A stretch of 64,000 nt of DNA from Allomuricauda sp. ARW1Y1 (lineage in GTDB: Bacteria > Bacteroidota > Bacteroidia > Flavobacteriales > Flavobacteriaceae). This document shows, one piece after another, positions 1 to 64,000 of this stretch. Below the pieces are notes generated by a model. It made no database searches. It was given only the letters and a program-made list of their open reading frames with translations, and had not been told where the DNA came from. Position 1 is the stretch's first letter. Each line of letters opens with the position of its first letter. A program made the position numbers and the translations under genes. The stretch is from the NCBI RefSeq assembly GCF_013407935.1, contig NZ_JACBZU010000002.1:1-64000 (forward strand), written 5' to 3'.

Positions 1-68
1 GGCTCTCGGTAAACTTGCTTTTTTTCATGTGACAGTTAAAATTTAAAGTTAGAAAATCTGAATTTTAA

Positions 69-215
69 ACTGTCCTATTTTTAGGGAAGGCTACATTTTT
101 AGGGAAGGCTACAATTTCAACGCACGGAATAGTGAAGAAAGTGAGCAAAGTTCCAAAGGCTGAAATTGAAAAAGCAATGAAAATCAAAACCGATTTTTTC
201 AAACAAAAAGACTAA
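69..215 (+). pseudogene. C-terminal remnant of a HigB/RelE-type toxin
   Basis: An open stretch in frame with the stop at 213-215 encodes a tail reading STHGIVKKVSKVPKAEIEKA, followed by a basic end. This resembles the C-terminus of phage-derived Gp49/HigB toxins, ribosome-dependent mRNA interferases that form toxin-antitoxin pairs. The frame is closed upstream by TAA at 66-68 and no start codon or N-terminal half is present, so the catalytic part is missing. The antitoxin gene starts 4 nt downstream, the usual toxin-antitoxin order. The remnant carries an in-frame 18-bp tandem duplication. Most likely a broken toxin. A frameshift with the rest lying left of the window cannot be excluded, because only 68 bases precede it. 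Confidence 0.5.
78..113. repeat. Perfect 18-bp tandem duplication
   Basis: The unit TTTTTAGGGAAGGCTACA occurs twice, head to tail, with no mismatch (78-95 and 96-113). Being 18 bp it adds six codons (FLGKAT twice) without changing frame in the toxin remnant. Perfect identity suggests a recent slippage or repair event. Confidence 0.9.
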
Positions 216-219
216 GATT

Positions 220-552
220 ATGGCAGCAAAAAAAGGAAAAATGAAAATGATGACCCTCGACCAACTCAAAGACCAAGACATTGGAAAAGTTGGAACGCCA
301 GAACGTGACAAATATGAATTTGACTTGAGAATGGAATTGCTTGGCGAAATGATAAAATCCGTTCGAAAAGAACGTAACCTTACTCAAGAGCAACTTGGCG
401 AATTAATTGGAGTTCAAAAATCCCAAATCTCAAAACTGGAAAGAAATACCAAAAACGTAACTATAGAAACGATCTTAAAAGTATTCCGAGCATTAAAAAC
501 TAACGTCCGATTTAGTGTTGAAATGAACGAATCAGAATTTAAAGTAGCATAG
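220..552 (+). CDS. HigA-like XRE-family antitoxin / transcriptional regulator
   Basis: The 110-aa protein has a lysine-rich N-terminus, a linker (about residues 15-40) and a Cro/C1 helix-turn-helix at about 45-100; the recognition region reads TQEQLGELIGVQKSQISKLE. The arrangement (toxin first, antitoxin 4 nt after its stop, HTH near the C-terminus) fits HigBA modules of Bacteroidota. The antitoxin would neutralise the toxin and repress the shared promoter. Here the toxin looks truncated, so this may be an orphan antitoxin that still works as a DNA-binding repressor or as protection against related toxins. ATG start. No independent promoter is obvious in the 219 bases upstream. Confidence 0.8.
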   Translation: MAAKKGKMKMMTLDQLKDQDIGKVGTPERDKYEFDLRMELLGEMIKSVRKERNLTQEQLGELIGVQKSQISKLERNTKNVTIETILKVFRALKTNVRFSVEMNESEFKVA

Positions 553-626
553 AACACTAACAACACCCCTTTTCCCTTCATGTAACAATTTTGGATTTCA
601 TCAGTCTACAAGTAAAACGAACATTC

Positions 627-1367
627 ATGAAATCCATCAAAATCCTAGCGCTATGTGTTCTATATAGCGTCATTGCCAGTTGTAACCATCCCCCTAACAA
701 AACGGTGCAAGCCAGCTCGGTAGTAACTTTTACCGAAGGTAAATCGCGCTTTACGCCCGCACAGGAAGAACTCATCCAAGATATTGTACAAACATCGGAA
801 CTAAAGGTCAGGGAACTGTTGCCCAACCTGCCCGATAGCATCAACGTAGCGTTGGAAATCGTGGATTGGAACATCGATGTGGTCGGTGGGGTTACCGGCC
901 GAACGGAGACCAACTCCCCTCCCCAAGTGGTGATCCAAATATCCGAGACCTACCCCGGTGGGGTTGTCAAAGCGGCCGAAACGGCCTTGGAGCATACCAT
1001 TTTTCATGAATTTCACCACCTATACCGAGGTTGGGCCATACAGGACAATAAATTTGGACCAGGTATCGATATCGCGTCGGTGAACGAGGGGCTTGCCGTG
1101 GTGTTTTCGGAAGTGTATACCGTCGCCATGGAAGCTGATAGCCCTCCCGAAGCCACAGTGGCCGAGAAATGGGTGACCGAAATTTTGGCCCTGCCCATCA
1201 ATGCCAATTACCAGCACTGGATGTTCCAGCATCCCGACGGTAGGGAATCCGTGGGTTACCGAACAGGGAATTATATCGTGCGCAAGGCCTTGGCTGCATC
1301 GGGCAAGAACATCCTTGAACTCAGCGAGCTCCCTCCCAACGAGATTTTAACATTGGCCGGCTATTAG
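627..1367 (+). CDS. Lipoprotein with zinc-metalloprotease motif (DUF2268-like)
   Basis: From the ATG at 627 the protein is 246 aa with a lipoprotein signal (MKSIKILALCVLYSVIASC, lipid cysteine at 19). It has a zinc-binding HEFHH motif at residues 127-131, followed by NEGLAVVFSE, which could supply the third ligand. Order and spacing resemble the DUF2268 group of predicted Zn-dependent proteases; substrate unknown. It is probably anchored in the cell envelope. The open frame extends up to a TTG at 591, but that would put 12 residues before the signal peptide, so 627 is preferred. It stands alone between the antitoxin and a DCC-family gene. Confidence 0.7.
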   Translation: MKSIKILALCVLYSVIASCNHPPNKTVQASSVVTFTEGKSRFTPAQEELIQDIVQTSELKVRELLPNLPDSINVALEIVDWNIDVVGGVTGRTETNSPPQVVIQISETYPGGVVKAAETALEHTIFHEFHHLYRGWAIQDNKFGPGIDIASVNEGLAVVFSEVYTVAMEADSPPEATVAEKWVTEILALPINANYQHWMFQHPDGRESVGYRTGNYIVRKALAASGKNILELSELPPNEILTLAGY

Positions 1368-1397
1368 AAATCGCTAGGCTTTGAGGGTATTGCTGCG

Positions 1398-1405
1398 TAT
1401 CTTTG
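1398..1405 (+). promoter_or_regulatory. Candidate -7 promoter element (TATCTTTG)
   Basis: TATCTTTG matches the Bacteroidota -7 consensus TAnnTTTG and lies 46 nt upstream of the ATG at 1451. The nearest TTG (1381-1383) is only 14 nt away, shorter than the usual spacing near 19, so only the -7 half is well supported. Confidence 0.35.
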
Positions 1406-1422
1406 GGATATGTAATGCAAAG

Positions 1423-1442
1423 ATTCCCGACTTCTCGGGAAT
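1423..1442. repeat. 8-bp inverted repeat in the leader of the DCC-family gene
   Basis: ATTCCCGA and TCGGGAAT are perfect inverted arms around a CTTC loop. The hairpin ends 8 nt before the start codon at 1451 and takes the place of any Shine-Dalgarno sequence. It could be a small dispersed palindromic element or a translation-control hairpin. Confidence 0.7.
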
Positions 1443-1450
1443 ACAAAATT

Positions 1451-1858
1451 ATGATAGAAGATAAAAAGATAATCCTGTTCGATGGCGTTTGCAATTTGTG
1501 CAACAACGCGGTCCAATTTGTCATTAAAAGGGACAAAAAGGATATTTTTCGCTATGCGGCGCTCCAAAGTGAGATTGGACAGGAGTTGGTGGCCCAACGC
1601 CAAATCGATACCAGTAAAATCGATTCCATTATTTTGATTGAGCCCGGAGTGGCCTATTATACCAAATCCGATGCTGCCTTGGAAATTGCCCAAGATTTAG
1701 GCGGAATCTGGAGACTTTCGGCCATTTTTACTTGGATTCCAACCCCCATCCGCGACCGGATTTATGACTTTGTGGCAAAAAACCGGTACAAGTGGTTCGG
1801 CAAGCAAGATGCCTGCATGATCCCGACCCCTGAACTTAAAGCCAAGTTTTTGGATTAA
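1451..1858 (+). CDS. DCC-family thiol-disulfide oxidoreductase-like protein (DUF393)
   Basis: A 135-aa protein beginning MIEDKKIILFDGVCNLC. The FDGVCNLC motif near the N-terminus is the signature of the DCC (DUF393) family, predicted thiol-disulfide oxidoreductases with a CxxC-like site in a thioredoxin-like fold; physiological substrate unknown. Length fits the family. The ATG at 1451 is chosen over a TTG at 1403 because family members start just before the conserved strand. Its TAA overlaps the TAA of the convergent symporter gene (TTAA, 1855-1858). Confidence 0.8.
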   Translation: MIEDKKIILFDGVCNLCNNAVQFVIKRDKKDIFRYAALQSEIGQELVAQRQIDTSKIDSIILIEPGVAYYTKSDAALEIAQDLGGIWRLSAIFTWIPTPIRDRIYDFVAKNRYKWFGKQDACMIPTPELKAKFLD

Positions 1859-3168
1859 CTCTCTTTTTGTTTGCGATAGTTGTCGTCCCAATTCTTCACC
1901 TTGGGCTCTCCCAATTTATCTACGGATTTGGCAACCAATAAAGAAACGGTGGCATCACCGGAAACATTCACCACGGTACGGCACATATCCAAAGGTCTAT
2001 CCACCGCAAAAATCAGCGCAAGTCCCGCTTCGGGAATCCCTGCTTGTGCCAATACGATGACCAACATTACCATTCCGGCACCGGGAACAGCTGCACTCCC
2101 TATGGAAGCCAAGGTTGCCGTAACAATGATGCCCAACTGAGCGGAAAGACTCAGGTCCATACCAAAGGCTTGGGCGATAAAAACGGCCGCTACCGCCTGG
2201 TACAAACTGGTTCCGTCCATATTGATAGTGGCACCAATGGGCAGCACAAAACTGGTGACCTCTTCCTCAACGCCCAAATGCTCTTCTACCCTTTCCATGG
2301 TCACTGGCAAGGTAGCGGCACTCGAACTGGTCGAAAAAGCCAATAATTGTGCAGGGGACATTCCTTTCATAAAAAAGGCGGGGTTGGTTTTGGTGAAAAT
2401 CCATGCAATCAGCAGATATACACATAGCATAAGCGCCAAACCAAGCAGTACACAGAAGGCATACCATGCCAGGGCTTGGAAAAGGTCCAAACTTGGCGAC
2501 TCCACCACCAAGGCCGCCAACAGCGCAAATACACCATAAGGTGCGGCCAACATAATAATATCTATCAATTTTAAAATGACCTCGTTAAAGCCATCGAAGA
2601 ATTTTTTGACGGGTTCTGCGGTTTTCTCTGGAATCAAAATGAGCCCAATCCCAAAGAAAATGGCAAAGAAAATCACCTGAAGCATGTTTCCATTGTCACT
2701 CGCGGCCTTAAATATGTTGCTCGGAACCAAATCTTCCAGCGCCTGCAAGGGGCCCGCCTCCTTTTGTTTGTCGGCGGCAGTTTTGATGTTGTCGGCATCT
2801 CCTTTGTAGTTCTCCACGAGCTCGTTCCGGGTATCCTCTGTAATGGAACCGCCGGGCTTTACCACGTTCACGACCAGTAAACCTATGGTAACCGCAATAA
2901 TGGTGGTGACGATGTAAATCCCTATCGTCCGACCGCCCATTTTGGAGAGCTTCGAAATGTCCTTTAAGTCGGACACTCCCTTGATCAACGATGCCAAAAT
3001 CAAGGGCACCGCAATCAATTTTAGTGAGTTGATGAAAATATTACCAAAAGGTTTGATCCAATCCGAAACAATTTTGGGACCCCAATCAAATTGAACCATT
3101 AACAACGCAAACAAAACACCCAAGGCCATCCCGATAAGGATTTGCCAGTGTAATTCCAATTTCTTCAT
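1855..3168 (-). CDS. Dicarboxylate/amino acid:cation symporter (DAACS family)
   Basis: A 437-aa inner-membrane protein of the GltP/DctA/GLT-1 family, which couples uptake of C4-dicarboxylates or acidic amino acids to Na+ or H+. Diagnostic features are the serine-rich hairpin AFSTSSSAATLPVTM (about residue 280), the unwound NMDGT motif of transmembrane helix 7 (about 315-320), and a last helix region with VDRPLDMCRTVVNVSGD. A hydrophilic loop after the third helix (about residues 105-145) is longer than in E. coli GltP. Substrate cannot be told from sequence. Single gene; upstream aroC has the same orientation with a 57-nt gap. Confidence 0.9.
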   Translation of the reverse strand: MKKLELHWQILIGMALGVLFALLMVQFDWGPKIVSDWIKPFGNIFINSLKLIAVPLILASLIKGVSDLKDISKLSKMGGRTIGIYIVTTIIAVTIGLLVVNVVKPGGSITEDTRNELVENYKGDADNIKTAADKQKEAGPLQALEDLVPSNIFKAASDNGNMLQVIFFAIFFGIGLILIPEKTAEPVKKFFDGFNEVILKLIDIIMLAAPYGVFALLAALVVESPSLDLFQALAWYAFCVLLGLALMLCVYLLIAWIFTKTNPAFFMKGMSPAQLLAFSTSSSAATLPVTMERVEEHLGVEEEVTSFVLPIGATINMDGTSLYQAVAAVFIAQAFGMDLSLSAQLGIIVTATLASIGSAAVPGAGMVMLVIVLAQAGIPEAGLALIFAVDRPLDMCRTVVNVSGDATVSLLVAKSVDKLGEPKVKNWDDNYRKQKES

Positions 3169-3225
3169 AAAATAAAATTATGGACGGAAAGATACTTTAT
3201 TGCATGGAAACCACCTAACGGCTCA

Positions 3226-4290
3226 TCAGATTTTGTTGGTACGGGCCAGCAACGTATAGTCTGCCAACACCAATGCCGTCATGGCCTCCACAATGGGTAC
3301 AGCCCTTGGCACCACGCATGGGTCATGTCTTCCCTTACCTTGGGTGGTCACCTGCTCCCCTTCTTTGTTGATGGTGTCATAGGCTTGCAAAACAGTGGCC
3401 ACAGGCTTAAAGGCAACACTAAAATAAATGTCCATACCATTGCTGATACCCCCTTGGACACCTCCACTGCGATTGGTCTTTGTGGTGCCATCGGGGTTAA
3501 AGGCATCGTTGTGCTCGCTACCCTTCATGGCGACACCAGCGAAGCCGCTTCCGTACTCAAAGCCCTTAACGGCATTGATGGACAGCATGGCTTCCCCCAA
3601 ACGGGCGTGCAATTTATCAAAAACAGGTTCCCCAAGACCAATGGGAACATTTTGGGCCACACAAGTGATAACCCCGCCAATGGTATCCCCCTGTTTTTTG
3701 ATGGATTTGATGTATGCTTCCATCTGTTTGGCCATTTCGGTATCCGGACAGCGCACTGCGTTGGATTCTATGTTGGAAAAATCCAATTCTTGATAGGGTT
3801 TCTCCAGCTTCATTTCGCCTACTTGAGAAACAAAGGCGTTGATCTTGATATCGTTCAGAAACTGTTTGGCGATGGCTCCCGCCACCACTCGACTGGCCGT
3901 TTCCCGTGCGGAACTCCTGCCTCCTCCTCGGTAATCACGGAAACCGTACTTTTTATCGTACACATAGTCCGCATGGGAAGGTCGGTACGAATCCTTGATA
4001 TGGGAATAGTCCTTGGACTTCTGATTGGTATTGTGAATGGCAAAACCAATGGGCGTTCCCGTAGTTTTTCCCTCGAACACCCCGGAATAGATCTCCACGG
4101 TATCCGGCTCCTTGCGTTGCGTGACGATGGCAGATTGCCCCGGCTTTCTGCGGTTCAGTTCTTCTTGTACTTTTTCGAGGTCCAACGTTATCCCAGCGGG
4201 ACAACCATCAATAATGCCGCCCAGAGCCTTTCCATGGGATTCACCAAAGGTGGTGAGCCTAAAAAGTTGTCCAAAGGAATTTCCTGCCAT
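3226..4290 (-). CDS. aroC: Chorismate synthase
   Basis: A 354-aa enzyme that converts 5-enolpyruvylshikimate-3-phosphate to chorismate, the last common step of aromatic amino acid synthesis, using reduced FMN. Signature motifs are GDTIGG in the middle, the family repeat [20 protein letters not shown] (about 125-145), EYGSGFAG, and [12 protein letters not shown] near the end. Length matches bacterial AroC. The ATG start is followed by [20 protein letters not shown], the canonical beginning. No other shikimate gene is adjacent. A good promoter lies directly upstream (4314-4342). Confidence 0.97.
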
Positions 4291-4313
4291 TCGGTATAAA
4301 ATTAGATTGCCCC

Positions 4314-4342
4314 CAAAGGTAGCGGATACAAAGCTAATTCAA
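4314..4342 (-). promoter_or_regulatory. Promoter of aroC
   Basis: On the minus strand TTG (4342-4340) is followed after 18 nt by TACCTTTG (4321-4314), a perfect fit to the Bacteroidota TTG-N19-TAnnTTTG promoter. Transcription would begin near 4307, giving a leader of about 17 nt before the ATG at 4290. Confidence 0.65.
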
Positions 4343-4483
4343 AAACAGGCTTTTGGCTTAATGTTATTGTAACATAATTCACTTTAAGGTGATATTATTT
4401 TAACAATATCCTCATGAATTAATGATTTGGAATTGATTTCTATTTTATTCTTACCAGTTTATTTTGTACTAAACCCTATTCGA

Positions 4484-5401
4484 TTGAAAAGAAGGAAGAT
4501 AGAATTGGCAGTTATCTCGGATGTTCACCTAGGAACCTATGGCTGCCATGCGGACGAACTGATCACATACCTCAACAGTATTCAGCCCAAAAAACTGATT
4601 TTAAACGGGGACATTATCGATATTTGGCAGTTTAGCAAACGATACTTCCCTCCTTCCCATTTAAAAGTGTTAAGAAAGATCATTGGAATGGCATCGAGAG
4701 GTACCGAAGTGTACTATATTACTGGAAATCATGATGAAATGCTCCGTAAGTTCAGTGATACTTCAATGGGCAACTTTAAGATCATGAACAAATTGGTCTT
4801 GAACCTCGACGGAAAAAAAGCATGGATCTTTCATGGTGATGTGTTCGATGTCTCCATTCAGAATGCAAAGTGGTTGGCCAAATTGGGAGGATATGGCTAT
4901 GACCTACTTATTTTGATCAATAGTTTCCTTAATTGGTGCTTGGCCAAGATGGGACGGGAAAAATATTCCTTGTCCAAAAAAATTAAGAACAGCGTAAAGG
5001 GCGCGGTCAAATATATCAATGACTTTGAAAAAACCGCTGCAGAACTCGCCATAGAAAACGAGTACGATTATGTGGTCTGTGGACACATCCATCAACCCAA
5101 AAAAGAAATCTACGAAAACAAATATGGTCGATGCACCTACCTAAATTCCGGGGATTGGGTGGAAAACCTTACCGCTCTCGAATATTCCTTTAAGCGTTGG
5201 AAAATTTACCACTACAATCACGACCGACTCTCCCCTTTCTTTATGGACGAAGACCTAAAGGAAATGGATATGAACGACCTTATTGCATCCATTACGGACA
5301 AGGAAGTGAAGATGGAAGACCTTACCGAACAACAATTCAGTGAGAGCGAAGAACACGTCGACCCTGATTTCTTAGACAACAAGGGCCTGTCTCAAGATTG
5401 A
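4484..5401 (+). CDS. UDP-2,3-diacylglucosamine pyrophosphatase-like metallophosphoesterase
   Basis: A calcineurin-like phosphoesterase of about 305 aa with all family blocks: SDVHLG, NGDIID, GNHDE, HGDVFD and CGHIHQP, which hold the two metal ions. The closest functional family is LpxH, which hydrolyses UDP-2,3-diacylglucosamine to lipid X in lipid A synthesis; this membrane-associated Bacteroidota form could also act on another nucleotide-linked substrate. There is no in-frame ATG near the start. TTG at 4484 gives (M)KRRKIELAVISDVHLG, which suits the family. TTG at 4427 would add a hydrophobic 19-residue leader and is the alternative. The 3' end overlaps the convergent oxidase by 30 nt. Confidence 0.8.
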   Translation: MKRRKIELAVISDVHLGTYGCHADELITYLNSIQPKKLILNGDIIDIWQFSKRYFPPSHLKVLRKIIGMASRGTEVYYITGNHDEMLRKFSDTSMGNFKIMNKLVLNLDGKKAWIFHGDVFDVSIQNAKWLAKLGGYGYDLLILINSFLNWCLAKMGREKYSLSKKIKNSVKGAVKYINDFEKTAAELAIENEYDYVVCGHIHQPKKEIYENKYGRCTYLNSGDWVENLTALEYSFKRWKIYHYNHDRLSPFFMDEDLKEMDMNDLIASITDKEVKMEDLTEQQFSESEEHVDPDFLDNKGLSQD

Positions 5402-8287
5402 GACCGGGTGCAATGCCTCCCTTTTCGTCCCATCCTTGATTTGATGCCTACAACTGGTTCCATTGGCAGCGATTATGGTGTCCGTTGAACTTTTCTTCAC
5501 CGCTGGAAACAATTTGAGCTTCCCAACCTGCATACTCACCTCATAATGTTCCTTTTCGTATCCAAAGGAACCCGCCATGCCACAACAGCCCGATGGGATG
5601 ATGGTTACTTTGTAATTTTCGGGCAAGTTGAGCACATCAAAGGTCACTTTTTGGTTGCTCAATGCTTTTTGATGGCAATGCCCGTGGATTTTTATGGTCC
5701 GTTCCTCTTTGGTGAAACTTTCCGAAGTAATTTGTTTTGCTGCTATTTCCGAAGCCAAAAATTCTTCGATCAAAAAGGATTGCGAAGCCAGTTTGGTCAA
5801 TTGGCCCTTATCCTCGTGCAACCGTTGGTACTCGTCCCTAAAAGAGAGTATGGCAGAAGGCTCCAGTCCCACAATGGGCGTTCCGGCATCCAAAATGGGC
5901 TTGAGACGTTCCAAATTACGGGAGACCAGTTTTTTGGCCTGTTTTAAAAATCCCTTCGATAGATAGGTTCTCCCACTCTCCCCATAAAATAGTTCCACAT
6001 CGTAACCCAGTCTGCACAGCAATTCGATGGCATCCTTACCGATCTGGATATCCAAATATTGGACAAACTCGTCGATATATAGCACCACCTGCTTTTTGGA
6101 TAGGTCCGTACGCTCTGCACGCTGCTTTTTAAGGTGATTGTTAAAATTAAAGCGCCCTACTTGAGGCAAACTCCTTTCTGGCGCCACTCCAGCAGCTTTT
6201 TTAAGCAAATTCCCAAAAATATTGGACTCGTACATCCAATTGGTTACTCCTGAAACCTTGCTGCCCAAGGCATTCAGTTGGGTGTTGTGAGCAAACAGCT
6301 TGCTGCGCAAGGAATAGCCGTTCGCTTCCTGATAATGGTACAAAAACTCCGCCTTCAAGGTAGCCACGTCCACATTGCTGGGACATTCGCTGGCACAGGC
6401 CTTACAGCTCAGGCAAAGGTCAAAGACCTCCTTTAGCTCTTGATGGTCGAAGCGGTTCGGTTTTTCGGAATTGGTCAAAAACTCTCGTAGTGCATTGGCC
6501 CTGGCCCTTGTCGTATCTTTCTCATTTTTGGTCGCCTGATAACTGGGGCACATGGCACCGCTCATGTGGTGGCTTTTGCGGCAATCACCACTTCCGTTGC
6601 ATTTTTCCGCAGCCTTTAAGATACCCTCACTATCCGAAAAATCCATTATAGTGGAAACTTCGGGCTCTTTTCGGTCTACCTCGTACCGCAAGGACTCATC
6701 CATGGGGTACGCATCCACTATCTTGCCAGGATTCAGGACTCCATTGGGGTCGAAAATCGTTTTTACGCGTTTCAGGAGTTCATAATTGGCCTCTCCAATC
6801 ATCAATGGAATGAATTCAGCGCGGACGATGCCATCTCCATGTTCGCCACTAAAACTGCCTTGGTATTTTTTGGTGAGTTGGGCCACATCGGTGGTGATGC
6901 GCCGGAACAAGACCACATCTTCTGCCTTTTTTAGATTCAGAATGGGCCTCAAATGCAATTCTCCAGCCCCTGCATGGGCGTAGTACACGGCATCCTGCCC
7001 ATATTCTTTCATGATCTGGGTAAACTCCCCGATAAAATCCTTCAAATCCTCCAAGGCCACTGCAGTATCTTCGATACAGGCTACGGCTTTACGGTCTCCC
7101 ACCATATTGCCCAGCAATCCCAATCCGGCCTTACGAAGTTCGATGGCCTTGTTGATATCGTCCCCGTACAAAACAGGACTGGCATAGCTCAATCCCGACT
7201 TTTCAATGGTTTTGAGCAGGGCTTCCAACTGCTTTTCTAGATCTTCCTTGGAATCGGCCTTTACCTCCAGCATCAATATTCCGGCTGGGTCGCCCTCCAC
7301 GAAAAAACGGTTGGCCAATTGTGCACGGTTGTTCTTGGTACAGTCCAGAATTACCTTATCCATCATCTCGCATAGGTGCAGGCTGTGCTGCATCACGGGA
7401 GCCACATCGCTCAAGCAATCCTCCAAGGTATGGTAATGGGTAGCTACCATGGCCGCAAAGGGAGGCGGTACATCATCAAGCTGAAGGGTCACTTCGGTGG
7501 TAAAGGCCAACGTCCCCTCACTGCCCGATAAAAGCTTGCACAAATTGAAATCCTCCTTGTCATCCCCAAAAATCCGGTTATTCAACAGTTCGTCCACCGC
7601 ATAACCCGTATTGCGTCTGTGAATGCTCGGTTTCGGGAATTCATCGGCAATTTGTTGCTGCGTTTCCGGATTGGAAAGTTCTTCGTAAAGTTTTTGGTAT
7701 ATGTTAGCTTCCAAAGAATCCCCAATCCGCTTTTGGTCAAATGTTTCTTTGGATATATCCGTAAAGTGTGCATCGCTCCCATCGGACAGAATACATTGCA
7801 TGGCAACCACCTTATCCCGGGTAACACCATATTGTATGGAAGTGGTTCCCGAAGAATTGTTCCCAACCATCCCGCCTATCATACATCGGTTCGACGTAGA
7901 GGTGTTTGGGCCAAAAAAGAGGCCAAAAGGTTGTAGGTACTGATTGAGCTCGTCACGAACCATACCGGGCTGAACGGTCACCTGCTTTTTCTCCTTGTCC
8001 AAATGGATAATTTTGGTGAAGTGTCGACTCATATCCACCACAATGCCCTCCCCTACGCACTGTCCGGCCAAAGAAGTTCCTGCTGTCCGCGGAATCAGTC
8101 CAACCCTATTTTTGTTGGCGAAGGCCAATAATGTTTTAATATCCTGTGGATTTTTGGGATAGGCCACCGCTAAGGGCAGTTTGCGATATACCGAAGCATC
8201 TGTAGCGTATATCGCCTTGCTCAATTCGTCGAACAACAACTCCCCTTCCAAGGATTCAGAGAGGTCTTTTAACAATTTTTTATCCAA
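5372..8287 (-). CDS. FAD-linked oxidase / Fe-S protein (D-lactate or glycolate dehydrogenase type)
   Basis: A 971-aa multidomain protein. In order: FAD-binding domain (about 40-270, with PRTAGTSLAGQCVGEG and GGMVGNNSSGT), FAD-linked oxidase C-terminal domain (about 280-560), a ferredoxin-like two-cluster region (GSGDCR...MCPSY, then CLSCKACASECPSNVD, about 620-710), and a CCG-type domain (HCHQKA, SGCCGMAGSFGYE, about 880-930). The architecture fits membrane-associated oxidation of D-2-hydroxy acids such as D-lactate into the respiratory chain; substrate not determinable here. The codon at 8287 is TTG; no in-frame ATG lies between it and the upstream stop at about 8336, so a TTG start is likely. 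Overlaps the phosphoesterase tail-to-tail by 30 nt. Confidence 0.9.
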   Translation of the reverse strand: MDKKLLKDLSESLEGELLFDELSKAIYATDASVYRKLPLAVAYPKNPQDIKTLLAFANKNRVGLIPRTAGTSLAGQCVGEGIVVDMSRHFTKIIHLDKEKKQVTVQPGMVRDELNQYLQPFGLFFGPNTSTSNRCMIGGMVGNNSSGTTSIQYGVTRDKVVAMQCILSDGSDAHFTDISKETFDQKRIGDSLEANIYQKLYEELSNPETQQQIADEFPKPSIHRRNTGYAVDELLNNRIFGDDKEDFNLCKLLSGSEGTLAFTTEVTLQLDDVPPPFAAMVATHYHTLEDCLSDVAPVMQHSLHLCEMMDKVILDCTKNNRAQLANRFFVEGDPAGILMLEVKADSKEDLEKQLEALLKTIEKSGLSYASPVLYGDDINKAIELRKAGLGLLGNMVGDRKAVACIEDTAVALEDLKDFIGEFTQIMKEYGQDAVYYAHAGAGELHLRPILNLKKAEDVVLFRRITTDVAQLTKKYQGSFSGEHGDGIVRAEFIPLMIGEANYELLKRVKTIFDPNGVLNPGKIVDAYPMDESLRYEVDRKEPEVSTIMDFSDSEGILKAAEKCNGSGDCRKSHHMSGAMCPSYQATKNEKDTTRARANALREFLTNSEKPNRFDHQELKEVFDLCLSCKACASECPSNVDVATLKAEFLYHYQEANGYSLRSKLFAHNTQLNALGSKVSGVTNWMYESNIFGNLLKKAAGVAPERSLPQVGRFNFNNHLKKQRAERTDLSKKQVVLYIDEFVQYLDIQIGKDAIELLCRLGYDVELFYGESGRTYLSKGFLKQAKKLVSRNLERLKPILDAGTPIVGLEPSAILSFRDEYQRLHEDKGQLTKLASQSFLIEEFLASEIAAKQITSESFTKEERTIKIHGHCHQKALSNQKVTFDVLNLPENYKVTIIPSGCCGMAGSFGYEKEHYEVSMQVGKLKLFPAVKKSSTDTIIAANGTSCRHQIKDGTKREALHPVSILRQALVV

Positions 8288-8375
8288 CTTGGAATACTTT
8301 TTGGGAACTAAATTGGTTTTTAGAACGTAAATGTATTACAAAACTATCTCTATTTTTTAACTTAACGAGAACCTC

Positions 8376-8876
8376 ATGAAGATTACCACATTATTATCCG
8401 TTTTATTTTTGTTTGCAACAGTGAGCTTAAGCGCGCAGAACATCTCAGAGCATGCTTTGGGACTACGATTGGGCGACAGTGACGGCTTTGGGGCCGAGAT
8501 TTCCTATCAAAAATCGATTGGACGTTACAACCGTGCAGAATTCAACCTAGGCTGGAGGGACAGCCGCGAGTTTGATGCCTTTAAATTGGCAGGGGTTTAC
8601 CAATGGGTACGACCTTTGGATGGCAACTTTAACTGGTACTACGGCGTCGGTGGTGGACTGGGAAGCGTTGATTTTGATAGGCCAGAACCCGATTTTAACG
8701 ATGATAACGATGGCTTGTTCGTGTTTGCGGCAGGTAATATCGGTATAGAATACGATTTTGATATTCCACTGCTCCTCTCCTTGGACTTCCGACCTGAATT
8801 AGGCCTAGTAGGGTACGACGGTTTCGATAACGATTTTGATTTTGATATCGCATTGGGTATCCGATACCAATTCTAA
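8376..8876 (+). CDS. Small outer-membrane beta-barrel-like protein, unknown function
   Basis: A 166-aa protein with a Sec signal peptide (MKITTLLSVLFLFATVSLSAQ, cleavage after SAQ) and alternating aromatic/polar strands ending in GIRYQF, with the terminal phenylalanine typical of outer-membrane beta barrels. Acidic loops (PDFNDDNDG, DGFDNDFDFD) could bind cations. Size suggests an eight-stranded barrel. No specific family recognised. It is transcribed alone, divergently from the FAD oxidase, and closed by a strong terminator. Confidence 0.65.
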   Translation: MKITTLLSVLFLFATVSLSAQNISEHALGLRLGDSDGFGAEISYQKSIGRYNRAEFNLGWRDSREFDAFKLAGVYQWVRPLDGNFNWYYGVGGGLGSVDFDRPEPDFNDDNDGLFVFAAGNIGIEYDFDIPLLLSLDFRPELGLVGYDGFDNDFDFDIALGIRYQF

Positions 8877-8898
8877 CGATACGATTTTTAAAGACAAG

Positions 8899-8931
8899 CC
8901 CTTAGCTTTTCAATAAGCTAAGGGTTTTTTT
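8899..8931 (+). terminator. Rho-independent terminator after the outer-membrane protein gene
   Basis: A perfect 10-bp stem CCCTTAGCTT / AAGCTAAGGG with a 6-nt loop is followed by seven T residues, 22 nt after the stop codon at 8876. Confidence 0.92.
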
Positions 8932-8974
8932 ATGCCATAAACATTGAATACCTTAGCGTCTTAAACATATTGAA

Positions 8975-10096
8975 ATGAAAAAACTATTTGCCATATCCCT
9001 AGGTGCACTTTTGATAAGTGCCTGTAATTCTGAACCCAAAGGATACGTATTGAGCGGAACCATTACCGGAGAACCCGAAAATGGAACCCAAATATTTTTG
9101 AAGACCACCGATTCCCTGAACCAATTGGTGGATATCGACACTACCGCCGTCCAAGATGGACTTTTCAGCTTTAGCGGAAACCAAGTGGAGCCCAAAATGT
9201 ACTATCTTTTTGTGGATAAAATGCGTGGAAACGTTCCGGTAATCGTCGAGAACGGAACAATCGATGTAGAATTCCAAAAAGATAGCATTGGATACGCAAA
9301 GCTCAAAGGAACCGAGCAAAACGAAGTCTTCATGGACTTTTTGGAAGAGTCCCGCAGGTTTTCTGAAAGAGCGCAATCTATGCAGAACGATATGCGTACC
9401 GCAGCCCAGCAGCAAGATACTGCCACTGTGGCCGCACTTCGCGAGGAATTCATGGAATTTCAGGAAGATGCCAAAAATTTCAACCTTGATTTTGCGAAGA
9501 GCCATCCAGATGCCTACATCTCCGTTTTGGTCATCGGTAACCTGTTGGCCACAAAGTCAGCTACCATAGATGAAATCAAAACCATGTTCGAAGCACTTTC
9601 ACCCGAAATGAAGGAAACCGAACCTGCAAAAAAGATTGCGGAGCAGCTTGAAAATTTAAAGTCTACCGAAGTGGGAGCCACAGCGCCCGACTTTTCAGCA
9701 CCTACACCTTCTGGTGATGTGCTTGCATTGAGCGATGTGACCAGTAACGCCAAACTTACCTTGGTCGACTTTTGGGCCGCATGGTGCAGACCATGTCGTG
9801 CCGAAAACCCGAACATTGTATCGGTCTATAAAAAATACCACGAAAAAGGTTTCGACGTTTTGGGCGTTTCTTTGGATACCCAAGTCGAACAATGGACCGG
9901 CGCTATTGAAGCCGATGGATTGGAATGGAACCATATTTCCAACCTTCAGCGTTTTCAGGACCCGATTGCCCGTTTGTACAATATCAACGCTATTCCTGCT
10001 GCATTTTTATTGGATGAGAATGGAGTTATCGTAGCAAGAGACCTTAGAGGACCTGCTTTGGAAGAAAAAGTGGCCGAAATACTGGGGAAGAGCTAA
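8975..10096 (+). CDS. TlpA-like thioredoxin-fold lipoprotein with DUF4369 domain
   Basis: A 373-aa lipoprotein (MKKLFAISLGALLISAC, lipid cysteine 17). Residues about 25-120 resemble the DUF4369 beta domain (GYVLSGTITG start) common in Bacteroidota, followed by a helical linker (about 125-225) and a C-terminal AhpC/TSA-thioredoxin domain. The redox motif is WCRPC at residues 270-274. Such proteins are periplasm-facing disulfide reductases used in cytochrome c maturation, envelope redox control or polysaccharide-utilisation regions. Single gene between two terminators. ATG start after a 98-nt spacer. Confidence 0.88.
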   Translation: MKKLFAISLGALLISACNSEPKGYVLSGTITGEPENGTQIFLKTTDSLNQLVDIDTTAVQDGLFSFSGNQVEPKMYYLFVDKMRGNVPVIVENGTIDVEFQKDSIGYAKLKGTEQNEVFMDFLEESRRFSERAQSMQNDMRTAAQQQDTATVAALREEFMEFQEDAKNFNLDFAKSHPDAYISVLVIGNLLATKSATIDEIKTMFEALSPEMKETEPAKKIAEQLENLKSTEVGATAPDFSAPTPSGDVLALSDVTSNAKLTLVDFWAAWCRPCRAENPNIVSVYKKYHEKGFDVLGVSLDTQVEQWTGAIEADGLEWNHISNLQRFQDPIARLYNINAIPAAFLLDENGVIVARDLRGPALEEKVAEILGKS

Positions 10097-10120
10097 GTCA
10101 GCCATACCTAATAATATATA

Positions 10121-10148
10121 AAGGTCTTGAAGTTTCAAGGCCTTTTTT
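10121..10148 (+). terminator. Rho-independent terminator after the TlpA-like gene
   Basis: The arms AAGGTCTTGA and TTCAAGGCCTT pair over about 10 bp with one G-T wobble and a short loop, followed by a run of six T, 24 nt after the stop at 10096. Confidence 0.85.
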
Positions 10149-10179
10149 AATGGATTGGGCTGAAACTAGCATGGATGAT

Positions 10180-10290
10180 TGTCATTCCGCGCTTGACAAG
10201 CCATTTATACGTATCAAGAAACTGTCATTGCTTATACGAAACAGAGCACACCCTACTAGAGCAACTGTCATTCCGTGCTTGACACGGAAT
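10180..10290. repeat. Degenerate dispersed repeats with a palindrome
   Basis: TGTCATTCCGCGCTTGACA (10180-10198) and TGTCATTCCGTGCTTGACA (10266-10284) differ by one base. The second extends into a hairpin, ATTCCGTG-CTTGA-CACGGAAT (10270-10290), whose arms make it a complete palindromic unit. A partial third copy (CTGTCATT) lies near 10218. The spacer 10149-10355 holds no gene. This looks like a decayed small mobile palindromic element. Confidence 0.7.
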
Positions 10291-10355
10291 CCATACGAAT
10301 TGAAAATAATACTTCTAAAAGAAGTATCCATTGCATTTTAGCTTACCAACTCAAG

Positions 10356-11006
10356 CTAAATCTTGCCCATCTTATCGAGAACAAAAAGGATGATGATGGG
10401 AATGGCCAAGAGCACCACAATCAGAGTATCGGTAACAAAAAGCTCCGGTTTGAACAATAAAGTGGTCGCATAACCTCCTATGGCACCTCCAAAGTGCGCG
10501 GTGTGTCCAATATTGCCCATTCGGCTTTTCATCCCCCAAATGGAATACAACAAGTAAGCAATCCCCAACACATAGGCCGGTAATGGAATGGGAATGAACA
10601 TAATGCCCAATTGCATATCAGGGTTGAGCAATATGGCGGCGTACAACACGCCCATAACCGCACCACTGGCCCCTACGGCACTGTAAAATGGCTCATCTTT
10701 ATGAAAAACCAAGGCCAAAAGGCTTCCTGCCAGCAGACTCACAAAATAGATGATCAAAAATTTGATGGAGCCGAACCAACCAATCACTACCGGAGCAAAA
10801 AAATACAGCGTGAACATGTTAAGGAACAGATGGGAGAAATCCACGTGCAAAAAGCCCGAAGTGGCCATCCGCTCCCGCTGGCCAGCTTGTATGGCACTGA
10901 TACTGAACTTGTATCGGTCAAAAAACGCCATATTATTGAAACCACGTAGTGAAACCAGCACATTGGCAGCCATGATGGCTATCGTAGCGATATGTAAATT
11001 GAGCAT
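10356..11006 (-). CDS. Rhomboid-family intramembrane serine protease
   Basis: A 216-aa polytopic membrane protein. The rhomboid catalytic dyad is visible: Ser114 in GASGAVMG and His171 in AHFGGAIGG, with the supporting HLFLNM motif at about residues 59-64 (N63). Six hydrophobic helices are expected. Rhomboids cleave transmembrane segments of membrane proteins; the target here is unknown. ATG start at 11006, divergent from the acyltransferase gene. Confidence 0.92.
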   Translation of the reverse strand: MLNLHIATIAIMAANVLVSLRGFNNMAFFDRYKFSISAIQAGQRERMATSGFLHVDFSHLFLNMFTLYFFAPVVIGWFGSIKFLIIYFVSLLAGSLLALVFHKDEPFYSAVGASGAVMGVLYAAILLNPDMQLGIMFIPIPLPAYVLGIAYLLYSIWGMKSRMGNIGHTAHFGGAIGGYATTLLFKPELFVTDTLIVVLLAIPIIILFVLDKMGKI

Positions 11007-11035
11007 GTAAATAAAGGTTTGGGTTCAAATATAGC

Positions 11036-11043
11036 TATATTTG
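11036..11043 (+). promoter_or_regulatory. Candidate -7 promoter element (TATATTTG) of the acyltransferase gene
   Basis: A perfect TAnnTTTG match 17 nt before the ATG at 11060. The nearest TTG (11019-11021) is 14 nt upstream, closer than usual. Confidence 0.4.
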
Positions 11044-11059
11044 CACACAAGAATAGTCT

Positions 11060-11977
11060 ATGCAGCTGGTAGTTTATATCCTTGTTTATCCTTTGCTCTG
11101 GTTGGTTTCCAGACTCCCTTTTAAAATCATTTATTTTATCTCCGATGGAGTCTACATACTCCTGTACTACCTTATTGGGTACCGCAAAAAGGTGGTGCGC
11201 AACAATTTGGCCCTTGTTTTTCCTGAAAAATCAGAAGAGGAACGGTTGATAATAGAGAAAAAGTTCTTCAGGCATATGTGCGATATCTTTCTGGAGATGA
11301 TCAAGACCCTGGGGATTAGCAATAAGGAAGTCCAAAAAAGATTTACGGTCACCAACATGGAGGTGCTTCACGAGCTTGAAGCAAAGGGCATCAACACCAT
11401 GCTGATGCTGCCACATTATGCCAGCTGGGAGTGGGTGGTTTCCCTTAATCTTCAAATTAAGTCCAAAGGCTACGGCATCTACCAAAAAATACAGAACAAG
11501 TATTTCGATAAACTGGTACGGGACCTCAGGGGCAGGTTCAACACCCAACTGATTTCCACACGGGAGTCCCGAAAAATTTTGAAGGACGCCAAGGAAAGTA
11601 AACAACTGCTCATGGTGGGTATCATTAGCGATCAATCGCCCATGGTCATCAAAGCCAAATACTGGACAGATTTTATGGGCATAGTGGTACCTGTGCATGT
11701 GGGGGGCGAGGAAATTTGCAAAGCAAACGATATTATTCCCGTCTACCTCAAGACACGTAAAATTGGAAGGGGCTATTATGAGGGTACGGTCAAGGTACTT
11801 TCCGAAAACCCATCAGAGGTAGAAGACTACAAAATCACCGACGCCTTTTTACGGGAGACCGAAAAGTCCATCCGGGAAGCGCCAGAATATTACTTCTGGA
11901 CTCATAAACGTTGGAAACACAAGGACAAAGTGCCCGCGGAATTTCAAAAACAACCATTAAAAACGGTCAATTCCTAG
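11060..11977 (+). CDS. Lysophospholipid acyltransferase family protein (LpxL/HtrB-like)
   Basis: A 305-aa inner-membrane acyltransferase with an N-terminal hydrophobic segment and the HxxxxE catalytic motif in HYASWEW (about residue 117). The family transfers secondary acyl chains to Kdo-lipid A (LpxL/LpxM), so this probably finishes lipid A acylation; other lysophospholipid substrates are possible. Length matches LpxL. Transcribed alone from a promoter immediately upstream; its TAG shares CTAG (11974-11977) with the stop of the convergent mutase gene. Confidence 0.85.
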   Translation: MQLVVYILVYPLLWLVSRLPFKIIYFISDGVYILLYYLIGYRKKVVRNNLALVFPEKSEEERLIIEKKFFRHMCDIFLEMIKTLGISNKEVQKRFTVTNMEVLHELEAKGINTMLMLPHYASWEWVVSLNLQIKSKGYGIYQKIQNKYFDKLVRDLRGRFNTQLISTRESRKILKDAKESKQLLMVGIISDQSPMVIKAKYWTDFMGIVVPVHVGGEEICKANDIIPVYLKTRKIGRGYYEGTVKVLSENPSEVEDYKITDAFLRETEKSIREAPEYYFWTHKRWKHKDKVPAEFQKQPLKTVNS

Positions 11978-13362
11978 ATTCCAGCCACTTCCTTGATTTC
12001 GGCAATTATCCTATCTGCCAAACTATCGGCCTCTGCCTGTGATTTCGCTTCGGTATAAATTCGGATAATGGGTTCTGTATTTGATTTCCTTAAATGCACC
12101 CAATTCTCTGGAAAATCAATCTTTACCCCATCAATGGTCGACACCTCCTCATCCTTGTATTTGAGGTGCATGGCCTCCAACAGCGCATCTACATCCAAGT
12201 CGGGCGTCAATTCTATCTTCTTTTTGCTCATAAAATAGCTGGGGTAACTAGCACGAAGTTCGGCCACTGTTCCACCCCGCTCGGCCATCAGCATCAAAAA
12301 TAAAGCCGTCCCTACCAAGGCATCCCGTCCATAATGGCTCTCAGGATAAATGATACCGCCATTGCCCTCACCGCCAATAATGGTATTATTGGCCTTCATC
12401 TTGGTCACTACATTCACCTCCCCCACTGCAGCAGCTTCGTAAGTGCCGCCGTGTTTTTCCGTAATATCGCGCAAAGCACGGGAGGAGGAAAGATTGGATA
12501 CCGTATTTCCTTTGGTCTTGGATAGCACATAATCGGCGCAAGCCACTAGCGTATATTCTTCACCGAACATTTCCCCATCATTGCTAATAAATGCCAATCG
12601 GTCCACGTCCGGGTCCACTACAATGCCAAAATCGGCCTTTTCCTCCACTACTTTCTTGCAAATGTCCCCCAAATGTTCCTTCAAGGGTTCTGGGTTGTGT
12701 GGAAAGTGCCCTGTAGGGTCGCAGTATAACTTCACGACTTCAACCCCCAATTCTTCCAGTAATTTGGGAATGGCAATCCCCCCTGTCGAGTTGACGCCAT
12801 CAACCACTACCTTAAAATTCGCTTTTTTAATGGTGTCGGCATCTACCAACGATAATTCCAGCACTTCATCTATATGGATATCGATGTAGGAATCGTTCTT
12901 AATGATTTCACCCAAATCATCGACCTCGGCGAATTCAAAATCCTCTTTCTCGGCCAAGGCCAAAATCTTAGCGCCTTGCTCCGCATCCAAAAACTCCCCT
13001 TTTTCGTTCAATAATTTAAGGGCGTTCCACTGTTTGGGGTTATGGCTGGCCGTTAAAATAATGCCTCCATCCGCTTTTTCCAAAGGAACCGCAATCTCTA
13101 CGGTGGGGGTTGTGGACAATCCCAAATCGATAACATCAATTCCCAATCCCACCAAGGTGGAGACCACCAAATTTTGTATCATCTCTCCAGACAGACGGGC
13201 ATCTCGACCAATGACTACCTTCAACTTATCCTTAGCAGCGTACGATTGTAACCAAGTACCATAAGCGGCAGCGAATTTTACCGCGTCAACAGGCGTTAAG
13301 TTATCGTTTGTGCGCCCTCCGATGGTGCCTCGTATGCCGGAAATGGATTTGATGAGTGTCAT
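11974..13362 (-). CDS. glmM: Phosphoglucosamine mutase / alpha-D-phosphohexomutase
   Basis: A 462-aa phosphohexomutase. The phosphoserine loop TASHNP places the catalytic serine at residue 106; the metal loop is DPDVDR (about 243), the sugar-binding loop GEGNGG (about 330), and the phosphate-binding loop RKSNTEPIIRIYTEA near the C-terminus. The N-terminus KSISGIRGTIGG is typical of the Bacteroidota protein annotated GlmM, which interconverts glucosamine-6-P and glucosamine-1-P for UDP-GlcNAc synthesis. Phosphomannomutase or phosphoglucomutase activity cannot be excluded. A -7 element lies upstream at 13390-13383. Confidence 0.88.
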   Translation of the reverse strand: MTLIKSISGIRGTIGGRTNDNLTPVDAVKFAAAYGTWLQSYAAKDKLKVVIGRDARLSGEMIQNLVVSTLVGLGIDVIDLGLSTTPTVEIAVPLEKADGGIILTASHNPKQWNALKLLNEKGEFLDAEQGAKILALAEKEDFEFAEVDDLGEIIKNDSYIDIHIDEVLELSLVDADTIKKANFKVVVDGVNSTGGIAIPKLLEELGVEVVKLYCDPTGHFPHNPEPLKEHLGDICKKVVEEKADFGIVVDPDVDRLAFISNDGEMFGEEYTLVACADYVLSKTKGNTVSNLSSSRALRDITEKHGGTYEAAAVGEVNVVTKMKANNTIIGGEGNGGIIYPESHYGRDALVGTALFLMLMAERGGTVAELRASYPSYFMSKKKIELTPDLDVDALLEAMHLKYKDEEVSTIDGVKIDFPENWVHLRKSNTEPIIRIYTEAKSQAEADSLADRIIAEIKEVAGI

Positions 13363-13382
13363 AATTGTTAAAAAAGTTTTTG

Positions 13383-13390
13383 CAAATATA
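13383..13390 (-). promoter_or_regulatory. Candidate -7 promoter element (TATATTTG) of glmM
   Basis: On the minus strand TATATTTG matches TAnnTTTG exactly and sits 20 nt before the glmM start codon. No convincing -33 TTG is seen at the expected distance. Confidence 0.45.
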
Positions 13391-13453
13391 ATGGGGTATC
13401 CTCGATTCCATGTTTTGAATTTGTAAATTTCGATGGAAAAGGAATTTGCCCCG

Positions 13454-14047
13454 ATGAACTTCTTAGCGCATATTTATTTATCGTTCGATGATAAGGAAAT
13501 CACTTTGGGCAATTTCTTTGCCGACCATATCCGTGGAAACAAGTACCATCATTTTCCCGACAGAATACAAAAAGGTATCCTGCTGCATCGGGAAATAGAC
13601 ACTTTTACTGATGCCCATCCCATTGCAAGACAAAGCAGCAAACGTTTACACAAAAACTACAGTCACTACAGCCGTGTGATCGTCGATATTTATTATGACC
13701 ACTTTTTGGCCAAGAATTGGGCGGATTATTCCGATGTTCCCTTGGCCGATTATGTAGAAAACTTCTATGATTTGCTGGAAGACAATTACGATATCCTGCC
13801 CATGGCCACCAAACGGATGATGCCCTACATGATTGCCGATAACTGGCTGCTCAACTATGCCAATCTAGCGGGAATCCAACGCGTGCTCAATGGCATGAAC
13901 CGACGGACCAAGAACAAATCCCGTATGAATTTTGCCATTTTGGACCTGGAGGAACATTACGAGGAATTTGAAAATGAGTTCACCGACTTTTTTAAAGAAT
14001 TGATTACCTTTTCTAACCAAAAATTTATTGCCCTATGCGAAGACTGA
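13454..14047 (+). CDS. Acyl carrier protein phosphodiesterase (AcpH/DUF479 family)
   Basis: A 197-aa protein starting MNFLAHIYLSF, the conserved beginning of AcpH, with GNFFADHIRG and HREIDTFTD metal-binding motifs. AcpH removes the 4'-phosphopantetheine group from holo-ACP. An ATG at 13433 would add seven residues, but family members begin at MNFLAH, so 13454 is preferred. It opens a co-directional run: its 3' end overlaps the gamma-glutamyltransferase start by 13 nt, so translation of the two may be coupled. Confidence 0.82.
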   Translation: MNFLAHIYLSFDDKEITLGNFFADHIRGNKYHHFPDRIQKGILLHREIDTFTDAHPIARQSSKRLHKNYSHYSRVIVDIYYDHFLAKNWADYSDVPLADYVENFYDLLEDNYDILPMATKRMMPYMIADNWLLNYANLAGIQRVLNGMNRRTKNKSRMNFAILDLEEHYEEFENEFTDFFKELITFSNQKFIALCED

Positions 14048-15717
14048 TACTCTTTTTGCCCTTGCTCCTATTCATCAATTGTAAGCAGCAACCCGCAACG
14101 CCGACCGGACTGGTCACTGAAAAAGCCATGGTCGTTTCCGCACGGGAGGAAGCCTCCCAATTGGCCGCGGACATCATGAAAAAAGGAGGAAATGCCTTTG
14201 ATGCCATGGTAGCCACCGAACTTAGCTTGGTCATAGCCTACCCTTTTGCCGGTAGTGTTGGCGGAGGCGGTTTTATGGTCTATCGCAAAAGCAATGGCGA
14301 AGTCGGCGGTATCGATTATCGGGAAAAAGCACCCCTTGCCGCCCACAAGGATATGTATTTGGACTCCTTGGGCAACGTTATCCCCGGGTTGAGCACGTCG
14401 GGCGGCACCGCCGTAGGCGTACCCGGAACCGTAGCAGGTGTGTTGGAAGTCCATAGAAAATTTGGAAAATTACCGCTAAAGGAAATCATTGAACCTATCA
14501 TTGCATTGGCCAATAAAGGCGTTGTGGTTACGGAGAAGCAGGCAGAACGTCTTGCGGGTTATCGTGAGGATTTCATCAAGGCAAATAGCGATAGTACCAA
14601 ATTTGCGGGACCTTTTACCGCAGGCGACACCATCAAATATCCGACCTACGCGAAAACACTTCAAAAAATTATGGAAGAAGGGCGCGATGGATTTTATAAA
14701 GGTGAAGTGGCCCAAAAATTGGCCAATTTCGTGCAAAAAAACGGTGGTTTGATTACCACTGAAGACCTAGAAAAATATGAGGCCGTTTGGCGCGACCCCA
14801 TCGTTTTTAACTACAAGGACATTAAGGTGATTTCCATGAGTCCACCGAGCAGCGGTGGCGTCACCATCAATCAAATATTCAAAATGATGGAGCCCTACGA
14901 AGTGGCCAAGTACGGGCATAACTCGGCGAAGACCATCCAATTGTTTACCGAGGCCTCACGAAGAGCCTACGCCGACCGTAACTTCTATTTGGGGGACCCT
15001 GATTTTGTGGAGATTCCTTACGATATGTTGTTGAACGATGAATATATTCAGGAACGGATGGCCAATTTCTCTTTTGACAAGGCTACCCTGTCCTCTGAGG
15101 TAAGCCATGGCGAGGTCGAAATTGTTGAGAGCGCACAGACCACCCATTTTTCCATTGTGGATAGCGAAGGTAATGCGGTCTCGGTCACCTCTACCCTAAA
15201 CGGAGGCTATGGTTCCAAGCTGTATTGCGAAGAACTTGGTTTCTTTTTGAATAACGAAATGGACGATTTTAGTGCCAAACCAGGGGTTCCGAATATGTTT
15301 GGACTCATTGGTGCCGAAGCGAACAGTATTCAACCCGAAAAACGCATGCTCAGCAGCATGACGCCAACCATTGTGGAAAAGGATGGCAAACTGTACATGG
15401 TAGTCGGAACTCCAGGAGGTTCCACGATTATTACAGCGGTCGCACAGACCATTCTTAATGTGTACGAATTCAACCTGAGCATGCAAGAAGCCGTAAACGC
15501 ACCTCGTTTTCACCATCAATGGCTGCCCGATATGGTGATTTTTGAACCCGAAGGTTTTTCGGATGAACTCAAGGAACAACTAAAGTCCAAAGGGTACATC
15601 ATCAACGAGGAACGTACTCCAATCATTGGTAAGGTAGATGCTATCCGGGTGCTTCCCGATGGAAGACTGGAAGGCGGGGCGGACAAACGTGGCGATGACA
15701 CCGCCGTAGGATTCTAA
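14035..15717 (+). CDS. ggt: Gamma-glutamyltransferase (lipoprotein)
   Basis: A 560-aa Ntn-hydrolase precursor. The signal MRRLILFLPLLLFINC is a lipoprotein signal (cysteine 16), so it is probably anchored in the envelope. The autoprocessing site is TTHF at residues 369-372, whose first threonine becomes the N-terminus of the small subunit; later NNEMDDFS and the GGSTI loop are conserved. The enzyme hydrolyses or transfers gamma-glutamyl groups from glutathione and related peptides. It overlaps acpH by 13 nt and is followed after 11 nt by an ATP-grasp gene, suggesting a shared transcript. Confidence 0.95.
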   Translation: MRRLILFLPLLLFINCKQQPATPTGLVTEKAMVVSAREEASQLAADIMKKGGNAFDAMVATELSLVIAYPFAGSVGGGGFMVYRKSNGEVGGIDYREKAPLAAHKDMYLDSLGNVIPGLSTSGGTAVGVPGTVAGVLEVHRKFGKLPLKEIIEPIIALANKGVVVTEKQAERLAGYREDFIKANSDSTKFAGPFTAGDTIKYPTYAKTLQKIMEEGRDGFYKGEVAQKLANFVQKNGGLITTEDLEKYEAVWRDPIVFNYKDIKVISMSPPSSGGVTINQIFKMMEPYEVAKYGHNSAKTIQLFTEASRRAYADRNFYLGDPDFVEIPYDMLLNDEYIQERMANFSFDKATLSSEVSHGEVEIVESAQTTHFSIVDSEGNAVSVTSTLNGGYGSKLYCEELGFFLNNEMDDFSAKPGVPNMFGLIGAEANSIQPEKRMLSSMTPTIVEKDGKLYMVVGTPGGSTIITAVAQTILNVYEFNLSMQEAVNAPRFHHQWLPDMVIFEPEGFSDELKEQLKSKGYIINEERTPIIGKVDAIRVLPDGRLEGGADKRGDDTAVGF

Positions 15718-15728
15718 ATTTCAGCCCT

Positions 15729-16655
15729 ATGCAATTTGATGTTGTGGTATTGACGGACCATAGATATGTGTCCCCAACAAAAAAGACTCCTTACATTGAA
15801 AATGTACTTTTGGAGGACCGATTGGTCGTGGAAGCTATGCAAAATGAAGGGTTGACCGTAGGCCGAAAAGCTTGGGACGACCCCGATTTTGATTGGTCCA
15901 CTACCCGATTTGCGCTATTTCGCACCACTTGGGACTATTTTGACCGCTTCGCTGAATTTTCCAAATGGCTCGAGCACGCTTCACAACAAACACAGTTCAT
16001 CAACTCCAAGGAACTCATCCATTGGAACATCGATAAGCACTATTTGCAAGACCTGTCCAAGGCCGGGGTGACCATTCCCAAAACGCTTTTCATTGAAAAA
16101 GATTCAAGCATTACCCTTTCCGAAGCCGTTGCCAAAGCACAGCTGGAGTATGGATTCGCATCGGGTAGTTTTATTCTAAAGCCTTGTGTTTCGGGGGCTG
16201 CCCGCCATACCTATAAAATAGGGAAAGACGAAATTGGCAAACATGAATCCATTTTTAAGGAATTGATTGCGGAAGAAGCATTAATGCTTCAAGAATTTCA
16301 GCACCATATTGTATCCGAAGGAGAGATTTCCATGATGCTATTCAACGGAACCTTCACTCATGCCGTATTAAAAATAGCCAAAGCAGGTGATTTTAGGGTA
16401 CAGGACGATTTTGGGGGAACCGTGCACGAATACCAACCTACTGAAGAGCAGATTGCCTTCGCGCAAACTGTGGTTCACGCGGCTCCACAATTGCCCATGT
16501 ATGCACGGGTGGATATCTTTAAGGACAATGATGGAAATTGGGCCTTGGCCGAGCTGGAAATTTTTGAACCCGAACTGTGGTTCCGCTTAAAACCTGGAGC
16601 TGCAGGTCTGCTGGCAAAAACCATAAAAAATAGCTGTTTGATGCAACAGACCTGA
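15729..16655 (+). CDS. ATP-grasp ligase-like protein (DcsG-like group)
   Basis: A 308-aa protein. The N-terminal part (about 1-110) has the pattern WDDPDFDW...LFRTTWDYFDR...FINSKELIHWNIDKHYL, shared with ATP-grasp proteins of the DcsG (cycloserine biosynthesis) type. The ATP-grasp core follows (about 115-290) with FILKPCVSGAARHTY, MLQEF and the metal-binding end ALAELEIFEPELWFRL. ATP-grasp enzymes join a carboxylate to an amine or thiol through an acyl phosphate. Substrate unknown. Position between a gamma-glutamyltransferase (11 nt) and a lipoprotein (44 nt) suggests peptide or glutathione-like chemistry, but that is inference. Confidence 0.78.
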   Translation: MQFDVVVLTDHRYVSPTKKTPYIENVLLEDRLVVEAMQNEGLTVGRKAWDDPDFDWSTTRFALFRTTWDYFDRFAEFSKWLEHASQQTQFINSKELIHWNIDKHYLQDLSKAGVTIPKTLFIEKDSSITLSEAVAKAQLEYGFASGSFILKPCVSGAARHTYKIGKDEIGKHESIFKELIAEEALMLQEFQHHIVSEGEISMMLFNGTFTHAVLKIAKAGDFRVQDDFGGTVHEYQPTEEQIAFAQTVVHAAPQLPMYARVDIFKDNDGNWALAELEIFEPELWFRLKPGAAGLLAKTIKNSCLMQQT

Positions 16656-16699
16656 TTGGAAAGCCTGATTGAACATGACCTGTGAAAAACAATTTTAAA

Positions 16700-17695
16700 A
16701 TGAAAATCCTACAATACGCATTGATGTTTGTGGTATTGGGCTGCATGGCCCAACGGCAAACGACAGGTGAATTGGTGGCTCTGGACGAAGCCTTTTATGA
16801 TTATGTTGATCAACATGCAACCATTGAAGTGCTGGCCGATGGCTACATCTGGTCCGAAGGACCTGTATGGGTGAAAGATGGCGGCTTCCTACTGTTTTCA
16901 GATGTACCACAGAATACCATTTTTAAATGGAAAGAGGGCGAAGGGATTTCGGAATTTTTGAAACCCTCAGGATATACGGGCGTTTTGCCTTATAGTCATG
17001 AGCCCGGCAGTAACGGACTCATCATAAACCAACAAGGCGAGTTGGTATCCTGCGAACATGGCGACCGTAGAGTTTCTCGAATGCCTTTGTTAAATGGAGG
17101 GAAAATAACCATTGCTGACCATTGGGAAGGCAAGCGGTTCAATAGTCCCAACGATATTGTACAAAGCTCAAATGGCACCTATTATTTTACCGACCCTCCC
17201 TATGGACTCCCCGAGCAACAAAATTCCAAAATCCGTGAAATGGATGACTGTGGGGTGTATAAAATTGATACGAATGGGCAGGTGGATAGGGTTGTTGGGA
17301 ATCTTTCCCGTCCCAATGGGATTGCCTTCTCCCCTGATGAAAAAATTCTATACGTCAATCAATCCGATAATGCAGCACCATATATTATGGCCTACAGGGT
17401 TCAGCCTGATGGCACTTTAAAGGAGGGTCGTATATTTTTTGATGCATCTCCCTTGCTGGAAGAAGGATTGATCGGGTCCTTGGATGGTCTCAAAGTTGCC
17501 AAAGATGGGACTATATTTTCGACCGGACCGGGAGGTGTATTGATTATCGCGGAAAGCGGTAAGCTTTTGGGGCGCATCGCCACCGGACAACGCACCGCTA
17601 ACTGTGCTTGGGGCGACGATGGTTCGGTACTGTACATGACCGCCCACTCCTATTTGATGCGAATTCAAACGAAAACCACCGGGGTAGGCTTCTAA
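16700..17695 (+). CDS. SMP-30/gluconolactonase-like lipoprotein
   Basis: A 331-aa six-bladed beta-propeller protein of the SMP-30/gluconolaconase/LRE family. The N-terminus MKILQYALMFVVLGC is a lipoprotein signal (cysteine 15). Family blocks include EGPVWV, FSDVPQNTIFKW, FNSPNDIVQSSNGTYYFTDPPYG and NGIAFSPDEKILYV. The family hydrolyses sugar lactones using a divalent metal (Glu, Asn, Asp ligands visible as EGP, SPND and SLDGL). A GTG at 16682 is an alternative start, but ATG at 16700 gives a standard signal. It probably belongs to the acpH-ggt transcript. It ends 2 nt from the convergent repressor. Confidence 0.85.
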   Translation: MKILQYALMFVVLGCMAQRQTTGELVALDEAFYDYVDQHATIEVLADGYIWSEGPVWVKDGGFLLFSDVPQNTIFKWKEGEGISEFLKPSGYTGVLPYSHEPGSNGLIINQQGELVSCEHGDRRVSRMPLLNGGKITIADHWEGKRFNSPNDIVQSSNGTYYFTDPPYGLPEQQNSKIREMDDCGVYKIDTNGQVDRVVGNLSRPNGIAFSPDEKILYVNQSDNAAPYIMAYRVQPDGTLKEGRIFFDASPLLEEGLIGSLDGLKVAKDGTIFSTGPGGVLIIAESGKLLGRIATGQRTANCAWGDDGSVLYMTAHSYLMRIQTKTTGVGF

Positions 17696-17697
17696 TT

Positions 17698-18453
17698 TTA
17701 CTTGGCAATTTGTCTCTTGAGCTCTTCCATGGACTGCTGTAACTGCTTCAACAAGCCGGTTTCTGTAGTGGCATCCACGTTGAAAGTCAATTTGCTGCTT
17801 ACCTCCCAAATTTCTTGGATTTGGAAAGGTTTGATTTCGTAGGGCGGATACGTCTCGTTGAGGGAAACCAAGGTAATGTTATTGGAGTTTGGTTTTCGTT
17901 CAATCTTTTTCACCATTACCGAATCCTGAAGCACGACAACGTACATTTTATTGGGACTCACATGGTCAATGTGCTCGATGGCGCGTGCCAACACCCAATC
18001 GTTAGGCCTTAGATTGGGGAGCATACTATCGCCCTCCACCTGAAAGCCACGATAGGTCGCATTGCGAAATTCAGGAATGGGCATATCAAAAGCTGGTAAT
18101 TGTCGGTACCAGCTGGTATCGGAAATATTTTGTGGATACCCTGCTGCAGCCTTGGCATTCACCATCACCATGTTGTCGTTATCGGAATTATCCACGGTGA
18201 CCACCTTGGGAATGACACTGGTTTTTGAAGTGTCCAAATGCTTTTGGTCGCTTTCACCAAATAACCACAATGGGTTGATTTTGAACTGCTTCAAAAGCTC
18301 AGTAACCACCTTGCCCGATAACTTGGTCCTCCCCCGCTCGATATCGGCAGTTGTATTTTTCACGCCCAACAATTGGGCGAACTCCGTTTGGGTGTATCCG
18401 AGTTCCCTTCGGATATCGGTAAATCGTTTTAGGGTTATTTCATTTTCCATCAT
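17698..18453 (-). CDS. XRE-S24 self-cleaving repressor (LexA/CI-like)
   Basis: A 251-aa regulator with an N-terminal Cro/C1 helix-turn-helix (about 8-60, YTQTEFAQLLGVKNTTADIERG) and a C-terminal S24 peptidase domain. The autocleavage site is AAAG (Ala104-Gly105), the nucleophile Ser143 is in EGDSML and the general base Lys182 is in VMVKK. This is the full LexA/CI set, so RecA-stimulated self-cleavage after DNA damage is plausible. A short coiled tail (about 225-250) follows. It faces a radical-SAM gene across a 180-bp spacer with four palindromes, and its promoter overlaps the first of them, implying autoregulation. The start could also be the second ATG (MENEIT). It could instead be a prophage repressor, but no phage genes are nearby. 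Confidence 0.9.
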   Translation of the reverse strand: MMENEITLKRFTDIRRELGYTQTEFAQLLGVKNTTADIERGRTKLSGKVVTELLKQFKINPLWLFGESDQKHLDTSKTSVIPKVVTVDNSDNDNMVMVNAKAAAGYPQNISDTSWYRQLPAFDMPIPEFRNATYRGFQVEGDSMLPNLRPNDWVLARAIEHIDHVSPNKMYVVVLQDSVMVKKIERKPNSNNITLVSLNETYPPYEIKPFQIQEIWEVSSKLTFNVDATTETGLLKQLQQSMEELKRQIAK

Positions 18454-18460
18454 CTAGTCA

Positions 18461-18493
18461 ATAATGTCCTGTCGAGCGCAGTCGAGACATTAT
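18461..18493. repeat. Hairpin containing the GTCGAGCGCAGTCGAGAC dispersed repeat
   Basis: The arms ATAATGTC (18461-18468) and GACATTAT (18486-18493) are perfect inverted repeats enclosing most of GTCGAGCGCAGTCGAGAC (18471-18488). The element lies in the transcribed leader of the S24 repressor, starting 8 nt upstream of its start codon, so it could affect translation of the repressor. A related copy is at 21290. Confidence 0.75.
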
Positions 18494-18537
18494 GCAGTAT
18501 TTTAATCTCGAAAGCAATGATAAAGACAATCTATTCT

Positions 18538-18566
18538 CAAATATAGGGTATTTGGATTATTTCCAA
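18538..18566 (-). promoter_or_regulatory. Promoter of the S24 repressor gene
   Basis: On the minus strand TTG (18566-18564) precedes TATATTTG (18545-18538) by 18 nt, a near-ideal Bacteroidota promoter. The -33 element lies inside palindrome 1 of the operator array (18551-18567), so a bound repressor would block it. Expected start near 18531, leaving a leader of about 77 nt. Confidence 0.65.
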
Positions 18567-18631
18567 AACTTTTTATGGATTATTTCCAATATTTGGATTT
18601 TTTCCATATTTTTGATTGGAATATTTCCAAG
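18551..18631. promoter_or_regulatory. Four-copy palindromic operator array
   Basis: Four 17-bp sites of the form TTTGGA-N5-TCCAAA: TTTGGATTATTTCCAAA (18551-18567, perfect), TATGGATTATTTCCAAT (18574-18590), TTTGGATTTTTTCCATA (18592-18608) and ATTGGAATATTTCCAAG (18615-18631). Starts are 23, 18 and 23 nt apart, so sites 1/3 and 2/4 are each 41 nt apart. The array lies between the divergent repressor and radical-SAM genes and ends 2 nt before the latter's ATG. It is the probable binding array of the S24 repressor. Confidence 0.85.
18607..18614 (+). promoter_or_regulatory. Candidate -7 element of the radical-SAM gene
   Basis: TATTTTTG matches TAnnTTTG exactly, between palindromes 3 and 4. Transcription would begin about 18620, inside palindrome 4, 13-14 nt before the ATG at 18634. 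No -33 TTG is seen at the usual distance, so the unrepressed promoter may be weak or need an activator. Confidence 0.5.
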
Positions 18632-18633
18632 TT

Positions 18634-19896
18634 ATGAATTTCGACCGATTACGCGAAAAACTGAACATTTTGGCAGACGCTGCTAAATACGATGTGTCCT
18701 GTGCCAGTAGTGGAAGTAATAGGACCAACGCAAACAAGGGGTTGGGTAATGCTTCCAAAATGGGAATTTGCCACAGCTATACCGCGGATGGGCGCTGCGT
18801 GTCGCTTTTAAAGATTCTGCTCACCAACCATTGCATTTTTGATTGTGCCTATTGTGTAACACGGAAAAGCAATGATGTCCCAAGGGCAGCCTTCAAGGTA
18901 CAGGAGGTAGTTGACCTAACCATTAATTTTTACAGAAGAAACTATATCGAAGGGCTTTTTTTGAGTTCCGGGATATTTAAAAGTCCCGACCACACCATGG
19001 AGCGCTTGATTACGGTGGCCAAAAAGCTTCGCGAAGAGGAAAACTTCAACGGTTACATTCATTTAAAGTCCATTCCAGGGGCAAGTGACGAATTGATGTA
19101 CGAGGCGGGACTCTATGCAGATAGACTTTCCGTAAATATTGAAGTGCCAACGGTTTCAGGACTTAAACTGTTGGCTCCCGACAAAAAGCACGAGGATTTT
19201 ACCAAACCCATGGAAAAGGTGAAAAATGAAATCGTTCGCTACACTTCGGAACGTAAAATCATTAAAAGTACACCAAAGTATGCCCCAGCTGGTCAGAGCA
19301 CCCAAATGATTGTAGGTGCATCAGGTGAATCGGATAAGGACATCATGTATTCGGCCACCTATTATTACAAAACATACAACATGAAACGGGTCTATTATTC
19401 GGGTTATGTGCCGGTGACCCACGATTCACGTTTGCCAGCCATTGGGACCCAAGTGCCCATGTTGCGGGAGAACCGACTATATCAAACGGATTGGCTATTG
19501 CGCTTTTATGGCTTTTCGGTAAAGGAGTTGCTGAACAAGCAGCATCCTAATCTGGATATGGACGTGGACCCAAAGCTTTCATGGGCCTTGCGCAACCTGC
19601 ACCACTTTCCTGTGGATGTAAATTCAGCAGATAAACGCTTGCTGGCAAGGATACCCGGTATCGGACTGCAGTCCGTGGACAAAATTGTAAAGGCTAGAAA
19701 GTTTCGAAAATTGAACTGGGACCATCTCAAAAAAATGGGAGTGGCCCTCAACCGTGCCCAATATTTTATGGTGTGCGACTCCCGCTACTGGGAACGCCGT
19801 GATTTGGATGCGGAGAAGATAAAAGGTATGATTCTGCAACATTCCACGGGGAAATTTCGGAATCAGTACAGTACACAATTGTCCCTATTTAATTAG
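18634..19896 (+). CDS. Putative DNA modification/repair radical SAM protein with HhH end
   Basis: A 420-aa protein. The radical-SAM 4Fe-4S motif is C67-IFD-C71-AY-C74, in the N-terminal half; further cysteines (23, 46, 55) are in the conserved VSCASSGSNR and GICHSYT region. A helix-hairpin-helix DNA-binding motif (ARIPGIGLQSVDKIVKAR, about 337-355) lies near the C-terminus. This matches the family I recall as rSAM_link_UDG (TIGR03916 type), which occurs with the partner found next here and sometimes with a uracil-DNA-glycosylase-like domain. The reaction is unknown. ATG at 18634 is preferred over a TTG at 18616, which lies inside palindrome 4. Probably repressed by the S24 protein. Confidence 0.88.
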   Translation: MNFDRLREKLNILADAAKYDVSCASSGSNRTNANKGLGNASKMGICHSYTADGRCVSLLKILLTNHCIFDCAYCVTRKSNDVPRAAFKVQEVVDLTINFYRRNYIEGLFLSSGIFKSPDHTMERLITVAKKLREEENFNGYIHLKSIPGASDELMYEAGLYADRLSVNIEVPTVSGLKLLAPDKKHEDFTKPMEKVKNEIVRYTSERKIIKSTPKYAPAGQSTQMIVGASGESDKDIMYSATYYYKTYNMKRVYYSGYVPVTHDSRLPAIGTQVPMLRENRLYQTDWLLRFYGFSVKELLNKQHPNLDMDVDPKLSWALRNLHHFPVDVNSADKRLLARIPGIGLQSVDKIVKARKFRKLNWDHLKKMGVALNRAQYFMVCDSRYWERRDLDAEKIKGMILQHSTGKFRNQYSTQLSLFN

Positions 19897-19959
19897 AAAT
19901 GGACAATTGATAAATGAGTCAGTTAAAATGACTTCAAAAAACCAAAAAAAGTAGGTGTT

Positions 19960-20736
19960 ATGAACGCTTCAACAACCTTAGTGTACGATGGCAGTTTCAA
20001 CGGATTCCTGACCGCCGTCTTTGTTGCCTTTGATGAAAAAATCAATGTGGCCGACATTCAAAAGAACCATCAGACCCAAAGCGGGCTGTTTTCGGAAACC
20101 GAAACGGTGTTTACCCACGTGGAAAAGGCGAAACGGGTCTGGAACGGTATCCGAAACAAGAGTCACAATGCCATTTCCAATGTGTATTTTGCCTTTTTGA
20201 GCGAAACCGAAGGGATAGAGCTGCTGTTGTACAACTATATCCAAAAATTGATGCGCGACAAAAACGGAAAATATATGGATTACTCAGATTCCACGGTGTT
20301 GTACATTGCCCAATTGGCCAAAAAAGTAGGGCGCGAAAAGCATCGCATGGAGGCCTTTGTACGGTTTCAGTTGACCAAAGATGGCATCTACTTCGCCAAT
20401 ATTGAACCCGATTTTGACGTATTGCCCTTAATCTCCAAGCACTTTCGTGACCGCTACGCGGACCAAAAGTGGTTGATTTATGACGTAAAGCGCAGCTACG
20501 GAATTTATTATGATTTGGATCATATGGAAATGGTATCCCTAAACCTAAAGGACATCCATCACAACAGAACGGTGAAAAGTGCTGCCTTTGCGGATGAAGA
20601 ATATGAATACCAAACCCTTTGGAACGATTATTTTAAGAGCACCAATATTGCATCGCGCATCAATCCTAAATTGCATGTGCAACATGTGCCCAAAAGGTAT
20701 TGGAAGTATTTAAGTGAGAAGAAGGAGGCAGTTTGA
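19960..20736 (+). CDS. Partner of the radical SAM protein (TIGR03915/DUF4130-type putative DNA repair protein)
   Basis: A 258-aa protein starting MNASTTLVYDGSFNGFLTAVFVAF, the conserved start of the family that I recall as SAM_7_link_chp, annotated putative DNA repair/metabolism protein. The middle (about 90-170) contains VGREKHRMEAFVRFQ and FANIEPDFDVLPLI, and the end KLHVQHVPKRYWKYLSE, both typical. No catalytic motif is evident. It follows the radical-SAM gene after 63 nt on the same strand, the arrangement seen across many genomes, so the two are expected to work together. Its stop abuts that of the next gene (TGATCA, no spacer). Confidence 0.85.
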   Translation: MNASTTLVYDGSFNGFLTAVFVAFDEKINVADIQKNHQTQSGLFSETETVFTHVEKAKRVWNGIRNKSHNAISNVYFAFLSETEGIELLLYNYIQKLMRDKNGKYMDYSDSTVLYIAQLAKKVGREKHRMEAFVRFQLTKDGIYFANIEPDFDVLPLISKHFRDRYADQKWLIYDVKRSYGIYYDLDHMEMVSLNLKDIHHNRTVKSAAFADEEYEYQTLWNDYFKSTNIASRINPKLHVQHVPKRYWKYLSEKKEAV

Positions 20737-21264
20737 TCAGCCCTTCCCCTTCTCCCCCACAAAATGGTCGCTTTTGGCTTTGAACATCACATTAAAACTG
20801 GTCAAGCTACCGTAAATTCGGGTAATGTATTGCTGTAGGTCCACCTTTTCTTGGTCGTCCAAGTTTTTGCTACTATTGATTTTCTGCTCCATCACCCGGA
20901 TGCGATCGCGCACCATTACAATCTTATGAAAAAAGGTATCTATGGGCATTTCTTTGCTGGCCGTTCCATCCCCAGGGTCCAAAATAAGCTTGCCGCCTTT
21001 CCACTTATCCGCCATCGGCACCTTTTCGTGGGTATCGCTCCATTTTTCCAAAATCTTGACCAAGGAGCGTTCCACATCAAAAAAACTGACGCTGTCCACT
21101 TCGTCTTCCACACCGTCAATCACTTCAAAATCCGCATCCAAATCAATGGTTTCCAATCCATTTTCCATAAAAGTGACCCAATAGTGCTTGGATGATACAT
21201 TGGTGACTACACCTTTGCCGTACTCGGGATGCTCTATTCTGGAGCCAATAGCTAGTAATTTCAT
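20737..21264 (-). CDS. Conserved hypothetical protein with Tudor/CarD-like N-terminus
   Basis: A 175-aa protein. Residues about 5-50 (GSRIEHPEYGKGVVTNVSSKHYWVTF) resemble the small beta-barrel found at the C-terminus of UvrD/PcrA and in CarD/TRCF RNA-polymerase-interacting domains. The rest is helical, with an acidic stretch (about 50-60) and a likely coiled region (about 105-150). Function unknown. It lies between the radical-SAM partner (0 nt, convergent) and uvrA (divergent, 189 nt), so a role tied to DNA repair or transcription is possible but unproven. ATG start. Confidence 0.6.
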   Translation of the reverse strand: MKLLAIGSRIEHPEYGKGVVTNVSSKHYWVTFMENGLETIDLDADFEVIDGVEDEVDSVSFFDVERSLVKILEKWSDTHEKVPMADKWKGGKLILDPGDGTASKEMPIDTFFHKIVMVRDRIRVMEQKINSSKNLDDQEKVDLQQYITRIYGSLTSFNVMFKAKSDHFVGEKGKG

Positions 21265-21289
21265 ATTTGTTTCTTTTGATTCTGTCAGG

Positions 21290-21345
21290 TCGAGCGCAGT
21301 CGAGACCCAACATTGGATAAATTAGCACCTCTTGACTGCGCTCAA
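21290..21345. repeat. Inverted pair of the TCGAGCGCAGTCGAGA dispersed repeat
   Basis: TCGAGCGCAGTCGAGA (21290-21305) and TCTTGACTGCGCTCAA (21330-21345) are inverted copies matching at 14 of 16 positions, separated by 24 nt. They could form a long stem in the divergent spacer between uvrA and the conserved hypothetical gene. The same core is at 18472. Confidence 0.75.
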
Positions 21346-21429
21346 GGTGATAATGTACACGGTAAAAATAAACCAACTAGGCACAAAAACGAAACCAAAA
21401 GGCTACTTCATTTTTACATCCCAAATCGC

Positions 21430-21437
21430 TACATTTG
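21430..21437 (+). promoter_or_regulatory. Candidate -7 element of uvrA
   Basis: TACATTTG fits TAnnTTTG and ends 16 nt before the uvrA ATG. At the -33 position only TTC is present, so the call rests on the -7 half. None of the TTTGGA-N5-TCCAAA palindromes is seen here. Confidence 0.4.
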
Positions 21438-21453
21438 AAGTTTGCTATGATTT

Positions 21454-24315
21454 ATGATCAATTACGAAGAACATATTGAGGTTAAGGGTGCTCGGGTCCA
21501 TAACCTTAAAAATATAGATGTCACCATTCCCCGGGAAAAATTAGTAGTGATTACAGGGCTTTCGGGGAGCGGAAAATCATCATTGGCCTTTGATACCATT
21601 TATGCGGAGGGACAGCGCCGATACATCGAAACCTTTTCGGCCTACGCCCGTCAGTTCTTGGGTGGACTGGAGCGTCCCGATGTGGACAAAATTGACGGGC
21701 TATCGCCTGTTATTGCCATAGAACAAAAGACCACCTCCAAATCCCCGCGCTCCACCGTCGGCACCATCACCGAAGTCTACGATTTTTTAAGATTGCTTTT
21801 TGCACGTGCCGGGGACGCCTACAGTTACAACACGGGCGAAAAAATGGTAAGCTACAGCGATGAACAAATCAAGGATTTGATCATTGAGACCTACAAGGAC
21901 AAAAAAATCAATGTGCTCGCCCCGGTCATCAAATCCAGAAAAGGACATTACCGAGAACTTTTTGAACAGATTGCAAAGCAAGGTTTCGTTAAGGTAAGGG
22001 TCGATGGCGAAATAGTGGACATCACCAAAGGCATGAAGGTCGACCGGTACAAAACGCATGATATTGAGATTGTCATCGACCGATTGAAAGTCGGCGACAG
22101 TGAGGATTTTCACAAGCGATTGAGCGAAACTATCAACACGGCCATGTACAGCGGCGATAATGTGCTGATGGTCTTGGAAGAGGGCGAAAAAGTGCCACGG
22201 TATTTTAGTCGGGATTTAATGTGCCCCACTTCGGGCATCTCCTACCCCACTCCTGAGCCCAACACCTTTTCGTTCAATTCACCCAAGGGAATGTGCCCCG
22301 AATGTAGCGGATTGGGTCATGTGTATCAGGTAAATGAGAACAAAATCATCCCCAACAAAAAAATATCCATCAAAGCTGGTGGACTTGCCCCGCTGGGGGA
22401 ATACAAAAAGTCTTGGGCCTTTAAGCAGTTGGAAACCATAGCCCAACGTTACAATTTTGATCTATCGGATGCCATTGAAAAGATTCCGCAGGAAGCCATG
22501 GACGTTATACTGAACGGCGGAAAGGAAAGTTTTGAGGTCGATTCCAAAAGTTTGGGCGTCAAACGGCAGTACAAAATCGATTACGAAGGGATTTCCAATT
22601 TCATCAAAACCCAATATGAGGAAGCGAACTCCACTTCCATAAAACGATGGGCCAAAGATTATATGGACAAAGTGAAATGCCCTTCCTGTGAAGGTTCCCG
22701 TTTGCGCAAGGAGTCCCTCTATTTTAAAGTGGATGGAAAGAACATTGCGGAGCTGGCCCAAATGGATATCAACGAGTTGGCGGATTTCTTTCAGCATTTG
22801 GAGGATACCTTGGAAGGCAACCAGAAAAAAATCGCAGAGGAAATCATCAAGGAAATCAAAGCCCGTGTTGGTTTTTTGTTGGATGTTGGATTGGATTACC
22901 TATCGCTCAACCGTAGTTCTAAATCATTATCGGGAGGTGAGGCCCAACGCATACGATTGGCTACACAAATAGGCTCCCAATTGGTGGGAGTACTCTACAT
23001 TCTGGACGAACCCAGTATTGGTCTGCACCAACGGGACAATGAACGTTTGATCCATTCCTTGGAGTCCTTGCGTGATATTGGCAATTCGGTTATCGTGGTA
23101 GAGCATGACCGTGATATGATCGAAAGTGCCGATCACGTCATCGATATTGGCCCCAAAGCGGGAAAGCATGGCGGTGAAATCATATCACAAGGAAAACCAA
23201 AGGAACTCATAGACCAACATACGCTCACCGCACAATACATCACCGGAGAATTGGAAATTCAGGTTCCAGAAAAGAGGCGCAAGGGAACGGGCAAAAAAAT
23301 TACCCTTTCCGGATGCACAGGGAACAATCTTAAGAATGTGACCGTAGATTTCCCTTTGGGAAAACTCATTGGGGTCACGGGTGTTTCGGGAAGTGGAAAA
23401 TCCACCTTGGTCAACGAAACTCTCTATCCCATTATGAACGCCCACTACTTTAATGGGGTCAAAAAACCGATGCCCTACAAAAAAATCATGGGGCTGGAGC
23501 ATATCGATAAGGTCATCGATATCAACCAATCCCCTATCGGACGTACCCCGAGGTCCAACCCCGCTACGTATACCGGGGTTTTTGGTGAAATACGATCGCT
23601 TTTCGCCAAAACTACGGAGGCCACCATCCGTGGTTATAAACCGGGCCGATTCAGTTTTAATGTGGCCGGTGGTAGGTGCGAAACCTGCCAAGGTGGAGGG
23701 CTTAAAGTGATTGAAATGAACTTTTTGCCCGATGTATATGTGGAATGTGAAACCTGCAACGGTAAAAGATTCAACCGGGAAACACTAGAAATCCGTTACA
23801 AAGGAAAGTCCATTGCCGACGTGCTGGAAATGACCATTAATGAGGCTGTTGATTTTTTTGAGAACATTCCAAAAATTCATCGTAAGCTCAAAACAATAAA
23901 AGATGTAGGTTTGGGTTATATATCATTGGGACAACAGTCCACTACTCTATCCGGAGGAGAAGCACAACGGGTCAAATTGGCCACGGAGCTTTCCAAACGG
24001 GATACCGGGAACACGTTTTATATCCTCGACGAACCTACAACCGGCTTGCACTTTGAAGACATTAGGGTACTTATGGAAGTACTCGACCGACTGGTGGACA
24101 AAGGAAACACCATTTTGGTCATTGAACACAACATGGATGTCATTAAAATGATGGACCATATTATCGATATTGGATACGAAGGCGGTAAAGGAGGTGGCGA
24201 AGTGGTTGCGACCGGTACCCCTGAAGAGGTGGCCAAAGACAAGAAAAGTTACACGGCTCGATTTTTGAAGAAAGAATTGGAGAGCACAAAACAGAACATA
24301 AAAAGCGCAGTTTAA
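21454..24315 (+). CDS. uvrA: UvrABC nucleotide excision repair, subunit A
   Basis: A 953-aa DNA-damage-recognition ATPase. Both ATP-binding halves are complete: Walker [10 protein letters not shown] (about residue 34) and GVSGSGKST (about 645), with ABC signatures [12 protein letters not shown] and [12 protein letters not shown]. Zinc modules [24 protein letters not shown] and CETCNGKR are present. Length is normal. UvrA dimers load UvrB at lesions. It starts an operon with a LOG-family gene 14 nt downstream. The spacer upstream contains the inverted repeat pair and a -7 element. Confidence 0.98.
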
Positions 24316-24329
24316 ACAATAGAAGTACT

Positions 24330-25022
24330 ATGCAAATGCGAAAAGAACAACATTCCAAAGGATGGAATGAGATAAAGACGAACGATTCGTGGGCCATATT
24401 TAAGATTATGGGCGAGTTCGTCAATGGATTTGAAAAAATGAGCGTTATTGGGCCATGCGTCTCCATTTTTGGGTCGGCAAGGGTGCGCGAAGGCCATCCT
24501 TACTATGATTTGGCCGTGAAAATTGCCAAACGGATTGCCGAAGCAGGCTACGGCGTTATTACCGGTGGAGGGCCTGGAATTATGGAAGCTGGCAACAAAG
24601 GGGCCAATTTGGCGGGCGGCACCTCGGTCGGGTTGAACATTGACCTGCCTTTTGAGCAGCATGACAATCCATTCATTGATAGTGATAAAAGTTTGGATTT
24701 TGATTACTTTTTCGTCAGAAAGGTAATGTTTGTTAAATATTCGCAAGGTTTTGTGGTAATGCCGGGAGGTTTTGGCACCTTGGATGAGTTTTTTGAGGCT
24801 CTTACCCTTATCCAAACACATAAAATCCATACGTTTCCTATTATTTTGGTCGGTACTGAATTCTGGAAAGGATTGATGGACTGGATCAAAAACACCTTGG
24901 TCGAAGAGGGCAACATCAGCCCCAAGGATTTGGACTTGATCAAATTGGTGGATACCGAGGATGAAGTTATCGAAATCATTGATGCCTTCTACAAAGGCCG
25001 AACGTTAAGTCCCAACTTTTAA
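24330..25022 (+). CDS. LOG-family protein (TIGR00730-type Rossmann fold)
   Basis: A 230-aa protein with the LOG/lysine-decarboxylase-like signature GGGPGIMEAGNKGA (about 77-90) and PGGFGTLDEFFEALTLIQ (about 148-166). Characterised members are nucleotide 5'-monophosphate phosphoribohydrolases, such as cytokinin-activating LOG and nucleotide-cleaving PpnN; the physiological substrate here is unknown. An alternative ATG two codons in (24336) is equally plausible. It follows uvrA by 14 nt and precedes the peptidase-like gene by 6 nt, so all three are likely one transcript. Confidence 0.88.
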   Translation: MQMRKEQHSKGWNEIKTNDSWAIFKIMGEFVNGFEKMSVIGPCVSIFGSARVREGHPYYDLAVKIAKRIAEAGYGVITGGGPGIMEAGNKGANLAGGTSVGLNIDLPFEQHDNPFIDSDKSLDFDYFFVRKVMFVKYSQGFVVMPGGFGTLDEFFEALTLIQTHKIHTFPIILVGTEFWKGLMDWIKNTLVEEGNISPKDLDLIKLVDTEDEVIEIIDAFYKGRTLSPNF

Positions 25023-25028
25023 TCCCGT

Positions 25029-27869
25029 TTGGTATTGGTCCCATCTAGAATACTATTTTGCGTTTCACTCGTTTTATCACTCCTGTGCCCCCAACTTTGG
25101 GGACAGCACACCAACGAGATAGTGGCCACCTTGGACGGCCCAACCAACCAAATACGTATTCGGCAACACTTTACCTACCACAACCAATCGGACAAAGGAC
25201 TGTCCACCCTTTATTTCAACGATTGGAACCATGCCTACTCCAATAAAAACACGGCCCTTGCCAAACGTTTTGGGGAGGAGTTCAACAGAAGTTTGCACTT
25301 GGCAAAGGATAGGGAAAGAGGCTATACCACCATCAAGACCATAGTGGACAACAACTATGTTGGATTGGACTGGAAAAGGGAAGGCAATTCGGATTATATC
25401 ACCGTCAACCTGAACGAAGTCCTAAAACCCAATGAATCCATACAACTCTTTTTCACCTACACCATCAAACTGCCGAGCGCCAAATTTACCGGGTACGGAC
25501 ATCGGGATGATGGGGGTTACCATTTAAAGGATTGGTATTTTTCCCCTGCTGTTTTTGACGGGGAATGGCATCTGTACAACAACATCAACCTGAACGATAT
25601 CTATACTGATGTGACCAATACCCGAATCAACTTCACCTTTCCGGAAAACCTGTTTTTGGTGTCAAATTATAGAAAGTCGAGCGTTTCAGGGTTTCCAAAT
25701 GGGCAATACACGCAATTGATCGGGGACAATCGAAAGAATTGTGAAATCATTCTAAACAGGGATGACCGTTTCACCAAGCACGTCACCGACTTCGTCACCG
25801 TTTCCACGGATATCGAATCGAACAAATATGAGGAAATTGCACAGGGCATCTCCATTTTAAAAATTGCGCAGTTCCTTCAAGAAAATTTGGGTTCCTATCC
25901 GCACGGAAACCTGTTGGTTTCTGAATTTGACTACAACCGCTCGCCGCTCTACGGCATCAATCAGTTGCCTTCTTTCATCAGACCTTACGAAGAACAGTTC
26001 CAGTTTGAGATGAAGTTTCTCAAAACGGCTATCCGAAGCTACTTGAAAGAATCGCTCTATTTGAATCCGAGAAAGGAACGCTGGGTAAACGATGCCATTG
26101 GGTATTACTTGATGATCAAATACGTGGAAGAGTTCTATCCCGACCAAAAACTGATAGGGAAGCTTTCCAGAATTTGGGGCGTGAGGAGCTTTCATTTGGC
26201 TAAAATGGATTTTAACGAGCAATATGCACTTTTCAGCATGCTTTCGGCCCGAAAGAACATCGACCAGGCATTGACCACTTCGAATGACTCCTTGATCAAG
26301 TTCAACGAACGTATTGCCAACGGCTACAAGGCTGGATTGGGAATGTCCTACCTATCGGCCTATTTGGGCGAAAAGAAGATAGACAGTACGGTGTTGGACT
26401 TTTATAAAAACTACAAACAACAGCAAAGAGTAAGTGCTGCGGACTTTAGAAAAACCATTGAAAAATATGCGGATAAGGAGGTGGATTGGTTTTTTGAGGA
26501 ATATGTAGGCTCGGATAAAAAGATTGATTTCAAGATCAAGAGTGTTGAAAAGACCGACGATTCCATCACCTTTATGCTCAAGAACAAGCGGGGAACCAAT
26601 GTGCCGATATCGCTTTTTGGACTGGAGAACGACTCTGTAGTCTCCCAATACTGGTTTAGCAATATTGACTCTACCAAGAGCTTTACCATTCCGCGAGGAA
26701 GTGAAGACCGTTTGGTGTTGAACTACGACCAAAAAATCCCGGAATTCAACCAACGGGATAATTGGAAAACTTTGAATGGATGGTTTTCCAGCAATAAAAA
26801 ACTAAAGTTTCAATTTTTTAAGGATACCGAAGACCCTTATTACAATCAGGTGTTTTATGTGCCCATCATGAACTTTAACTTGTATGATGGTGTAACCCCA
26901 GGGTTGCGATTGTACAACAAAACCTTCTTGGAGCGCCCATTTGAATATGATATAGCCCCCACCTATTCCTTTTTGGAGCGCACCATGGTGGGTAAAGTGG
27001 GATTCCGATATCGGAAATACCATAACAAAACAGGTCTTTTTGTGACCAACTACTCCTTCTCGGCCTCCACTTCACATTTTGAGCAAAATTCAAGGTTTTC
27101 TACGGTAACGCCGGCCATTAGTTTTGGATGGCGCCCCAACGATTTATTGTCCAACCGAAGGCAATATCTCCTTCTAAGGTACCGGAATGTGTTTAGGAGC
27201 ATTGATGAGAGTTTACAGGGAGAACTGGAGACCGACCCTGATTATGGGGTGTTGAATGCACGCTTTACCGATGTGGACAACAGCATAATCAATTACTCCT
27301 CTTGGTCCATAGATGCACAACATTCCAGTGAGTTCAGCAAGCTGGCGTTCGAATGGGAATACCGAAAACTCTTCCAGAGCAATAGGCAGTTGAACCTTCG
27401 CTTCTACGCAGGAAAGTTTTTGCGCAATACCACGAATTCCAACTTTTTTAGCTTTGCACTGGACAGACCTACGGATTATATGTTCGACCTTGCCTATTTG
27501 GGTAGGTCGGAAGATTCCGGGATCTACAGTCAACAGGTAATCATTGCTGAAGGAGGATTCAAATCAAAGTTAGAGAATCCATTTGCGAACGATTGGATTG
27601 CCACCACCAATGCCAGCACCAACATTTGGCGTTGGATCGAGGCTTATGGGGATCTTGGCTTTATCAAAAACAAAGGAGAGAACACCCGTTTTGTTTACGA
27701 CTCCGGTATCCGTCTCAACTTGGTCACGGATTACTTTGAACTTTACTTTCCCGTGTATTCCAACAGAGGTTGGGAAATTGCGCAAAACGACTATGGACAA
27801 CGTATCCGATTTATTGTTACCTTAAGTCCTAGAACACTTACCGGGCTATTTACCCGAAAGTGGTTTTAA
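25029..27869 (+). CDS. M1-peptidase-like domain fused to an outer-membrane beta-barrel
   Basis: A 946-aa exported protein with signal peptide (ILFCVSLVLSLLCPQLWGQ). Residues about 25-480 follow the fold pattern of M1 aminopeptidases, but the zinc site is gone: the place of HExxH reads KTAIR (332-336), and 18 residues later the distal ligand Glu is Asp355 (WVNDAIGYYL). GxMEN is also lost (YGINQL). From about residue 600 the sequence alternates in long aromatic-rich strands and ends TRKWF, as in outer-membrane beta-barrels. A surface or periplasmic binding role seems more likely than proteolysis. The start codon is TTG (25029 or 25035); no ATG is available. It begins 6 nt after the LOG stop. 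Confidence 0.72.
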   Translation: MVLVPSRILFCVSLVLSLLCPQLWGQHTNEIVATLDGPTNQIRIRQHFTYHNQSDKGLSTLYFNDWNHAYSNKNTALAKRFGEEFNRSLHLAKDRERGYTTIKTIVDNNYVGLDWKREGNSDYITVNLNEVLKPNESIQLFFTYTIKLPSAKFTGYGHRDDGGYHLKDWYFSPAVFDGEWHLYNNINLNDIYTDVTNTRINFTFPENLFLVSNYRKSSVSGFPNGQYTQLIGDNRKNCEIILNRDDRFTKHVTDFVTVSTDIESNKYEEIAQGISILKIAQFLQENLGSYPHGNLLVSEFDYNRSPLYGINQLPSFIRPYEEQFQFEMKFLKTAIRSYLKESLYLNPRKERWVNDAIGYYLMIKYVEEFYPDQKLIGKLSRIWGVRSFHLAKMDFNEQYALFSMLSARKNIDQALTTSNDSLIKFNERIANGYKAGLGMSYLSAYLGEKKIDSTVLDFYKNYKQQQRVSAADFRKTIEKYADKEVDWFFEEYVGSDKKIDFKIKSVEKTDDSITFMLKNKRGTNVPISLFGLENDSVVSQYWFSNIDSTKSFTIPRGSEDRLVLNYDQKIPEFNQRDNWKTLNGWFSSNKKLKFQFFKDTEDPYYNQVFYVPIMNFNLYDGVTPGLRLYNKTFLERPFEYDIAPTYSFLERTMVGKVGFRYRKYHNKTGLFVTNYSFSASTSHFEQNSRFSTVTPAISFGWRPNDLLSNRRQYLLLRYRNVFRSIDESLQGELETDPDYGVLNARFTDVDNSIINYSSWSIDAQHSSEFSKLAFEWEYRKLFQSNRQLNLRFYAGKFLRNTTNSNFFSFALDRPTDYMFDLAYLGRSEDSGIYSQQVIIAEGGFKSKLENPFANDWIATTNASTNIWRWIEAYGDLGFIKNKGENTRFVYDSGIRLNLVTDYFELYFPVYSNRGWEIAQNDYGQRIRFIVTLSPRTLTGLFTRKWF

Positions 27870-27976
27870 TTATCAATTTGACAATGCAGTCGCTTATTTT
27901 GGGGTGTTTTTTACAAAAAAACCATTTATTGTGATAAATTATTGAGGGTATTTAATTTTATTAACACCGTTCGATA

Positions 27977-28007
27977 TTGCTATTTAGACGGATTTTTAGT
28001 AATTTCG
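27977..28007 (+). promoter_or_regulatory. Promoter of the E1 2-oxoacid dehydrogenase gene
   Basis: TTG (27977-27979), a 20-nt spacer, then TAATTTCG (28000-28007), one mismatch from TAnnTTTG. The ATG at 28027 is 19 nt further on. Confidence 0.5.
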
Positions 28008-28026
28008 CAGAAATCTTAATCAGTCC

Positions 28027-30438
28027 ATGAAACCTAATCCTAGTACAAGCAGCGATATTTCTTTTGACGATTTTAAGTCCCAGATTCTTCAAGATTATGA
28101 GACAGCCGTCACCAGCAGGGAATGTAGTGTTCTAGGACGAAGGGAAGTACTTTCAGGCAAAGCCAAATTTGGAATTTTTGGAGACGGAAAAGAACTTCCG
28201 CAACTGGCAATGGCCCGTGCATTCCAGGATGGCGATTTTAGGAGCGGATACTACCGCGACCAGACCTTTATGATGGCGTTGGGGCACTTGACACCAAAAG
28301 CTTTCTTTCATGGATTGTATGCCACTACCGACCTTGAAAAGGAACCCATGAGTGCTGGAAGGCAAATGGGCGGGCACTTTGTAACGCACAGTTTGAACGA
28401 GGACGGGACTTGGAAAAACCTTACCGAACAAAAAAATAGCAGTGCGGATATTTCCTGCACCGCAGGGCAGATGCCACGATTGTTGGGATTGGCCCAAGCC
28501 TCCAAAATATATCGCCACGTAGAGGGCATTGACCAGACCAACTTTTCCAAAAACGGAAATGAAGTGGCCTGGGGCACCATTGGAAACGCAAGTACCAGCG
28601 AGGGTCATTTTTTTGAGACCTTGAACGCCGCAGGAGTCATGCAGGTTCCCATGGTGATAAGTGTTTGGGACGATGACTACGGTATTTCCGTGCCTTCTGA
28701 GTTCCATACCACCAAAGGTGATATCTCAGAAGCACTGAGCGGACTGCAACGGGACGATGAAAACAACGGCTACGAAATCCTCAAGGTGAAGGGATGGGAT
28801 TATACCGCCCTTATCCATACGTTCGAGAACGCATCGGATATTGCACGTGAAAACCATGTGCCGGTACTCATCCATGTTACTGAACTCACTCAGCCACAGG
28901 GCCACTCAACATCTGGGTCCCATGAAAGATATAAATCGGCGGAACGTTTGGAATGGGAACGCGAAAACGATTGTAACAAACGGTTCAGGGAATGGATTCT
29001 GGAAAACGGCATCAGTACCGAAGAGGATTTGAAAAAACTGGAACGAGACATCAAACACAAAGTCCGTTCTGCCAAAAAAGAAGCTTGGTCCGAATTTTTA
29101 AAGCCGCAACTCGCTGCCAAAAAAGAATTGGTCGCATTGCTCGAAAAAGTCGCCAATCAAAGTGCCAATAGGGCGTTCATCAACAAATTGAAAAATGATT
29201 TGATCGCAATTGAAGAGCCCTTAAAAAAGGATTTGGCATCTAAATCCAGACAGGCACTCCGTTATTTGCTGGGTGAATCCTTCGCAGAAAAAAAACAACT
29301 TCAACAGTGGGTCAACCAATTTTTGGCCACCAACGAACCACAATACAGCTCACACCTATATAATGAAGTAGGTAACAAGGCTACCAACATTGCCCCTATT
29401 CCTCCATCATACGCTGATGATGCCGAAGAAGTGGATGGCAGGATCATATTAAGGGACAATTTTGACTCCCTTTTCTCCCAATATCCAGAAGCTTTGATTT
29501 TTGGTGAGGATACGGGTAATATTGGGGACGTTAACCAAGGGCTCGAAGGACTTCAGAAAAAATATGGTGAATTGCGAATTGCCGATACCGGAATCCGTGA
29601 AACTACCATTATTGGCCAAGGGATTGGAATGGCCATGCGCGGACTGCGACCCATTGCCGAAATACAATATTTGGATTACATTCTGTATGCCGTACAAACC
29701 TTAAGCGATGACCTTGCGACCTTGATGTACCGGACCGTTGGCAAGCAAAAAGCCCCTCTCATCGTTCGTACACGAGGGCACCGCTTGGAAGGTATCTGGC
29801 ATTCAGGCTCACCTATGGGCGGACTGATTCATTTACTGCGCGGAATGTACATTTTGACGCCAAGGAACATGACGCAGGCCGCAGGTTTTTACAATACCTT
29901 GATGAAAAGTGATGAACCAGCCTTGGTCATCGAAAGCCTGAACGGTTACCGCCTCAAAGAAAAGAAACCTTCCAATCTGGGTGAATTTTGCACACCTATC
30001 GGAAAGGTGGAAACCTTGAAGGAAGGAAACGATATTACACTGTTATCCTATGGTTCCACACTTCGTATTGTGGAAAAAGTAGCCCAAGACTTGCTGGAGG
30101 TTGGTATTGACGCCGAAGTCATCGACGCCCAGTCACTGCTCCCTTTTGATTTGGACCATGATGTGGTAAAAAGCCTCCAAAAAACAAACCGACTGTTGGT
30201 CATCGACGAAGATGTACCGGGTGGATGCTCCGCATATCTGCTTCAAGAAGTAGTGGAGAAACAAGGCGGGTATCGTTATTTGGACAGCGCACCACAAACC
30301 CTTTCCGCTAAGGCGCACAGACCTGCCTATGCTTCGGATGGGGATTATTTTTCCAAACCCAATGCAGAGGATATTTTTGAGAAAGTGTACCAAATCATGC
30401 ACGAAGTGGACCCAAAATCATACCCTGAATTGAGGTGA
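28027..30438 (+). CDS. Branched-chain 2-oxoacid dehydrogenase E1, fused alpha/beta subunits
   Basis: An 803-aa thiamin-diphosphate enzyme. The alpha half (about 1-430) carries the GNASTSEGHFFETLNAAG cofactor region; the beta half (about 465-803) has GEDTGNIGDVNQGLEGL, RTRGHRLEGIWHSGSPMGG and the C-terminal transketolase-like domain (DAQSLLPFD, DEDVPGGCSAYL). The fused arrangement is common in Bacteroidota and serves oxidative decarboxylation of branched-chain 2-oxoacids, giving starters for branched fatty acids; exact substrate is inferred. E2 and E3 are not adjacent. Preceded by its own promoter. Confidence 0.9.
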   Translation: MKPNPSTSSDISFDDFKSQILQDYETAVTSRECSVLGRREVLSGKAKFGIFGDGKELPQLAMARAFQDGDFRSGYYRDQTFMMALGHLTPKAFFHGLYATTDLEKEPMSAGRQMGGHFVTHSLNEDGTWKNLTEQKNSSADISCTAGQMPRLLGLAQASKIYRHVEGIDQTNFSKNGNEVAWGTIGNASTSEGHFFETLNAAGVMQVPMVISVWDDDYGISVPSEFHTTKGDISEALSGLQRDDENNGYEILKVKGWDYTALIHTFENASDIARENHVPVLIHVTELTQPQGHSTSGSHERYKSAERLEWERENDCNKRFREWILENGISTEEDLKKLERDIKHKVRSAKKEAWSEFLKPQLAAKKELVALLEKVANQSANRAFINKLKNDLIAIEEPLKKDLASKSRQALRYLLGESFAEKKQLQQWVNQFLATNEPQYSSHLYNEVGNKATNIAPIPPSYADDAEEVDGRIILRDNFDSLFSQYPEALIFGEDTGNIGDVNQGLEGLQKKYGELRIADTGIRETTIIGQGIGMAMRGLRPIAEIQYLDYILYAVQTLSDDLATLMYRTVGKQKAPLIVRTRGHRLEGIWHSGSPMGGLIHLLRGMYILTPRNMTQAAGFYNTLMKSDEPALVIESLNGYRLKEKKPSNLGEFCTPIGKVETLKEGNDITLLSYGSTLRIVEKVAQDLLEVGIDAEVIDAQSLLPFDLDHDVVKSLQKTNRLLVIDEDVPGGCSAYLLQEVVEKQGGYRYLDSAPQTLSAKAHRPAYASDGDYFSKPNAEDIFEKVYQIMHEVDPKSYPELR

Positions 30439-30483
30439 TTTTTCTACATCCGTCAACTCAAAGCACCTTTTCATTAATTTATG

Positions 30484-30513
30484 TTGTTCTATTTAAAACA
30501 TAATTTATATTTT
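30484..30513 (+). promoter_or_regulatory. Promoter of the DoxX-family gene
   Basis: TTG (30484-30486), 19-nt spacer, TATATTTT (30506-30513), one mismatch from TAnnTTTG. The ATG at 30536 is 22 nt downstream. Confidence 0.55.
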
Positions 30514-30535
30514 CACGTGGATTAAATTTCCCCAC

Positions 30536-30913
30536 ATGAAAAATAACACTCTGATTCACCTTGGGCTGGCCATACTTCGGATTGTACCATCTGCTTTTAT
30601 GCTGACCCACGGTTATCCCAAATTGATGAACCTTATCAACGGGAATACGGAATTCGCCAATCCTTTTGGTATTGGACAGGCTCCCTCCCTATTTTTGACG
30701 GTTGTAGCCGAATTTGTGTGCCCGTTACTTATCATTATTGGATTTAAAACCAGATGGGCAGCTATTCCAACCGCAATCACCATGTTCGTTGCAGGCTTTA
30801 TGATCCATGGAGCAGACCCCTTTGGCAAAAAGGAAATGGCATTGCTTTACCTTACCATTTTTGTGGTGATCATACTGCTGGGGCCTGGTAAATACAGTGT
30901 GGATAAAAAGTAA
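30536..30913 (+). CDS. DoxX-family membrane protein
   Basis: A 125-aa protein with four hydrophobic helices. The pattern LAILRIVPSAFMLTHGYPKLMNL at the N-terminus, then GFKTRWAAIPTAITMFVAGF, is typical of DoxX proteins, small quinone-linked or redox-associated membrane proteins of poorly defined function. Length fits the family. It has its own promoter, and its stop lies 2 nt from that of convergent holA (TAAGCTTA). Confidence 0.85.
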   Translation: MKNNTLIHLGLAILRIVPSAFMLTHGYPKLMNLINGNTEFANPFGIGQAPSLFLTVVAEFVCPLLIIIGFKTRWAAIPTAITMFVAGFMIHGADPFGKKEMALLYLTIFVVIILLGPGKYSVDKK

Positions 30914-30915
30914 GC

Positions 30916-31917
30916 TTAGAGTATTTCGGACAAGAGTTCTTTCAGCAAATCCGCCTGTGCCATATTGCTGGCTCCCACACCTTTGCCCTTTAAATCCAAT
31001 TTTCTTAGGCTGGAGATAACCCCGCTCACCCTTTTCATGGGATAGTTTCGCGCCGCTACCACATACTCATTTACAAAGTAAGGGCTCACGCCCAATACCT
31101 TGGCCACATTGCCCGGGGAATGATCCTTTAGGCCATGGTACTGTAGCAATTGCGTAAAAAAGGTGTTCAACAAGGTAACCGTCACTATAAAGGGATTGTC
31201 CTTAGGGTTTTGTGCAAAATAGTCTATGATTCGCGAGGCCTTTTTAACATCCCGCTCTCCAATGGCCTTTTTCAATTCAAAGTTGTTGAAATCCTTACTG
31301 ATGCCAATATGCTCCTCGACCAATTCTGGGGTAACCTCTACATTCGGCGGTACGATCAAAGTCAACTTGTCCAGTTCATTGCTGATTTTACTGAGATCTG
31401 TTCCCAAAAACTCCACAAGCATAATGCACGCCTTGGGGGAAATTCTGTATTGCTTGCCGCCAAGGGTTCTTCGAATCCAGTCGGCCACCTGATTCTCATA
31501 AAGCTTTTTGCTCTCAAACAGCTCTCCCTTTTTCTGAATGGCCTTGTAAAGCTTTTTTCGCTTGTCGAGCTTTTTGTATTTGTAACAGAGTACCAAAATC
31601 GTGGTCTGTTGGGGGTTTTCGGCATAAGGTACCAACTGCTCAATGGTACGGGATAGGTGTTGCGCTTCTTTAACGATTACCACCTGATACTGTGCCATCA
31701 TGGGAAAACGCTTGGCATTGGCCACCACTTCATCGACCGAGGTATCCTTCCCATAAAGCACCATTTGGTTAAAACCACGCTCATCCTCCGTTAGCACGTT
31801 TTCGGAAATGAACTGCGAAATACGATCAATGTAATAGGGCTCCTCCCCCATTAAAAAATAAATGGGTTTGGGATTTCCCCGTTTAATTTCCGATACGATC
31901 TCCTTTACTTTGTCCAT
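30916..31917 (-). CDS. holA: DNA polymerase III, delta subunit
   Basis: A 333-aa clamp-loader subunit that opens the beta sliding clamp. The N-terminal domain reads PIYFLMGEEPYYIDRI, the family's degenerate P-loop region, followed by the clamp-loader helical domains and the collar (LLQYHGLKDHSPGNVAKVLGVSPYFVNEYV). Length matches HolA. ATG start; divergent from the HsdR_N-like gene with only 26 nt between them, so their promoters must overlap. Confidence 0.93.
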   Translation of the reverse strand: MDKVKEIVSEIKRGNPKPIYFLMGEEPYYIDRISQFISENVLTEDERGFNQMVLYGKDTSVDEVVANAKRFPMMAQYQVVIVKEAQHLSRTIEQLVPYAENPQQTTILVLCYKYKKLDKRKKLYKAIQKKGELFESKKLYENQVADWIRRTLGGKQYRISPKACIMLVEFLGTDLSKISNELDKLTLIVPPNVEVTPELVEEHIGISKDFNNFELKKAIGERDVKKASRIIDYFAQNPKDNPFIVTVTLLNTFFTQLLQYHGLKDHSPGNVAKVLGVSPYFVNEYVVAARNYPMKRVSGVISSLRKLDLKGKGVGASNMAQADLLKELLSEIL

Positions 31918-31943
31918 TCAAAATATTTCACCAGTTTTGTCTT

Positions 31944-32390
31944 ATGCAAGACCTTAACTTTCCACCTTATTCATTTCGAATCAAAAATAGCCAAAATAGA
32001 CAGTACATTTTTGACGGTATCCGTAAAAAGTTTGTGGTACTCCAACCCGAAGAATGGGTAAGGCAGCATGTTTTGCGTTATCTGGTATTTACAAAAAACT
32101 ACCCCAAGAGCCTTATCAACGTGGAAAAGCAACTGACGGTAAACGAGTTAAGAAAGCGGTATGATGTGGTTGTCTTTAACTCTGACGGTTCCATTTTTTT
32201 GTTGATCGAATGCAAGGCCCCAGAAGTAAAGATTACCCAAGCTACCTTTGATCAAATAGCGCGATACAATTACCAATTGAAGGCTAAGCATCTTATGGTT
32301 ACCAATGGCCTGGACCATTACTACTGCGAAATGGACCATGTGAATGAAAAGTATAGGTTTTTAGAGGATATTCCTGATTTTAGCCGTTAA
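31944..32390 (+). CDS. Stand-alone HsdR N-terminal-like nuclease domain protein
   Basis: A 148-aa protein matching the type I restriction HsdR N-terminal domain (HSDR_N_2 type). The PD-(D/E)xK core is visible: RYDVVVF, then LLIECKAPEV (about residues 90-100), and QIARYN downstream. It has no helicase domain, and no HsdM or HsdS gene is nearby, so it is not a restriction system by itself. Such single-domain proteins beside holA are common in Bacteroidota as far as I recall; a DNA-repair nuclease role is conceivable. The glycosyltransferase follows after 12 nt. Confidence 0.82.
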   Translation: MQDLNFPPYSFRIKNSQNRQYIFDGIRKKFVVLQPEEWVRQHVLRYLVFTKNYPKSLINVEKQLTVNELRKRYDVVVFNSDGSIFLLIECKAPEVKITQATFDQIARYNYQLKAKHLMVTNGLDHYYCEMDHVNEKYRFLEDIPDFSR

Positions 32391-32402
32391 TTTGCCTCCG
32401 TT

Positions 32403-33404
32403 TTGAAAATCGCCGTAGTCATACTCAACTGGAATGGAGAGGCCTTGCTCGAAAGGTTCCTCCCTTCGGTTCTTGAATATTCCAAAGGAACGGATGTTTA
32501 TGTGGTGGACAATGCCAGCACCGATGGTTCGGTGGACTTTCTGAGAGAACATTACCCAACGATCAAAATTGTTGAGAACAGTTCCAATGGCGGATTTGCC
32601 AAAGGGTACAACGAAGGTTTGCAGCACGTAAAGGCAGATGTGTATTGTCTATTGAATTCGGATGTTGAAGTGACCCCTGATTGGCTGGAACCTATCCAAA
32701 ATACCTTTAGTACCCAACCAGAGGCGGCCATCATTCAACCCAAAATATTGGACTTGATGCGAAAGGATCACTTTGAATATGCCGGGGCCGCAGGCGGGTT
32801 TCTGGATAAATTTGGGTATCCGTTCTGTCGGGGACGTATATTTCAGACCATTGAAAAGGATGAGGGGCAATATGACGACATCAGGGAAGTGTTTTGGGCC
32901 ACAGGAGCTTGCATGTTCATCAAAAGTGATGTGTTTTGGTCACTAGGCGGTTTTGATCAGGATTATTTTGCCCATCAAGAGGAAATCGACCTTTGTTGGC
33001 GTGCACAGAATGCCGGGCAAAAAGTGTTTTATGTAGGGCATAGCCATGTATATCACTTAGGGGGCAGCACCCTATCCAACATGAACCCGAAAAAAACCTT
33101 CCTCAATTTTAGGAACTCGTTGTATTCCATCACAAAAAATCTACCGAGGAGACAGGCATGGCCCATTGTGTTTATCCGCCTATTGTTAGATGCCATCGCT
33201 GCCCTCCGTTTTATCTTCCAATTAAAATTCGACCATTGCTTTGCCATCTTAAGGGCACATTTCAGTTTTTATGGTAACTTTATCAAAATGTACAGAAAGC
33301 GGGAAAAAGCTAATTTTATATTAAAATATTATGTGGCGACATCCATAGTGTGGTCCTATTTCGTACATCAAATAAAGAATTTTAACATTTTAGTAAAAGA
33401 TTAA
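32403..33404 (+). CDS. Family 2 glycosyltransferase
   Basis: A 333-aa GT-A fold glycosyltransferase: KIAVVILNWNG start, VDNASTDGSVDFL nucleotide site, LLNSDVEV (DxD-like), and QEEIDLCWRAQNAG catalytic region. The C-terminal part (about 235-330) contains hydrophobic segments suggesting membrane association. It probably adds sugars to cell-wall or surface polysaccharide, often rhamnosyl-like; the acceptor is unknown. The start codon is TTG at 32403 (TTGAAAATCGCC); no ATG fits. It follows the HsdR_N-like gene by 12 nt, presumably co-transcribed. Confidence 0.88.
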   Translation: MKIAVVILNWNGEALLERFLPSVLEYSKGTDVYVVDNASTDGSVDFLREHYPTIKIVENSSNGGFAKGYNEGLQHVKADVYCLLNSDVEVTPDWLEPIQNTFSTQPEAAIIQPKILDLMRKDHFEYAGAAGGFLDKFGYPFCRGRIFQTIEKDEGQYDDIREVFWATGACMFIKSDVFWSLGGFDQDYFAHQEEIDLCWRAQNAGQKVFYVGHSHVYHLGGSTLSNMNPKKTFLNFRNSLYSITKNLPRRQAWPIVFIRLLLDAIAALRFIFQLKFDHCFAILRAHFSFYGNFIKMYRKREKANFILKYYVATSIVWSYFVHQIKNFNILVKD

Positions 33405-33499
33405 CGATACCGAAATAAGCGAGCCTTGCTTTTTATCTAATTTTGGTTGAGTTTTTCAAATTTGATATATCTAACAATCCTTAAATTATATTCTGAACT

Positions 33500-34372
33500 A
33501 TGAAAAAATTTCTTTTAGGAACATTGGCAATGACCGTTCTTTTATCCTCTTGCGTATCGCAGAAGAAATACGCCGAACTGGAGGCCAAACACAAAGAAAC
33601 CCAAGACCTATTGAACTCTGCAACCGTTAAATTGAACGATTGCTTGGAAGAAAAAGCTACTGCTGACTCTAGGTTGAAAACCCTCGAAGACCAAAACGCA
33701 TTCCTTAAGGCAAATAACCAAGAGCTCATCAACAACATGGGCAACTTGACCACTTTGACCACAAAAGGTGCCGAAAACCTTGAAAAGTCATTGGAAAGCC
33801 TACGTGAAAAAGACCTTACCATCAGAAAGTTGCAAGATGCCGTTACCCGCAGAGACTCTGTCAACCTTGCATTGGTACAGAGCTTGAAAGGTGTATTGGG
33901 CAATTTGGACGACGACGATATCGAAATCAGTGTTGAAAAAGGTGTGGTATTCGTTTCCATTTCCGATAAATTGTTGTTCAGAAGCGGAAGCTACAACGTA
34001 ACCAGCGCTGCAAAAGAAGTACTTGGAAAAGTTGCCAAAGTGGTGAACAACAAACCAGACTTTGAGTTTATGGTAGAAGGTCATACAGACAACGTACCAT
34101 ACAGAAGCGGTGTTTTATTGGACAATTGGGATTTGAGTGCCAAAAGAGCCACATCCGTTGTTCGTATCCTACAAAACGATTTTGGTGTAGATCCTGCTAG
34201 AATGACTGCTGCCGGACGTAGCTACTACGTACCATTGGTAAGCAACGATACCTCTGCAAACAGAGCCAAAAACAGAAGAACAAGAATCGTTGTACTTCCA
34301 AAAATCGATCAGTTCTATAACATGATCGAAGAAGGAATGAAAGATCCTGCCATCGGAGGTACCGGTAAATAA
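33500..34372 (+). CDS. OmpA-family peptidoglycan-binding lipoprotein
   Basis: A 290-aa lipoprotein (MKKFLLGTLAMTVLLSSC, cysteine 18) with a coiled coil (about 25-125) and an OmpA C-terminal domain (about 140-275) containing EGHTDNVPYRSG, WDLSAKRATSVVRIL and NRAKNRRTRIVVLP, which binds diaminopimelate in peptidoglycan. It tethers the outer membrane to the wall. A related but degenerate protein is encoded at 44272. A TAATTTTG -7 match lies at 33438-33445 without a clear -33. Ends in a strong terminator. Confidence 0.93.
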   Translation: MKKFLLGTLAMTVLLSSCVSQKKYAELEAKHKETQDLLNSATVKLNDCLEEKATADSRLKTLEDQNAFLKANNQELINNMGNLTTLTTKGAENLEKSLESLREKDLTIRKLQDAVTRRDSVNLALVQSLKGVLGNLDDDDIEISVEKGVVFVSISDKLLFRSGSYNVTSAAKEVLGKVAKVVNNKPDFEFMVEGHTDNVPYRSGVLLDNWDLSAKRATSVVRILQNDFGVDPARMTAAGRSYYVPLVSNDTSANRAKNRRTRIVVLPKIDQFYNMIEEGMKDPAIGGTGK

Positions 34373-34394
34373 GTTATAGCAATAGCTAAAAAAG

Positions 34395-34422
34395 AAAAGC
34401 GGCCAATTAGGCCGCTTTTTTT
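34395..34422. terminator. Bidirectional Rho-independent terminator
   Basis: AAAAGCGGCC / GGCCGCTTTT form a 10-bp stem with a 5-nt loop, flanked by A and T runs on the two sides, so it can end both the OmpA gene (+) and the Sua5-like gene (-). Confidence 0.92.
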
Positions 34423-34433
34423 ATATACAGTTA

Positions 34434-35054
34434 TCAATAAATTTCCAGACTGCCCTTGCCCTCCCGTATCACTTCGGGTGTATCACCAGAAAGGTCGATT
34501 ACTGTGGAGGCCACATTGTCGCCATATCCTCCATCGATCACAACATCCACAAGGTTCTGCCATTTTTCAAAGATGAGCTCAGGATCTGTGGTATACTCCA
34601 AAATATCATCGTCATCTCGAATAGAAGTGGAAACAATCGGGTGTCCCAGCCCAGTTACCAAAGCTCTGGCAATGGAATTGTCCGGTACACGGATACCCAC
34701 CGTTTTCTTTTTCTTGAAATCTTTGGGAAGATTATTGTTTCCCGGAAGAATAAACGTATAAGGACCGGGTAGAGTTCTTTTAAGAATCTTGAAAGTAGCG
34801 CTATCAATTTGTCGCACATAATCTGACAAATTGCTCAAATCTGCACAAATAAAGGACCAATTTGCTTTTTCCAGTTTCACTCCCTTTATCCGGGCAATGC
34901 GTTGTAATGCCTTGGAGTTGGTAATATCGCAACCCAATCCATACACGGTATCTGTTGGATAAATGACCAAGCCGCCCTGCCGAAGCACGTCTACCACCTT
35001 CTCAACCTGCTTTGGGTTGGGGTTTTCCTCATAAAGTTTGATCAATTCAGCCAT
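34434..35054 (-). CDS. L-threonylcarbamoyladenylate synthase (Sua5/YciO/YrdC family)
   Basis: A 206-aa enzyme making threonylcarbamoyl-AMP for the t6A modification of tRNA position 37. Motifs: GLVIYPTDTVYGLGCD, KRTLPGPYTFIL, KTVGIRVP and PIVSTS. ATG at 35054 (MAELIKLYEENPNP) is chosen; the frame extends 17 codons upstream into an ATG at 35105, which family alignment does not support. It is a YciO/YrdC-length protein without the extra Sua5 domain. YciO-type members may have a different activity. Confidence 0.85.
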   Translation of the reverse strand: MAELIKLYEENPNPKQVEKVVDVLRQGGLVIYPTDTVYGLGCDITNSKALQRIARIKGVKLEKANWSFICADLSNLSDYVRQIDSATFKILKRTLPGPYTFILPGNNNLPKDFKKKKTVGIRVPDNSIARALVTGLGHPIVSTSIRDDDDILEYTTDPELIFEKWQNLVDVVIDGGYGDNVASTVIDLSGDTPEVIREGKGSLEIY

Positions 35055-35176
35055 AAAAGCAAAAAATATCCAATCGATTGATAACAAAGATACTACATCT
35101 TTCAACTAAATCGGTACCACAAAACTATCAGTTAAACCTTTTATAAGACACCCAACCCAGCAGCATTTAATGCATC

Positions 35177-35218
35177 CGTCAATTCAAAAGGGGCATTCGT
35201 CAATTCAAAAGGGGCATT
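35177..35218. repeat. Perfect 21-bp tandem duplication upstream of a lipoprotein gene
   Basis: A 21-bp unit beginning CGTCAATTC and ending GGGGCATT occurs twice with no mismatch (35177-35197, 35198-35218), followed by a partial third start (GATCAATT). It lies 64 nt upstream of the ATG at 35282. A 21-bp period equals two helical turns, so duplicated protein-binding sites would face the same side. Confidence 0.88.
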
Positions 35219-35281
35219 GATCAATTGGCACCCAAAATATTGATGGAATTGTCACACCTTTAAACCAAAAATTGAACAACA

Positions 35282-35881
35282 ATGAAATCCGTAACAATTA
35301 ATATCCTTTCCATTGCCATAGTCCTTTCCATGATCAGTTCAAGTTGTGATTTTTCCAAAAAGTCAAAAGAAAACGACTTTAACGCCAGTAATACTTTAGA
35401 TGAATTGGAGGTGCTATTGACTCAATTAAACCAATTGGACACGATTGATTGCAGAAACATGGATCAAATCGTCAGCATCAACGAAAGTATGCGGAGAATC
35501 GTAGAAAACATTCGTTCCGCCGAAAAGTTCGATAAACTGGTAAAAGCCTACAAAACACATCGACCCAATGTCAAATTCGCCATTTCGGAGGATGGGACTT
35601 TTGGTGTTTTCTCGTGGCGTACCAAAATGGACTGTTTAGGAAATCAAATCAAGAATATTGCCCTTTATAAAACGGATAATGGCGTGTTGACCTCCTCCTT
35701 GTACGGCACGCCCATGATATACCATAGGGTGAGCAGCAATCCAATGAAAAAAGGAAACTACCTTCTGCATTCCAATAGCACCATAAAAGGATATTCCATT
35801 TCCAATGGCTATTTGGAAGAGACTTCAATAGACTTAAAAGATGCATCTTTCGCAGACAATCAGCCCTTTGAGGACGAGTAA
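35282..35881 (+). CDS. Lipoprotein of unknown function
   Basis: A 199-aa protein with a lipoprotein-type signal (MKSVTINILSIAIVLSMISSSC, cysteine 22) and an N-terminal helical part (about 35-95, TLDELEVLLTQLNQLDTIDC). The C-terminal part is beta-rich (FAISEDGTFGVFSWRTKMDCLG; YLLHSNSTIKGYSISNGYLEE). Cysteines at about 60 and 120 could pair. No family recognised. Divergent from the Sua5-like gene; the spacer carries the 21-bp duplication. It ends 3 nt from the stop of the convergent hydrolase gene. Confidence 0.75.
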   Translation: MKSVTINILSIAIVLSMISSSCDFSKKSKENDFNASNTLDELEVLLTQLNQLDTIDCRNMDQIVSINESMRRIVENIRSAEKFDKLVKAYKTHRPNVKFAISEDGTFGVFSWRTKMDCLGNQIKNIALYKTDNGVLTSSLYGTPMIYHRVSSNPMKKGNYLLHSNSTIKGYSISNGYLEETSIDLKDASFADNQPFEDE

Positions 35882-35884
35882 CAT

Positions 35885-38113
35885 TTATTCCTCTGCAGAC
35901 CTGTTTTTTGAATAAAATCCGATATCATCCAGAACAACAACGCCCAAGCTGTCTTTATCAAACACCAAATTGATGCTCTGCAATTTACCCAATTGCAAAC
36001 TGTAATTTTGGGACCTAAAGGCAGAAACGGGAATATAACAACTTTTCAACTGAACTTCGGAAGGTTCGCCAACCATATCCTTATCCAGGAACTTGAACTT
36101 GGTGAACCTTGTTTTGATAATCCCCGGGAGTCTATTGTTTTGGTCCAATGCAACCGATGCCGAATTTCCCAAACTATCCTTGAGCATAATGCTAAAATTG
36201 AACCCTTTTTCCGGTGATTCCAATTGTTCATCATCATCGTTGGATTTCAATTCGGAAATATCGCCCATCGCCATCGAAAGGGCCAGCGTATCGGCCTCGC
36301 TAAAATTCTTTAGTGAATCTAAAAGCACTATTTGATAGACGGGAATGGAATCGACAGATGTTGACTTGTCGTATTTCCATCCCAGCACCAAAGCATTGTT
36401 TTGCTGACTTCCCCCATCCCTTGATTCCAATTCCGTTTCTCGCCAAACTTTAAAGTTCTTGGCATTCAATGCTATACTATTCGATGCCTTGGTCACATCG
36501 ATATCCCCTTCAAAATCGACCAATACTTTTTTATGATTGTCCGCATACTGACTGCGATAGGTTTCCTTTGGTAGCCAATTGTTCACCACATCCACGTTTT
36601 TGAACATGGGGCGATAATCCGTGTTACCCTTGAGCACGGCCACCGCAAAAGCACTCACATACACCTGGGCCACTTGACGCTGCTCTTCACCTGTGACCAA
36701 GGGGTCAAGATTGAGCAACCACTTCATGGGAGCTCCAAAATCCGAACGTCCCCATGTGGAATTGAATTGGCCATGGTTGGCATGGTTCATATATAATCCT
36801 GCTTTAAAGCCCTCAAAACCCTCTGAGAACTCCAAACGATGGTATGGCCGCATTCCCCAAAAACTGGTCTCATCCGAATCGAAGGCTCCTTGAATGGACA
36901 AATAGTTGATATCCTTAAGGCTTATCTCCCGATTATACCGATAGTCTGTTGGCGCAATCGTCACAATGCCCTTGATCCCAAAACCAAAATCAAAAGTTTC
37001 ATTGCCATCATCCGGGAACCTGTCCAGTTGGTTAAAGGCAGCCGCAATAGATACGGCCTCTCCTCCTCTTGAGTGTCCCACCAGAACAACATTGTCCAAA
37101 TCCACTTTTCCATTTAATTCAGGTGAAACGCCATTGTTCCATTCCCTCCATTGTTCCAAATGTTTCAATAACAGCCAACCCCGTGTTGGCATTTCCTTTC
37201 CCATAAAATCGCCAGACCAGTGCCCGTTGATAAAGTTCTCATCCACCGAAACCCCAATAATGCCCCTACTTGCCAAGAGCTCTCCTAAATAGGCGTAACC
37301 ACCATCGGAATAATCGAGCATGCTGTGGTTTCCATGAACCATCATCACCATTGGGAAGGGTCCTTTGCCTTTAGGCATGTACACACGCGCATTCAACGGA
37401 AAACTATCCACGCCAAAGCCCCAATATTTTTCGCGCCACTTTTTCTTTTTTCCTTTCCACTCGGGAAGCAATCGTGTTGCATCCACAGTGGGTGTTTTCA
37501 GTTTGATAGCTGTGGCATATTCCGAACGTTTTTTATCGGTTCCGCTACCATACGTAAATACCTCCACTTCAAAATTGCCCTTATTGGAGGGATTTTGAAC
37601 TCCCATATCGGCTAGAGTGGTTACATCTATGTTTTCCTGTTTTGATAAATCAGGTGCAGAAGGGTCACCGTCGAGACCGTTAAAACCATAAAACCCGAAA
37701 ACTGTTAGCAAAACACCCACTACAGCGAGGACAGCCCCCAATGTTTTTTTGTTATTTAGAAAGATGTTCCACATACCGAAAACCAATAATGCCGTACAGA
37801 TAAATCCGAATACTACCAAGGCATAAAACAGCTGTGAAGGCCACCTAAAGGCAAATTCCCTCAATAAATAGAATGAAATTAAACCGCCCAATAGCGAAGT
37901 AAGCAGCGGTAATGGTATTTTTTTGATAATAGGAAGAATCCATGTGAGCAACAACTTAAGGGCAATCACCAAAATTGAACCAATCAGGATTCCAGTCGCC
38001 ATCATTACCCATGCAGGATAACCGACATCATAATGATATCCAGCTACACCAAAAAGAATGATGACAAGAATGGCAACGGCAATAAAAACAGGTTTGAGCA
38101 GAAGATTTTTCAT
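35885..38113 (-). CDS. Membrane-anchored alpha/beta hydrolase
   Basis: A 742-aa protein in three parts: an N-terminal membrane domain with about five hydrophobic helices (1-150), a catalytic alpha/beta-hydrolase domain (about 220-500) with VMMVHGNHSM and the nucleophile elbow GHSRGG, and a C-terminal beta-rich domain (about 530-740). The hydrolase part resembles chlorophyllase/PET-hydrolase-like esterases. ANHGQF (about 450) could supply the catalytic histidine. The catalytic domain is probably periplasmic. Substrate unknown. Transcribed alone. Confidence 0.72.
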   Translation of the reverse strand: MKNLLLKPVFIAVAILVIILFGVAGYHYDVGYPAWVMMATGILIGSILVIALKLLLTWILPIIKKIPLPLLTSLLGGLISFYLLREFAFRWPSQLFYALVVFGFICTALLVFGMWNIFLNNKKTLGAVLAVVGVLLTVFGFYGFNGLDGDPSAPDLSKQENIDVTTLADMGVQNPSNKGNFEVEVFTYGSGTDKKRSEYATAIKLKTPTVDATRLLPEWKGKKKKWREKYWGFGVDSFPLNARVYMPKGKGPFPMVMMVHGNHSMLDYSDGGYAYLGELLASRGIIGVSVDENFINGHWSGDFMGKEMPTRGWLLLKHLEQWREWNNGVSPELNGKVDLDNVVLVGHSRGGEAVSIAAAFNQLDRFPDDGNETFDFGFGIKGIVTIAPTDYRYNREISLKDINYLSIQGAFDSDETSFWGMRPYHRLEFSEGFEGFKAGLYMNHANHGQFNSTWGRSDFGAPMKWLLNLDPLVTGEEQRQVAQVYVSAFAVAVLKGNTDYRPMFKNVDVVNNWLPKETYRSQYADNHKKVLVDFEGDIDVTKASNSIALNAKNFKVWRETELESRDGGSQQNNALVLGWKYDKSTSVDSIPVYQIVLLDSLKNFSEADTLALSMAMGDISELKSNDDDEQLESPEKGFNFSIMLKDSLGNSASVALDQNNRLPGIIKTRFTKFKFLDKDMVGEPSEVQLKSCYIPVSAFRSQNYSLQLGKLQSINLVFDKDSLGVVVLDDIGFYSKNRSAEE

Positions 38114-38252
38114 AAAGGGAGGTTGGTTTGGTCAAAATTTCTAAATCTAGCTCTGAATTTAAACAATTTTGTCCACCCAAACCGACTTACTCCTTTTATT
38201 TAGGGAGTTCTCAAAACAGCTAGGTTTCAATTATTGGAAAATAAAAATTAGC

Positions 38253-40583
38253 CTAGGCATTGTCCAAAACCTCCAGCTTGGCGAAACGCAACAACAGTTT
38301 TTTTATCCCCCCTTGGTCAAAATGGATTTCTGCCTTTTTGTCGTTGCCCGCTCCTTCTATGTTGAGTATTTTCCCAATCCCAAATCGTGTGTGGTTTACT
38401 CGTGCCCCAATAGTAATGCCAGGATCGAGCTCCATAGGTTTGTCGGGGGCAGACATCTCAGGTTTTAGCTTTCTCAATTTCCGTAGCTGATTTTCATTAG
38501 GTTGATGCACACTGGGAGGTGTCCCGTTTTTGGGCTTCACTTGCCTGAGTTTGCTTTTGTCCACTTCACCAAAGATGTTTTTATCGATTATCGATTTGTA
38601 ACGATAGCCATCATTTACCGGGGTAAGGTTCTCCACATATCGCTCTTCAATTTCCTCCAAAAAACGGCTGGGTTCGGCATCAATCAATTTTCCCCAACGA
38701 TATCTGTTTTGGGTATAGGTGAGGTATGCCTGTTTTTCGGCCCGGGTCAGGGCAACATAAAACAGTCTTCGCTCCTCCTCCAGTTCGCTTCGGGTGTTCA
38801 TGCTCATGGCCGATGGGAACAAATCCTCTTCCATACCCACGATATATACATACGGAAACTCGAGGCCCTTGGCCAAGTGAATGGTCATCAAAGCGACCCT
38901 GTCATCATCGCCAACATCCTTATCCATGTCCGTGGCAAGCGCCACATCTTCCAAAAATTCCGTCAAACTGCCCGTTGCATCCACAACCTCTTTTTGACCT
39001 TCCACAAAGTCCTTGATACCGTTCAAGAGTTCCTCAATATTCTCCATGCGGGCTATCCCTTCTGGAGTACCATCTTTTTTGAACTCCAATAAAAGTCCCG
39101 TTTTCTTGGCCACGTGCTCCGCTAGGGTAAAGGCATCCGAACCTTCGTTCATGATTTGGAAACTCTTGATCATAGTAACGAAGTCCGCGAGTTTGCGTTT
39201 GGTCCCTGCATTGATGTTCAAATTGAGTTTGTCCAGATTGTCCATTACCTCATAAATGGAGCGGCCATAATGGTTCGCTGCCACCACTAGCCTATCAATG
39301 GTCGTCTGGCCAATTCCCCTGGTTGGGAAGTTGATCACCCGCTTTAGTGCCTCTTCATCTTTCGGGTTGATAATCAAACGCAAATAGGCCAAGACATCCT
39401 TTATTTCCTTTCTTTGGTAGAAGGACAAACCTCCATAAATCCGATAAGGAATATCCCGTTTACGAAGTGCATCCTCAATGGCTCTGGATTGGGAGTTGGT
39501 GCGGTACAACACGGCAAAATCCCCGTTCTGCATCTGCTGTTGCATCTTGTTCTCAAAAATGGAACCCGCCACATAACGCCCTTCCTCTGCATCGGTTACG
39601 CTTCGATGTATTTTTATAAGTCCCCCATCGTCGTTTGAAGTCCAAACATTTTTCTCCAGCTGATTTTTGTTGTTGGCAATGATGGAATTGGCTGCGTTTA
39701 CAATATTCTTGGTGGAACGATAATTTTGTTCCAAACGGTAAACGGCCACATCGTCGTAATCCCTTTGAAAATTGAGGATATTGCTGATGTTCGCCCCTCG
39801 GAAGGAATAGATACTTTGGGCATCGTCACCCACCACACAAATGTTTTGGTAGCGGTCGGACAATGCCTTCACAATCAAATACTGGGAATGATTGGTATCC
39901 TGATACTCATCCACCAAAATATATCGGAAACGGTCCTGATATTTCATCAACACCTCAGGAAATCGGGTCAAAAGCTCATTGGTGCGCAACAAAAGGTCGT
40001 CAAAATCCATCGCACCTGCCTTAAAGCAGCGGTCCACGTAGTTTTGATAGATTTCACCCAATCGAGGTCGCTTGGCCATGGCATCGGCCTCCATCAATTC
40101 TGGATTTTGAAAATATGCCTTAACGGTAATCAAACTGTTTTTGTAGGATGAAATTCGGTTCTGCACCTGTTTATACTTGTACACATCCTTGTCCAGTCCC
40201 ATTTCCTTGATGATGGATGCAATCAAGCGTTGCGAATCTTGGGTGTCGTAAATCGTAAAGTTGCTCGGAAACCCCAGTTTATCGCCATCAAAACGAAGCA
40301 ATTTGGCAAAAACGGAGTGGAACGTACCCATCCAAAGATTTTTCGCTTCGGAATTCCCAACAATAGTGGCAATACGCTTTTTCATCTCGCGCGCCGCCTT
40401 ATTGGTAAAGGTAAGGGCCAAAATATTGAAGGAATCCACGCCCTGTTCCATCAAATGGGCAATCCTGTAGGTCAAAACACGGGTCTTGCCAGAACCGGCA
40501 CCGGCAATCACCATTAGGGGTCCATCCTTGTGCAGCACGGGAGCGCGCTGCGCATCATTCAATTCATCCAAAAAAGTACTCAA
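38253..40583 (-). CDS. UvrD/PcrA-type ATP-dependent DNA helicase
   Basis: A 776-aa SF1A helicase. Motifs: Q-motif LNDAQRAPVL, Walker A GAGSGKT (about 28-34), DEYQDTN (motif II), GDDAQSIYSFRGA (motif III), LEQNYRSTKNI (motif IV) and VALTRAEK (motif VI). A Tudor-like C-terminal barrel (GARVNHTRFGIGKI) mediates RNA-polymerase or partner binding in PcrA. It acts in excision and mismatch repair and removes RecA filaments. No in-frame ATG exists before the upstream stop at about 40614; the start appears to be TTG at 40583, in line with the family start. Confidence 0.93.
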   Translation of the reverse strand: MSTFLDELNDAQRAPVLHKDGPLMVIAGAGSGKTRVLTYRIAHLMEQGVDSFNILALTFTNKAAREMKKRIATIVGNSEAKNLWMGTFHSVFAKLLRFDGDKLGFPSNFTIYDTQDSQRLIASIIKEMGLDKDVYKYKQVQNRISSYKNSLITVKAYFQNPELMEADAMAKRPRLGEIYQNYVDRCFKAGAMDFDDLLLRTNELLTRFPEVLMKYQDRFRYILVDEYQDTNHSQYLIVKALSDRYQNICVVGDDAQSIYSFRGANISNILNFQRDYDDVAVYRLEQNYRSTKNIVNAANSIIANNKNQLEKNVWTSNDDGGLIKIHRSVTDAEEGRYVAGSIFENKMQQQMQNGDFAVLYRTNSQSRAIEDALRKRDIPYRIYGGLSFYQRKEIKDVLAYLRLIINPKDEEALKRVINFPTRGIGQTTIDRLVVAANHYGRSIYEVMDNLDKLNLNINAGTKRKLADFVTMIKSFQIMNEGSDAFTLAEHVAKKTGLLLEFKKDGTPEGIARMENIEELLNGIKDFVEGQKEVVDATGSLTEFLEDVALATDMDKDVGDDDRVALMTIHLAKGLEFPYVYIVGMEEDLFPSAMSMNTRSELEEERRLFYVALTRAEKQAYLTYTQNRYRWGKLIDAEPSRFLEEIEERYVENLTPVNDGYRYKSIIDKNIFGEVDKSKLRQVKPKNGTPPSVHQPNENQLRKLRKLKPEMSAPDKPMELDPGITIGARVNHTRFGIGKILNIEGAGNDKKAEIHFDQGGIKKLLLRFAKLEVLDNA

Positions 40584-40722
40584 GGGCTCGAAGCTTTTAA
40601 AGTAGGCGTGAAATTAGCCATTATTGCTCTTTTGTTGAAATCAAGCTTTCAATATTTATAAACAGCGAAGGTGGAATTAGCCTGTTTTTTAAATATATTT
40701 AACATCTCAACTAAAATAACCA

Positions 40723-41262
40723 ATGAAATTTCAACAATTTTCGGTATTCCTTCTTTTTTTTACAGGATTTTATGCGTTTTCGCAGCAGACCCAAACAGGT
40801 CCCATTATTCAGGACTATGGTGCCGTTTGGGAAATTGAAAATCCCGACTTTGCAACGGACAAATCGCAGGAGTTCAAAGTGGTTTTTGATGTAAAGGTTG
40901 GTCCGGAATCCGATACCGAGGTCAACAGAAACCTAAACACCGTTGCCCGCTTTTTAAACATGCATGCACAGCATGGTGTGCCAGCCTCTCAACTAAAGGT
41001 AGCCCTAATCGTTCATGGGACGGCTGCCAGAAACCTGTTGACCGATGAAGGCCATCAACAACGTTATGGTGTTCCCAATCCCAACCGCGAGCTTGTGGAG
41101 CAATTAATGGAAGCCAATGTGGAGGTGATCATGTGCGGGCAGTCCTCAAAAACCAGGGACCTACCCAAGGAAGAACTCATTCCAGGGGTGAAAATAGCCC
41201 TATCGGCCATGACGGCCAACATTCAGCTACAAAACCAAGGATACCGACCTATTAACCTTTAA
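40723..41262 (+). CDS. Exported DsrE-family protein
   Basis: A 179-aa protein with signal peptide (MKFQQFSVFLLFFTGFYAFSQ) and a DsrE/DsrF-like domain (about 45-175). LKVALIVHGTAARNLL and EVIMCGQSSKTRDL are conserved; the cysteine in CGQS is the candidate sulfur carrier site. Exported DsrE proteins have unknown function. It is followed after 12 nt by an M20 peptidase and is likely co-transcribed. Confidence 0.8.
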   Translation: MKFQQFSVFLLFFTGFYAFSQQTQTGPIIQDYGAVWEIENPDFATDKSQEFKVVFDVKVGPESDTEVNRNLNTVARFLNMHAQHGVPASQLKVALIVHGTAARNLLTDEGHQQRYGVPNPNRELVEQLMEANVEVIMCGQSSKTRDLPKEELIPGVKIALSAMTANIQLQNQGYRPINL

Positions 41263-41274
41263 ACCAACACAATT

Positions 41275-42561
41275 ATGAAGAAATTTTTAGCACTTGCCTT
41301 ATGTTTCGCAAGTATGGGTATATATGCCCAAGACCATGGACTTGAAAATGATATTGCCGCCGTGGAATCGAAAGTCATCGAATGGCGACGCGACATCCAC
41401 CAACATCCAGAGCTCAGTAACCGCGAGTTCAAGACCGCTGAAAAAATTGCAGCTCACCTAAAATCTTTGGGGATGGAAGTGCAAACAGGAGTTGCACATA
41501 CCGGCGTGGTAGGTTTGCTCAAGGGAGACCATCCTGGAAAAGTGGTTGCACTAAGGGCTGACATTGATGCGCTACCCGTTACCGAACGTAACGATTTGCC
41601 ATTTAAATCAGAAGTGAAATCTGAATACTTGGGTGAAGAGGTGGGCGTTATGCACGCCTGTGGGCATGATACCCATATCGCCATTTTGATGGGCACTGCC
41701 GAGGTATTGGCCAAAAACAAGGACAAAATCCATGGAACCGTCAAATTCATTTTCCAGCCTGCCGAGGAAGGCGCACCTCCTGGAGAGGAAGGCGGTGCTG
41801 CACTCATGGTCAAGGAAGGAGTGCTTGAAAATCCCAAAGTGGATGCCATTTATGGGCTTCATATTGGTTCCTATCTTCCTGTGGGACATATTGCCTATAA
41901 ACCAGGGGGTGCTCTGGCAGCTGCCCAGCGGTTTGTGGTAAAAATCAAAGGAAAGCAGTCGCACGGTTCCCAACCTTGGGGCGGTGTTGACCCGATTTAC
42001 GTAGCTTCCAAAATTGTGGATGGATTCCAGTCCATCATTAGTCGTGAATTGGAACTGACCAAGGAGGCCGCAGTAATCACCGTTGGAAAAATAAGTGGAG
42101 GGGTCCGAAACAATATCATTCCGGAAAGTGCCGAACTCATCGGAACCATTCGAACCTTGGATTACGATATGCAAAAGCAGGTTAACGAGCGAATGAAAGA
42201 AATGGCATCCACCATTGCCAAAGCTTACCGTGCCGAGGCCACTGTGGAAATCGACAAAGGGGTGCCTATCACTTACAATGATGTAGACCTTACAGCTGCT
42301 TCACTGCCCAGTTTACAACAAGTGGCAGGAGAAGACAATGTGCATTTGATCAAGGCCATAACCGGAGCAGAGGATTTTTCGTTTTATCAGGAGAAAATTC
42401 CGGGCTTCTTTTATATTTTGGGGGGAAAGGACCCCAATGCTGGCCCAGATGACCATTTTCCGCACCATACTCCTGACTTTAAAATTGATGATAGTGGCCT
42501 GCAGCTAGGGGTAAAAGCCATGACGGAAATCGCATTGGATTATCTGGATAGAAGCAAATAG
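41275..42561 (+). CDS. Exported M20-family amidohydrolase/peptidase
   Basis: A 428-aa zinc enzyme with signal peptide (MKKFLALALCFASMGIYAQ). Metal ligands are visible: HACGHDTH (about 120), QPAEEGAPPGEEGG, a LHIGS site and PHHTPDF near the end. The family includes hippurate hydrolase, N-acyl-amino-acid amidohydrolase and IAA-amino acid hydrolase; the substrate is unknown. It lies 12 nt after the DsrE gene. Confidence 0.9.
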   Translation: MKKFLALALCFASMGIYAQDHGLENDIAAVESKVIEWRRDIHQHPELSNREFKTAEKIAAHLKSLGMEVQTGVAHTGVVGLLKGDHPGKVVALRADIDALPVTERNDLPFKSEVKSEYLGEEVGVMHACGHDTHIAILMGTAEVLAKNKDKIHGTVKFIFQPAEEGAPPGEEGGAALMVKEGVLENPKVDAIYGLHIGSYLPVGHIAYKPGGALAAAQRFVVKIKGKQSHGSQPWGGVDPIYVASKIVDGFQSIISRELELTKEAAVITVGKISGGVRNNIIPESAELIGTIRTLDYDMQKQVNERMKEMASTIAKAYRAEATVEIDKGVPITYNDVDLTAASLPSLQQVAGEDNVHLIKAITGAEDFSFYQEKIPGFFYILGGKDPNAGPDDHFPHHTPDFKIDDSGLQLGVKAMTEIALDYLDRSK

Positions 42562-42583
42562 ACCAACTTTAAGATACCTAATG

Positions 42584-42626
42584 AGCCCCAATATCCCTAT
42601 CCGTTTGGAATTTGGATATTGGGGCT
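42584..42626. repeat. 13-bp inverted repeat downstream of the M20 gene
   Basis: AGCCCCAATATCC (42584-42596) and GGATATTGGGGCT (42614-42626) are perfect inverted arms with a 17-nt loop that can itself pair (TCC/GGA). No T run follows, so it may be a weak terminator, a transcript-end stabiliser or a protein site upstream of the glutamate-synthase-like gene. Confidence 0.8.
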
Positions 42627-42659
42627 TGATATTTGTAGGTAATCCTTCAAACCATATAA

Positions 42660-44234
42660 ATGCATTCATTCCTTGATTTTATCGGTTACATTCCCTGGTG
42701 GGCCTGGGTTTTGATTTTTTTGTTCTCGGTCGCCATACGTGATATCTTTTTTCAAAAGGCACATACGATATCACATAATTATCCTATTGTGGGACATCTT
42801 AGGTACTGGCTGGAAAGTATAGGCCCCGAAATGCGCCAGTACTTCGTAGCTAATAATCGGGAGGAGCTTCCATTCAACCGTATTGAGCGAAGTTGGATTT
42901 ATGCATCAGCAAAAAAAGAGAACAATTATGAAGGTTTCGGAACGGATAGGGATATTTACAAGCACCAGCATATTTTTATAAAAAATGCAATGATCGGATT
43001 CCAAATGCCCGAAACGCACCCTAACAAAAAGAAACCTTATTTCTTGCCCTGCGCCAAAGTAATGGGTGCTTATAACCAGCGTAGAAAACCATATCGCCCG
43101 GCTTCTATTATCAATGTTTCGGCCATGAGTTTTGGGTCGCTATCCGCTGCTGCCATTGAATCGTTGAACAAAGGGGTAGAACAATGTGGAGCTTATCACA
43201 ATACAGGAGAAGGAGGACTTTCTCCTTACCACAAACAAGGCGGTGACGTTATTTTTCATTTTGGTACAGGCTATTTTGGTGTTCGCTCAAGGGAAGGTGG
43301 CTTTTCCATGGACAAATTAAAAGTGCTGGTAGATGAAAATCCTTGTATCAAGGCCATTGAGATCAAACTTTCCCAAGGTGCAAAACCGGGTAAGGGCGGA
43401 GTACTTCCCGGTTCCAAAATCACCCATGAACTCGCTGAGATACGAGGAGTAGAGGTAGGTAAAGATGTAATCTCCCCTCCTACCCACAAAGCATTTAGCA
43501 ATATTCCCGAGCTTTTGGAATTGATTGAATCCATTGCCGAAGAAACTGGTCTTCCAGTTGGAATAAAGGCGGCTATTGGTAAAATTGAGCAATGGGAGGA
43601 GCTAGCAGATTTGATGAAAAAGAAAGGGAAAGGACCTGATTTCATCACGATTGATGGTGGCGAAGGAGGAACCGGAGCCGCACCTCCAAGCTTTGCAGAC
43701 CATGTCTCATTACCGTGGACGTACGGGTTTTCCAAAGTGTACAGCCTTTTCATGGAGCATGGACTAACGGAGCGCATCGTATTTATAGGTAGCGGTAAAT
43801 TGGGGTTCCCAGGGAAAGCCGCAATGGCGTTTGCCATGGGAGCAGATTGTATCAATGTAGCACGAGAGGCCATGATGAGCATTGGCTGTATTCAGGCGCA
43901 AGTATGCCATACCAATAGATGCCCCACCGGTGTTGCGACCCAAAACAAATGGCTGCAAAAGGGCATCAATGTACCTCTAAAATCCGATAGGTTGGCGCAA
44001 TACTTCAAAACCTTTCGAAAGGAGTTGTTGGAGATTACCCATGCCGCAGGTTATGAACATCCCTGCCAATTTAATATGGATGATGTGCAAGTAAATGTGG
44101 ATGATGATTATCTTAGCAGCGATTTAAAGTCTGTTTATGGTTATCAAAAGGAAAAAGTGAATTTTAATTCAATGCAACAACTTTTTGATTGCGAACATTT
44201 AGGCGGAAAAAAAGCTTTGGAAAAAACGTTTTAA
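42660..44234 (+). CDS. FMN-binding glutamate-synthase-family protein
   Basis: A 524-aa protein with an N-terminal transmembrane helix (about 11-28) and a glutamate synthase central/FMN barrel domain (about 100-500): INVSAMSFGSLSAAAIESLN, GEGGLSPYH, DFITIDGGEGGTGAAPPSF, and CHTNRCPTGVATQ with the cysteines of the Fe-S site. The family lacks the glutaminase domain and its electron donor is not known. Single gene. ATG start. Confidence 0.88.
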   Translation: MHSFLDFIGYIPWWAWVLIFLFSVAIRDIFFQKAHTISHNYPIVGHLRYWLESIGPEMRQYFVANNREELPFNRIERSWIYASAKKENNYEGFGTDRDIYKHQHIFIKNAMIGFQMPETHPNKKKPYFLPCAKVMGAYNQRRKPYRPASIINVSAMSFGSLSAAAIESLNKGVEQCGAYHNTGEGGLSPYHKQGGDVIFHFGTGYFGVRSREGGFSMDKLKVLVDENPCIKAIEIKLSQGAKPGKGGVLPGSKITHELAEIRGVEVGKDVISPPTHKAFSNIPELLELIESIAEETGLPVGIKAAIGKIEQWEELADLMKKKGKGPDFITIDGGEGGTGAAPPSFADHVSLPWTYGFSKVYSLFMEHGLTERIVFIGSGKLGFPGKAAMAFAMGADCINVAREAMMSIGCIQAQVCHTNRCPTGVATQNKWLQKGINVPLKSDRLAQYFKTFRKELLEITHAAGYEHPCQFNMDDVQVNVDDDYLSSDLKSVYGYQKEKVNFNSMQQLFDCEHLGGKKALEKTF

Positions 44235-44271
44235 TTTAAACCCAAATATTCAACAAGTAACTATACTACTT

Positions 44272-45045
44272 ATGAAAAGAAATTTACTCCTACTCCTATG
44301 TTTGACAATGGTCACAAGTGCTTTTGCGCAGCGTAAAAGCGAGCTTTTTGCTGAGATAGACACCTTAAAATCCAGGATTTCGCAAGTGGAGCAAGAATTG
44401 GCCAAGGCCAAACGTGAAATATCTTCCAGCAGTGCGGAGGCAGAAGCGCTAAGGGCCGAAAATGTGAGCCTACGCGATGCCAACGCTACGCTTTTGGGGA
44501 ATTTGAGCAACTTCTCGGAACTCTCCAAACAGAATTCCGAAAACGTCAATAAGGCGATGGCAGCTTTGGCCCGAAAAGAAAAACAGTTGAGCGGAATCAA
44601 CGATATGATTTCGGCCAACGATTCCACTGCCATTGTGTCCTTAACACGTATTAAACAGACGTTGGGAGAAAACGCCAATGTTGCCGTGGAAGGTGGAGTC
44701 ATTGTCATCAGCAATAGCTTGAACGGACTATTTGGTTCGGATACGGCTACCGAACTCACCGAAGAGGGCAAGACATGGTTGGCAGGAGTAGCAAAAGTGA
44801 TCAAATCCAATCCGAATTTTAAGACAGAAGTCCAAGGTTTGAACATCACTGGTGAATTTGGTCCTACATTCAATCAAGTTGTTTCCGTAGCATCGGAATT
44901 GGTCACCAATTTGGAAATTCCTGCGGAGCGTATCGCGGTTTCGGCCAAGGATGGGAACTTTAAGGAAGGGGTAAACATCAGACTACAGCCCGATTATAAA
45001 GGTTTTTATGCACAAGCCAAAGAAAGTGCCAAAGCGGCCCAATAA
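44272..45045 (+). CDS. Exported coiled-coil protein derived from an OmpA-type protein
   Basis: A 257-aa protein with a Sec signal (MKRNLLLLLCLTMVTSAFAQ) and a long coiled coil (about 22-110). The later part (VEGGVIVISNSL...GLFGSD...KTWLAGVAKVIKSNPNFKTEVQG) aligns by eye with the OmpA lipoprotein at 33500 (VEKGVVFVSISDKLLF...KEVLGKVAKVVNNKPDFEFMVEG). The peptidoglycan motif HTDN and the NRR.R segment are absent, so it is probably a diverged paralogue that no longer binds the wall. Gap of 37 nt after the FMN protein gene. Confidence 0.7.
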   Translation: MKRNLLLLLCLTMVTSAFAQRKSELFAEIDTLKSRISQVEQELAKAKREISSSSAEAEALRAENVSLRDANATLLGNLSNFSELSKQNSENVNKAMAALARKEKQLSGINDMISANDSTAIVSLTRIKQTLGENANVAVEGGVIVISNSLNGLFGSDTATELTEEGKTWLAGVAKVIKSNPNFKTEVQGLNITGEFGPTFNQVVSVASELVTNLEIPAERIAVSAKDGNFKEGVNIRLQPDYKGFYAQAKESAKAAQ

Positions 45046-45123
45046 GGCAAAAGTCAATATACTTTTTGCGGTTTTGATGCGTTCTTGGTAGTGTAAAATC
45101 AACAAAAAAAACCAGACTACCTT

Positions 45124-45645
45124 ATGAGTGGAGATCAAATCCTTCAGCTATTTGCCTTTTTATTGCCAGCCGTAGTTACCGGAGCAGTGGCCTTTTATTT
45201 TTTCAGACTGCATACGCGCAACGAAGATGGCCGCAGACGTTTTTTATTGCACAAAGATTCGCAAAAGGAAACCCTGCCCATTCGGTTGCAAGCCTATGAG
45301 CGCATGGCCCTGTTCTTGGAACGCATTACACTGAACAATCTTGTAGTTCGTGTGGCTCCTACCAGCAAAAATAAAAGTGACTACGAAAATTTGTTGATCA
45401 AACAGATTGAAACGGAATTTGAACATAATCTTTCCCAGCAGATTTATATGTCGGATGCTTGTTGGAGCATCATCAAAACAGCCAAGAACACCACCATACA
45501 GATTATTCGTTCGGCCGGCATGAGCGAAACGGATTCGCCCGATAAATTGCGAGAGGACATCCTGAACCAAACCATGGAGCGGGAGTCGCCATCGAGCGCG
45601 GCCCTAGCGTATGTTAAAAAAGAGGTGAGCGAACTCTGGAAGTAG
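45124..45645 (+). CDS. Single-span membrane protein of unknown function
   Basis: A 173-aa protein with one N-terminal hydrophobic helix (about 8-26, LQLFAFLLPAVVTGAVAFYFF) followed by a basic patch (RLHTRNEDGRRRFLLHKDSQKE) and a helical cytoplasmic domain, with RLQAYERMALFLERI and EFEHNLSQQIYM conserved-looking. I do not recognise a named family with confidence; similar short proteins occur in Bacteroidota. Its stop is 1 nt from the convergent patatin gene. Confidence 0.7.
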   Translation: MSGDQILQLFAFLLPAVVTGAVAFYFFRLHTRNEDGRRRFLLHKDSQKETLPIRLQAYERMALFLERITLNNLVVRVAPTSKNKSDYENLLIKQIETEFEHNLSQQIYMSDACWSIIKTAKNTTIQIIRSAGMSETDSPDKLREDILNQTMERESPSSAALAYVKKEVSELWK

Positions 45646-45646
45646 G

Positions 45647-46561
45647 CTATTCCTGCTTTTCGGGCTCAATGGGGCTTGTTTCCTCATTTTTGTTTTTGGC
45701 GTACAAATAGCCCCGTTTCCACCACAGCGTCATGCGTTCCTTATTAAAAATGAGGGAATTGGTCGTGAGCACCGTTGGGGTGTAATAAAAATTAATGATG
45801 GCATCCTTTTGGTTGGCCACCAGTTTTCCGATTCGGATATTTTGGTTTTCGATACGGTCCAGCATAAAGCCAAATATCGTTGTAATCAAATCAAACGGGT
45901 TTTTGGAAGACAGCCGGTTCAGGTGGTTGACTTCGGTATGGAGCACCACTACGTCCACTTCGGTCGCCCCTCTTAAAAGTGCTTCCTCAATGGGCACCAA
46001 AGTTCCCAGTCCACCGTCGGCATACTCGCAACCGTTCCTTTTGGCCAAACTCATAAATGGGGTATAGTTGGACGAAATCCATATCCAATCGCAGAACTCC
46101 TCATAGGTGCAATCGTTGATGGACTTGTATTCCACTTGGTTCAAAGAGAGATTGGAGACCGTGACCACCACATCCATTTTGCTTTCTTTCAACTCGTTGA
46201 ACTCCTCAACAGTAATGGAGTTTCGAATGAGTTTCCGGAGGTTTTCGCTCTCCCCAAAGGTCTTTTTCCCTTTCAAAAAGTTTCGAAGCACATTCCAGTG
46301 ATTGATGGCAATGGTTTCAACACCATGCTTCTTTTTGATGATGAAAGGACAGTTATTGAAAATGCTATCCTGATTCACATTGGAGTAAATATCCTTGATC
46401 TTGTCCAATTTATTTAAGGCCAAGTGGGAAATCAAAAGGCTTCCCGTAGAGGTTCCCACAAACAAATCGTAGTCCCGTTTGGCTTCTTGTATCAAAAATT
46501 GGGCAACGCCGCCCGCAAAGGCACCCTTGCTACCTCCTCCCGAAATGACCAATGCCCTCAT
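45647..46561 (-). CDS. Patatin-like phospholipase
   Basis: A 304-aa lipase-like protein with the patatin set: oxyanion loop GGGSKGAFAGG (about 8-18), nucleophile GTSTGS (about 37-42), and DGGLG with the catalytic aspartate (about 178). Acts as a phospholipase A or lysophospholipase; no signal peptide is apparent, so cytoplasmic. It overlaps the stop of the M1 peptidase gene by 4 nt (ATGA), a translational-coupling arrangement. The product has a basic, charged C-terminus. Confidence 0.9.
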   Translation of the reverse strand: MRALVISGGGSKGAFAGGVAQFLIQEAKRDYDLFVGTSTGSLLISHLALNKLDKIKDIYSNVNQDSIFNNCPFIIKKKHGVETIAINHWNVLRNFLKGKKTFGESENLRKLIRNSITVEEFNELKESKMDVVVTVSNLSLNQVEYKSINDCTYEEFCDWIWISSNYTPFMSLAKRNGCEYADGGLGTLVPIEEALLRGATEVDVVVLHTEVNHLNRLSSKNPFDLITTIFGFMLDRIENQNIRIGKLVANQKDAIINFYYTPTVLTTNSLIFNKERMTLWWKRGYLYAKNKNEETSPIEPEKQE

Positions 46562-48648
46562 TCACCTAAAGTTTTCTCCAAATATTGTTTTTCTTCCTGA
46601 CTTAACAAAGGGTAAAGTCCCCTAATACGGGCTGTGTTCCCTTCGGATTGCAAAAAGCCATTCAATATTTCCCGGGCCGATTTTTTAAAGTGCCATACAT
46701 GATGCCTACAGGCTTCCACTAGGTTTTTTAAGGTGGTATCGGTAAAGCCACCTATATTTTTGAGGTATTCAAATGCGAGCAATCGGGTTTCAAAATGATG
46801 TTCGGAGCTGGTGTAACCGCTCAGTTCATCAAAATACGAAGCTTTGAAATCAGGATTGTACTCTGGGGTCACCAAAGCCAATGTCAACCAAAGCAAGCGA
46901 ATATTCTTGTTGGGAAAACCAGTGATATTATCTGTTTCATTGAGATACCTGCTTCTGTTCTGTGGAAAATCCGACCATAACCGGTATAAAGCAGCTTCGA
47001 TGGTTGTATAGCTGTCATCCCTCAATAGGCTTTCCATTTGTAATCTTAGCTCAGCTGGAATTTTAGCTTGGGAAAGCACCACGGCCTGCCTTACCTTTAC
47101 ATCTTCAGAATCAAGGATAGAACTTAGAAACTCCGACGATAACTTGGAGCCATAATCCAAAACCAGATTTTCCTTTAGTTGGGTGGACTTCAATTTTTTC
47201 CAGGCTCTCTTCAAAACGGACTCCACTTGTTCCGGCTCCTCCCCAATCCTATCCTTTAGCTCGAAATAGGTTTTAATGGAAGTGTTTTTCTTCTTTAAAA
47301 AGGAAACGACCTCGTCATACGGAAAATGGGTGCTTTCCAGCCAGACTGTTTCAAAATCGGCAAGAGCCATATTCGAAGCCTTCTCCATTTCATCCATAAA
47401 ATAGGGAATGGTCACATTTTTAAAGGCGTAGGTGTTCAAATAGTTCTGAATCCCTTTTTTAAAAGCTTCCTCCCCTATCCTATCCTCGAGCATCACTAAG
47501 GCCCATGCCCCTTTTTCGTAGAAGGTCAGGCTCCCGGCATTGGGATTGCGCAATGCCTCGCCATTATCATCCCCCGAAAAACGTTCCAAAGCATTGGCCG
47601 TTTCCAATAACCTCCAATAAAAATAATCCTCTCCAAAAATGTCTTTTTCCGCCAAATAGGCATAAAAGGTAGCGAAGCCCTCGTGCAGCCAGTGGTGCTC
47701 GCTACTGGTTTCGGTAACCAGATTGCCAAACCATTGGTGCGCGAGTTCGTGGGCGTTGATGTTGACGTAATTTTTGTCCACAAAAGCAGTAGAGTCCACC
47801 ACATACTGATTGGAAAAAATGGTGCAGGTGGTGTTCTCCATCCCTGCATATAAAAAATCCTGCACAGGTACTTGTTTATAGTTTTGCCAAGGGTACGGTA
47901 TCCCGATTTCGTTTTCCAGAAAATCGAAAATAGTTTCTGTATACCGGTAGGTAGGCTCCACCTTTTCAACATCTGTAGGTTCGTAATAAAGCTCAATGGG
48001 TATGGATGAGGAGGATTCGACCGTTTTTTTGTTGTAGTTGCCAATAGCGAAGCCCACCAAATAACTGCTCATCGGTTTTTCCATATCAAATTGCCAAGTA
48101 TACCCATTGGAGTCGGGCAAAGGCTCTTTTTTTATCAGTTTACCATTGGTAATTACGGTATATGCTTGTTCCAGCGTAATTTCAAGGTCGAACTCGACCT
48201 TTTCGGTCATGTCGTCAAAACTTGGCAACCAGTGGCTGGTGTATTTGCCCTGTCCTTGGGTCCAGACCTGCTCATTGTTCCTAACAGCATCGTCCCACCC
48301 TAAAAAATATACCGTTTGTTTTGGTTTTGCCACATACGCCAAGGATAAATCATGTTGTCCTCCTTTTTTGAGGTCCGTTTTGATGGTAATTTTTTTACCA
48401 TCATACACGTAGTCCATTTTTTTTCCATCAATAAAAACCTTGGTAAAATCCATGTTTACCGCATCCAGAAAAACGGAATCTACATCCTTGATTACTTCAA
48501 ACCGATAAGTAACAGTGCCGTGAATACGGTTTTCAACGGGTTCGGGTTCAATCCAAACTTGGGCATGTAAAAAGTCCACCTTATCCTGAATTTGGGCGGG
48601 CATTGATTGCACAAGCAGTAAAAAAATAACTATGGGGCTCAGCTTCAT
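46558..48648 (-). CDS. Exported M1-family zinc aminopeptidase
   Basis: A 696-aa enzyme with signal peptide (MKLSPIVIFLLLVQSMPAQ). The catalytic set is complete: GMENTT, HELAHQWFGN, and HEGFATFYAY with the third zinc ligand. A C-terminal helical domain (about 480-690) follows. M1 enzymes remove N-terminal residues from peptides, here probably in the periplasm. Stop codon overlaps the start of the patatin gene. Compare with the catalytically empty M1-like protein at 25029. Confidence 0.93.
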   Translation of the reverse strand: MKLSPIVIFLLLVQSMPAQIQDKVDFLHAQVWIEPEPVENRIHGTVTYRFEVIKDVDSVFLDAVNMDFTKVFIDGKKMDYVYDGKKITIKTDLKKGGQHDLSLAYVAKPKQTVYFLGWDDAVRNNEQVWTQGQGKYTSHWLPSFDDMTEKVEFDLEITLEQAYTVITNGKLIKKEPLPDSNGYTWQFDMEKPMSSYLVGFAIGNYNKKTVESSSSIPIELYYEPTDVEKVEPTYRYTETIFDFLENEIGIPYPWQNYKQVPVQDFLYAGMENTTCTIFSNQYVVDSTAFVDKNYVNINAHELAHQWFGNLVTETSSEHHWLHEGFATFYAYLAEKDIFGEDYFYWRLLETANALERFSGDDNGEALRNPNAGSLTFYEKGAWALVMLEDRIGEEAFKKGIQNYLNTYAFKNVTIPYFMDEMEKASNMALADFETVWLESTHFPYDEVVSFLKKKNTSIKTYFELKDRIGEEPEQVESVLKRAWKKLKSTQLKENLVLDYGSKLSSEFLSSILDSEDVKVRQAVVLSQAKIPAELRLQMESLLRDDSYTTIEAALYRLWSDFPQNRSRYLNETDNITGFPNKNIRLLWLTLALVTPEYNPDFKASYFDELSGYTSSEHHFETRLLAFEYLKNIGGFTDTTLKNLVEACRHHVWHFKKSAREILNGFLQSEGNTARIRGLYPLLSQEEKQYLEKTLGE

Positions 48649-48694
48649 ACCATCATCTTATCAAAAGTCCTTCCAAATTACATATTTTAGTTCG

Positions 48695-50800
48695 ATGAAT
48701 CCCAATTTTCTACAAACTCCCATAGCCTATTTAAAGGGTGTTGGCCCCAATAGGGCCGATGTGCTCAAGGCCGAACTGGGCATTGAGACCTTTAGGGACC
48801 TATTGCACCTCTTCCCCAATCGCTATCTGGACCGGACAAGCTATTATAAGATCAACCAGCTTCAACCCAGCGGTGCCGATGTGCAAGTGATAGGAAAAAT
48901 AGTCCACATAAAAATGGTGGAACAGAAAAGAGGCAAGCGTTTGGTGGCCACTTTTGTGGATGAAACGGGACAAATGGACCTCGTTTGGTTTAGAGGGCAC
49001 AAATGGATCAAGGAAAGTTTAAAATTGAACGAACCCTATGTAGTATTTGGTCGGGTGAACAAATACGGAAGTACCTTCTCCATGCCCCATCCAGAAATGG
49101 AAACGCTGCAAAAGCATCAACAGGGATTAAAAATGGTCATGCAGCCTATTTATCCATCTACGGAAAAGTTGAGCAACAAGGGAATCACCAATCGGGTCAT
49201 CAGTAAAATGATACAACAGTTGTTTTTGGAGTGCAAGGGAAAGTTTCCGGAATCACTTTCTCCTGCGATCATGGAGGAATTACGGTTGATTTCGAAGAGT
49301 TCTGCGCTCTTCAACATCCATTTTCCGAAGAATCAAGAATTGTTGGCAAAAGCACAGTTTAGATTAAAGTTTGAGGAATTGTTCTTTGTGCAATTGCGAC
49401 TCATATCACAAAATTTAAGGCGCAAACAAAAGATCAAGGGAATGCCTTTTGGGGCCGTGGGCGAAAAATTCACTGAATTCTTTGAAAACCACCTTCCGTT
49501 TGAGCTCACCGACGCACAAAAACGGGTCATTAAGGAAATCCGGAACGATTTGGGCAGCAATGCCCAAATGAACCGTTTGCTTCAGGGTGATGTGGGCTCG
49601 GGCAAGACCATTGTTGCCTTAATGTGCATGTTACTGGCGATTGACAACGGGTTTCAAGCCTGTTTGATGGCACCGACTGAAATTTTGGCCACTCAGCATT
49701 TTAATGGGCTCAAGGAGCTGTTGGTAAACATGGATGTAAAGATTGCCCTATTGACGGGTTCCACGAAAAAATCCGAACGCACCCTTCTCCATAATCAACT
49801 GGAAAATGGGAACTTGAACATTTTGGTAGGTACACATGCCCTTCTGGAGGATAAAGTCCAGTTTCAGAATCTAGGCTTGGCCATTGTGGACGAGCAACAT
49901 CGATTTGGTGTGGCACAGCGGTCAAAGTTATGGCACAAAAATCAGACTCCCCCCCATGTTTTGGTGATGACGGCCACCCCAATTCCCAGAACCCTTGCCA
50001 TGAGCCTCTACGGAGACTTGGATGTTTCGGTTATCGATGAGCTCCCGCCAGGGAGAAAGCCCGTTAAAACGGTGCATCGATACGATAGTAACCGTTTGAA
50101 AGTATTTCGGTTCATCAAAGATGAAATCAAAAAAGGGAGACAGATCTATATTGTGTATCCGCTCATCCAAGAATCGGAAGCATTGGACTATAAAGACCTA
50201 ATGGATGGCTATGAAAGTATTGTACGTGATTTTCCGCAGCCCGAGTATCAGATTTCCATTGTGCACGGAAAAATGAAGCCGGCCGACAAGGATTATGAAA
50301 TGGAACGCTTTGTAAAAGGCGAAACCCAAATCATGATTGCGACCACAGTGATAGAAGTGGGCGTAAATGTCCCCAATGCCTCTGTAATGATCATTGAAAG
50401 TGCCGAACGGTTTGGGCTGTCCCAATTGCATCAGCTACGCGGACGTGTGGGCCGAGGCGCCGAACAAAGTTTTTGTATCCTCATGACGGGCCATAAACTG
50501 TCCGAAGATGCCAAAACCCGATTGCAGACCATGGTGCGCACCAACGATGGTTTTGAAATTGCGGAGGTGGACCTGAAGCTTCGAGGTCCCGGAGACCTTA
50601 TGGGCACACAACAAAGCGGTATGCTCAATCTAAAAATCGCGGATATTGTAAAGGATAATCAAATCTTGAAAACCGCACGCTACCACGCCATTCAATTGCT
50701 AAAAGATGACCCCCGTTTGGAAAAAGTGGAAAACGCACCCATTTTAAGTGCCTATTCCAAAATGATGGCCAACACTACCATTTGGAATTACATTAGTTGA
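48695..50800 (+). CDS. recG: ATP-dependent DNA helicase RecG
   Basis: A 701-aa SF2 helicase that remodels stalled forks and branched DNA. An N-terminal wedge/OB domain (LKGVGPNRADVLKAELGI; FRDLLHLFPNRYLDR) precedes motifs GDVGSGKTIVA (Walker A), DEQHRFG, TATPIPRTLAM and the C-terminal QLRGRVGRGAEQSFC with the TRG-type end. ATG at 48695 (MNPNFLQTPIAYL) is used; an ATG at 48632 lies within the divergent M1 gene. Length matches RecG. Confidence 0.97.
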   Translation: MNPNFLQTPIAYLKGVGPNRADVLKAELGIETFRDLLHLFPNRYLDRTSYYKINQLQPSGADVQVIGKIVHIKMVEQKRGKRLVATFVDETGQMDLVWFRGHKWIKESLKLNEPYVVFGRVNKYGSTFSMPHPEMETLQKHQQGLKMVMQPIYPSTEKLSNKGITNRVISKMIQQLFLECKGKFPESLSPAIMEELRLISKSSALFNIHFPKNQELLAKAQFRLKFEELFFVQLRLISQNLRRKQKIKGMPFGAVGEKFTEFFENHLPFELTDAQKRVIKEIRNDLGSNAQMNRLLQGDVGSGKTIVALMCMLLAIDNGFQACLMAPTEILATQHFNGLKELLVNMDVKIALLTGSTKKSERTLLHNQLENGNLNILVGTHALLEDKVQFQNLGLAIVDEQHRFGVAQRSKLWHKNQTPPHVLVMTATPIPRTLAMSLYGDLDVSVIDELPPGRKPVKTVHRYDSNRLKVFRFIKDEIKKGRQIYIVYPLIQESEALDYKDLMDGYESIVRDFPQPEYQISIVHGKMKPADKDYEMERFVKGETQIMIATTVIEVGVNVPNASVMIIESAERFGLSQLHQLRGRVGRGAEQSFCILMTGHKLSEDAKTRLQTMVRTNDGFEIAEVDLKLRGPGDLMGTQQSGMLNLKIADIVKDNQILKTARYHAIQLLKDDPRLEKVENAPILSAYSKMMANTTIWNYIS

Positions 50801-50903
50801 TGCAGATAAGGTTTGTAATTGATAGCATACACCCGTATCCATAAATACGTCATTACTGGTTGACAATCAACCCTTACCCCTACTTTATTTTCAAAATAAT
50901 GGC

Positions 50904-50933
50904 TTGAAATTGCCGTTGAACATCGTAATTTTA
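50904..50933 (+). promoter_or_regulatory. Promoter of the leu operon
   Basis: TTG (50904-50906), exactly 19 nt, then TAATTTTA (50926-50933), one mismatch from TAnnTTTG. Start near 50940, giving a leader of about 50-60 nt before leuC. No attenuator, T-box or leucine-rich leader peptide is visible in it. Confidence 0.6.
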
Positions 50934-51001
50934 TAAAGGACCGAAAATCGGTTTGACATACAATTTTTAACTTCGTAGGCTTACAAATTATGGAAGATAC
51001 A

Positions 51002-52414
51002 ATGAGCAAGACACTATTTGATAAAGTTTGGGATTCCCACGTAGTAAAGCATATCGACAATGGTCCGGATGTACTCTTCATCGATAGGCATTTGGTACAC
51101 GAAGTCACGAGTCCCGTAGCTTTTTTGGGATTGAAGAACAGAGGAATTAAGGTATTGTACCCAGAGCGCACCTTTGCCACCGCGGACCACAATACCCCTA
51201 CACGAAACCAGCACTTGCCCATTAAGGACCCCTTGTCCGCCAATCAATTAAAGGCTTTGGAAGAGAACGCCAATGCACACAACATACCTTATTGGGGACT
51301 TGGCCATGAGAAAAATGGGATTGTGCACGTGATTGGCCCGGAAAACGGAATCACCGTGCCTGGGGCAACCATCGTTTGTGGCGACTCACATACCTCTACC
51401 CACGGTGCCTTTGGGGCCATTGCATTTGGCATCGGAACCAGCGAGGTAGAAATGGTGCTATCCACCCAATGTATTATGCAGCCCAAGCCGAAACGCCTGC
51501 GCATCAACGTGAACGGTGAATTGAACAAGGCGGTAACACCAAAAGATGTGGCTTTGTTCATTATTTCAAAACTGTCCACCTCTGGAGCCACAGGCTACTT
51601 CGTGGAATATGCAGGGGATGTGTTCAAAAATATGTCCATGGAAGGCCGAATGACGGTCTGTAACCTTAGTATTGAAATGGGAGCCCGTGGCGGAATGATC
51701 GCCCCAGACGAGAAAACCTTCGAATACATCAAAGGAAGGGAATATACCCCCAAAGGAAAGGATTGGGATGCGGCCATGGAGTACTGGAAAACCCTCTATT
51801 CCGATGAAGATGCCGTTTTTGATAAAGAAGTAACTTTTGATGCCAACGAGATCGAACCCATGATCACATTTGGAACCAATCCGGGAATGGGCATCGGAAT
51901 CAGCAAGGATATTCCATTGGCGGAAACCATCGATGGTTCTCCTGCCACGTACAAAAAATCCTTGGAATACATGGATTACAACGAAGGAGAGGCCATGGTG
52001 GGCAAACCTATAGATTTTGTATTCTTGGGAAGCTGTACCAATGGTCGAATCGAGGATTTTAGGGCTTTTGCATCCATCATCAAAGGAAGAAAAAAAGCCG
52101 ACAATGTAACCGCTTGGTTGGTACCCGGTTCCCACAAGGTTGAAGAAGCCATTAAGAGTGAAGGTATTTTGGATATTTTGACCGAGGCCGGTTTTGAATT
52201 GAGAGAGCCCGGCTGTTCCGCTTGCCTGGCCATGAACGATGATAAAATTCCAGCAGGCAAATATGCGGTGAGTACATCCAACAGAAATTTTGAAGGACGT
52301 CAAGGACCTGGGGCACGCACGCTGTTGGCAAGTCCATTGGTGGCCGCTGCGGCTGCCGTTACCGGAAAGGTGACCGACCCAAGGGAACTGATGCAAGAAG
52401 AAGTTTTAGCTTAA
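51002..52414 (+). CDS. leuC: 3-isopropylmalate dehydratase, large subunit
   Basis: A 470-aa aconitase-type 4Fe-4S enzyme subunit that isomerises 2-isopropylmalate to 3-isopropylmalate. Cluster cysteines are in [11 protein letters not shown] and [10 protein letters not shown], with another upstream in [19 protein letters not shown] is also conserved. [15 protein letters not shown] at 51002 is the family start; ATG at 50990 is four codons earlier and equally readable. First gene of leuC-leuD-leuA-leuB. Confidence 0.97.
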
Positions 52415-52488
52415 CAATAAATAATGCACAATAAGAAATTAGCAATTCATTGTTAATTGAACATTGATAACTGAAAATTGAAAACAAG
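52415..52488. repeat. AT-rich spacer motif shared with the leuA-leuB gap
   Basis: The 74-nt leuC-leuD spacer and the 50-nt leuA-leuB spacer (54634-54683) share words such as GAACATTGA, AACTGA and AATTGAAAA in similar order, ending just before each start codon. Direct low-complexity repeats of this kind may come from duplication or may guide translation start. Confidence 0.5.
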
Positions 52489-53085
52489 ATGGCTTACGAT
52501 AAATTCAACATACTAACCAGTTCAGCGGTACCCTTACCTATCGAAAATGTGGACACCGATCAAATCATCCCGGCCCGATTCCTTAAAGCGACGGAGCGGA
52601 AAGGTTTCGGGGACAACCTGTTCCGCGATTGGCGCTATAATTCGGATGGCACACCAAAAGAGCAATTTGTACTGAACAATCCCATCTACTCCGGAAAAAT
52701 ATTGGTGGGGGGTAAAAATTTTGGTTCAGGTTCCTCCCGGGAGCATGCAGCTTGGGCCGTGTACGATTACGGCTTTCGATGTGTGGTATCCAGTTTTTTT
52801 GCAGATATTTTCAGAAATAACTGTTTGAACATCGGAGTTTTGCCCGTTCAGGTAAGCCCTGAGTTCTTGGACAAAATTTTTAAGGCCATTGAAGCTGACC
52901 CAAAAGCAGAGTTTGAAGTCAACCTGCCCGAAGAAAAAATCACCATTTTGGCCACGGGCGAAAGCGAAGGTTTTGAGATCAACGGGTATAAAAAAGATAA
53001 CATGCTCAATGGTTTTGATGATATCGACTACCTGTTGAACATTCAGGACGATATTGAGAAATACGCCGAAAACACGCCCCTTTAA
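52489..53085 (+). CDS. leuD: 3-isopropylmalate dehydratase, small subunit
   Basis: A 198-aa swivel-domain subunit with VDTDQIIPARFLK near the start and GSGSSREHAAWAVYDYGF in the active-site loop. It completes the LeuCD enzyme. Length matches LeuD. ATG start; 74-nt spacer after leuC and 30 nt before leuA. Confidence 0.97.
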   Translation: MAYDKFNILTSSAVPLPIENVDTDQIIPARFLKATERKGFGDNLFRDWRYNSDGTPKEQFVLNNPIYSGKILVGGKNFGSGSSREHAAWAVYDYGFRCVVSSFFADIFRNNCLNIGVLPVQVSPEFLDKIFKAIEADPKAEFEVNLPEEKITILATGESEGFEINGYKKDNMLNGFDDIDYLLNIQDDIEKYAENTPL

Positions 53086-53115
53086 GCCACAGCTCGGAAC
53101 ACTACGGCACAACAA

Positions 53116-54633
53116 ATGAAAAAACGCACCATAGAAATTATGGACACCACCCTTCGGGATGGTGAACAGACCTCTGGGGTTTCCTTTTCCGCTTCGGAAA
53201 AGCTTACCTTGGCCAAGCTATTGTTGGAAGAGCTCAAAGTAGACCGCATCGAAGTGGCATCCGCACGGGTTTCGGATGGGGAATTGCAAGCCGTCAAAAA
53301 TATTACGGAGTGGGCCGCTGCGGAAGGGTATTTATCCAAAGTAGAGGTATTGACCTTTGTGGATAATGGTGTTTCCTTAAAATGGATGCAAGATGCCGGA
53401 GCCAAGGTCCAAAACCTATTGACCAAGGGTTCGTTAAATCATTTAACCCATCAGCTCAAAAAGACTCCTGAACAGCACTTTACAGAAATTGAAAAAGTTA
53501 TTTCCGAAGCCCATCAACTTGGGATGGACACCAATGTGTATTTGGAAGACTGGAGCAATGGAATGCGCAATTCCAAAGACTACGTTTTTAAGTTTTTGGA
53601 TTTTCTGACCCAACAGCCTATCAAACGTATTTTGCTTCCGGACACTTTGGGCGTACTAACCCATACCGAGACAGGTGCATTTTTCAAGGAAATCATCCAA
53701 AGATACCCTAACACCCATTTTGATTTTCACGGTCACAACGATTATGATTTGAGCGTAGCCAACGTGATGGAGGCTTTGAAAGCCGGTGTACATGGATTGC
53801 ATCTTACCGTAAATGGAATGGGCGAACGCGCAGGGAATGCGCCTTTGGCCAGTGCAGTGGCCGTTATCAACGATTTTTTACCAGAAATAAAGATTGGCGT
53901 CAAAGAATCTTCCCTTTACAAAGTAAGTAAGCTGGTGTCCGCCTTTACGGGTATAAGCATTCCGGACAATAAACCCATTGTCGGGGATAATGTTTTCACC
54001 CAAACCGCTGGAATACATGCAGATGGAGACAGTAAAAAGAATCTTTACTTTAATGACCTTTTACCTGAAAGATTTGGAAGAAAACGCAAATATGCCTTAG
54101 GTAAAACCTCGGGCAAGGCCAATATTCAGAAGAATCTTCAGGAGCTAGGGTTGACCCTTAACGATGATGAACTAAAAAAGGTTACCGAACGTATCATCGA
54201 GCTAGGAGATAAAAAAGAGCGTGTCACCAAAGATGACCTACCCTATATTATTTCCGATGTGCTGGACAGCAACCTACATCAACAAAAGGTCTTTGTCAAA
54301 TCATATGTGTTGACGCATTCCAAAGGTTTGAAGCCCTCCACTACCCTTTCCATTGAAATCGATGGGAAAACGTATGAGGAAAATGCCCAAGGTGACGGTC
54401 AGTTTGACGCCTTCATCAACGCTTTGAAAAAAGTGTACAAAAAAGAAGGTCGCGAATTGCCCAAACTGGTAGATTATGCCGTTCGGATACCGCCAGGCAG
54501 TACCTCCGACGCACTTTGCGAGACGGTTATTACTTGGCAAACCAAAGAAAAGGACTTTACCACACGAGGTTTGGATTCAGACCAAACGGTATCCGCCATT
54601 AAGGCCACGGAAAAAATGCTGAATCTCGTATAA
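53116..54633 (+). CDS. leuA: 2-isopropylmalate synthase family (LeuA-type) protein
   Basis: A 505-aa HMGL-like TIM barrel (DTTLRDGEQTSGV start; HGHNDYDLSVAN metal site; NGMGERAGNAPLA) with a C-terminal regulatory domain (about 360-505, allosteric LeuA dimer type). It condenses acetyl-CoA with 2-oxoisovalerate in leucine synthesis. Gene order between leuD and leuB supports LeuA. Citramalate synthase and related Bacteroidota paralogues share this architecture, so function rests on context. Confidence 0.88.
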   Translation: MKKRTIEIMDTTLRDGEQTSGVSFSASEKLTLAKLLLEELKVDRIEVASARVSDGELQAVKNITEWAAAEGYLSKVEVLTFVDNGVSLKWMQDAGAKVQNLLTKGSLNHLTHQLKKTPEQHFTEIEKVISEAHQLGMDTNVYLEDWSNGMRNSKDYVFKFLDFLTQQPIKRILLPDTLGVLTHTETGAFFKEIIQRYPNTHFDFHGHNDYDLSVANVMEALKAGVHGLHLTVNGMGERAGNAPLASAVAVINDFLPEIKIGVKESSLYKVSKLVSAFTGISIPDNKPIVGDNVFTQTAGIHADGDSKKNLYFNDLLPERFGRKRKYALGKTSGKANIQKNLQELGLTLNDDELKKVTERIIELGDKKERVTKDDLPYIISDVLDSNLHQQKVFVKSYVLTHSKGLKPSTTLSIEIDGKTYEENAQGDGQFDAFINALKKVYKKEGRELPKLVDYAVRIPPGSTSDALCETVITWQTKEKDFTTRGLDSDQTVSAIKATEKMLNLV

Positions 54634-54683
54634 CCGAACATTGAGAATTGTTCATTGAAAACTGATAATTGATAATTGAAAAA

Positions 54684-55742
54684 ATGAAACTAAACATAGC
54701 GCTCTTGGCCGGAGATGGAATTGGCCCCGAAGTAATTGATCAAGCCGTAAAAGTATCTGATGCCGTAGCCGCGAAGTTCGGTCATGAAATTAGCTGGACT
54801 CCTGCACTGACAGGTGCTGCTGCCATTGATGCTGTGGGAGAGCCCTATCCCGACGAAACCCATGAAGTATGTGTAGCCGCTGATGCCGTTCTTTTTGGCG
54901 CCATTGGCCATCCCCGATTTGACAATGACCCCTCGGCCAAAGTGCGCCCCGAACAAGGCCTATTGAAAATGCGTCAAAAATTGGGGCTTTTTGCCAATGT
55001 TCGACCTACCTTTACTTTCCCGTCCTTGATTGAAAAATCACCCTTGAAAAGAGAGCGTATTGAAGGAACTGACTTGGTTTTCTTACGTGAGCTGACAGGA
55101 GGTATCTATTTTGGAAAAAGAGGTCGTGAGGATAATGACAATACCGCCTACGATACCTGCACCTACACCCGTGCAGAAGTGGAGCGATTGGCCAGAAAAG
55201 GTTTTGAAATGGCGATGCAGCGTTCCAAAAAACTCTGCTGTGTGGATAAGGCCAACGTTTTGGAAACTTCCCGTTTATGGAGGGAAACGGTTCAAAAACT
55301 GGAAAAAGAATATCCTGAAGTAGAAGTTTCCTACGAATTTGTGGATGCCGTAGCCATGCGCTTGGTACAATGGCCCAGCGCCTACGATGTTTTGATTACC
55401 GAGAACCTGTTCGGGGACATTCTAACCGATGAAGCTTCGGTGATTTCAGGTTCTATGGGGTTGATGCCCTCCGCTTCCTTAGGAGAGGAAACCTCACTGT
55501 TTGAGCCCATCCACGGTTCATATCCGCAAGCGGCCGGAAAAGACATCGCTAACCCGTTGGCAACAGTTTTATCCGCAGCCATGATGTTCGAAACGGCATT
55601 TGGTCTTAAAGATGAGGCAGAAGCCATCCGTGAGGTGGTCAATAAGTCTTTGGCCGAAGGAGTGGTTACCGAGGATCTAGCCGAGGGCGGGAAAGCCTAC
55701 AAGACCAGTGAAGTTGGGGACTGGTTGGCAAAACATATTTGA
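54684..55742 (+). CDS. leuB: 3-isopropylmalate dehydrogenase
   Basis: A 352-aa NAD-dependent decarboxylating dehydrogenase: GDGIGPEV start, [16 protein letters not shown] and the substrate loop, then [33 protein letters not shown]. It makes 2-oxoisocaproate, the leucine precursor. ATG at 54684 is chosen over a TTG at 54669. A strong terminator at 55763 closes the operon. Confidence 0.97.
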
Positions 55743-55762
55743 TTAACCCCACATAAAAACCT

Positions 55763-55793
55763 AAAAAAAGCCCCGAAAATCGGGGCTTTTTTT
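55763..55793 (+). terminator. Rho-independent terminator of the leu operon
   Basis: CCCCGA / TCGGGG with flanking A and T runs forms a long stem (GCCCCGA-AAA-TCGGGGC), followed by seven T, 21 nt after the leuB stop. Confidence 0.95.
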
Positions 55794-55826
55794 ATTCCGA
55801 TTCCAAAATGGTTTTATGAATAGAAA

Positions 55827-55925
55827 TTCGTCAATTCGAGTGTTTTGAGTGAAACGAAAAATGTATCGAGAATCAAAAATTCATCGTTTTAAATCTTGTT
55901 CTCGGCCTGCCTGCCGGTAGGCAGG
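55827..55925. repeat. Repeat-rich spacer: TCAATTCGAG segment and GC palindrome
   Basis: The segment from about 55831 reads TCAATTCGAGTGTTTTGAG followed by GTATCGAGAATC, resembling scattered flavobacterial repeats with CGAG words. It is followed by a hairpin CCTGCCT-GCCGGT-AGGCAGG (55906-55925). The whole spacer 55794-55964 contains no gene. Confidence 0.65.
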
Positions 55926-55964
55926 TACTTTTTCCTTTGGAAAAAACTCAAACTGACACTTTTT

Positions 55965-57557
55965 TTACAAAATGTAGTCCGTACTCAAGAAGTTGCTCAC
56001 CTTAGCCTCCAACAATTGCTCCACCGTCTGATTGTTCAAGTTGTTGTCCTTGAACGCAACGAATGTTCGAATGGAGAAGGAACGCAACGCGTCGTGCACA
56101 CTTAAAGTGGACTGGGCAGAGTCCTTTCTACCCGTGAACGGGTACACATCCGGTCCACGCTGACAAGAGCTGTTCAGGTTCACACGGCATACCAGGTTCG
56201 CTAAGGTATCAATCAGCGGCGATAAGCTATATACATCCTTTCCGAACAGGCTCACTTGCTGTCCGTAGTTAGATTCTGCCATATCATCCAAAGGCTCTTC
56301 GATATCCTGAAAGGAAAGTACCGGTATAATGGGGCCAAATTGCTCCTCTTGGTAGACCCGCATATCTTTGGTGACGGGATACAGCACTGCTGGCCAGATA
56401 TAATTGTCGAAATGCTTCCCTCCTTTTTTATTGATGATCTTGGCTCCTTTTGCCAAAGCATCATCCAAGAGCTCTTGGATGTAAGCTGGTTTGTCGGGTT
56501 CAGGTAGCGGTGTCAACTGTACGCCATCATCCCAAGGATTTCCGAATTTTAATCCATCCACTTTTTCCGAAAAGCGCTTTAAGAACTCATCTTTCACTTC
56601 GTCATGAACGTAAACCACCTTCAAGGCGGTGCAACGCTGACCGTTAAAAGACAAGGTTCCGGAAATACACTCATTAATGGTCAAATCCAACTCGGCATCG
56701 GGCAGCACAATGGCCGGATTCTTGGCTTCCAAGCCCAAGACCAATCGCAATCGGTTACTTTTGGGATGCTGATCCTGCAATGCATTGGCGGATTTACTGT
56801 TGCCAATCAAGGCCAACACATCCACCTTACCCGTTTTCATTATAGGCGCCGCTACAGCTCTTCCGCGACCAAAAAGTATATTTACCACTCCCTTTGGAAA
56901 ACTGCTCTGAAAAGCCTCCAAAAGAGGTGTGATTAAAAGAACGCCATGCTTCGCTGGCTTAAAAATGGTAGTGTTCCCCATAATAATGGCGGGAATCAAC
57001 AAGGCAAAGGTTTCATTTAAGGGGTAATTGTATGGTCCAAGGCACAATACCACCCCGAGAGGTCCACGACGGATATGGGCGTAGACCCCGTCATGTTTCT
57101 GGAATTTGGCACAATCACGGTCCAATTGCTTGTAATCTTCAATGGTGTCATAGATATATTCCACGGTTCGGTCAAACTCTTTGTAGGAATCCGGTTTGGA
57201 CTTCCCAATTTCCCACATCAACAGCTTTACGACCTGCTCGCGCTTTTGCTCCATTTTCTTTACGAAGGTCTCCATACACTCAATCCGGTCCTTCACCTTC
57301 ATGGTAGGCCAAAGCCCCTGACCCTTGTCATAAGCCGCCAAAGCGGCATCCAAAGCCTCCATGGCCTCTTCTTCGCCCATATCGGGAATACTTCCCAATG
57401 GGGTGGGTGCGTATTCATCCGTTGAGGAAATGGTAGAAACCACTGGACTAGTAGCTCCGTCCCATTTACGGAGTTCCCCGTTTACTAAATATGTTCTTTG
57501 ATGTATCTCTTCAGTGATTTGAAAAGCTTCTGGTATTGCTGGTTTCGTTTTCGCCAT
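55965..57557 (-). CDS. gapN: NADP-dependent glyceraldehyde-3-phosphate dehydrogenase (GapN-type aldehyde dehydrogenase)
   Basis: A 530-aa aldehyde-dehydrogenase-superfamily enzyme, longer than usual ALDH because of an N-terminal extension (about 1-40). The catalytic cysteine is in [10 protein letters not shown], the general base region is GLEAKNPAI, the cofactor site is [27 protein letters not shown], and ...[18 protein letters not shown] fits GapN. GapN oxidises glyceraldehyde-3-P irreversibly to 3-phosphoglycerate, yielding NADPH. Single gene between the leu and ilv operons. ATG start. Confidence 0.88.
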
Positions 57558-57608
57558 GAGTTATTGATTTTAAGCGATTAGTGTTCATAAATGGTCACCT
57601 GTACTACA

Positions 57609-57658
57609 CAAAGCTAACACAAAAACCATTGAAAATGATGTCCGTTTTGTACAAACGG
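57609..57658 (-). promoter_or_regulatory. gapN promoter region: -7 element and upstream inverted repeat
   Basis: On the minus strand TAGCTTTG (57616-57609) fits TAnnTTTG. Upstream, CCGTTT-TGTAC-AAACGG (57642-57658) is an inverted repeat with 6-nt arms, placed just upstream of the -33 position, suitable for a regulator. The -33 TTG itself is not clear. Confidence 0.45.
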
Positions 57659-57716
57659 CTGTGTGCATAGAGGAAACCCTATTTTATCATAATGATGCCT
57701 GAAAATGTTGGTGGCA

Positions 57717-58982
57717 TCACACCAAATATTGAAAAAGATCAGGCTTGTTGTTCAGATAATCCCCAAAGAAGTTATTGTCTTTCATCCGCTGCATTAAGGG
57801 TTCAAGATCTTCTGGGGATTTTAGCTCTACCCCTACAATCGCCGGGGCATTTTCCCTACTTGACTTTTTGGAATACTCAAAGTGCGTGATATCGTCGTTG
57901 GGGCCCAAAATATCGACCACAAATTCCTTCAACGCGCCGGGTCGCTGGGGAAACCTCACAATAAAATAATGCTTCAATTGGGCGTAGAGCAAGGCCCTTT
58001 CCTTGATTTCGGCCGTTCGGGTAATATCGTTGTTGCTTCCGCTTACCACACAAACCACATTTTTGCCCTTGATTTCTTCCTTGAAATCATCCAAAGCAGC
58101 AATGGTGAGTGCTCCAGCGGGCTCCACCACAATGGCATCCCTATTGTAAAGGTCCAAGATGGTCTGGCACACCTTCCCTTCGGGAACAGTTACCATTTTG
58201 TGTAGGTAATCCCTGCAAATAGGATAGGTCAACGAACCGACTTTTTGCACTGCCGCTCCATCAATAAACTTATCAATGTTTTCCAGCTCCACCAGCTCCC
58301 CTTGTTCCATGGATTTTAGCATGGACGGGGCTCCTTCAGGTTCTACCCCTATAATTTTGGTGTTTGGCGATAAGGCCTGGAACGTTCCGCAAAGCCCAGA
58401 TGCCAATCCGCCACCCCCAACGGCCACAAACACATAATCGATAGGTACATGTGACTGTTGCAACATTTCCAATCCAACAGTGGCTTGTCCCTCTATGGTT
58501 TTTTCGTCATCAAAGGGATGCACAAAGGTTTTGCTTTCTTGCTCGCAAAACAATTCAGCCGCCTTTTTGGAATCGTCAAACGTATCCCCTTCCAGAACCA
58601 CATCCACCCATTCCCCTCCAAACATCATTGTTTGGTCAATTTTCTGTTTTGGAGTCACCACGGGCATGTAAATGGTTCCTTTCACCTGCAAATGGCTACA
58701 GGCAAAGGCAACGCCCTGAGCGTGATTTCCGGCACTCGCACAAACTACTCCGCTCTCCAGTTGTTGTTTACTGAGTGAACTGATCTTGTTGTACGCACCA
58801 CGAATCTTGTAGCTTCGTACACGGTGTAAATCCTCACGCTTGAGAAGAATATTGGCCCCATGGGATTTGGAATAGCGGATACTTTGCTGCAAAGGGGTTA
58901 CCCCTGCCACTTGGGCAATGGTCTTTGCCGCTTGATAAATATCCGCTATTTGCGGAAAGTATGTTTCCACCGTTTCGCTCAT
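57717..58982 (-). CDS. ilvA: Threonine ammonia-lyase (threonine deaminase)
   Basis: A 421-aa PLP enzyme converting threonine to 2-oxobutyrate for isoleucine. The cofactor lysine is in SYKIRGAYN; GNHAQGVAFAC and the glycine loop GGGGLASGLCGT are present; the C-terminal about 80 residues (RFPQRPGALKEFVVDILGPNDDITHFEY) are an ACT-like regulatory domain. Length fits the short Bacillus-type IlvA. Last gene of the operon, 16 nt after ilvC. Confidence 0.95.
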   Translation of the reverse strand: MSETVETYFPQIADIYQAAKTIAQVAGVTPLQQSIRYSKSHGANILLKREDLHRVRSYKIRGAYNKISSLSKQQLESGVVCASAGNHAQGVAFACSHLQVKGTIYMPVVTPKQKIDQTMMFGGEWVDVVLEGDTFDDSKKAAELFCEQESKTFVHPFDDEKTIEGQATVGLEMLQQSHVPIDYVFVAVGGGGLASGLCGTFQALSPNTKIIGVEPEGAPSMLKSMEQGELVELENIDKFIDGAAVQKVGSLTYPICRDYLHKMVTVPEGKVCQTILDLYNRDAIVVEPAGALTIAALDDFKEEIKGKNVVCVVSGSNNDITRTAEIKERALLYAQLKHYFIVRFPQRPGALKEFVVDILGPNDDITHFEYSKKSSRENAPAIVGVELKSPEDLEPLMQRMKDNNFFGDYLNNKPDLFQYLV

Positions 58983-58998
58983 GGGACCAATGGTTTTG

Positions 58999-60474
58999 TT
59001 ATCCTATGGGCTTCATGGCAGTCATGGAGGCGCGTAATCTGGCACCGACCACTTCCACATCATGCTCACGGATGGCCTTGTTGACTGCAATCAGCCGAAC
59101 GTTGTCCACCCCTGTATCTTTTCCTTCGCCAAAGTGTTTGCCAATGATATCGGTGTCCACATTCTTCATAAAATCTGCCAATAATGGCTTACAAGCATGG
59201 TCGAACAAATAACAGCCGTATTCCGCAGTATCGGAAATGACCCTGTTCATTTCGAACAATTTCTTTCTAGCAATGGTGTTGGCGATCAATGGGGTTTCGT
59301 GCAGCGATTCGTAGTAGGCCGACTCTCCAATGATTCCTGATTCGGTCATGGTCTCATAGGCCAATTCCACTCCAGATTTTACAAAAGCGACCATCAACAC
59401 CCCATTGTCATAATATTCCTGCTCAGAAATACTCATGTCACCAGCAGGTGTTTTTTCAAAAGCGGTCTCTCCCGTAGCGGCTCTCCAATCCAATAGGTTT
59501 TTATCGCCATTGTCCCAGTCTTCCATCATGGTTTTGGAGAAATGCCCGCTCATAATGTCGTCCATGTGCTTTTGGAACAAGGGGCGCATAATTTCCTTCA
59601 ATTCTTCGGCCAAATCAAAGGCCTTGATTTTGGCGGGATTCGACAAACGGTCCATCATATTGGTGATTCCACCTTGCTTCAATCCTTCGGTGATGGTTTC
59701 CCATCCATACTGAATCAATTTGGAGGCATAGGCTTCATCGATACCTTTTTCCACCATTTTGTTGAAGGAAAGAATAGAACCTGTCTGCAACAAACCACAA
59801 AGAATGGTCTGCTCTCCCATCAAATCCGACTTTACTTCTGCCACAAATGATGATTCCAATACACCGGCTTTGTCCCCTCCCGTTGCCGCAGCATAGGCTT
59901 TGGCTTGTTCCAAACCTTTTCCTTCCGGGTCGTTTTCCGGGTGAACAGCAATCAAGGTGGGTACACCAAATCCTCTTTTGTACTCTTCACGCACCTCGGA
60001 ACCTGGACTTTTGGGCGCTACCATGATCACGGTAAGGTCTTCACGCACTTGCATTCCCTCTTCCACGATATTGAAACCATGCGAATAGGACAAGGTGGCG
60101 CCTTGCTTCATCAAAGGCATTACTGTGCTTACCACATTGGTGTGTTGCTTATCCGGTGTCAGGTTGATGACCAAATCGGCAGTCGGAATCAATTCCTCAT
60201 ACGTTCCTACCGTAAAGTTGTTTTCCTTTGCGTTTTTGTAAGATTGACGTTGTTCCTTGATAGCTGCTGGACGCAGGGCGTAGGAGATGTCCAATCCGGA
60301 ATCACGCATGTTCAACCCTTGGTTCAACCCTTGGGCACCACATCCTACGATTACAATTTTCTTTCCTTTTAATGCGGTAACACCATCAGCGAACTCGCTG
60401 GAATCCATAAATCTACATTTTCCCAACTGTGTCAGTTGTTCACGAAGTGATAGTGTGTTAAAGTAATTTGCCAT
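58999..60474 (-). CDS. ilvC: Ketol-acid reductoisomerase, class II
   Basis: A 491-aa enzyme, the long (E. coli-like) form, reducing and rearranging acetolactate and acetohydroxybutyrate with NADPH. The Rossmann loop is [17 protein letters not shown]; the second, duplicated knotted domain explains the length ([15 protein letters not shown] and downstream repeats). 24 nt after ilvN. Confidence 0.97.
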
Positions 60475-60498
60475 TTTAAATATTTGATTTTACGCTAT

Positions 60499-61026
60499 TT
60501 AGTTTTCTTGAAATTCTTGCAACATTTCGCTAATGGGCATGGTGGCCTTGGTGACCGCAATTCGGCCGGAACGAACAAATTGAAGGATTCCATAAGGCTC
60601 CAATGCTTCGTGCATTTCATCTATTTCGTGCCGACGTCCTGTTTTGGCCAATGCAAAAAACTCCCGGTTTACGGTCACGATCTGCGAATGGCTTTCTTTG
60701 ATGATGTTTTGTATCTGTCGTTCATCGAACAACAAATGAGAAGCAATTTTGAACAGTGCCGATTCCTGATATATGGTCTCGTCATCGGTATGATAATAGG
60801 CCTTAATGACCTCAACCTGCTTTTCTATCTGACCAACGATTTTCCGTGTCCACTCCTCGGTGGTAAAAACCACAATCGTGAACTTAGAAACACCTTCAAT
60901 CTCTGATTTTGAGACATTTAAACTTTCTATATTGATATGTCGCTTTAAGAATATTCCCGATATCCTATTAAGCAATCCCACATGATTTTCGGAATATGCC
61001 GAGATGGTATACCATTGTTTTTCCAT
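60499..61026 (-). CDS. ilvN: Acetolactate synthase, small (regulatory) subunit
   Basis: A 175-aa subunit with an N-terminal ACT domain (YTISAYSENHVGLLNRISGIF...RHINIESLNV) that binds valine for feedback control and a C-terminal ACT-like region (SGRIAVTKATMPISE). Activates IlvB. 74 nt downstream of ilvB. Confidence 0.96.
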   Translation of the reverse strand: MEKQWYTISAYSENHVGLLNRISGIFLKRHINIESLNVSKSEIEGVSKFTIVVFTTEEWTRKIVGQIEKQVEVIKAYYHTDDETIYQESALFKIASHLLFDERQIQNIIKESHSQIVTVNREFFALAKTGRRHEIDEMHEALEPYGILQFVRSGRIAVTKATMPISEMLQEFQEN

Positions 61027-61100
61027 AGTGTTTTGATATGCTTTGTGACTTGTTGGGTTTGATAAACCATCACCCTACAAGTTTCCTTTTCTATTCATTT

Positions 61101-62834
61101 TTACTTCAATCTGATGTCCGAAACAGATGCACCTGATGGAATCATTGGGAACACATTGTCCTCTTTCTCCACTTTTACTTCCAAGAAATATGGATTTTTG
61201 GATGCCATCATCTCTTGCACCGCTTCTTGAAGGTCTCCCCTTTCGGTCACCCTTCTGGCCTGAATGTGATAGCCTTCGGCAATCTTTACAAAATCGGGGT
61301 TGGTCATAACGGTGGATGCGTAGCGCCTATCAAAGAATAGTTCTTGCCATTGGCGCACCATGCCCAAGTGATCATTGTTCAGTACCACAATTTTAACGGG
61401 GACATTGTGCTGAAAAATAACTCCGAGTTCCTGAATCGTCATTTGATAGCCTCCATCACCGATAATGGCCACCACTTCGCGGTCCATGGCGCCCATTTTG
61501 GCTCCGATCGCTGCCGGAAGGCCAAATCCCATGGTGCCCAGACCTCCAGAGGTAATATTACTCTTGGATTGTTTAAACTTGGCGTAACGGCAAGCGATCA
61601 TTTGATGCTGACCAACATCGGAGACAATCACCGCTTTGTGGTCGGACGCCAAATTGATTTGCTCAATGACCTCGCCCATGGTCAATCCTTCCTTGGTCGG
61701 GTGAATGTCCTTATCAATCAGGGCATCGTATTCGATTTGGTACATTTTATCAAACTCTGCCTTCCATGCATTGTGCTCTTTTTTATCCACCAAAGGGAGA
61801 ATATCGCGCAATGTTTCTTTGGAATTTCCCAAAACCGCTACATCTACCTTTACGTTTTTATTGACTTCTGCTGGGTCTATCTCAAAATGAATGACCTTGG
61901 CCTGTTTGGCGTAGGTATCCAAATTTCCGGTGACCCGGTCATCAAAACGCATTCCAATGGCAATCAGCACATCGCATTCGTTCGTGAGTAGATTAGGCCC
62001 ATAATTGCCGTGCATTCCCACCATGCCTACGTTCAATGGATGGTCGGTATCCATGGCCGAAAGACCAAGAATGGTCCAAGCCGCAGGAATTCCTGTTTTT
62101 TCCACAAAGGCTTTTAGCTCCGCTTCGGCTTCGCCCAAAATGACTCCTTGTCCAAATACAATAAACGGCTTTTTAGCACTGTTAATGAGTTCGGCCGCCT
62201 TCTCTAAGCTTCCAGCTTCTGGCTTGGGAACTGGTTTGTAGCTTCTGACCTTTGTACATTTTTCATACACAAAATCGAGCTCATCGAACTGAGCATTCTT
62301 GGTGATGTCGACTAAAACTGGTCCAGGCCGTCCAGATTTGGCGATGTAAAAAGCTTTCGCCATAATCTCAGGTATTTCTTCCACACGGGTGATTTGATAG
62401 TTCCATTTGGTCACCGGGGTCGAAATCCCCACAATATCGGTTTCTTGGAAGGCATCGGAACCTAAAAGGCTCCGTGTTACCTGCCCGGTAATGCAAACCA
62501 TGGGGGTTGAATCAATCTGTGCATCGGCCAAACCAGTCACCAAGTTGGTAGCACCGGGTCCTGATGTAGCCATGGCCACACCTACCCTGCCTGTCACCCT
62601 TGCATAGCCTTGCGCAGCATGGGTTGCCCCCTGCTCATGACGGGTCAAAATATGGGTCAACCTATCTTGAAACTTATACAGCTCGTCATAAACGGGCATA
62701 ATGGCTCCACCGGGATAACCGTATATTAAATCGACTCCTTCAGCAAGCAAACAGTGAATGATGGCCTCTGCTCCTGTTATTCGGATGCTATTTTGTGTTT
62801 TGCTATCTTTTTTTTGTGCTTTCAATGTCTCCAT
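61101..62834 (-). CDS. ilvB: Acetolactate synthase, large (catalytic) subunit
   Basis: A 577-aa ThDP/FAD enzyme forming acetolactate or acetohydroxybutyrate. Catalytic glutamate is in RHEQGATHAAQGYAR; ThDP motif GDGGYQMTIQELG ends in LNNDHLGMVRQWQ; FAD-binding middle domain present. ATG start, 36 nt after ilvD. Confidence 0.97.
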   Translation of the reverse strand: METLKAQKKDSKTQNSIRITGAEAIIHCLLAEGVDLIYGYPGGAIMPVYDELYKFQDRLTHILTRHEQGATHAAQGYARVTGRVGVAMATSGPGATNLVTGLADAQIDSTPMVCITGQVTRSLLGSDAFQETDIVGISTPVTKWNYQITRVEEIPEIMAKAFYIAKSGRPGPVLVDITKNAQFDELDFVYEKCTKVRSYKPVPKPEAGSLEKAAELINSAKKPFIVFGQGVILGEAEAELKAFVEKTGIPAAWTILGLSAMDTDHPLNVGMVGMHGNYGPNLLTNECDVLIAIGMRFDDRVTGNLDTYAKQAKVIHFEIDPAEVNKNVKVDVAVLGNSKETLRDILPLVDKKEHNAWKAEFDKMYQIEYDALIDKDIHPTKEGLTMGEVIEQINLASDHKAVIVSDVGQHQMIACRYAKFKQSKSNITSGGLGTMGFGLPAAIGAKMGAMDREVVAIIGDGGYQMTIQELGVIFQHNVPVKIVVLNNDHLGMVRQWQELFFDRRYASTVMTNPDFVKIAEGYHIQARRVTERGDLQEAVQEMMASKNPYFLEVKVEKEDNVFPMIPSGASVSDIRLK

Positions 62835-62870
62835 AAGCCTTAATTTAGGGAGATACCCCTTTTGTAATTG

Positions 62871-64000
62871 TTAGAACAAATCGGTAACACAGCCTTTTGC
62901 TGCGGATGATACCGTTTTGGCATATTTGTACAAGCTTCCTGATTTGACCTTCAATTCAGGTTGCTTCCATTCTTTTCTTCTTTTTTCGAGCTCTTCGTCC
63001 GAAATATTCACATTAATGGTATTCTTCACGGCATCGATGGTAATTTCATCTCCATCTTTTACCAAGGCAATACCGCCACCTACTTGAGCTTCGGGCGATA
63101 CGTGGCCCACCACAAATCCATGGGAACCACCGGAGAATCGACCATCGGTAATCAATGCTACATCCTTTCCAAGTCCCGCTCCCATGATGGCAGATGTAGG
63201 CTTCAACATCTCGGGCATACCTGGTGCTCCTTTTGGTCCTTCATAGCGAATGACCACCACATCGCCTTTTTGCACTTTGCCGTTATGGATGCCTTCGTTC
63301 ACCGCGACCTCGCTATCGAATACGCGGGCGGTTCCCGTAAATTCAAGTCCTTCTTTGCCCGTAATCTTGGCAACGGCGCCTTCTGTGGCGATGTTCCCGG
63401 TCAAAATGCGAATATGTCCGGTTTCCTTAATAGGTTGTTCTTTTTTTCGTATAATGTCCTGCCCTTCGGCCAAATCGGGAACATCCAATAGGTTTTCGGC
63501 CAAGGTTTTTCCCGTAACGGTCATACAGTCCCCATGCAACATCCCTTCCTTCAACATATATTTTAGTACGGCAGGCACCCCTCCAACATTATGCAGGTCT
63601 TCCATCAAATATTTGCCACTGGGTTTTAGATCAGCCAATAAAGGCGTAGACTCACTGATGCGTGTGATATCCTCCAAAGAGAAATCCACTTCCGCGGCAT
63701 GGGCAATGGCCATAAAGTGAAGCACGGCATTGGTGGAACCCCCGAGTACGGTAACCAACCTAAACGCATTTTCCAATGACTTTTTGGTTACGATATCCCT
63801 TGGTTTGATGTCTTCTTTCAATAAATGGTACAGTGCCGCTCCTGCAGCTTCGCAATCCGCCTGTTTTTTATCGTTCACCGCTGGAATGGATGAGTTGAAG
63901 GGCATGGACATCCCCATGGCTTCTATTGCTGACGCCATGGTGTTTGCGGTGTACATACCACCACAAGCACCAGCACCCGGGCATGCCTTGTGGATGACCT
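62871..64000 (-). CDS. ilvD: Dihydroxy-acid dehydratase, C-terminal part (runs off the window)
   Basis: At least 376 residues of the IlvD/Edd family, whose Fe-S cluster enzyme makes 2-oxoisovalerate and 2-oxo-3-methylvalerate. Visible motifs: [16 protein letters not shown], with a cluster cysteine, [14 protein letters not shown], and [10 protein letters not shown]...GHVSPEA. The reading frame is open to position 64000, so the N-terminus and promoter lie outside. It is the first gene of ilvD-ilvB-ilvN-ilvC-ilvA. Confidence 0.96.

Follow-up and report, generated by a model that had tools for sequence, protein, structure and literature searches.

The closest described regulator is the 'non-canonical LexA' of Bacteroidetes, for which a GGA-N5-TCC operator and induction by damage were reported (PMC8565304, NAR 2021; this paper and PMC3765255 are cited here for the portions of their text available to us). 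The member from Salegentibacter agarivorans was studied by EMSA on GGA-N5-TCC and by mitomycin C induction, cleavage of the repressor was inferred from its intact residues, and a phage origin was suggested for the family (PMC8565304). A COG1573-COG4277 operon was predicted in the regulon and was read as uracil-DNA-glycosylase repair (PMC8565304); this operon we take to be the TIGR03916-DUF4130 pair. DUF4130 has also been linked with SplB-like radical-SAM proteins and uracil glycosylases (PMC3765255). In the literature searched, we found the pair treated in the available portions of these two papers and in no other.

We analyzed a 64,000-nucleotide stretch (the window) of the marine flavobacterium Allomuricauda sp. 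ARW1Y1, in which an S24/HTH repressor gene is divergent from a two-gene radical-SAM operon across a 180-bp intergenic region. This locus very likely governs the SOS response of a flavobacterium of the Flagellimonas/Allomuricauda type, with a non-canonical LexA that represses itself, the radical-SAM-DUF4130 operon, dinB, and a PA0069-type gene, and with damage releasing all of them. All three genes lie where the initial annotation placed them, and the features are as follows.

17698..18453, minus strand: S24 / CI-like HTH repressor, 251 aa (PF00717 and PF01381); predicted scissile Ala104-Gly105, catalytic Ser143 and Lys182
18538..18566, minus strand: predicted Bacteroidota-type repressor promoter, a consensus match, TTG (18566-18564) N18 TATATTTG (18545-18538)
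18552..18566, no strand: predicted operator O1, palindrome, TTGGATTATTTCCAA
18575..18589, no strand: predicted operator O2, palindrome, ATGGATTATTTCCAA
18593..18607, no strand: predicted operator O3, palindrome, TTGGATTTTTTCCAT
18607..18614, plus strand: -7-like element of the radical-SAM operon, TATTTTTG, wedged between O3 and O4
18616..18630, no strand: predicted operator O4, palindrome ending 3 bases short of the radical-SAM ATG, TTGGAATATTTCCAA
18634..19896, plus strand: radical-SAM protein TIGR03916, 420 aa (TIGR03916, PF04055, HHH_3); CIFDCAYC cluster motif, C-terminal helix-hairpin-helix
19960..20736, plus strand: partner TIGR03915 / DUF4130, 258 aa (profile matches), no uracil-glycosylase domain

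Repressor, operators, and promoters

The repressor matched Peptidase_S24 (PF00717, 51 bits) and HTH_3 (PF01381, 34 bits), and both domains were present in all 28 aligned sequences (that of the window and those of 27 of the 58 repressor-bearing loci, picked for spread). The intact AAAG/Ser143/Lys182 set described in the initial annotation extends to the whole alignment, with A102-A103-A104-G105, S143, and K182 invariant in 28 of 28. The repressor was the sole PF00717 match in the genome, which is 99.92% complete; it therefore has no LexA or UmuD of the PF00717 family. The Salegentibacter protein tested earlier is WP_075324850.1.

The nearest named relative, Flagellimonas marinaquae, shares 98% identity in the radical-SAM protein, 100% in the repressor, and 95% in the partner. 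Farther out, the neighbors that carry names are housekeeping genes, for example glmM, a gamma-glutamyltransferase gene, and uvrA (21454-24315). An Rfam search of the window gave no matches, and the PADLOC search for defense systems returned weak HTH matches for the repressor and none for the radical-SAM protein or its partner.

The intergenic region holds four 15-bp TGGA-N5-TCCA palindromes, at 18552, 18575, 18593, and 18616. Shuffling of the 180 bp gave a mean of 0.0002 strict matches and a maximum of one in any of 5000 shuffles, against the four observed, which bears out the operators proposed earlier. Since they lie in a region shared by both transcription units, the repressor would control both itself and the radical-SAM-DUF4130 operon. 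The mechanical ORF start of the radical-SAM gene is TTG 18616, within the last palindrome; we took ATG 18634 as the start because all 25 aligned sequences (the window and 24 of the 80 loci, picked for spread) have Met at this position.

Both promoter elements were recognized with what we take to be the Bacteroidota promoter consensus, TTG / TAnnTTTG. The -33 TTG of the repressor promoter falls inside O1, and its -7 element was present in the eight loci checked (of 80). On the side of the radical-SAM operon, TAnnTTTG occurred at the -7-like position in seven of eight loci checked, with no TTG 17-23 bases upstream of the element in the window.

Regulon and conservation of the sites

Exact TGGA-W5-TCCA sites occurred at eight places in 3.5 Mb (three for the reversed-pattern control): four in this intergenic region, one before dinB, one before the PA0069 gene, and two inside genes, the last two being rejected as targets. 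The genome-wide search for the tandem TGGA-N5-TCC-N(5-15)-GGA-N5-TCC matched the promoters of the radical-SAM/repressor, dinB-type, and PA0069-type genes, and none for the reversed control; four further places were rejected because they lie within long open frames. The PA0069 family presumably corresponds to SplB-type radical-SAM proteins (COG1533). Across the genus, two tandem sites 19 bp apart lay ahead of dinB-type loci in 28 of 30 cases and of PA0069-type loci in 28 of 29. The 30 dinB-type loci are spread over 26 genomes, some being paralogues at 65-70% identity, and one further match, which had no locus, is not counted among them; at the threshold used, a dinB-type match was missing from four of the 30 genus genomes.

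By strict sites, the regulon would thus comprise three promoters. With one mismatch, 103 forward sites (control 29) and 108 reverse sites (control 33) were counted, and weaker targets may exist among those that stand singly. Two other candidates were rejected: recA had no operator in the 250 bp upstream examined, and for the adjoining uvrA no GGA-N5-TCC was found between 18629 and 26157. A CTAA-N5-TTAG motif was sought in the window and not found.

Among 120 sampled genomes of the family, counted by genus, TIGR03916 was present in 28 and absent from 92. With a cut-off of at least 280 bits, placed in the break between 280.5 and 140.9 bits once the scores were known, a repressor orthologue was found in 47 of the 120 genera, among them 26 of the 92 without TIGR03916. 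Where both genes occurred (21 genera), the repressor was divergent in 16, with 111-432 bp between model matches rather than gene ends.

The distribution bears on two other readings of the locus. In the first, the repressor is a resident phage-type regulator, its neighbors are passengers, the palindromes form a phage-like switch, and the radical-SAM pair is not damage-controlled. Its CI/HTH_3-type N-terminal domain, a best PHROGs match to the transcriptional repressor family phrog_4 (E 2.3e-25), and the phage origin suggested in PMC8565304 fit this reading, but the radical-SAM gene, the partner, and three other near genes had no PHROGs match at 1e-5, the further neighbors that carry names (such as glmM, gamma-glutamyltransferase, uvrA) are housekeeping genes, throughout the genus the same operators precede dinB-type and PA0069-type genes, and orthologues occur in 47 of 120 genera; we consider it highly improbable. 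In the second, the repressor serves the radical-SAM pair alone and responds to one particular lesion or metabolite, as the word 'dedicated' in the initial annotation implied. The close linkage in 16 of 21 genera agrees with this, as does the number of operators, four in the repressor/radical-SAM intergenic region against two each at the dinB-type and PA0069-type genes. However, these genes carry the same operators and the orthologue persists in 26 of 92 genera without TIGR03916, so that the repressor looks like a general SOS regulator, and a dedicated switch has very little probability.

We also searched 22 genomes whose radical-SAM locus had been grouped as repressor-less. Where operators were present before the radical-SAM gene, a repressor orthologue was found elsewhere in 15 of 15; where they were absent, in two of seven. 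No such operators occurred in the five searched genomes without an orthologue. Shared ancestry is included in these and the other counts across genera; 10 of the 15 operator-bearing genomes are titled Christiangramia. All 17 repressor orthologues located away from the radical-SAM gene had at least two sites before their own coding sequence; none of the five weak paralogues did. Thus, operators upstream of the radical-SAM gene track the presence of the repressor. Ulvibacter (L090) has the repressor with its own operators and no site within 500 bp of the radical-SAM gene, showing that the pair can lose this control. Three loci affect the counting: L093 was absent from this test, L095 was counted as having no repressor in the locus, the gene being about 4.4 kb distant, and L042 is at a contig edge that cuts the repressor gene off after its start. 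The initial annotation had tied its proposal to linkage across related genomes and to retention of the palindromes; the linkage is recovered with exceptions, and the sites mostly persist where the repressor lies elsewhere, Ulvibacter being an exception.

For the general SOS regulator that we favor, the following sequence of events is proposed. By analogy with its relatives (PMC8565304), the repressor would bind the four intergenic operators, and it would also hold down dinB and the PA0069-type (SplB-like) gene elsewhere in the genome. Once DNA is damaged, RecA filaments formed on single strands would trigger self-cleavage, a step predicted, as in PMC8565304, from the intact residues. Cleavage at Ala104-Gly105 by Ser143/Lys182 would release the three promoters, as the induction seen in relatives suggests (PMC8565304). 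The radical-SAM protein, probably bound to DNA through its helix-hairpin-helix, and DUF4130 would then work jointly on damaged DNA.

The radical-SAM pair and the glycosylase question

The assignment of the pair to TIGR03916/TIGR03915 was correct, with scores of 671 bits (cut-off 343.5) for the radical-SAM protein and 276 bits (cut-off 112.25) for the partner. The CxxxCxxC cysteines (Cys67/71/74) were conserved without exception in the 25 aligned sequences, and the helix-hairpin-helix noted earlier was found as an HHH_3 match barely above its cut-off (27.1 against 27). A search of PDB sequences up to E=1 gave five matches, to RuvA, ComEA-related, and, weakly, HydG-type proteins; spore photoproduct lyase was not among the five. 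Local comparison of the TIGR03916 and PA0069-type profiles, both shallow (Neff ~1.5), aligned 15 columns at CxxxCxxC.

The radical-SAM pair could belong to a uracil-DNA-glycosylase base-excision system, as COG1573-COG4277 was labeled and interpreted in PMC8565304. The TIGR03916 family name, rSAM_link_UDG, and the described association of DUF4130 with SplB-like radical-SAM proteins and uracil glycosylases (PMC3765255) point the same way. Nevertheless, no uracil-glycosylase domain was found in any of 35 partner sequences scanned (the window and 34 of the 80 loci, picked for spread), which matched DUF4130 only, and among 80 loci the partner ORF measured 227-268 aa in all but two, one of 166 and one of 298 by mechanical start choice. 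TIGR03914, a UdgX-type profile and the only one used for this comparison, had no match in this genome and none above cut-off in the 120 family genomes; of 11 weak matches, three, including one at E 1.3e-23, fell among the 28 TIGR03916-bearing genomes. A DUF4130-only partner and the lack of TIGR03914 in the genome weaken the published reading for this family, and we regard it as improbable here. DUF4130 had no relatives up to E=1 among solved-structure sequences, and the AlphaFold model of the partner had a pLDDT of 80.3 and a pTM of 0.75.

As a tentative alternative, the SOS-controlled TIGR03916-DUF4130 pair might carry out glycosylase-free radical-based repair, in which the radical-SAM enzyme, docked by its helix-hairpin-helix and assisted by DUF4130, reverses or remodels a base lesion through a 5'-deoxyadenosyl radical, in parallel with the co-regulated SplB-like PA0069 enzyme.

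Comparison with known systems

Judged from sequence, the repressor is a GGA-N5-TCC non-canonical LexA by every feature tested (domains, residues, sites, and targets; PMC8565304). The available text of that paper covers the regulator class, operator, induction, and predicted control of COG1573-COG4277, so that the regulator, operators, and enzyme pair are known in outline. Hence, the initial annotation was right about an SOS-type repressor, its operators, and a conserved radical-SAM link, and not about a dedicated switch or a combination new to description. What this locus adds is the back-to-back layout with four operators, which we did not find for any species in the available portion of PMC8565304, the three-promoter strict-site regulon, operators that track the repressor, and a DUF4130-only partner (35 of 35). 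In this marine genus, a phage-like repressor would serve as LexA for three promoters, a set small enough to be checked, and two uncharacterized radical-SAM enzymes would stand under one SOS switch; for one of the two, the uracil-glycosylase explanation is weakened in this family. Together, these points make the old question of TIGR03916/DUF4130 function testable by a few knock-outs.

Canonical LexA, HdiR, and UmuDAb share with this repressor the predicted chemistry of RecA-stimulated autocleavage, but their operator differs (PMC8565304), and canonical LexA binds DNA by a winged helix rather than a CI-like HTH_3 domain. Both proteins of the pair are well above the curated cut-offs of rSAM_link_UDG / DUF4130 (TIGR03916/TIGR03915), whereas TIGR03914 is neither fused to the partner nor present in the genome. 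The non-canonical LexA of PMC8565304, as far as its available text goes, resembles the present system in its S24 and CI-like HTH domains with intact Ala-Gly/Ser/Lys, its GGA-N5-TCC sites, also before its own gene, its occurrence in Flavobacteriaceae relatives, its regulon with dinB, an SplB-type radical-SAM gene, and the COG1573-COG4277 operon, and the lack of another PF00717 protein or a canonical LexA. In contrast to that system, the partner here has no glycosylase domain, the strict-site regulon appears to be limited to three promoters, with no recA operator in 250 bp, and the repressor stands back to back with the radical-SAM operon and shares four operators with it.

Genes, operators and promoters at the locus

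The three genes claimed by the initial annotation were all found:

17698-18453, minus strand: S24/HTH repressor gene
18634-19896, plus strand: radical-SAM (rSAM) gene, TIGR03916
19960-20736, plus strand: partner gene, TIGR03915/DUF4130

All 28 aligned sequences share the repressor residues that it had described as intact (Ala102-104/Gly105, Ser143, and Lys182). The nearest named relative was Flagellimonas marinaquae, with 100% identity for the repressor, 98% for the rSAM protein, and 95% for the partner. Aligned relatives placed the rSAM start best at ATG 18634; a mechanical start at TTG 18616 falls inside the last palindrome and was set aside. Beside the cluster Cys 67, 71, and 74, the rSAM protein has Cys23, Cys46, Cys55, and Cys381 invariant in 25/25 aligned sequences, and these may ligate a second metal cluster or take part in hydrogen transfer. 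A convergent 175-aa ORF (20737-21264), with no match in Pfam, NCBIfam, or PHROGs, separates the rSAM operon from a uvrA gene (21454-24315).

The 180-bp intergenic sequence contains four palindromes of 15 bp (WTGGA-N5-TCCAW; candidate operators O1 to O4), starting at 18552, 18575, 18593, and 18616. Dinucleotide shuffles of this sequence (n = 5000) gave a mean of 0.0002 strict matches and a maximum of 1 in any shuffle. An ungapped comparison of 21 relatives (L031-L054 minus L042, L044, and L053) showed 99.9% conservation at the TGGA/TCCA positions versus 87% at other positions. By the Bacteroidota promoter consensus, two elements were assigned:

TTG-N18-TATATTTG, candidate Bacteroidota-type promoter reading toward the repressor gene, its -33 inside O1
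TATTTTTG, element for the rSAM operon, between O3 and O4

No TTG matching the TATTTTTG element was found upstream of it. The layout of operators and promoters suits autoregulation together with repression of the rSAM operon.

Linkage and operators in related genomes

Of 80 related loci, 53 have the repressor gene directly adjacent and divergent, four (Aquimarina) have it beyond an intervening gene, and one (L095) has it about 4.4 kb off; in the remaining 22, no repressor turned up in the locus. Of 120 Flavobacteriaceae genomes sampled at one per genus, 28 had TIGR03916, 47 had a repressor orthologue, and 21 had the two together (Fisher p 1.5e-5, without correction for ancestry). Repressor and rSAM gene were close and divergent in 16 of these 21 genera (111-432 bp between matches); of the other five, two had them divergent but 4.4 or 5.9 kb apart, and three had them unlinked.

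Of the 53 loci with an adjacent repressor, 51 carried at least two sites in the 120 bp preceding the rSAM gene (shuffle mean 0.04); L077 had one, and L096 had none in that interval and two further upstream, yet intergenic. Fifteen of the 23 loci grouped as repressor-less (the 22 without a repressor in the locus, plus L095) retain two sites before the rSAM gene. Searches elsewhere in 22 of the 23 genomes found a repressor orthologue in 15/15 with rSAM operators; of the seven without, five had no orthologue (four a weak paralogue only, one nothing) and two had one (Ulvibacter L090 and L095). The association across the 22 genomes gave a Fisher p of 8e-4, with 10 of the 15 titled Christiangramia and hence not independent. 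At least two sites preceded 17/17 orthologues of this set at their own start, and 0/5 weak paralogues had any. The rSAM operators follow the presence of the repressor. Ulvibacter (L090, L215) is a true exception: the repressor and its autoregulatory sites are present, and the rSAM gene, with no site within 500 bp, is a target outside the regulon.

All four Aquimarina loci have two operators in the gap on the repressor side, upstream of the intervening gene. This gene encodes a DUF559 (restriction-endonuclease-like) domain in L098 (4598-5011), where the domain was checked, and a gap of equal size occurs in L100, L105, and L106. Lying 3' of the two operators, the DUF559 gene is apparently the first of the rSAM operon.

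In one of the 15 genomes with rSAM operators (L091), the orthologue is split across two frames: in Gillisia marina (L217 1501-2248) it occupies two overlapping frames, through either a frameshift or an assembly error, with rSAM operators persisting. In the Gillisia genome of L095, a dinB-type gene takes the place of the rSAM gene back to back with the repressor (L201 1516-3591); it shares 79% identity with the dinB-type gene of the window's genome, and three operators lie between it and the repressor.

Sites beyond the locus

The repressor is the sole PF00717 match in the genome (3.53 Mb, 99.92% complete). Exact TGGA-W5-TCCA occurs at eight places (three for the reversed-pattern control): four in the rSAM intergenic sequence, one before a DinB-type polymerase (404 aa), one before a gene of the PA0069-type, a second, SplB-like radical-SAM family, and two intragenic. 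The tandem pattern TGGA-N5-TCC-N(5-15)-GGA-N5-TCC matched at the same three promoters and at four places inside long open frames (reversed control 0). Within the genus, a pair of tandem sites spaced 19 bp apart lies before 28/30 dinB-type loci (these come from 26 genomes out of 30, the other four having no match) and before 28/29 PA0069-type loci (29/30 genomes); overall site density across these loci, promoter sites counted, was 0.14-0.18 per 200 bp. One-mismatch single sites, taken as a count only, number about two hundred, and weaker targets may exist among them. No operator was present in the 250 bp upstream of recA, nor any GGA-N5-TCC operator near the uvrA gene starting at 21454. Judged from sequence, the repressor seems to serve as a regulator of the SOS response in general.

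Proposed function and comparison with the known regulator class

Conserved operators, with the published binding by a relative, suggest that the repressor would bind them and repress; its intact residues point to release by RecA-stimulated self-cleavage. The regulation and the HHH motif suggest that the rSAM/DUF4130 pair acts on DNA lesions. The boldest reading of its chemistry, radical-based direct reversal, is one that we hold with less than even confidence. The TIGR03916 protein and the co-regulated PA0069-type enzyme aligned at the CxxxCxxC motif only, with shallow profiles. We take COG4277 to be this TIGR03916 rSAM/HHH protein.

The partner had DUF4130 and no glycosylase domain in 35/35 sequences scanned (the window and 34 of the 80 loci; E up to 1). 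TIGR03914/UdgX had no match in the Allomuricauda sp. ARW1Y1 genome and none over the cut-off in 120 family genomes; 11 had weak matches, one at E 1.3e-23 (G011, which has TIGR03916). The pair is therefore, as far as UdgX-type glycosylases are concerned, independent of partner-fused UdgX in Flavobacteriaceae. DUF4130 is a predicted mutagenesis-related enzyme according to PMC3765255. The COG1573-COG4277 operon is read as uracil-glycosylase repair in PMC8565304, whereas the window's partner is DUF4130 without a glycosylase domain; this partner, and the lack of a UdgX match in its genome, are our addition to that reading.

The initial annotation knew of no description of the combination, but PMC8565304 already contains the regulator class (S24 with a CI-like HTH, motif GGA-N5-TCC, chiefly Flavobacteriaceae) and a predicted regulon of dinB, SplB-type rSAM (COG1533), and the COG1573-COG4277 operon. 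For the Salegentibacter agarivorans member it reports EMSA, including mutated sites, and induction by mitomycin C, recA not being induced there. Our finding thus joins a kind already known, with which it shares GGA-N5-TCC sites, the S24 and HTH domains, and predicted dinB and SplB-like/PA0069-type targets.
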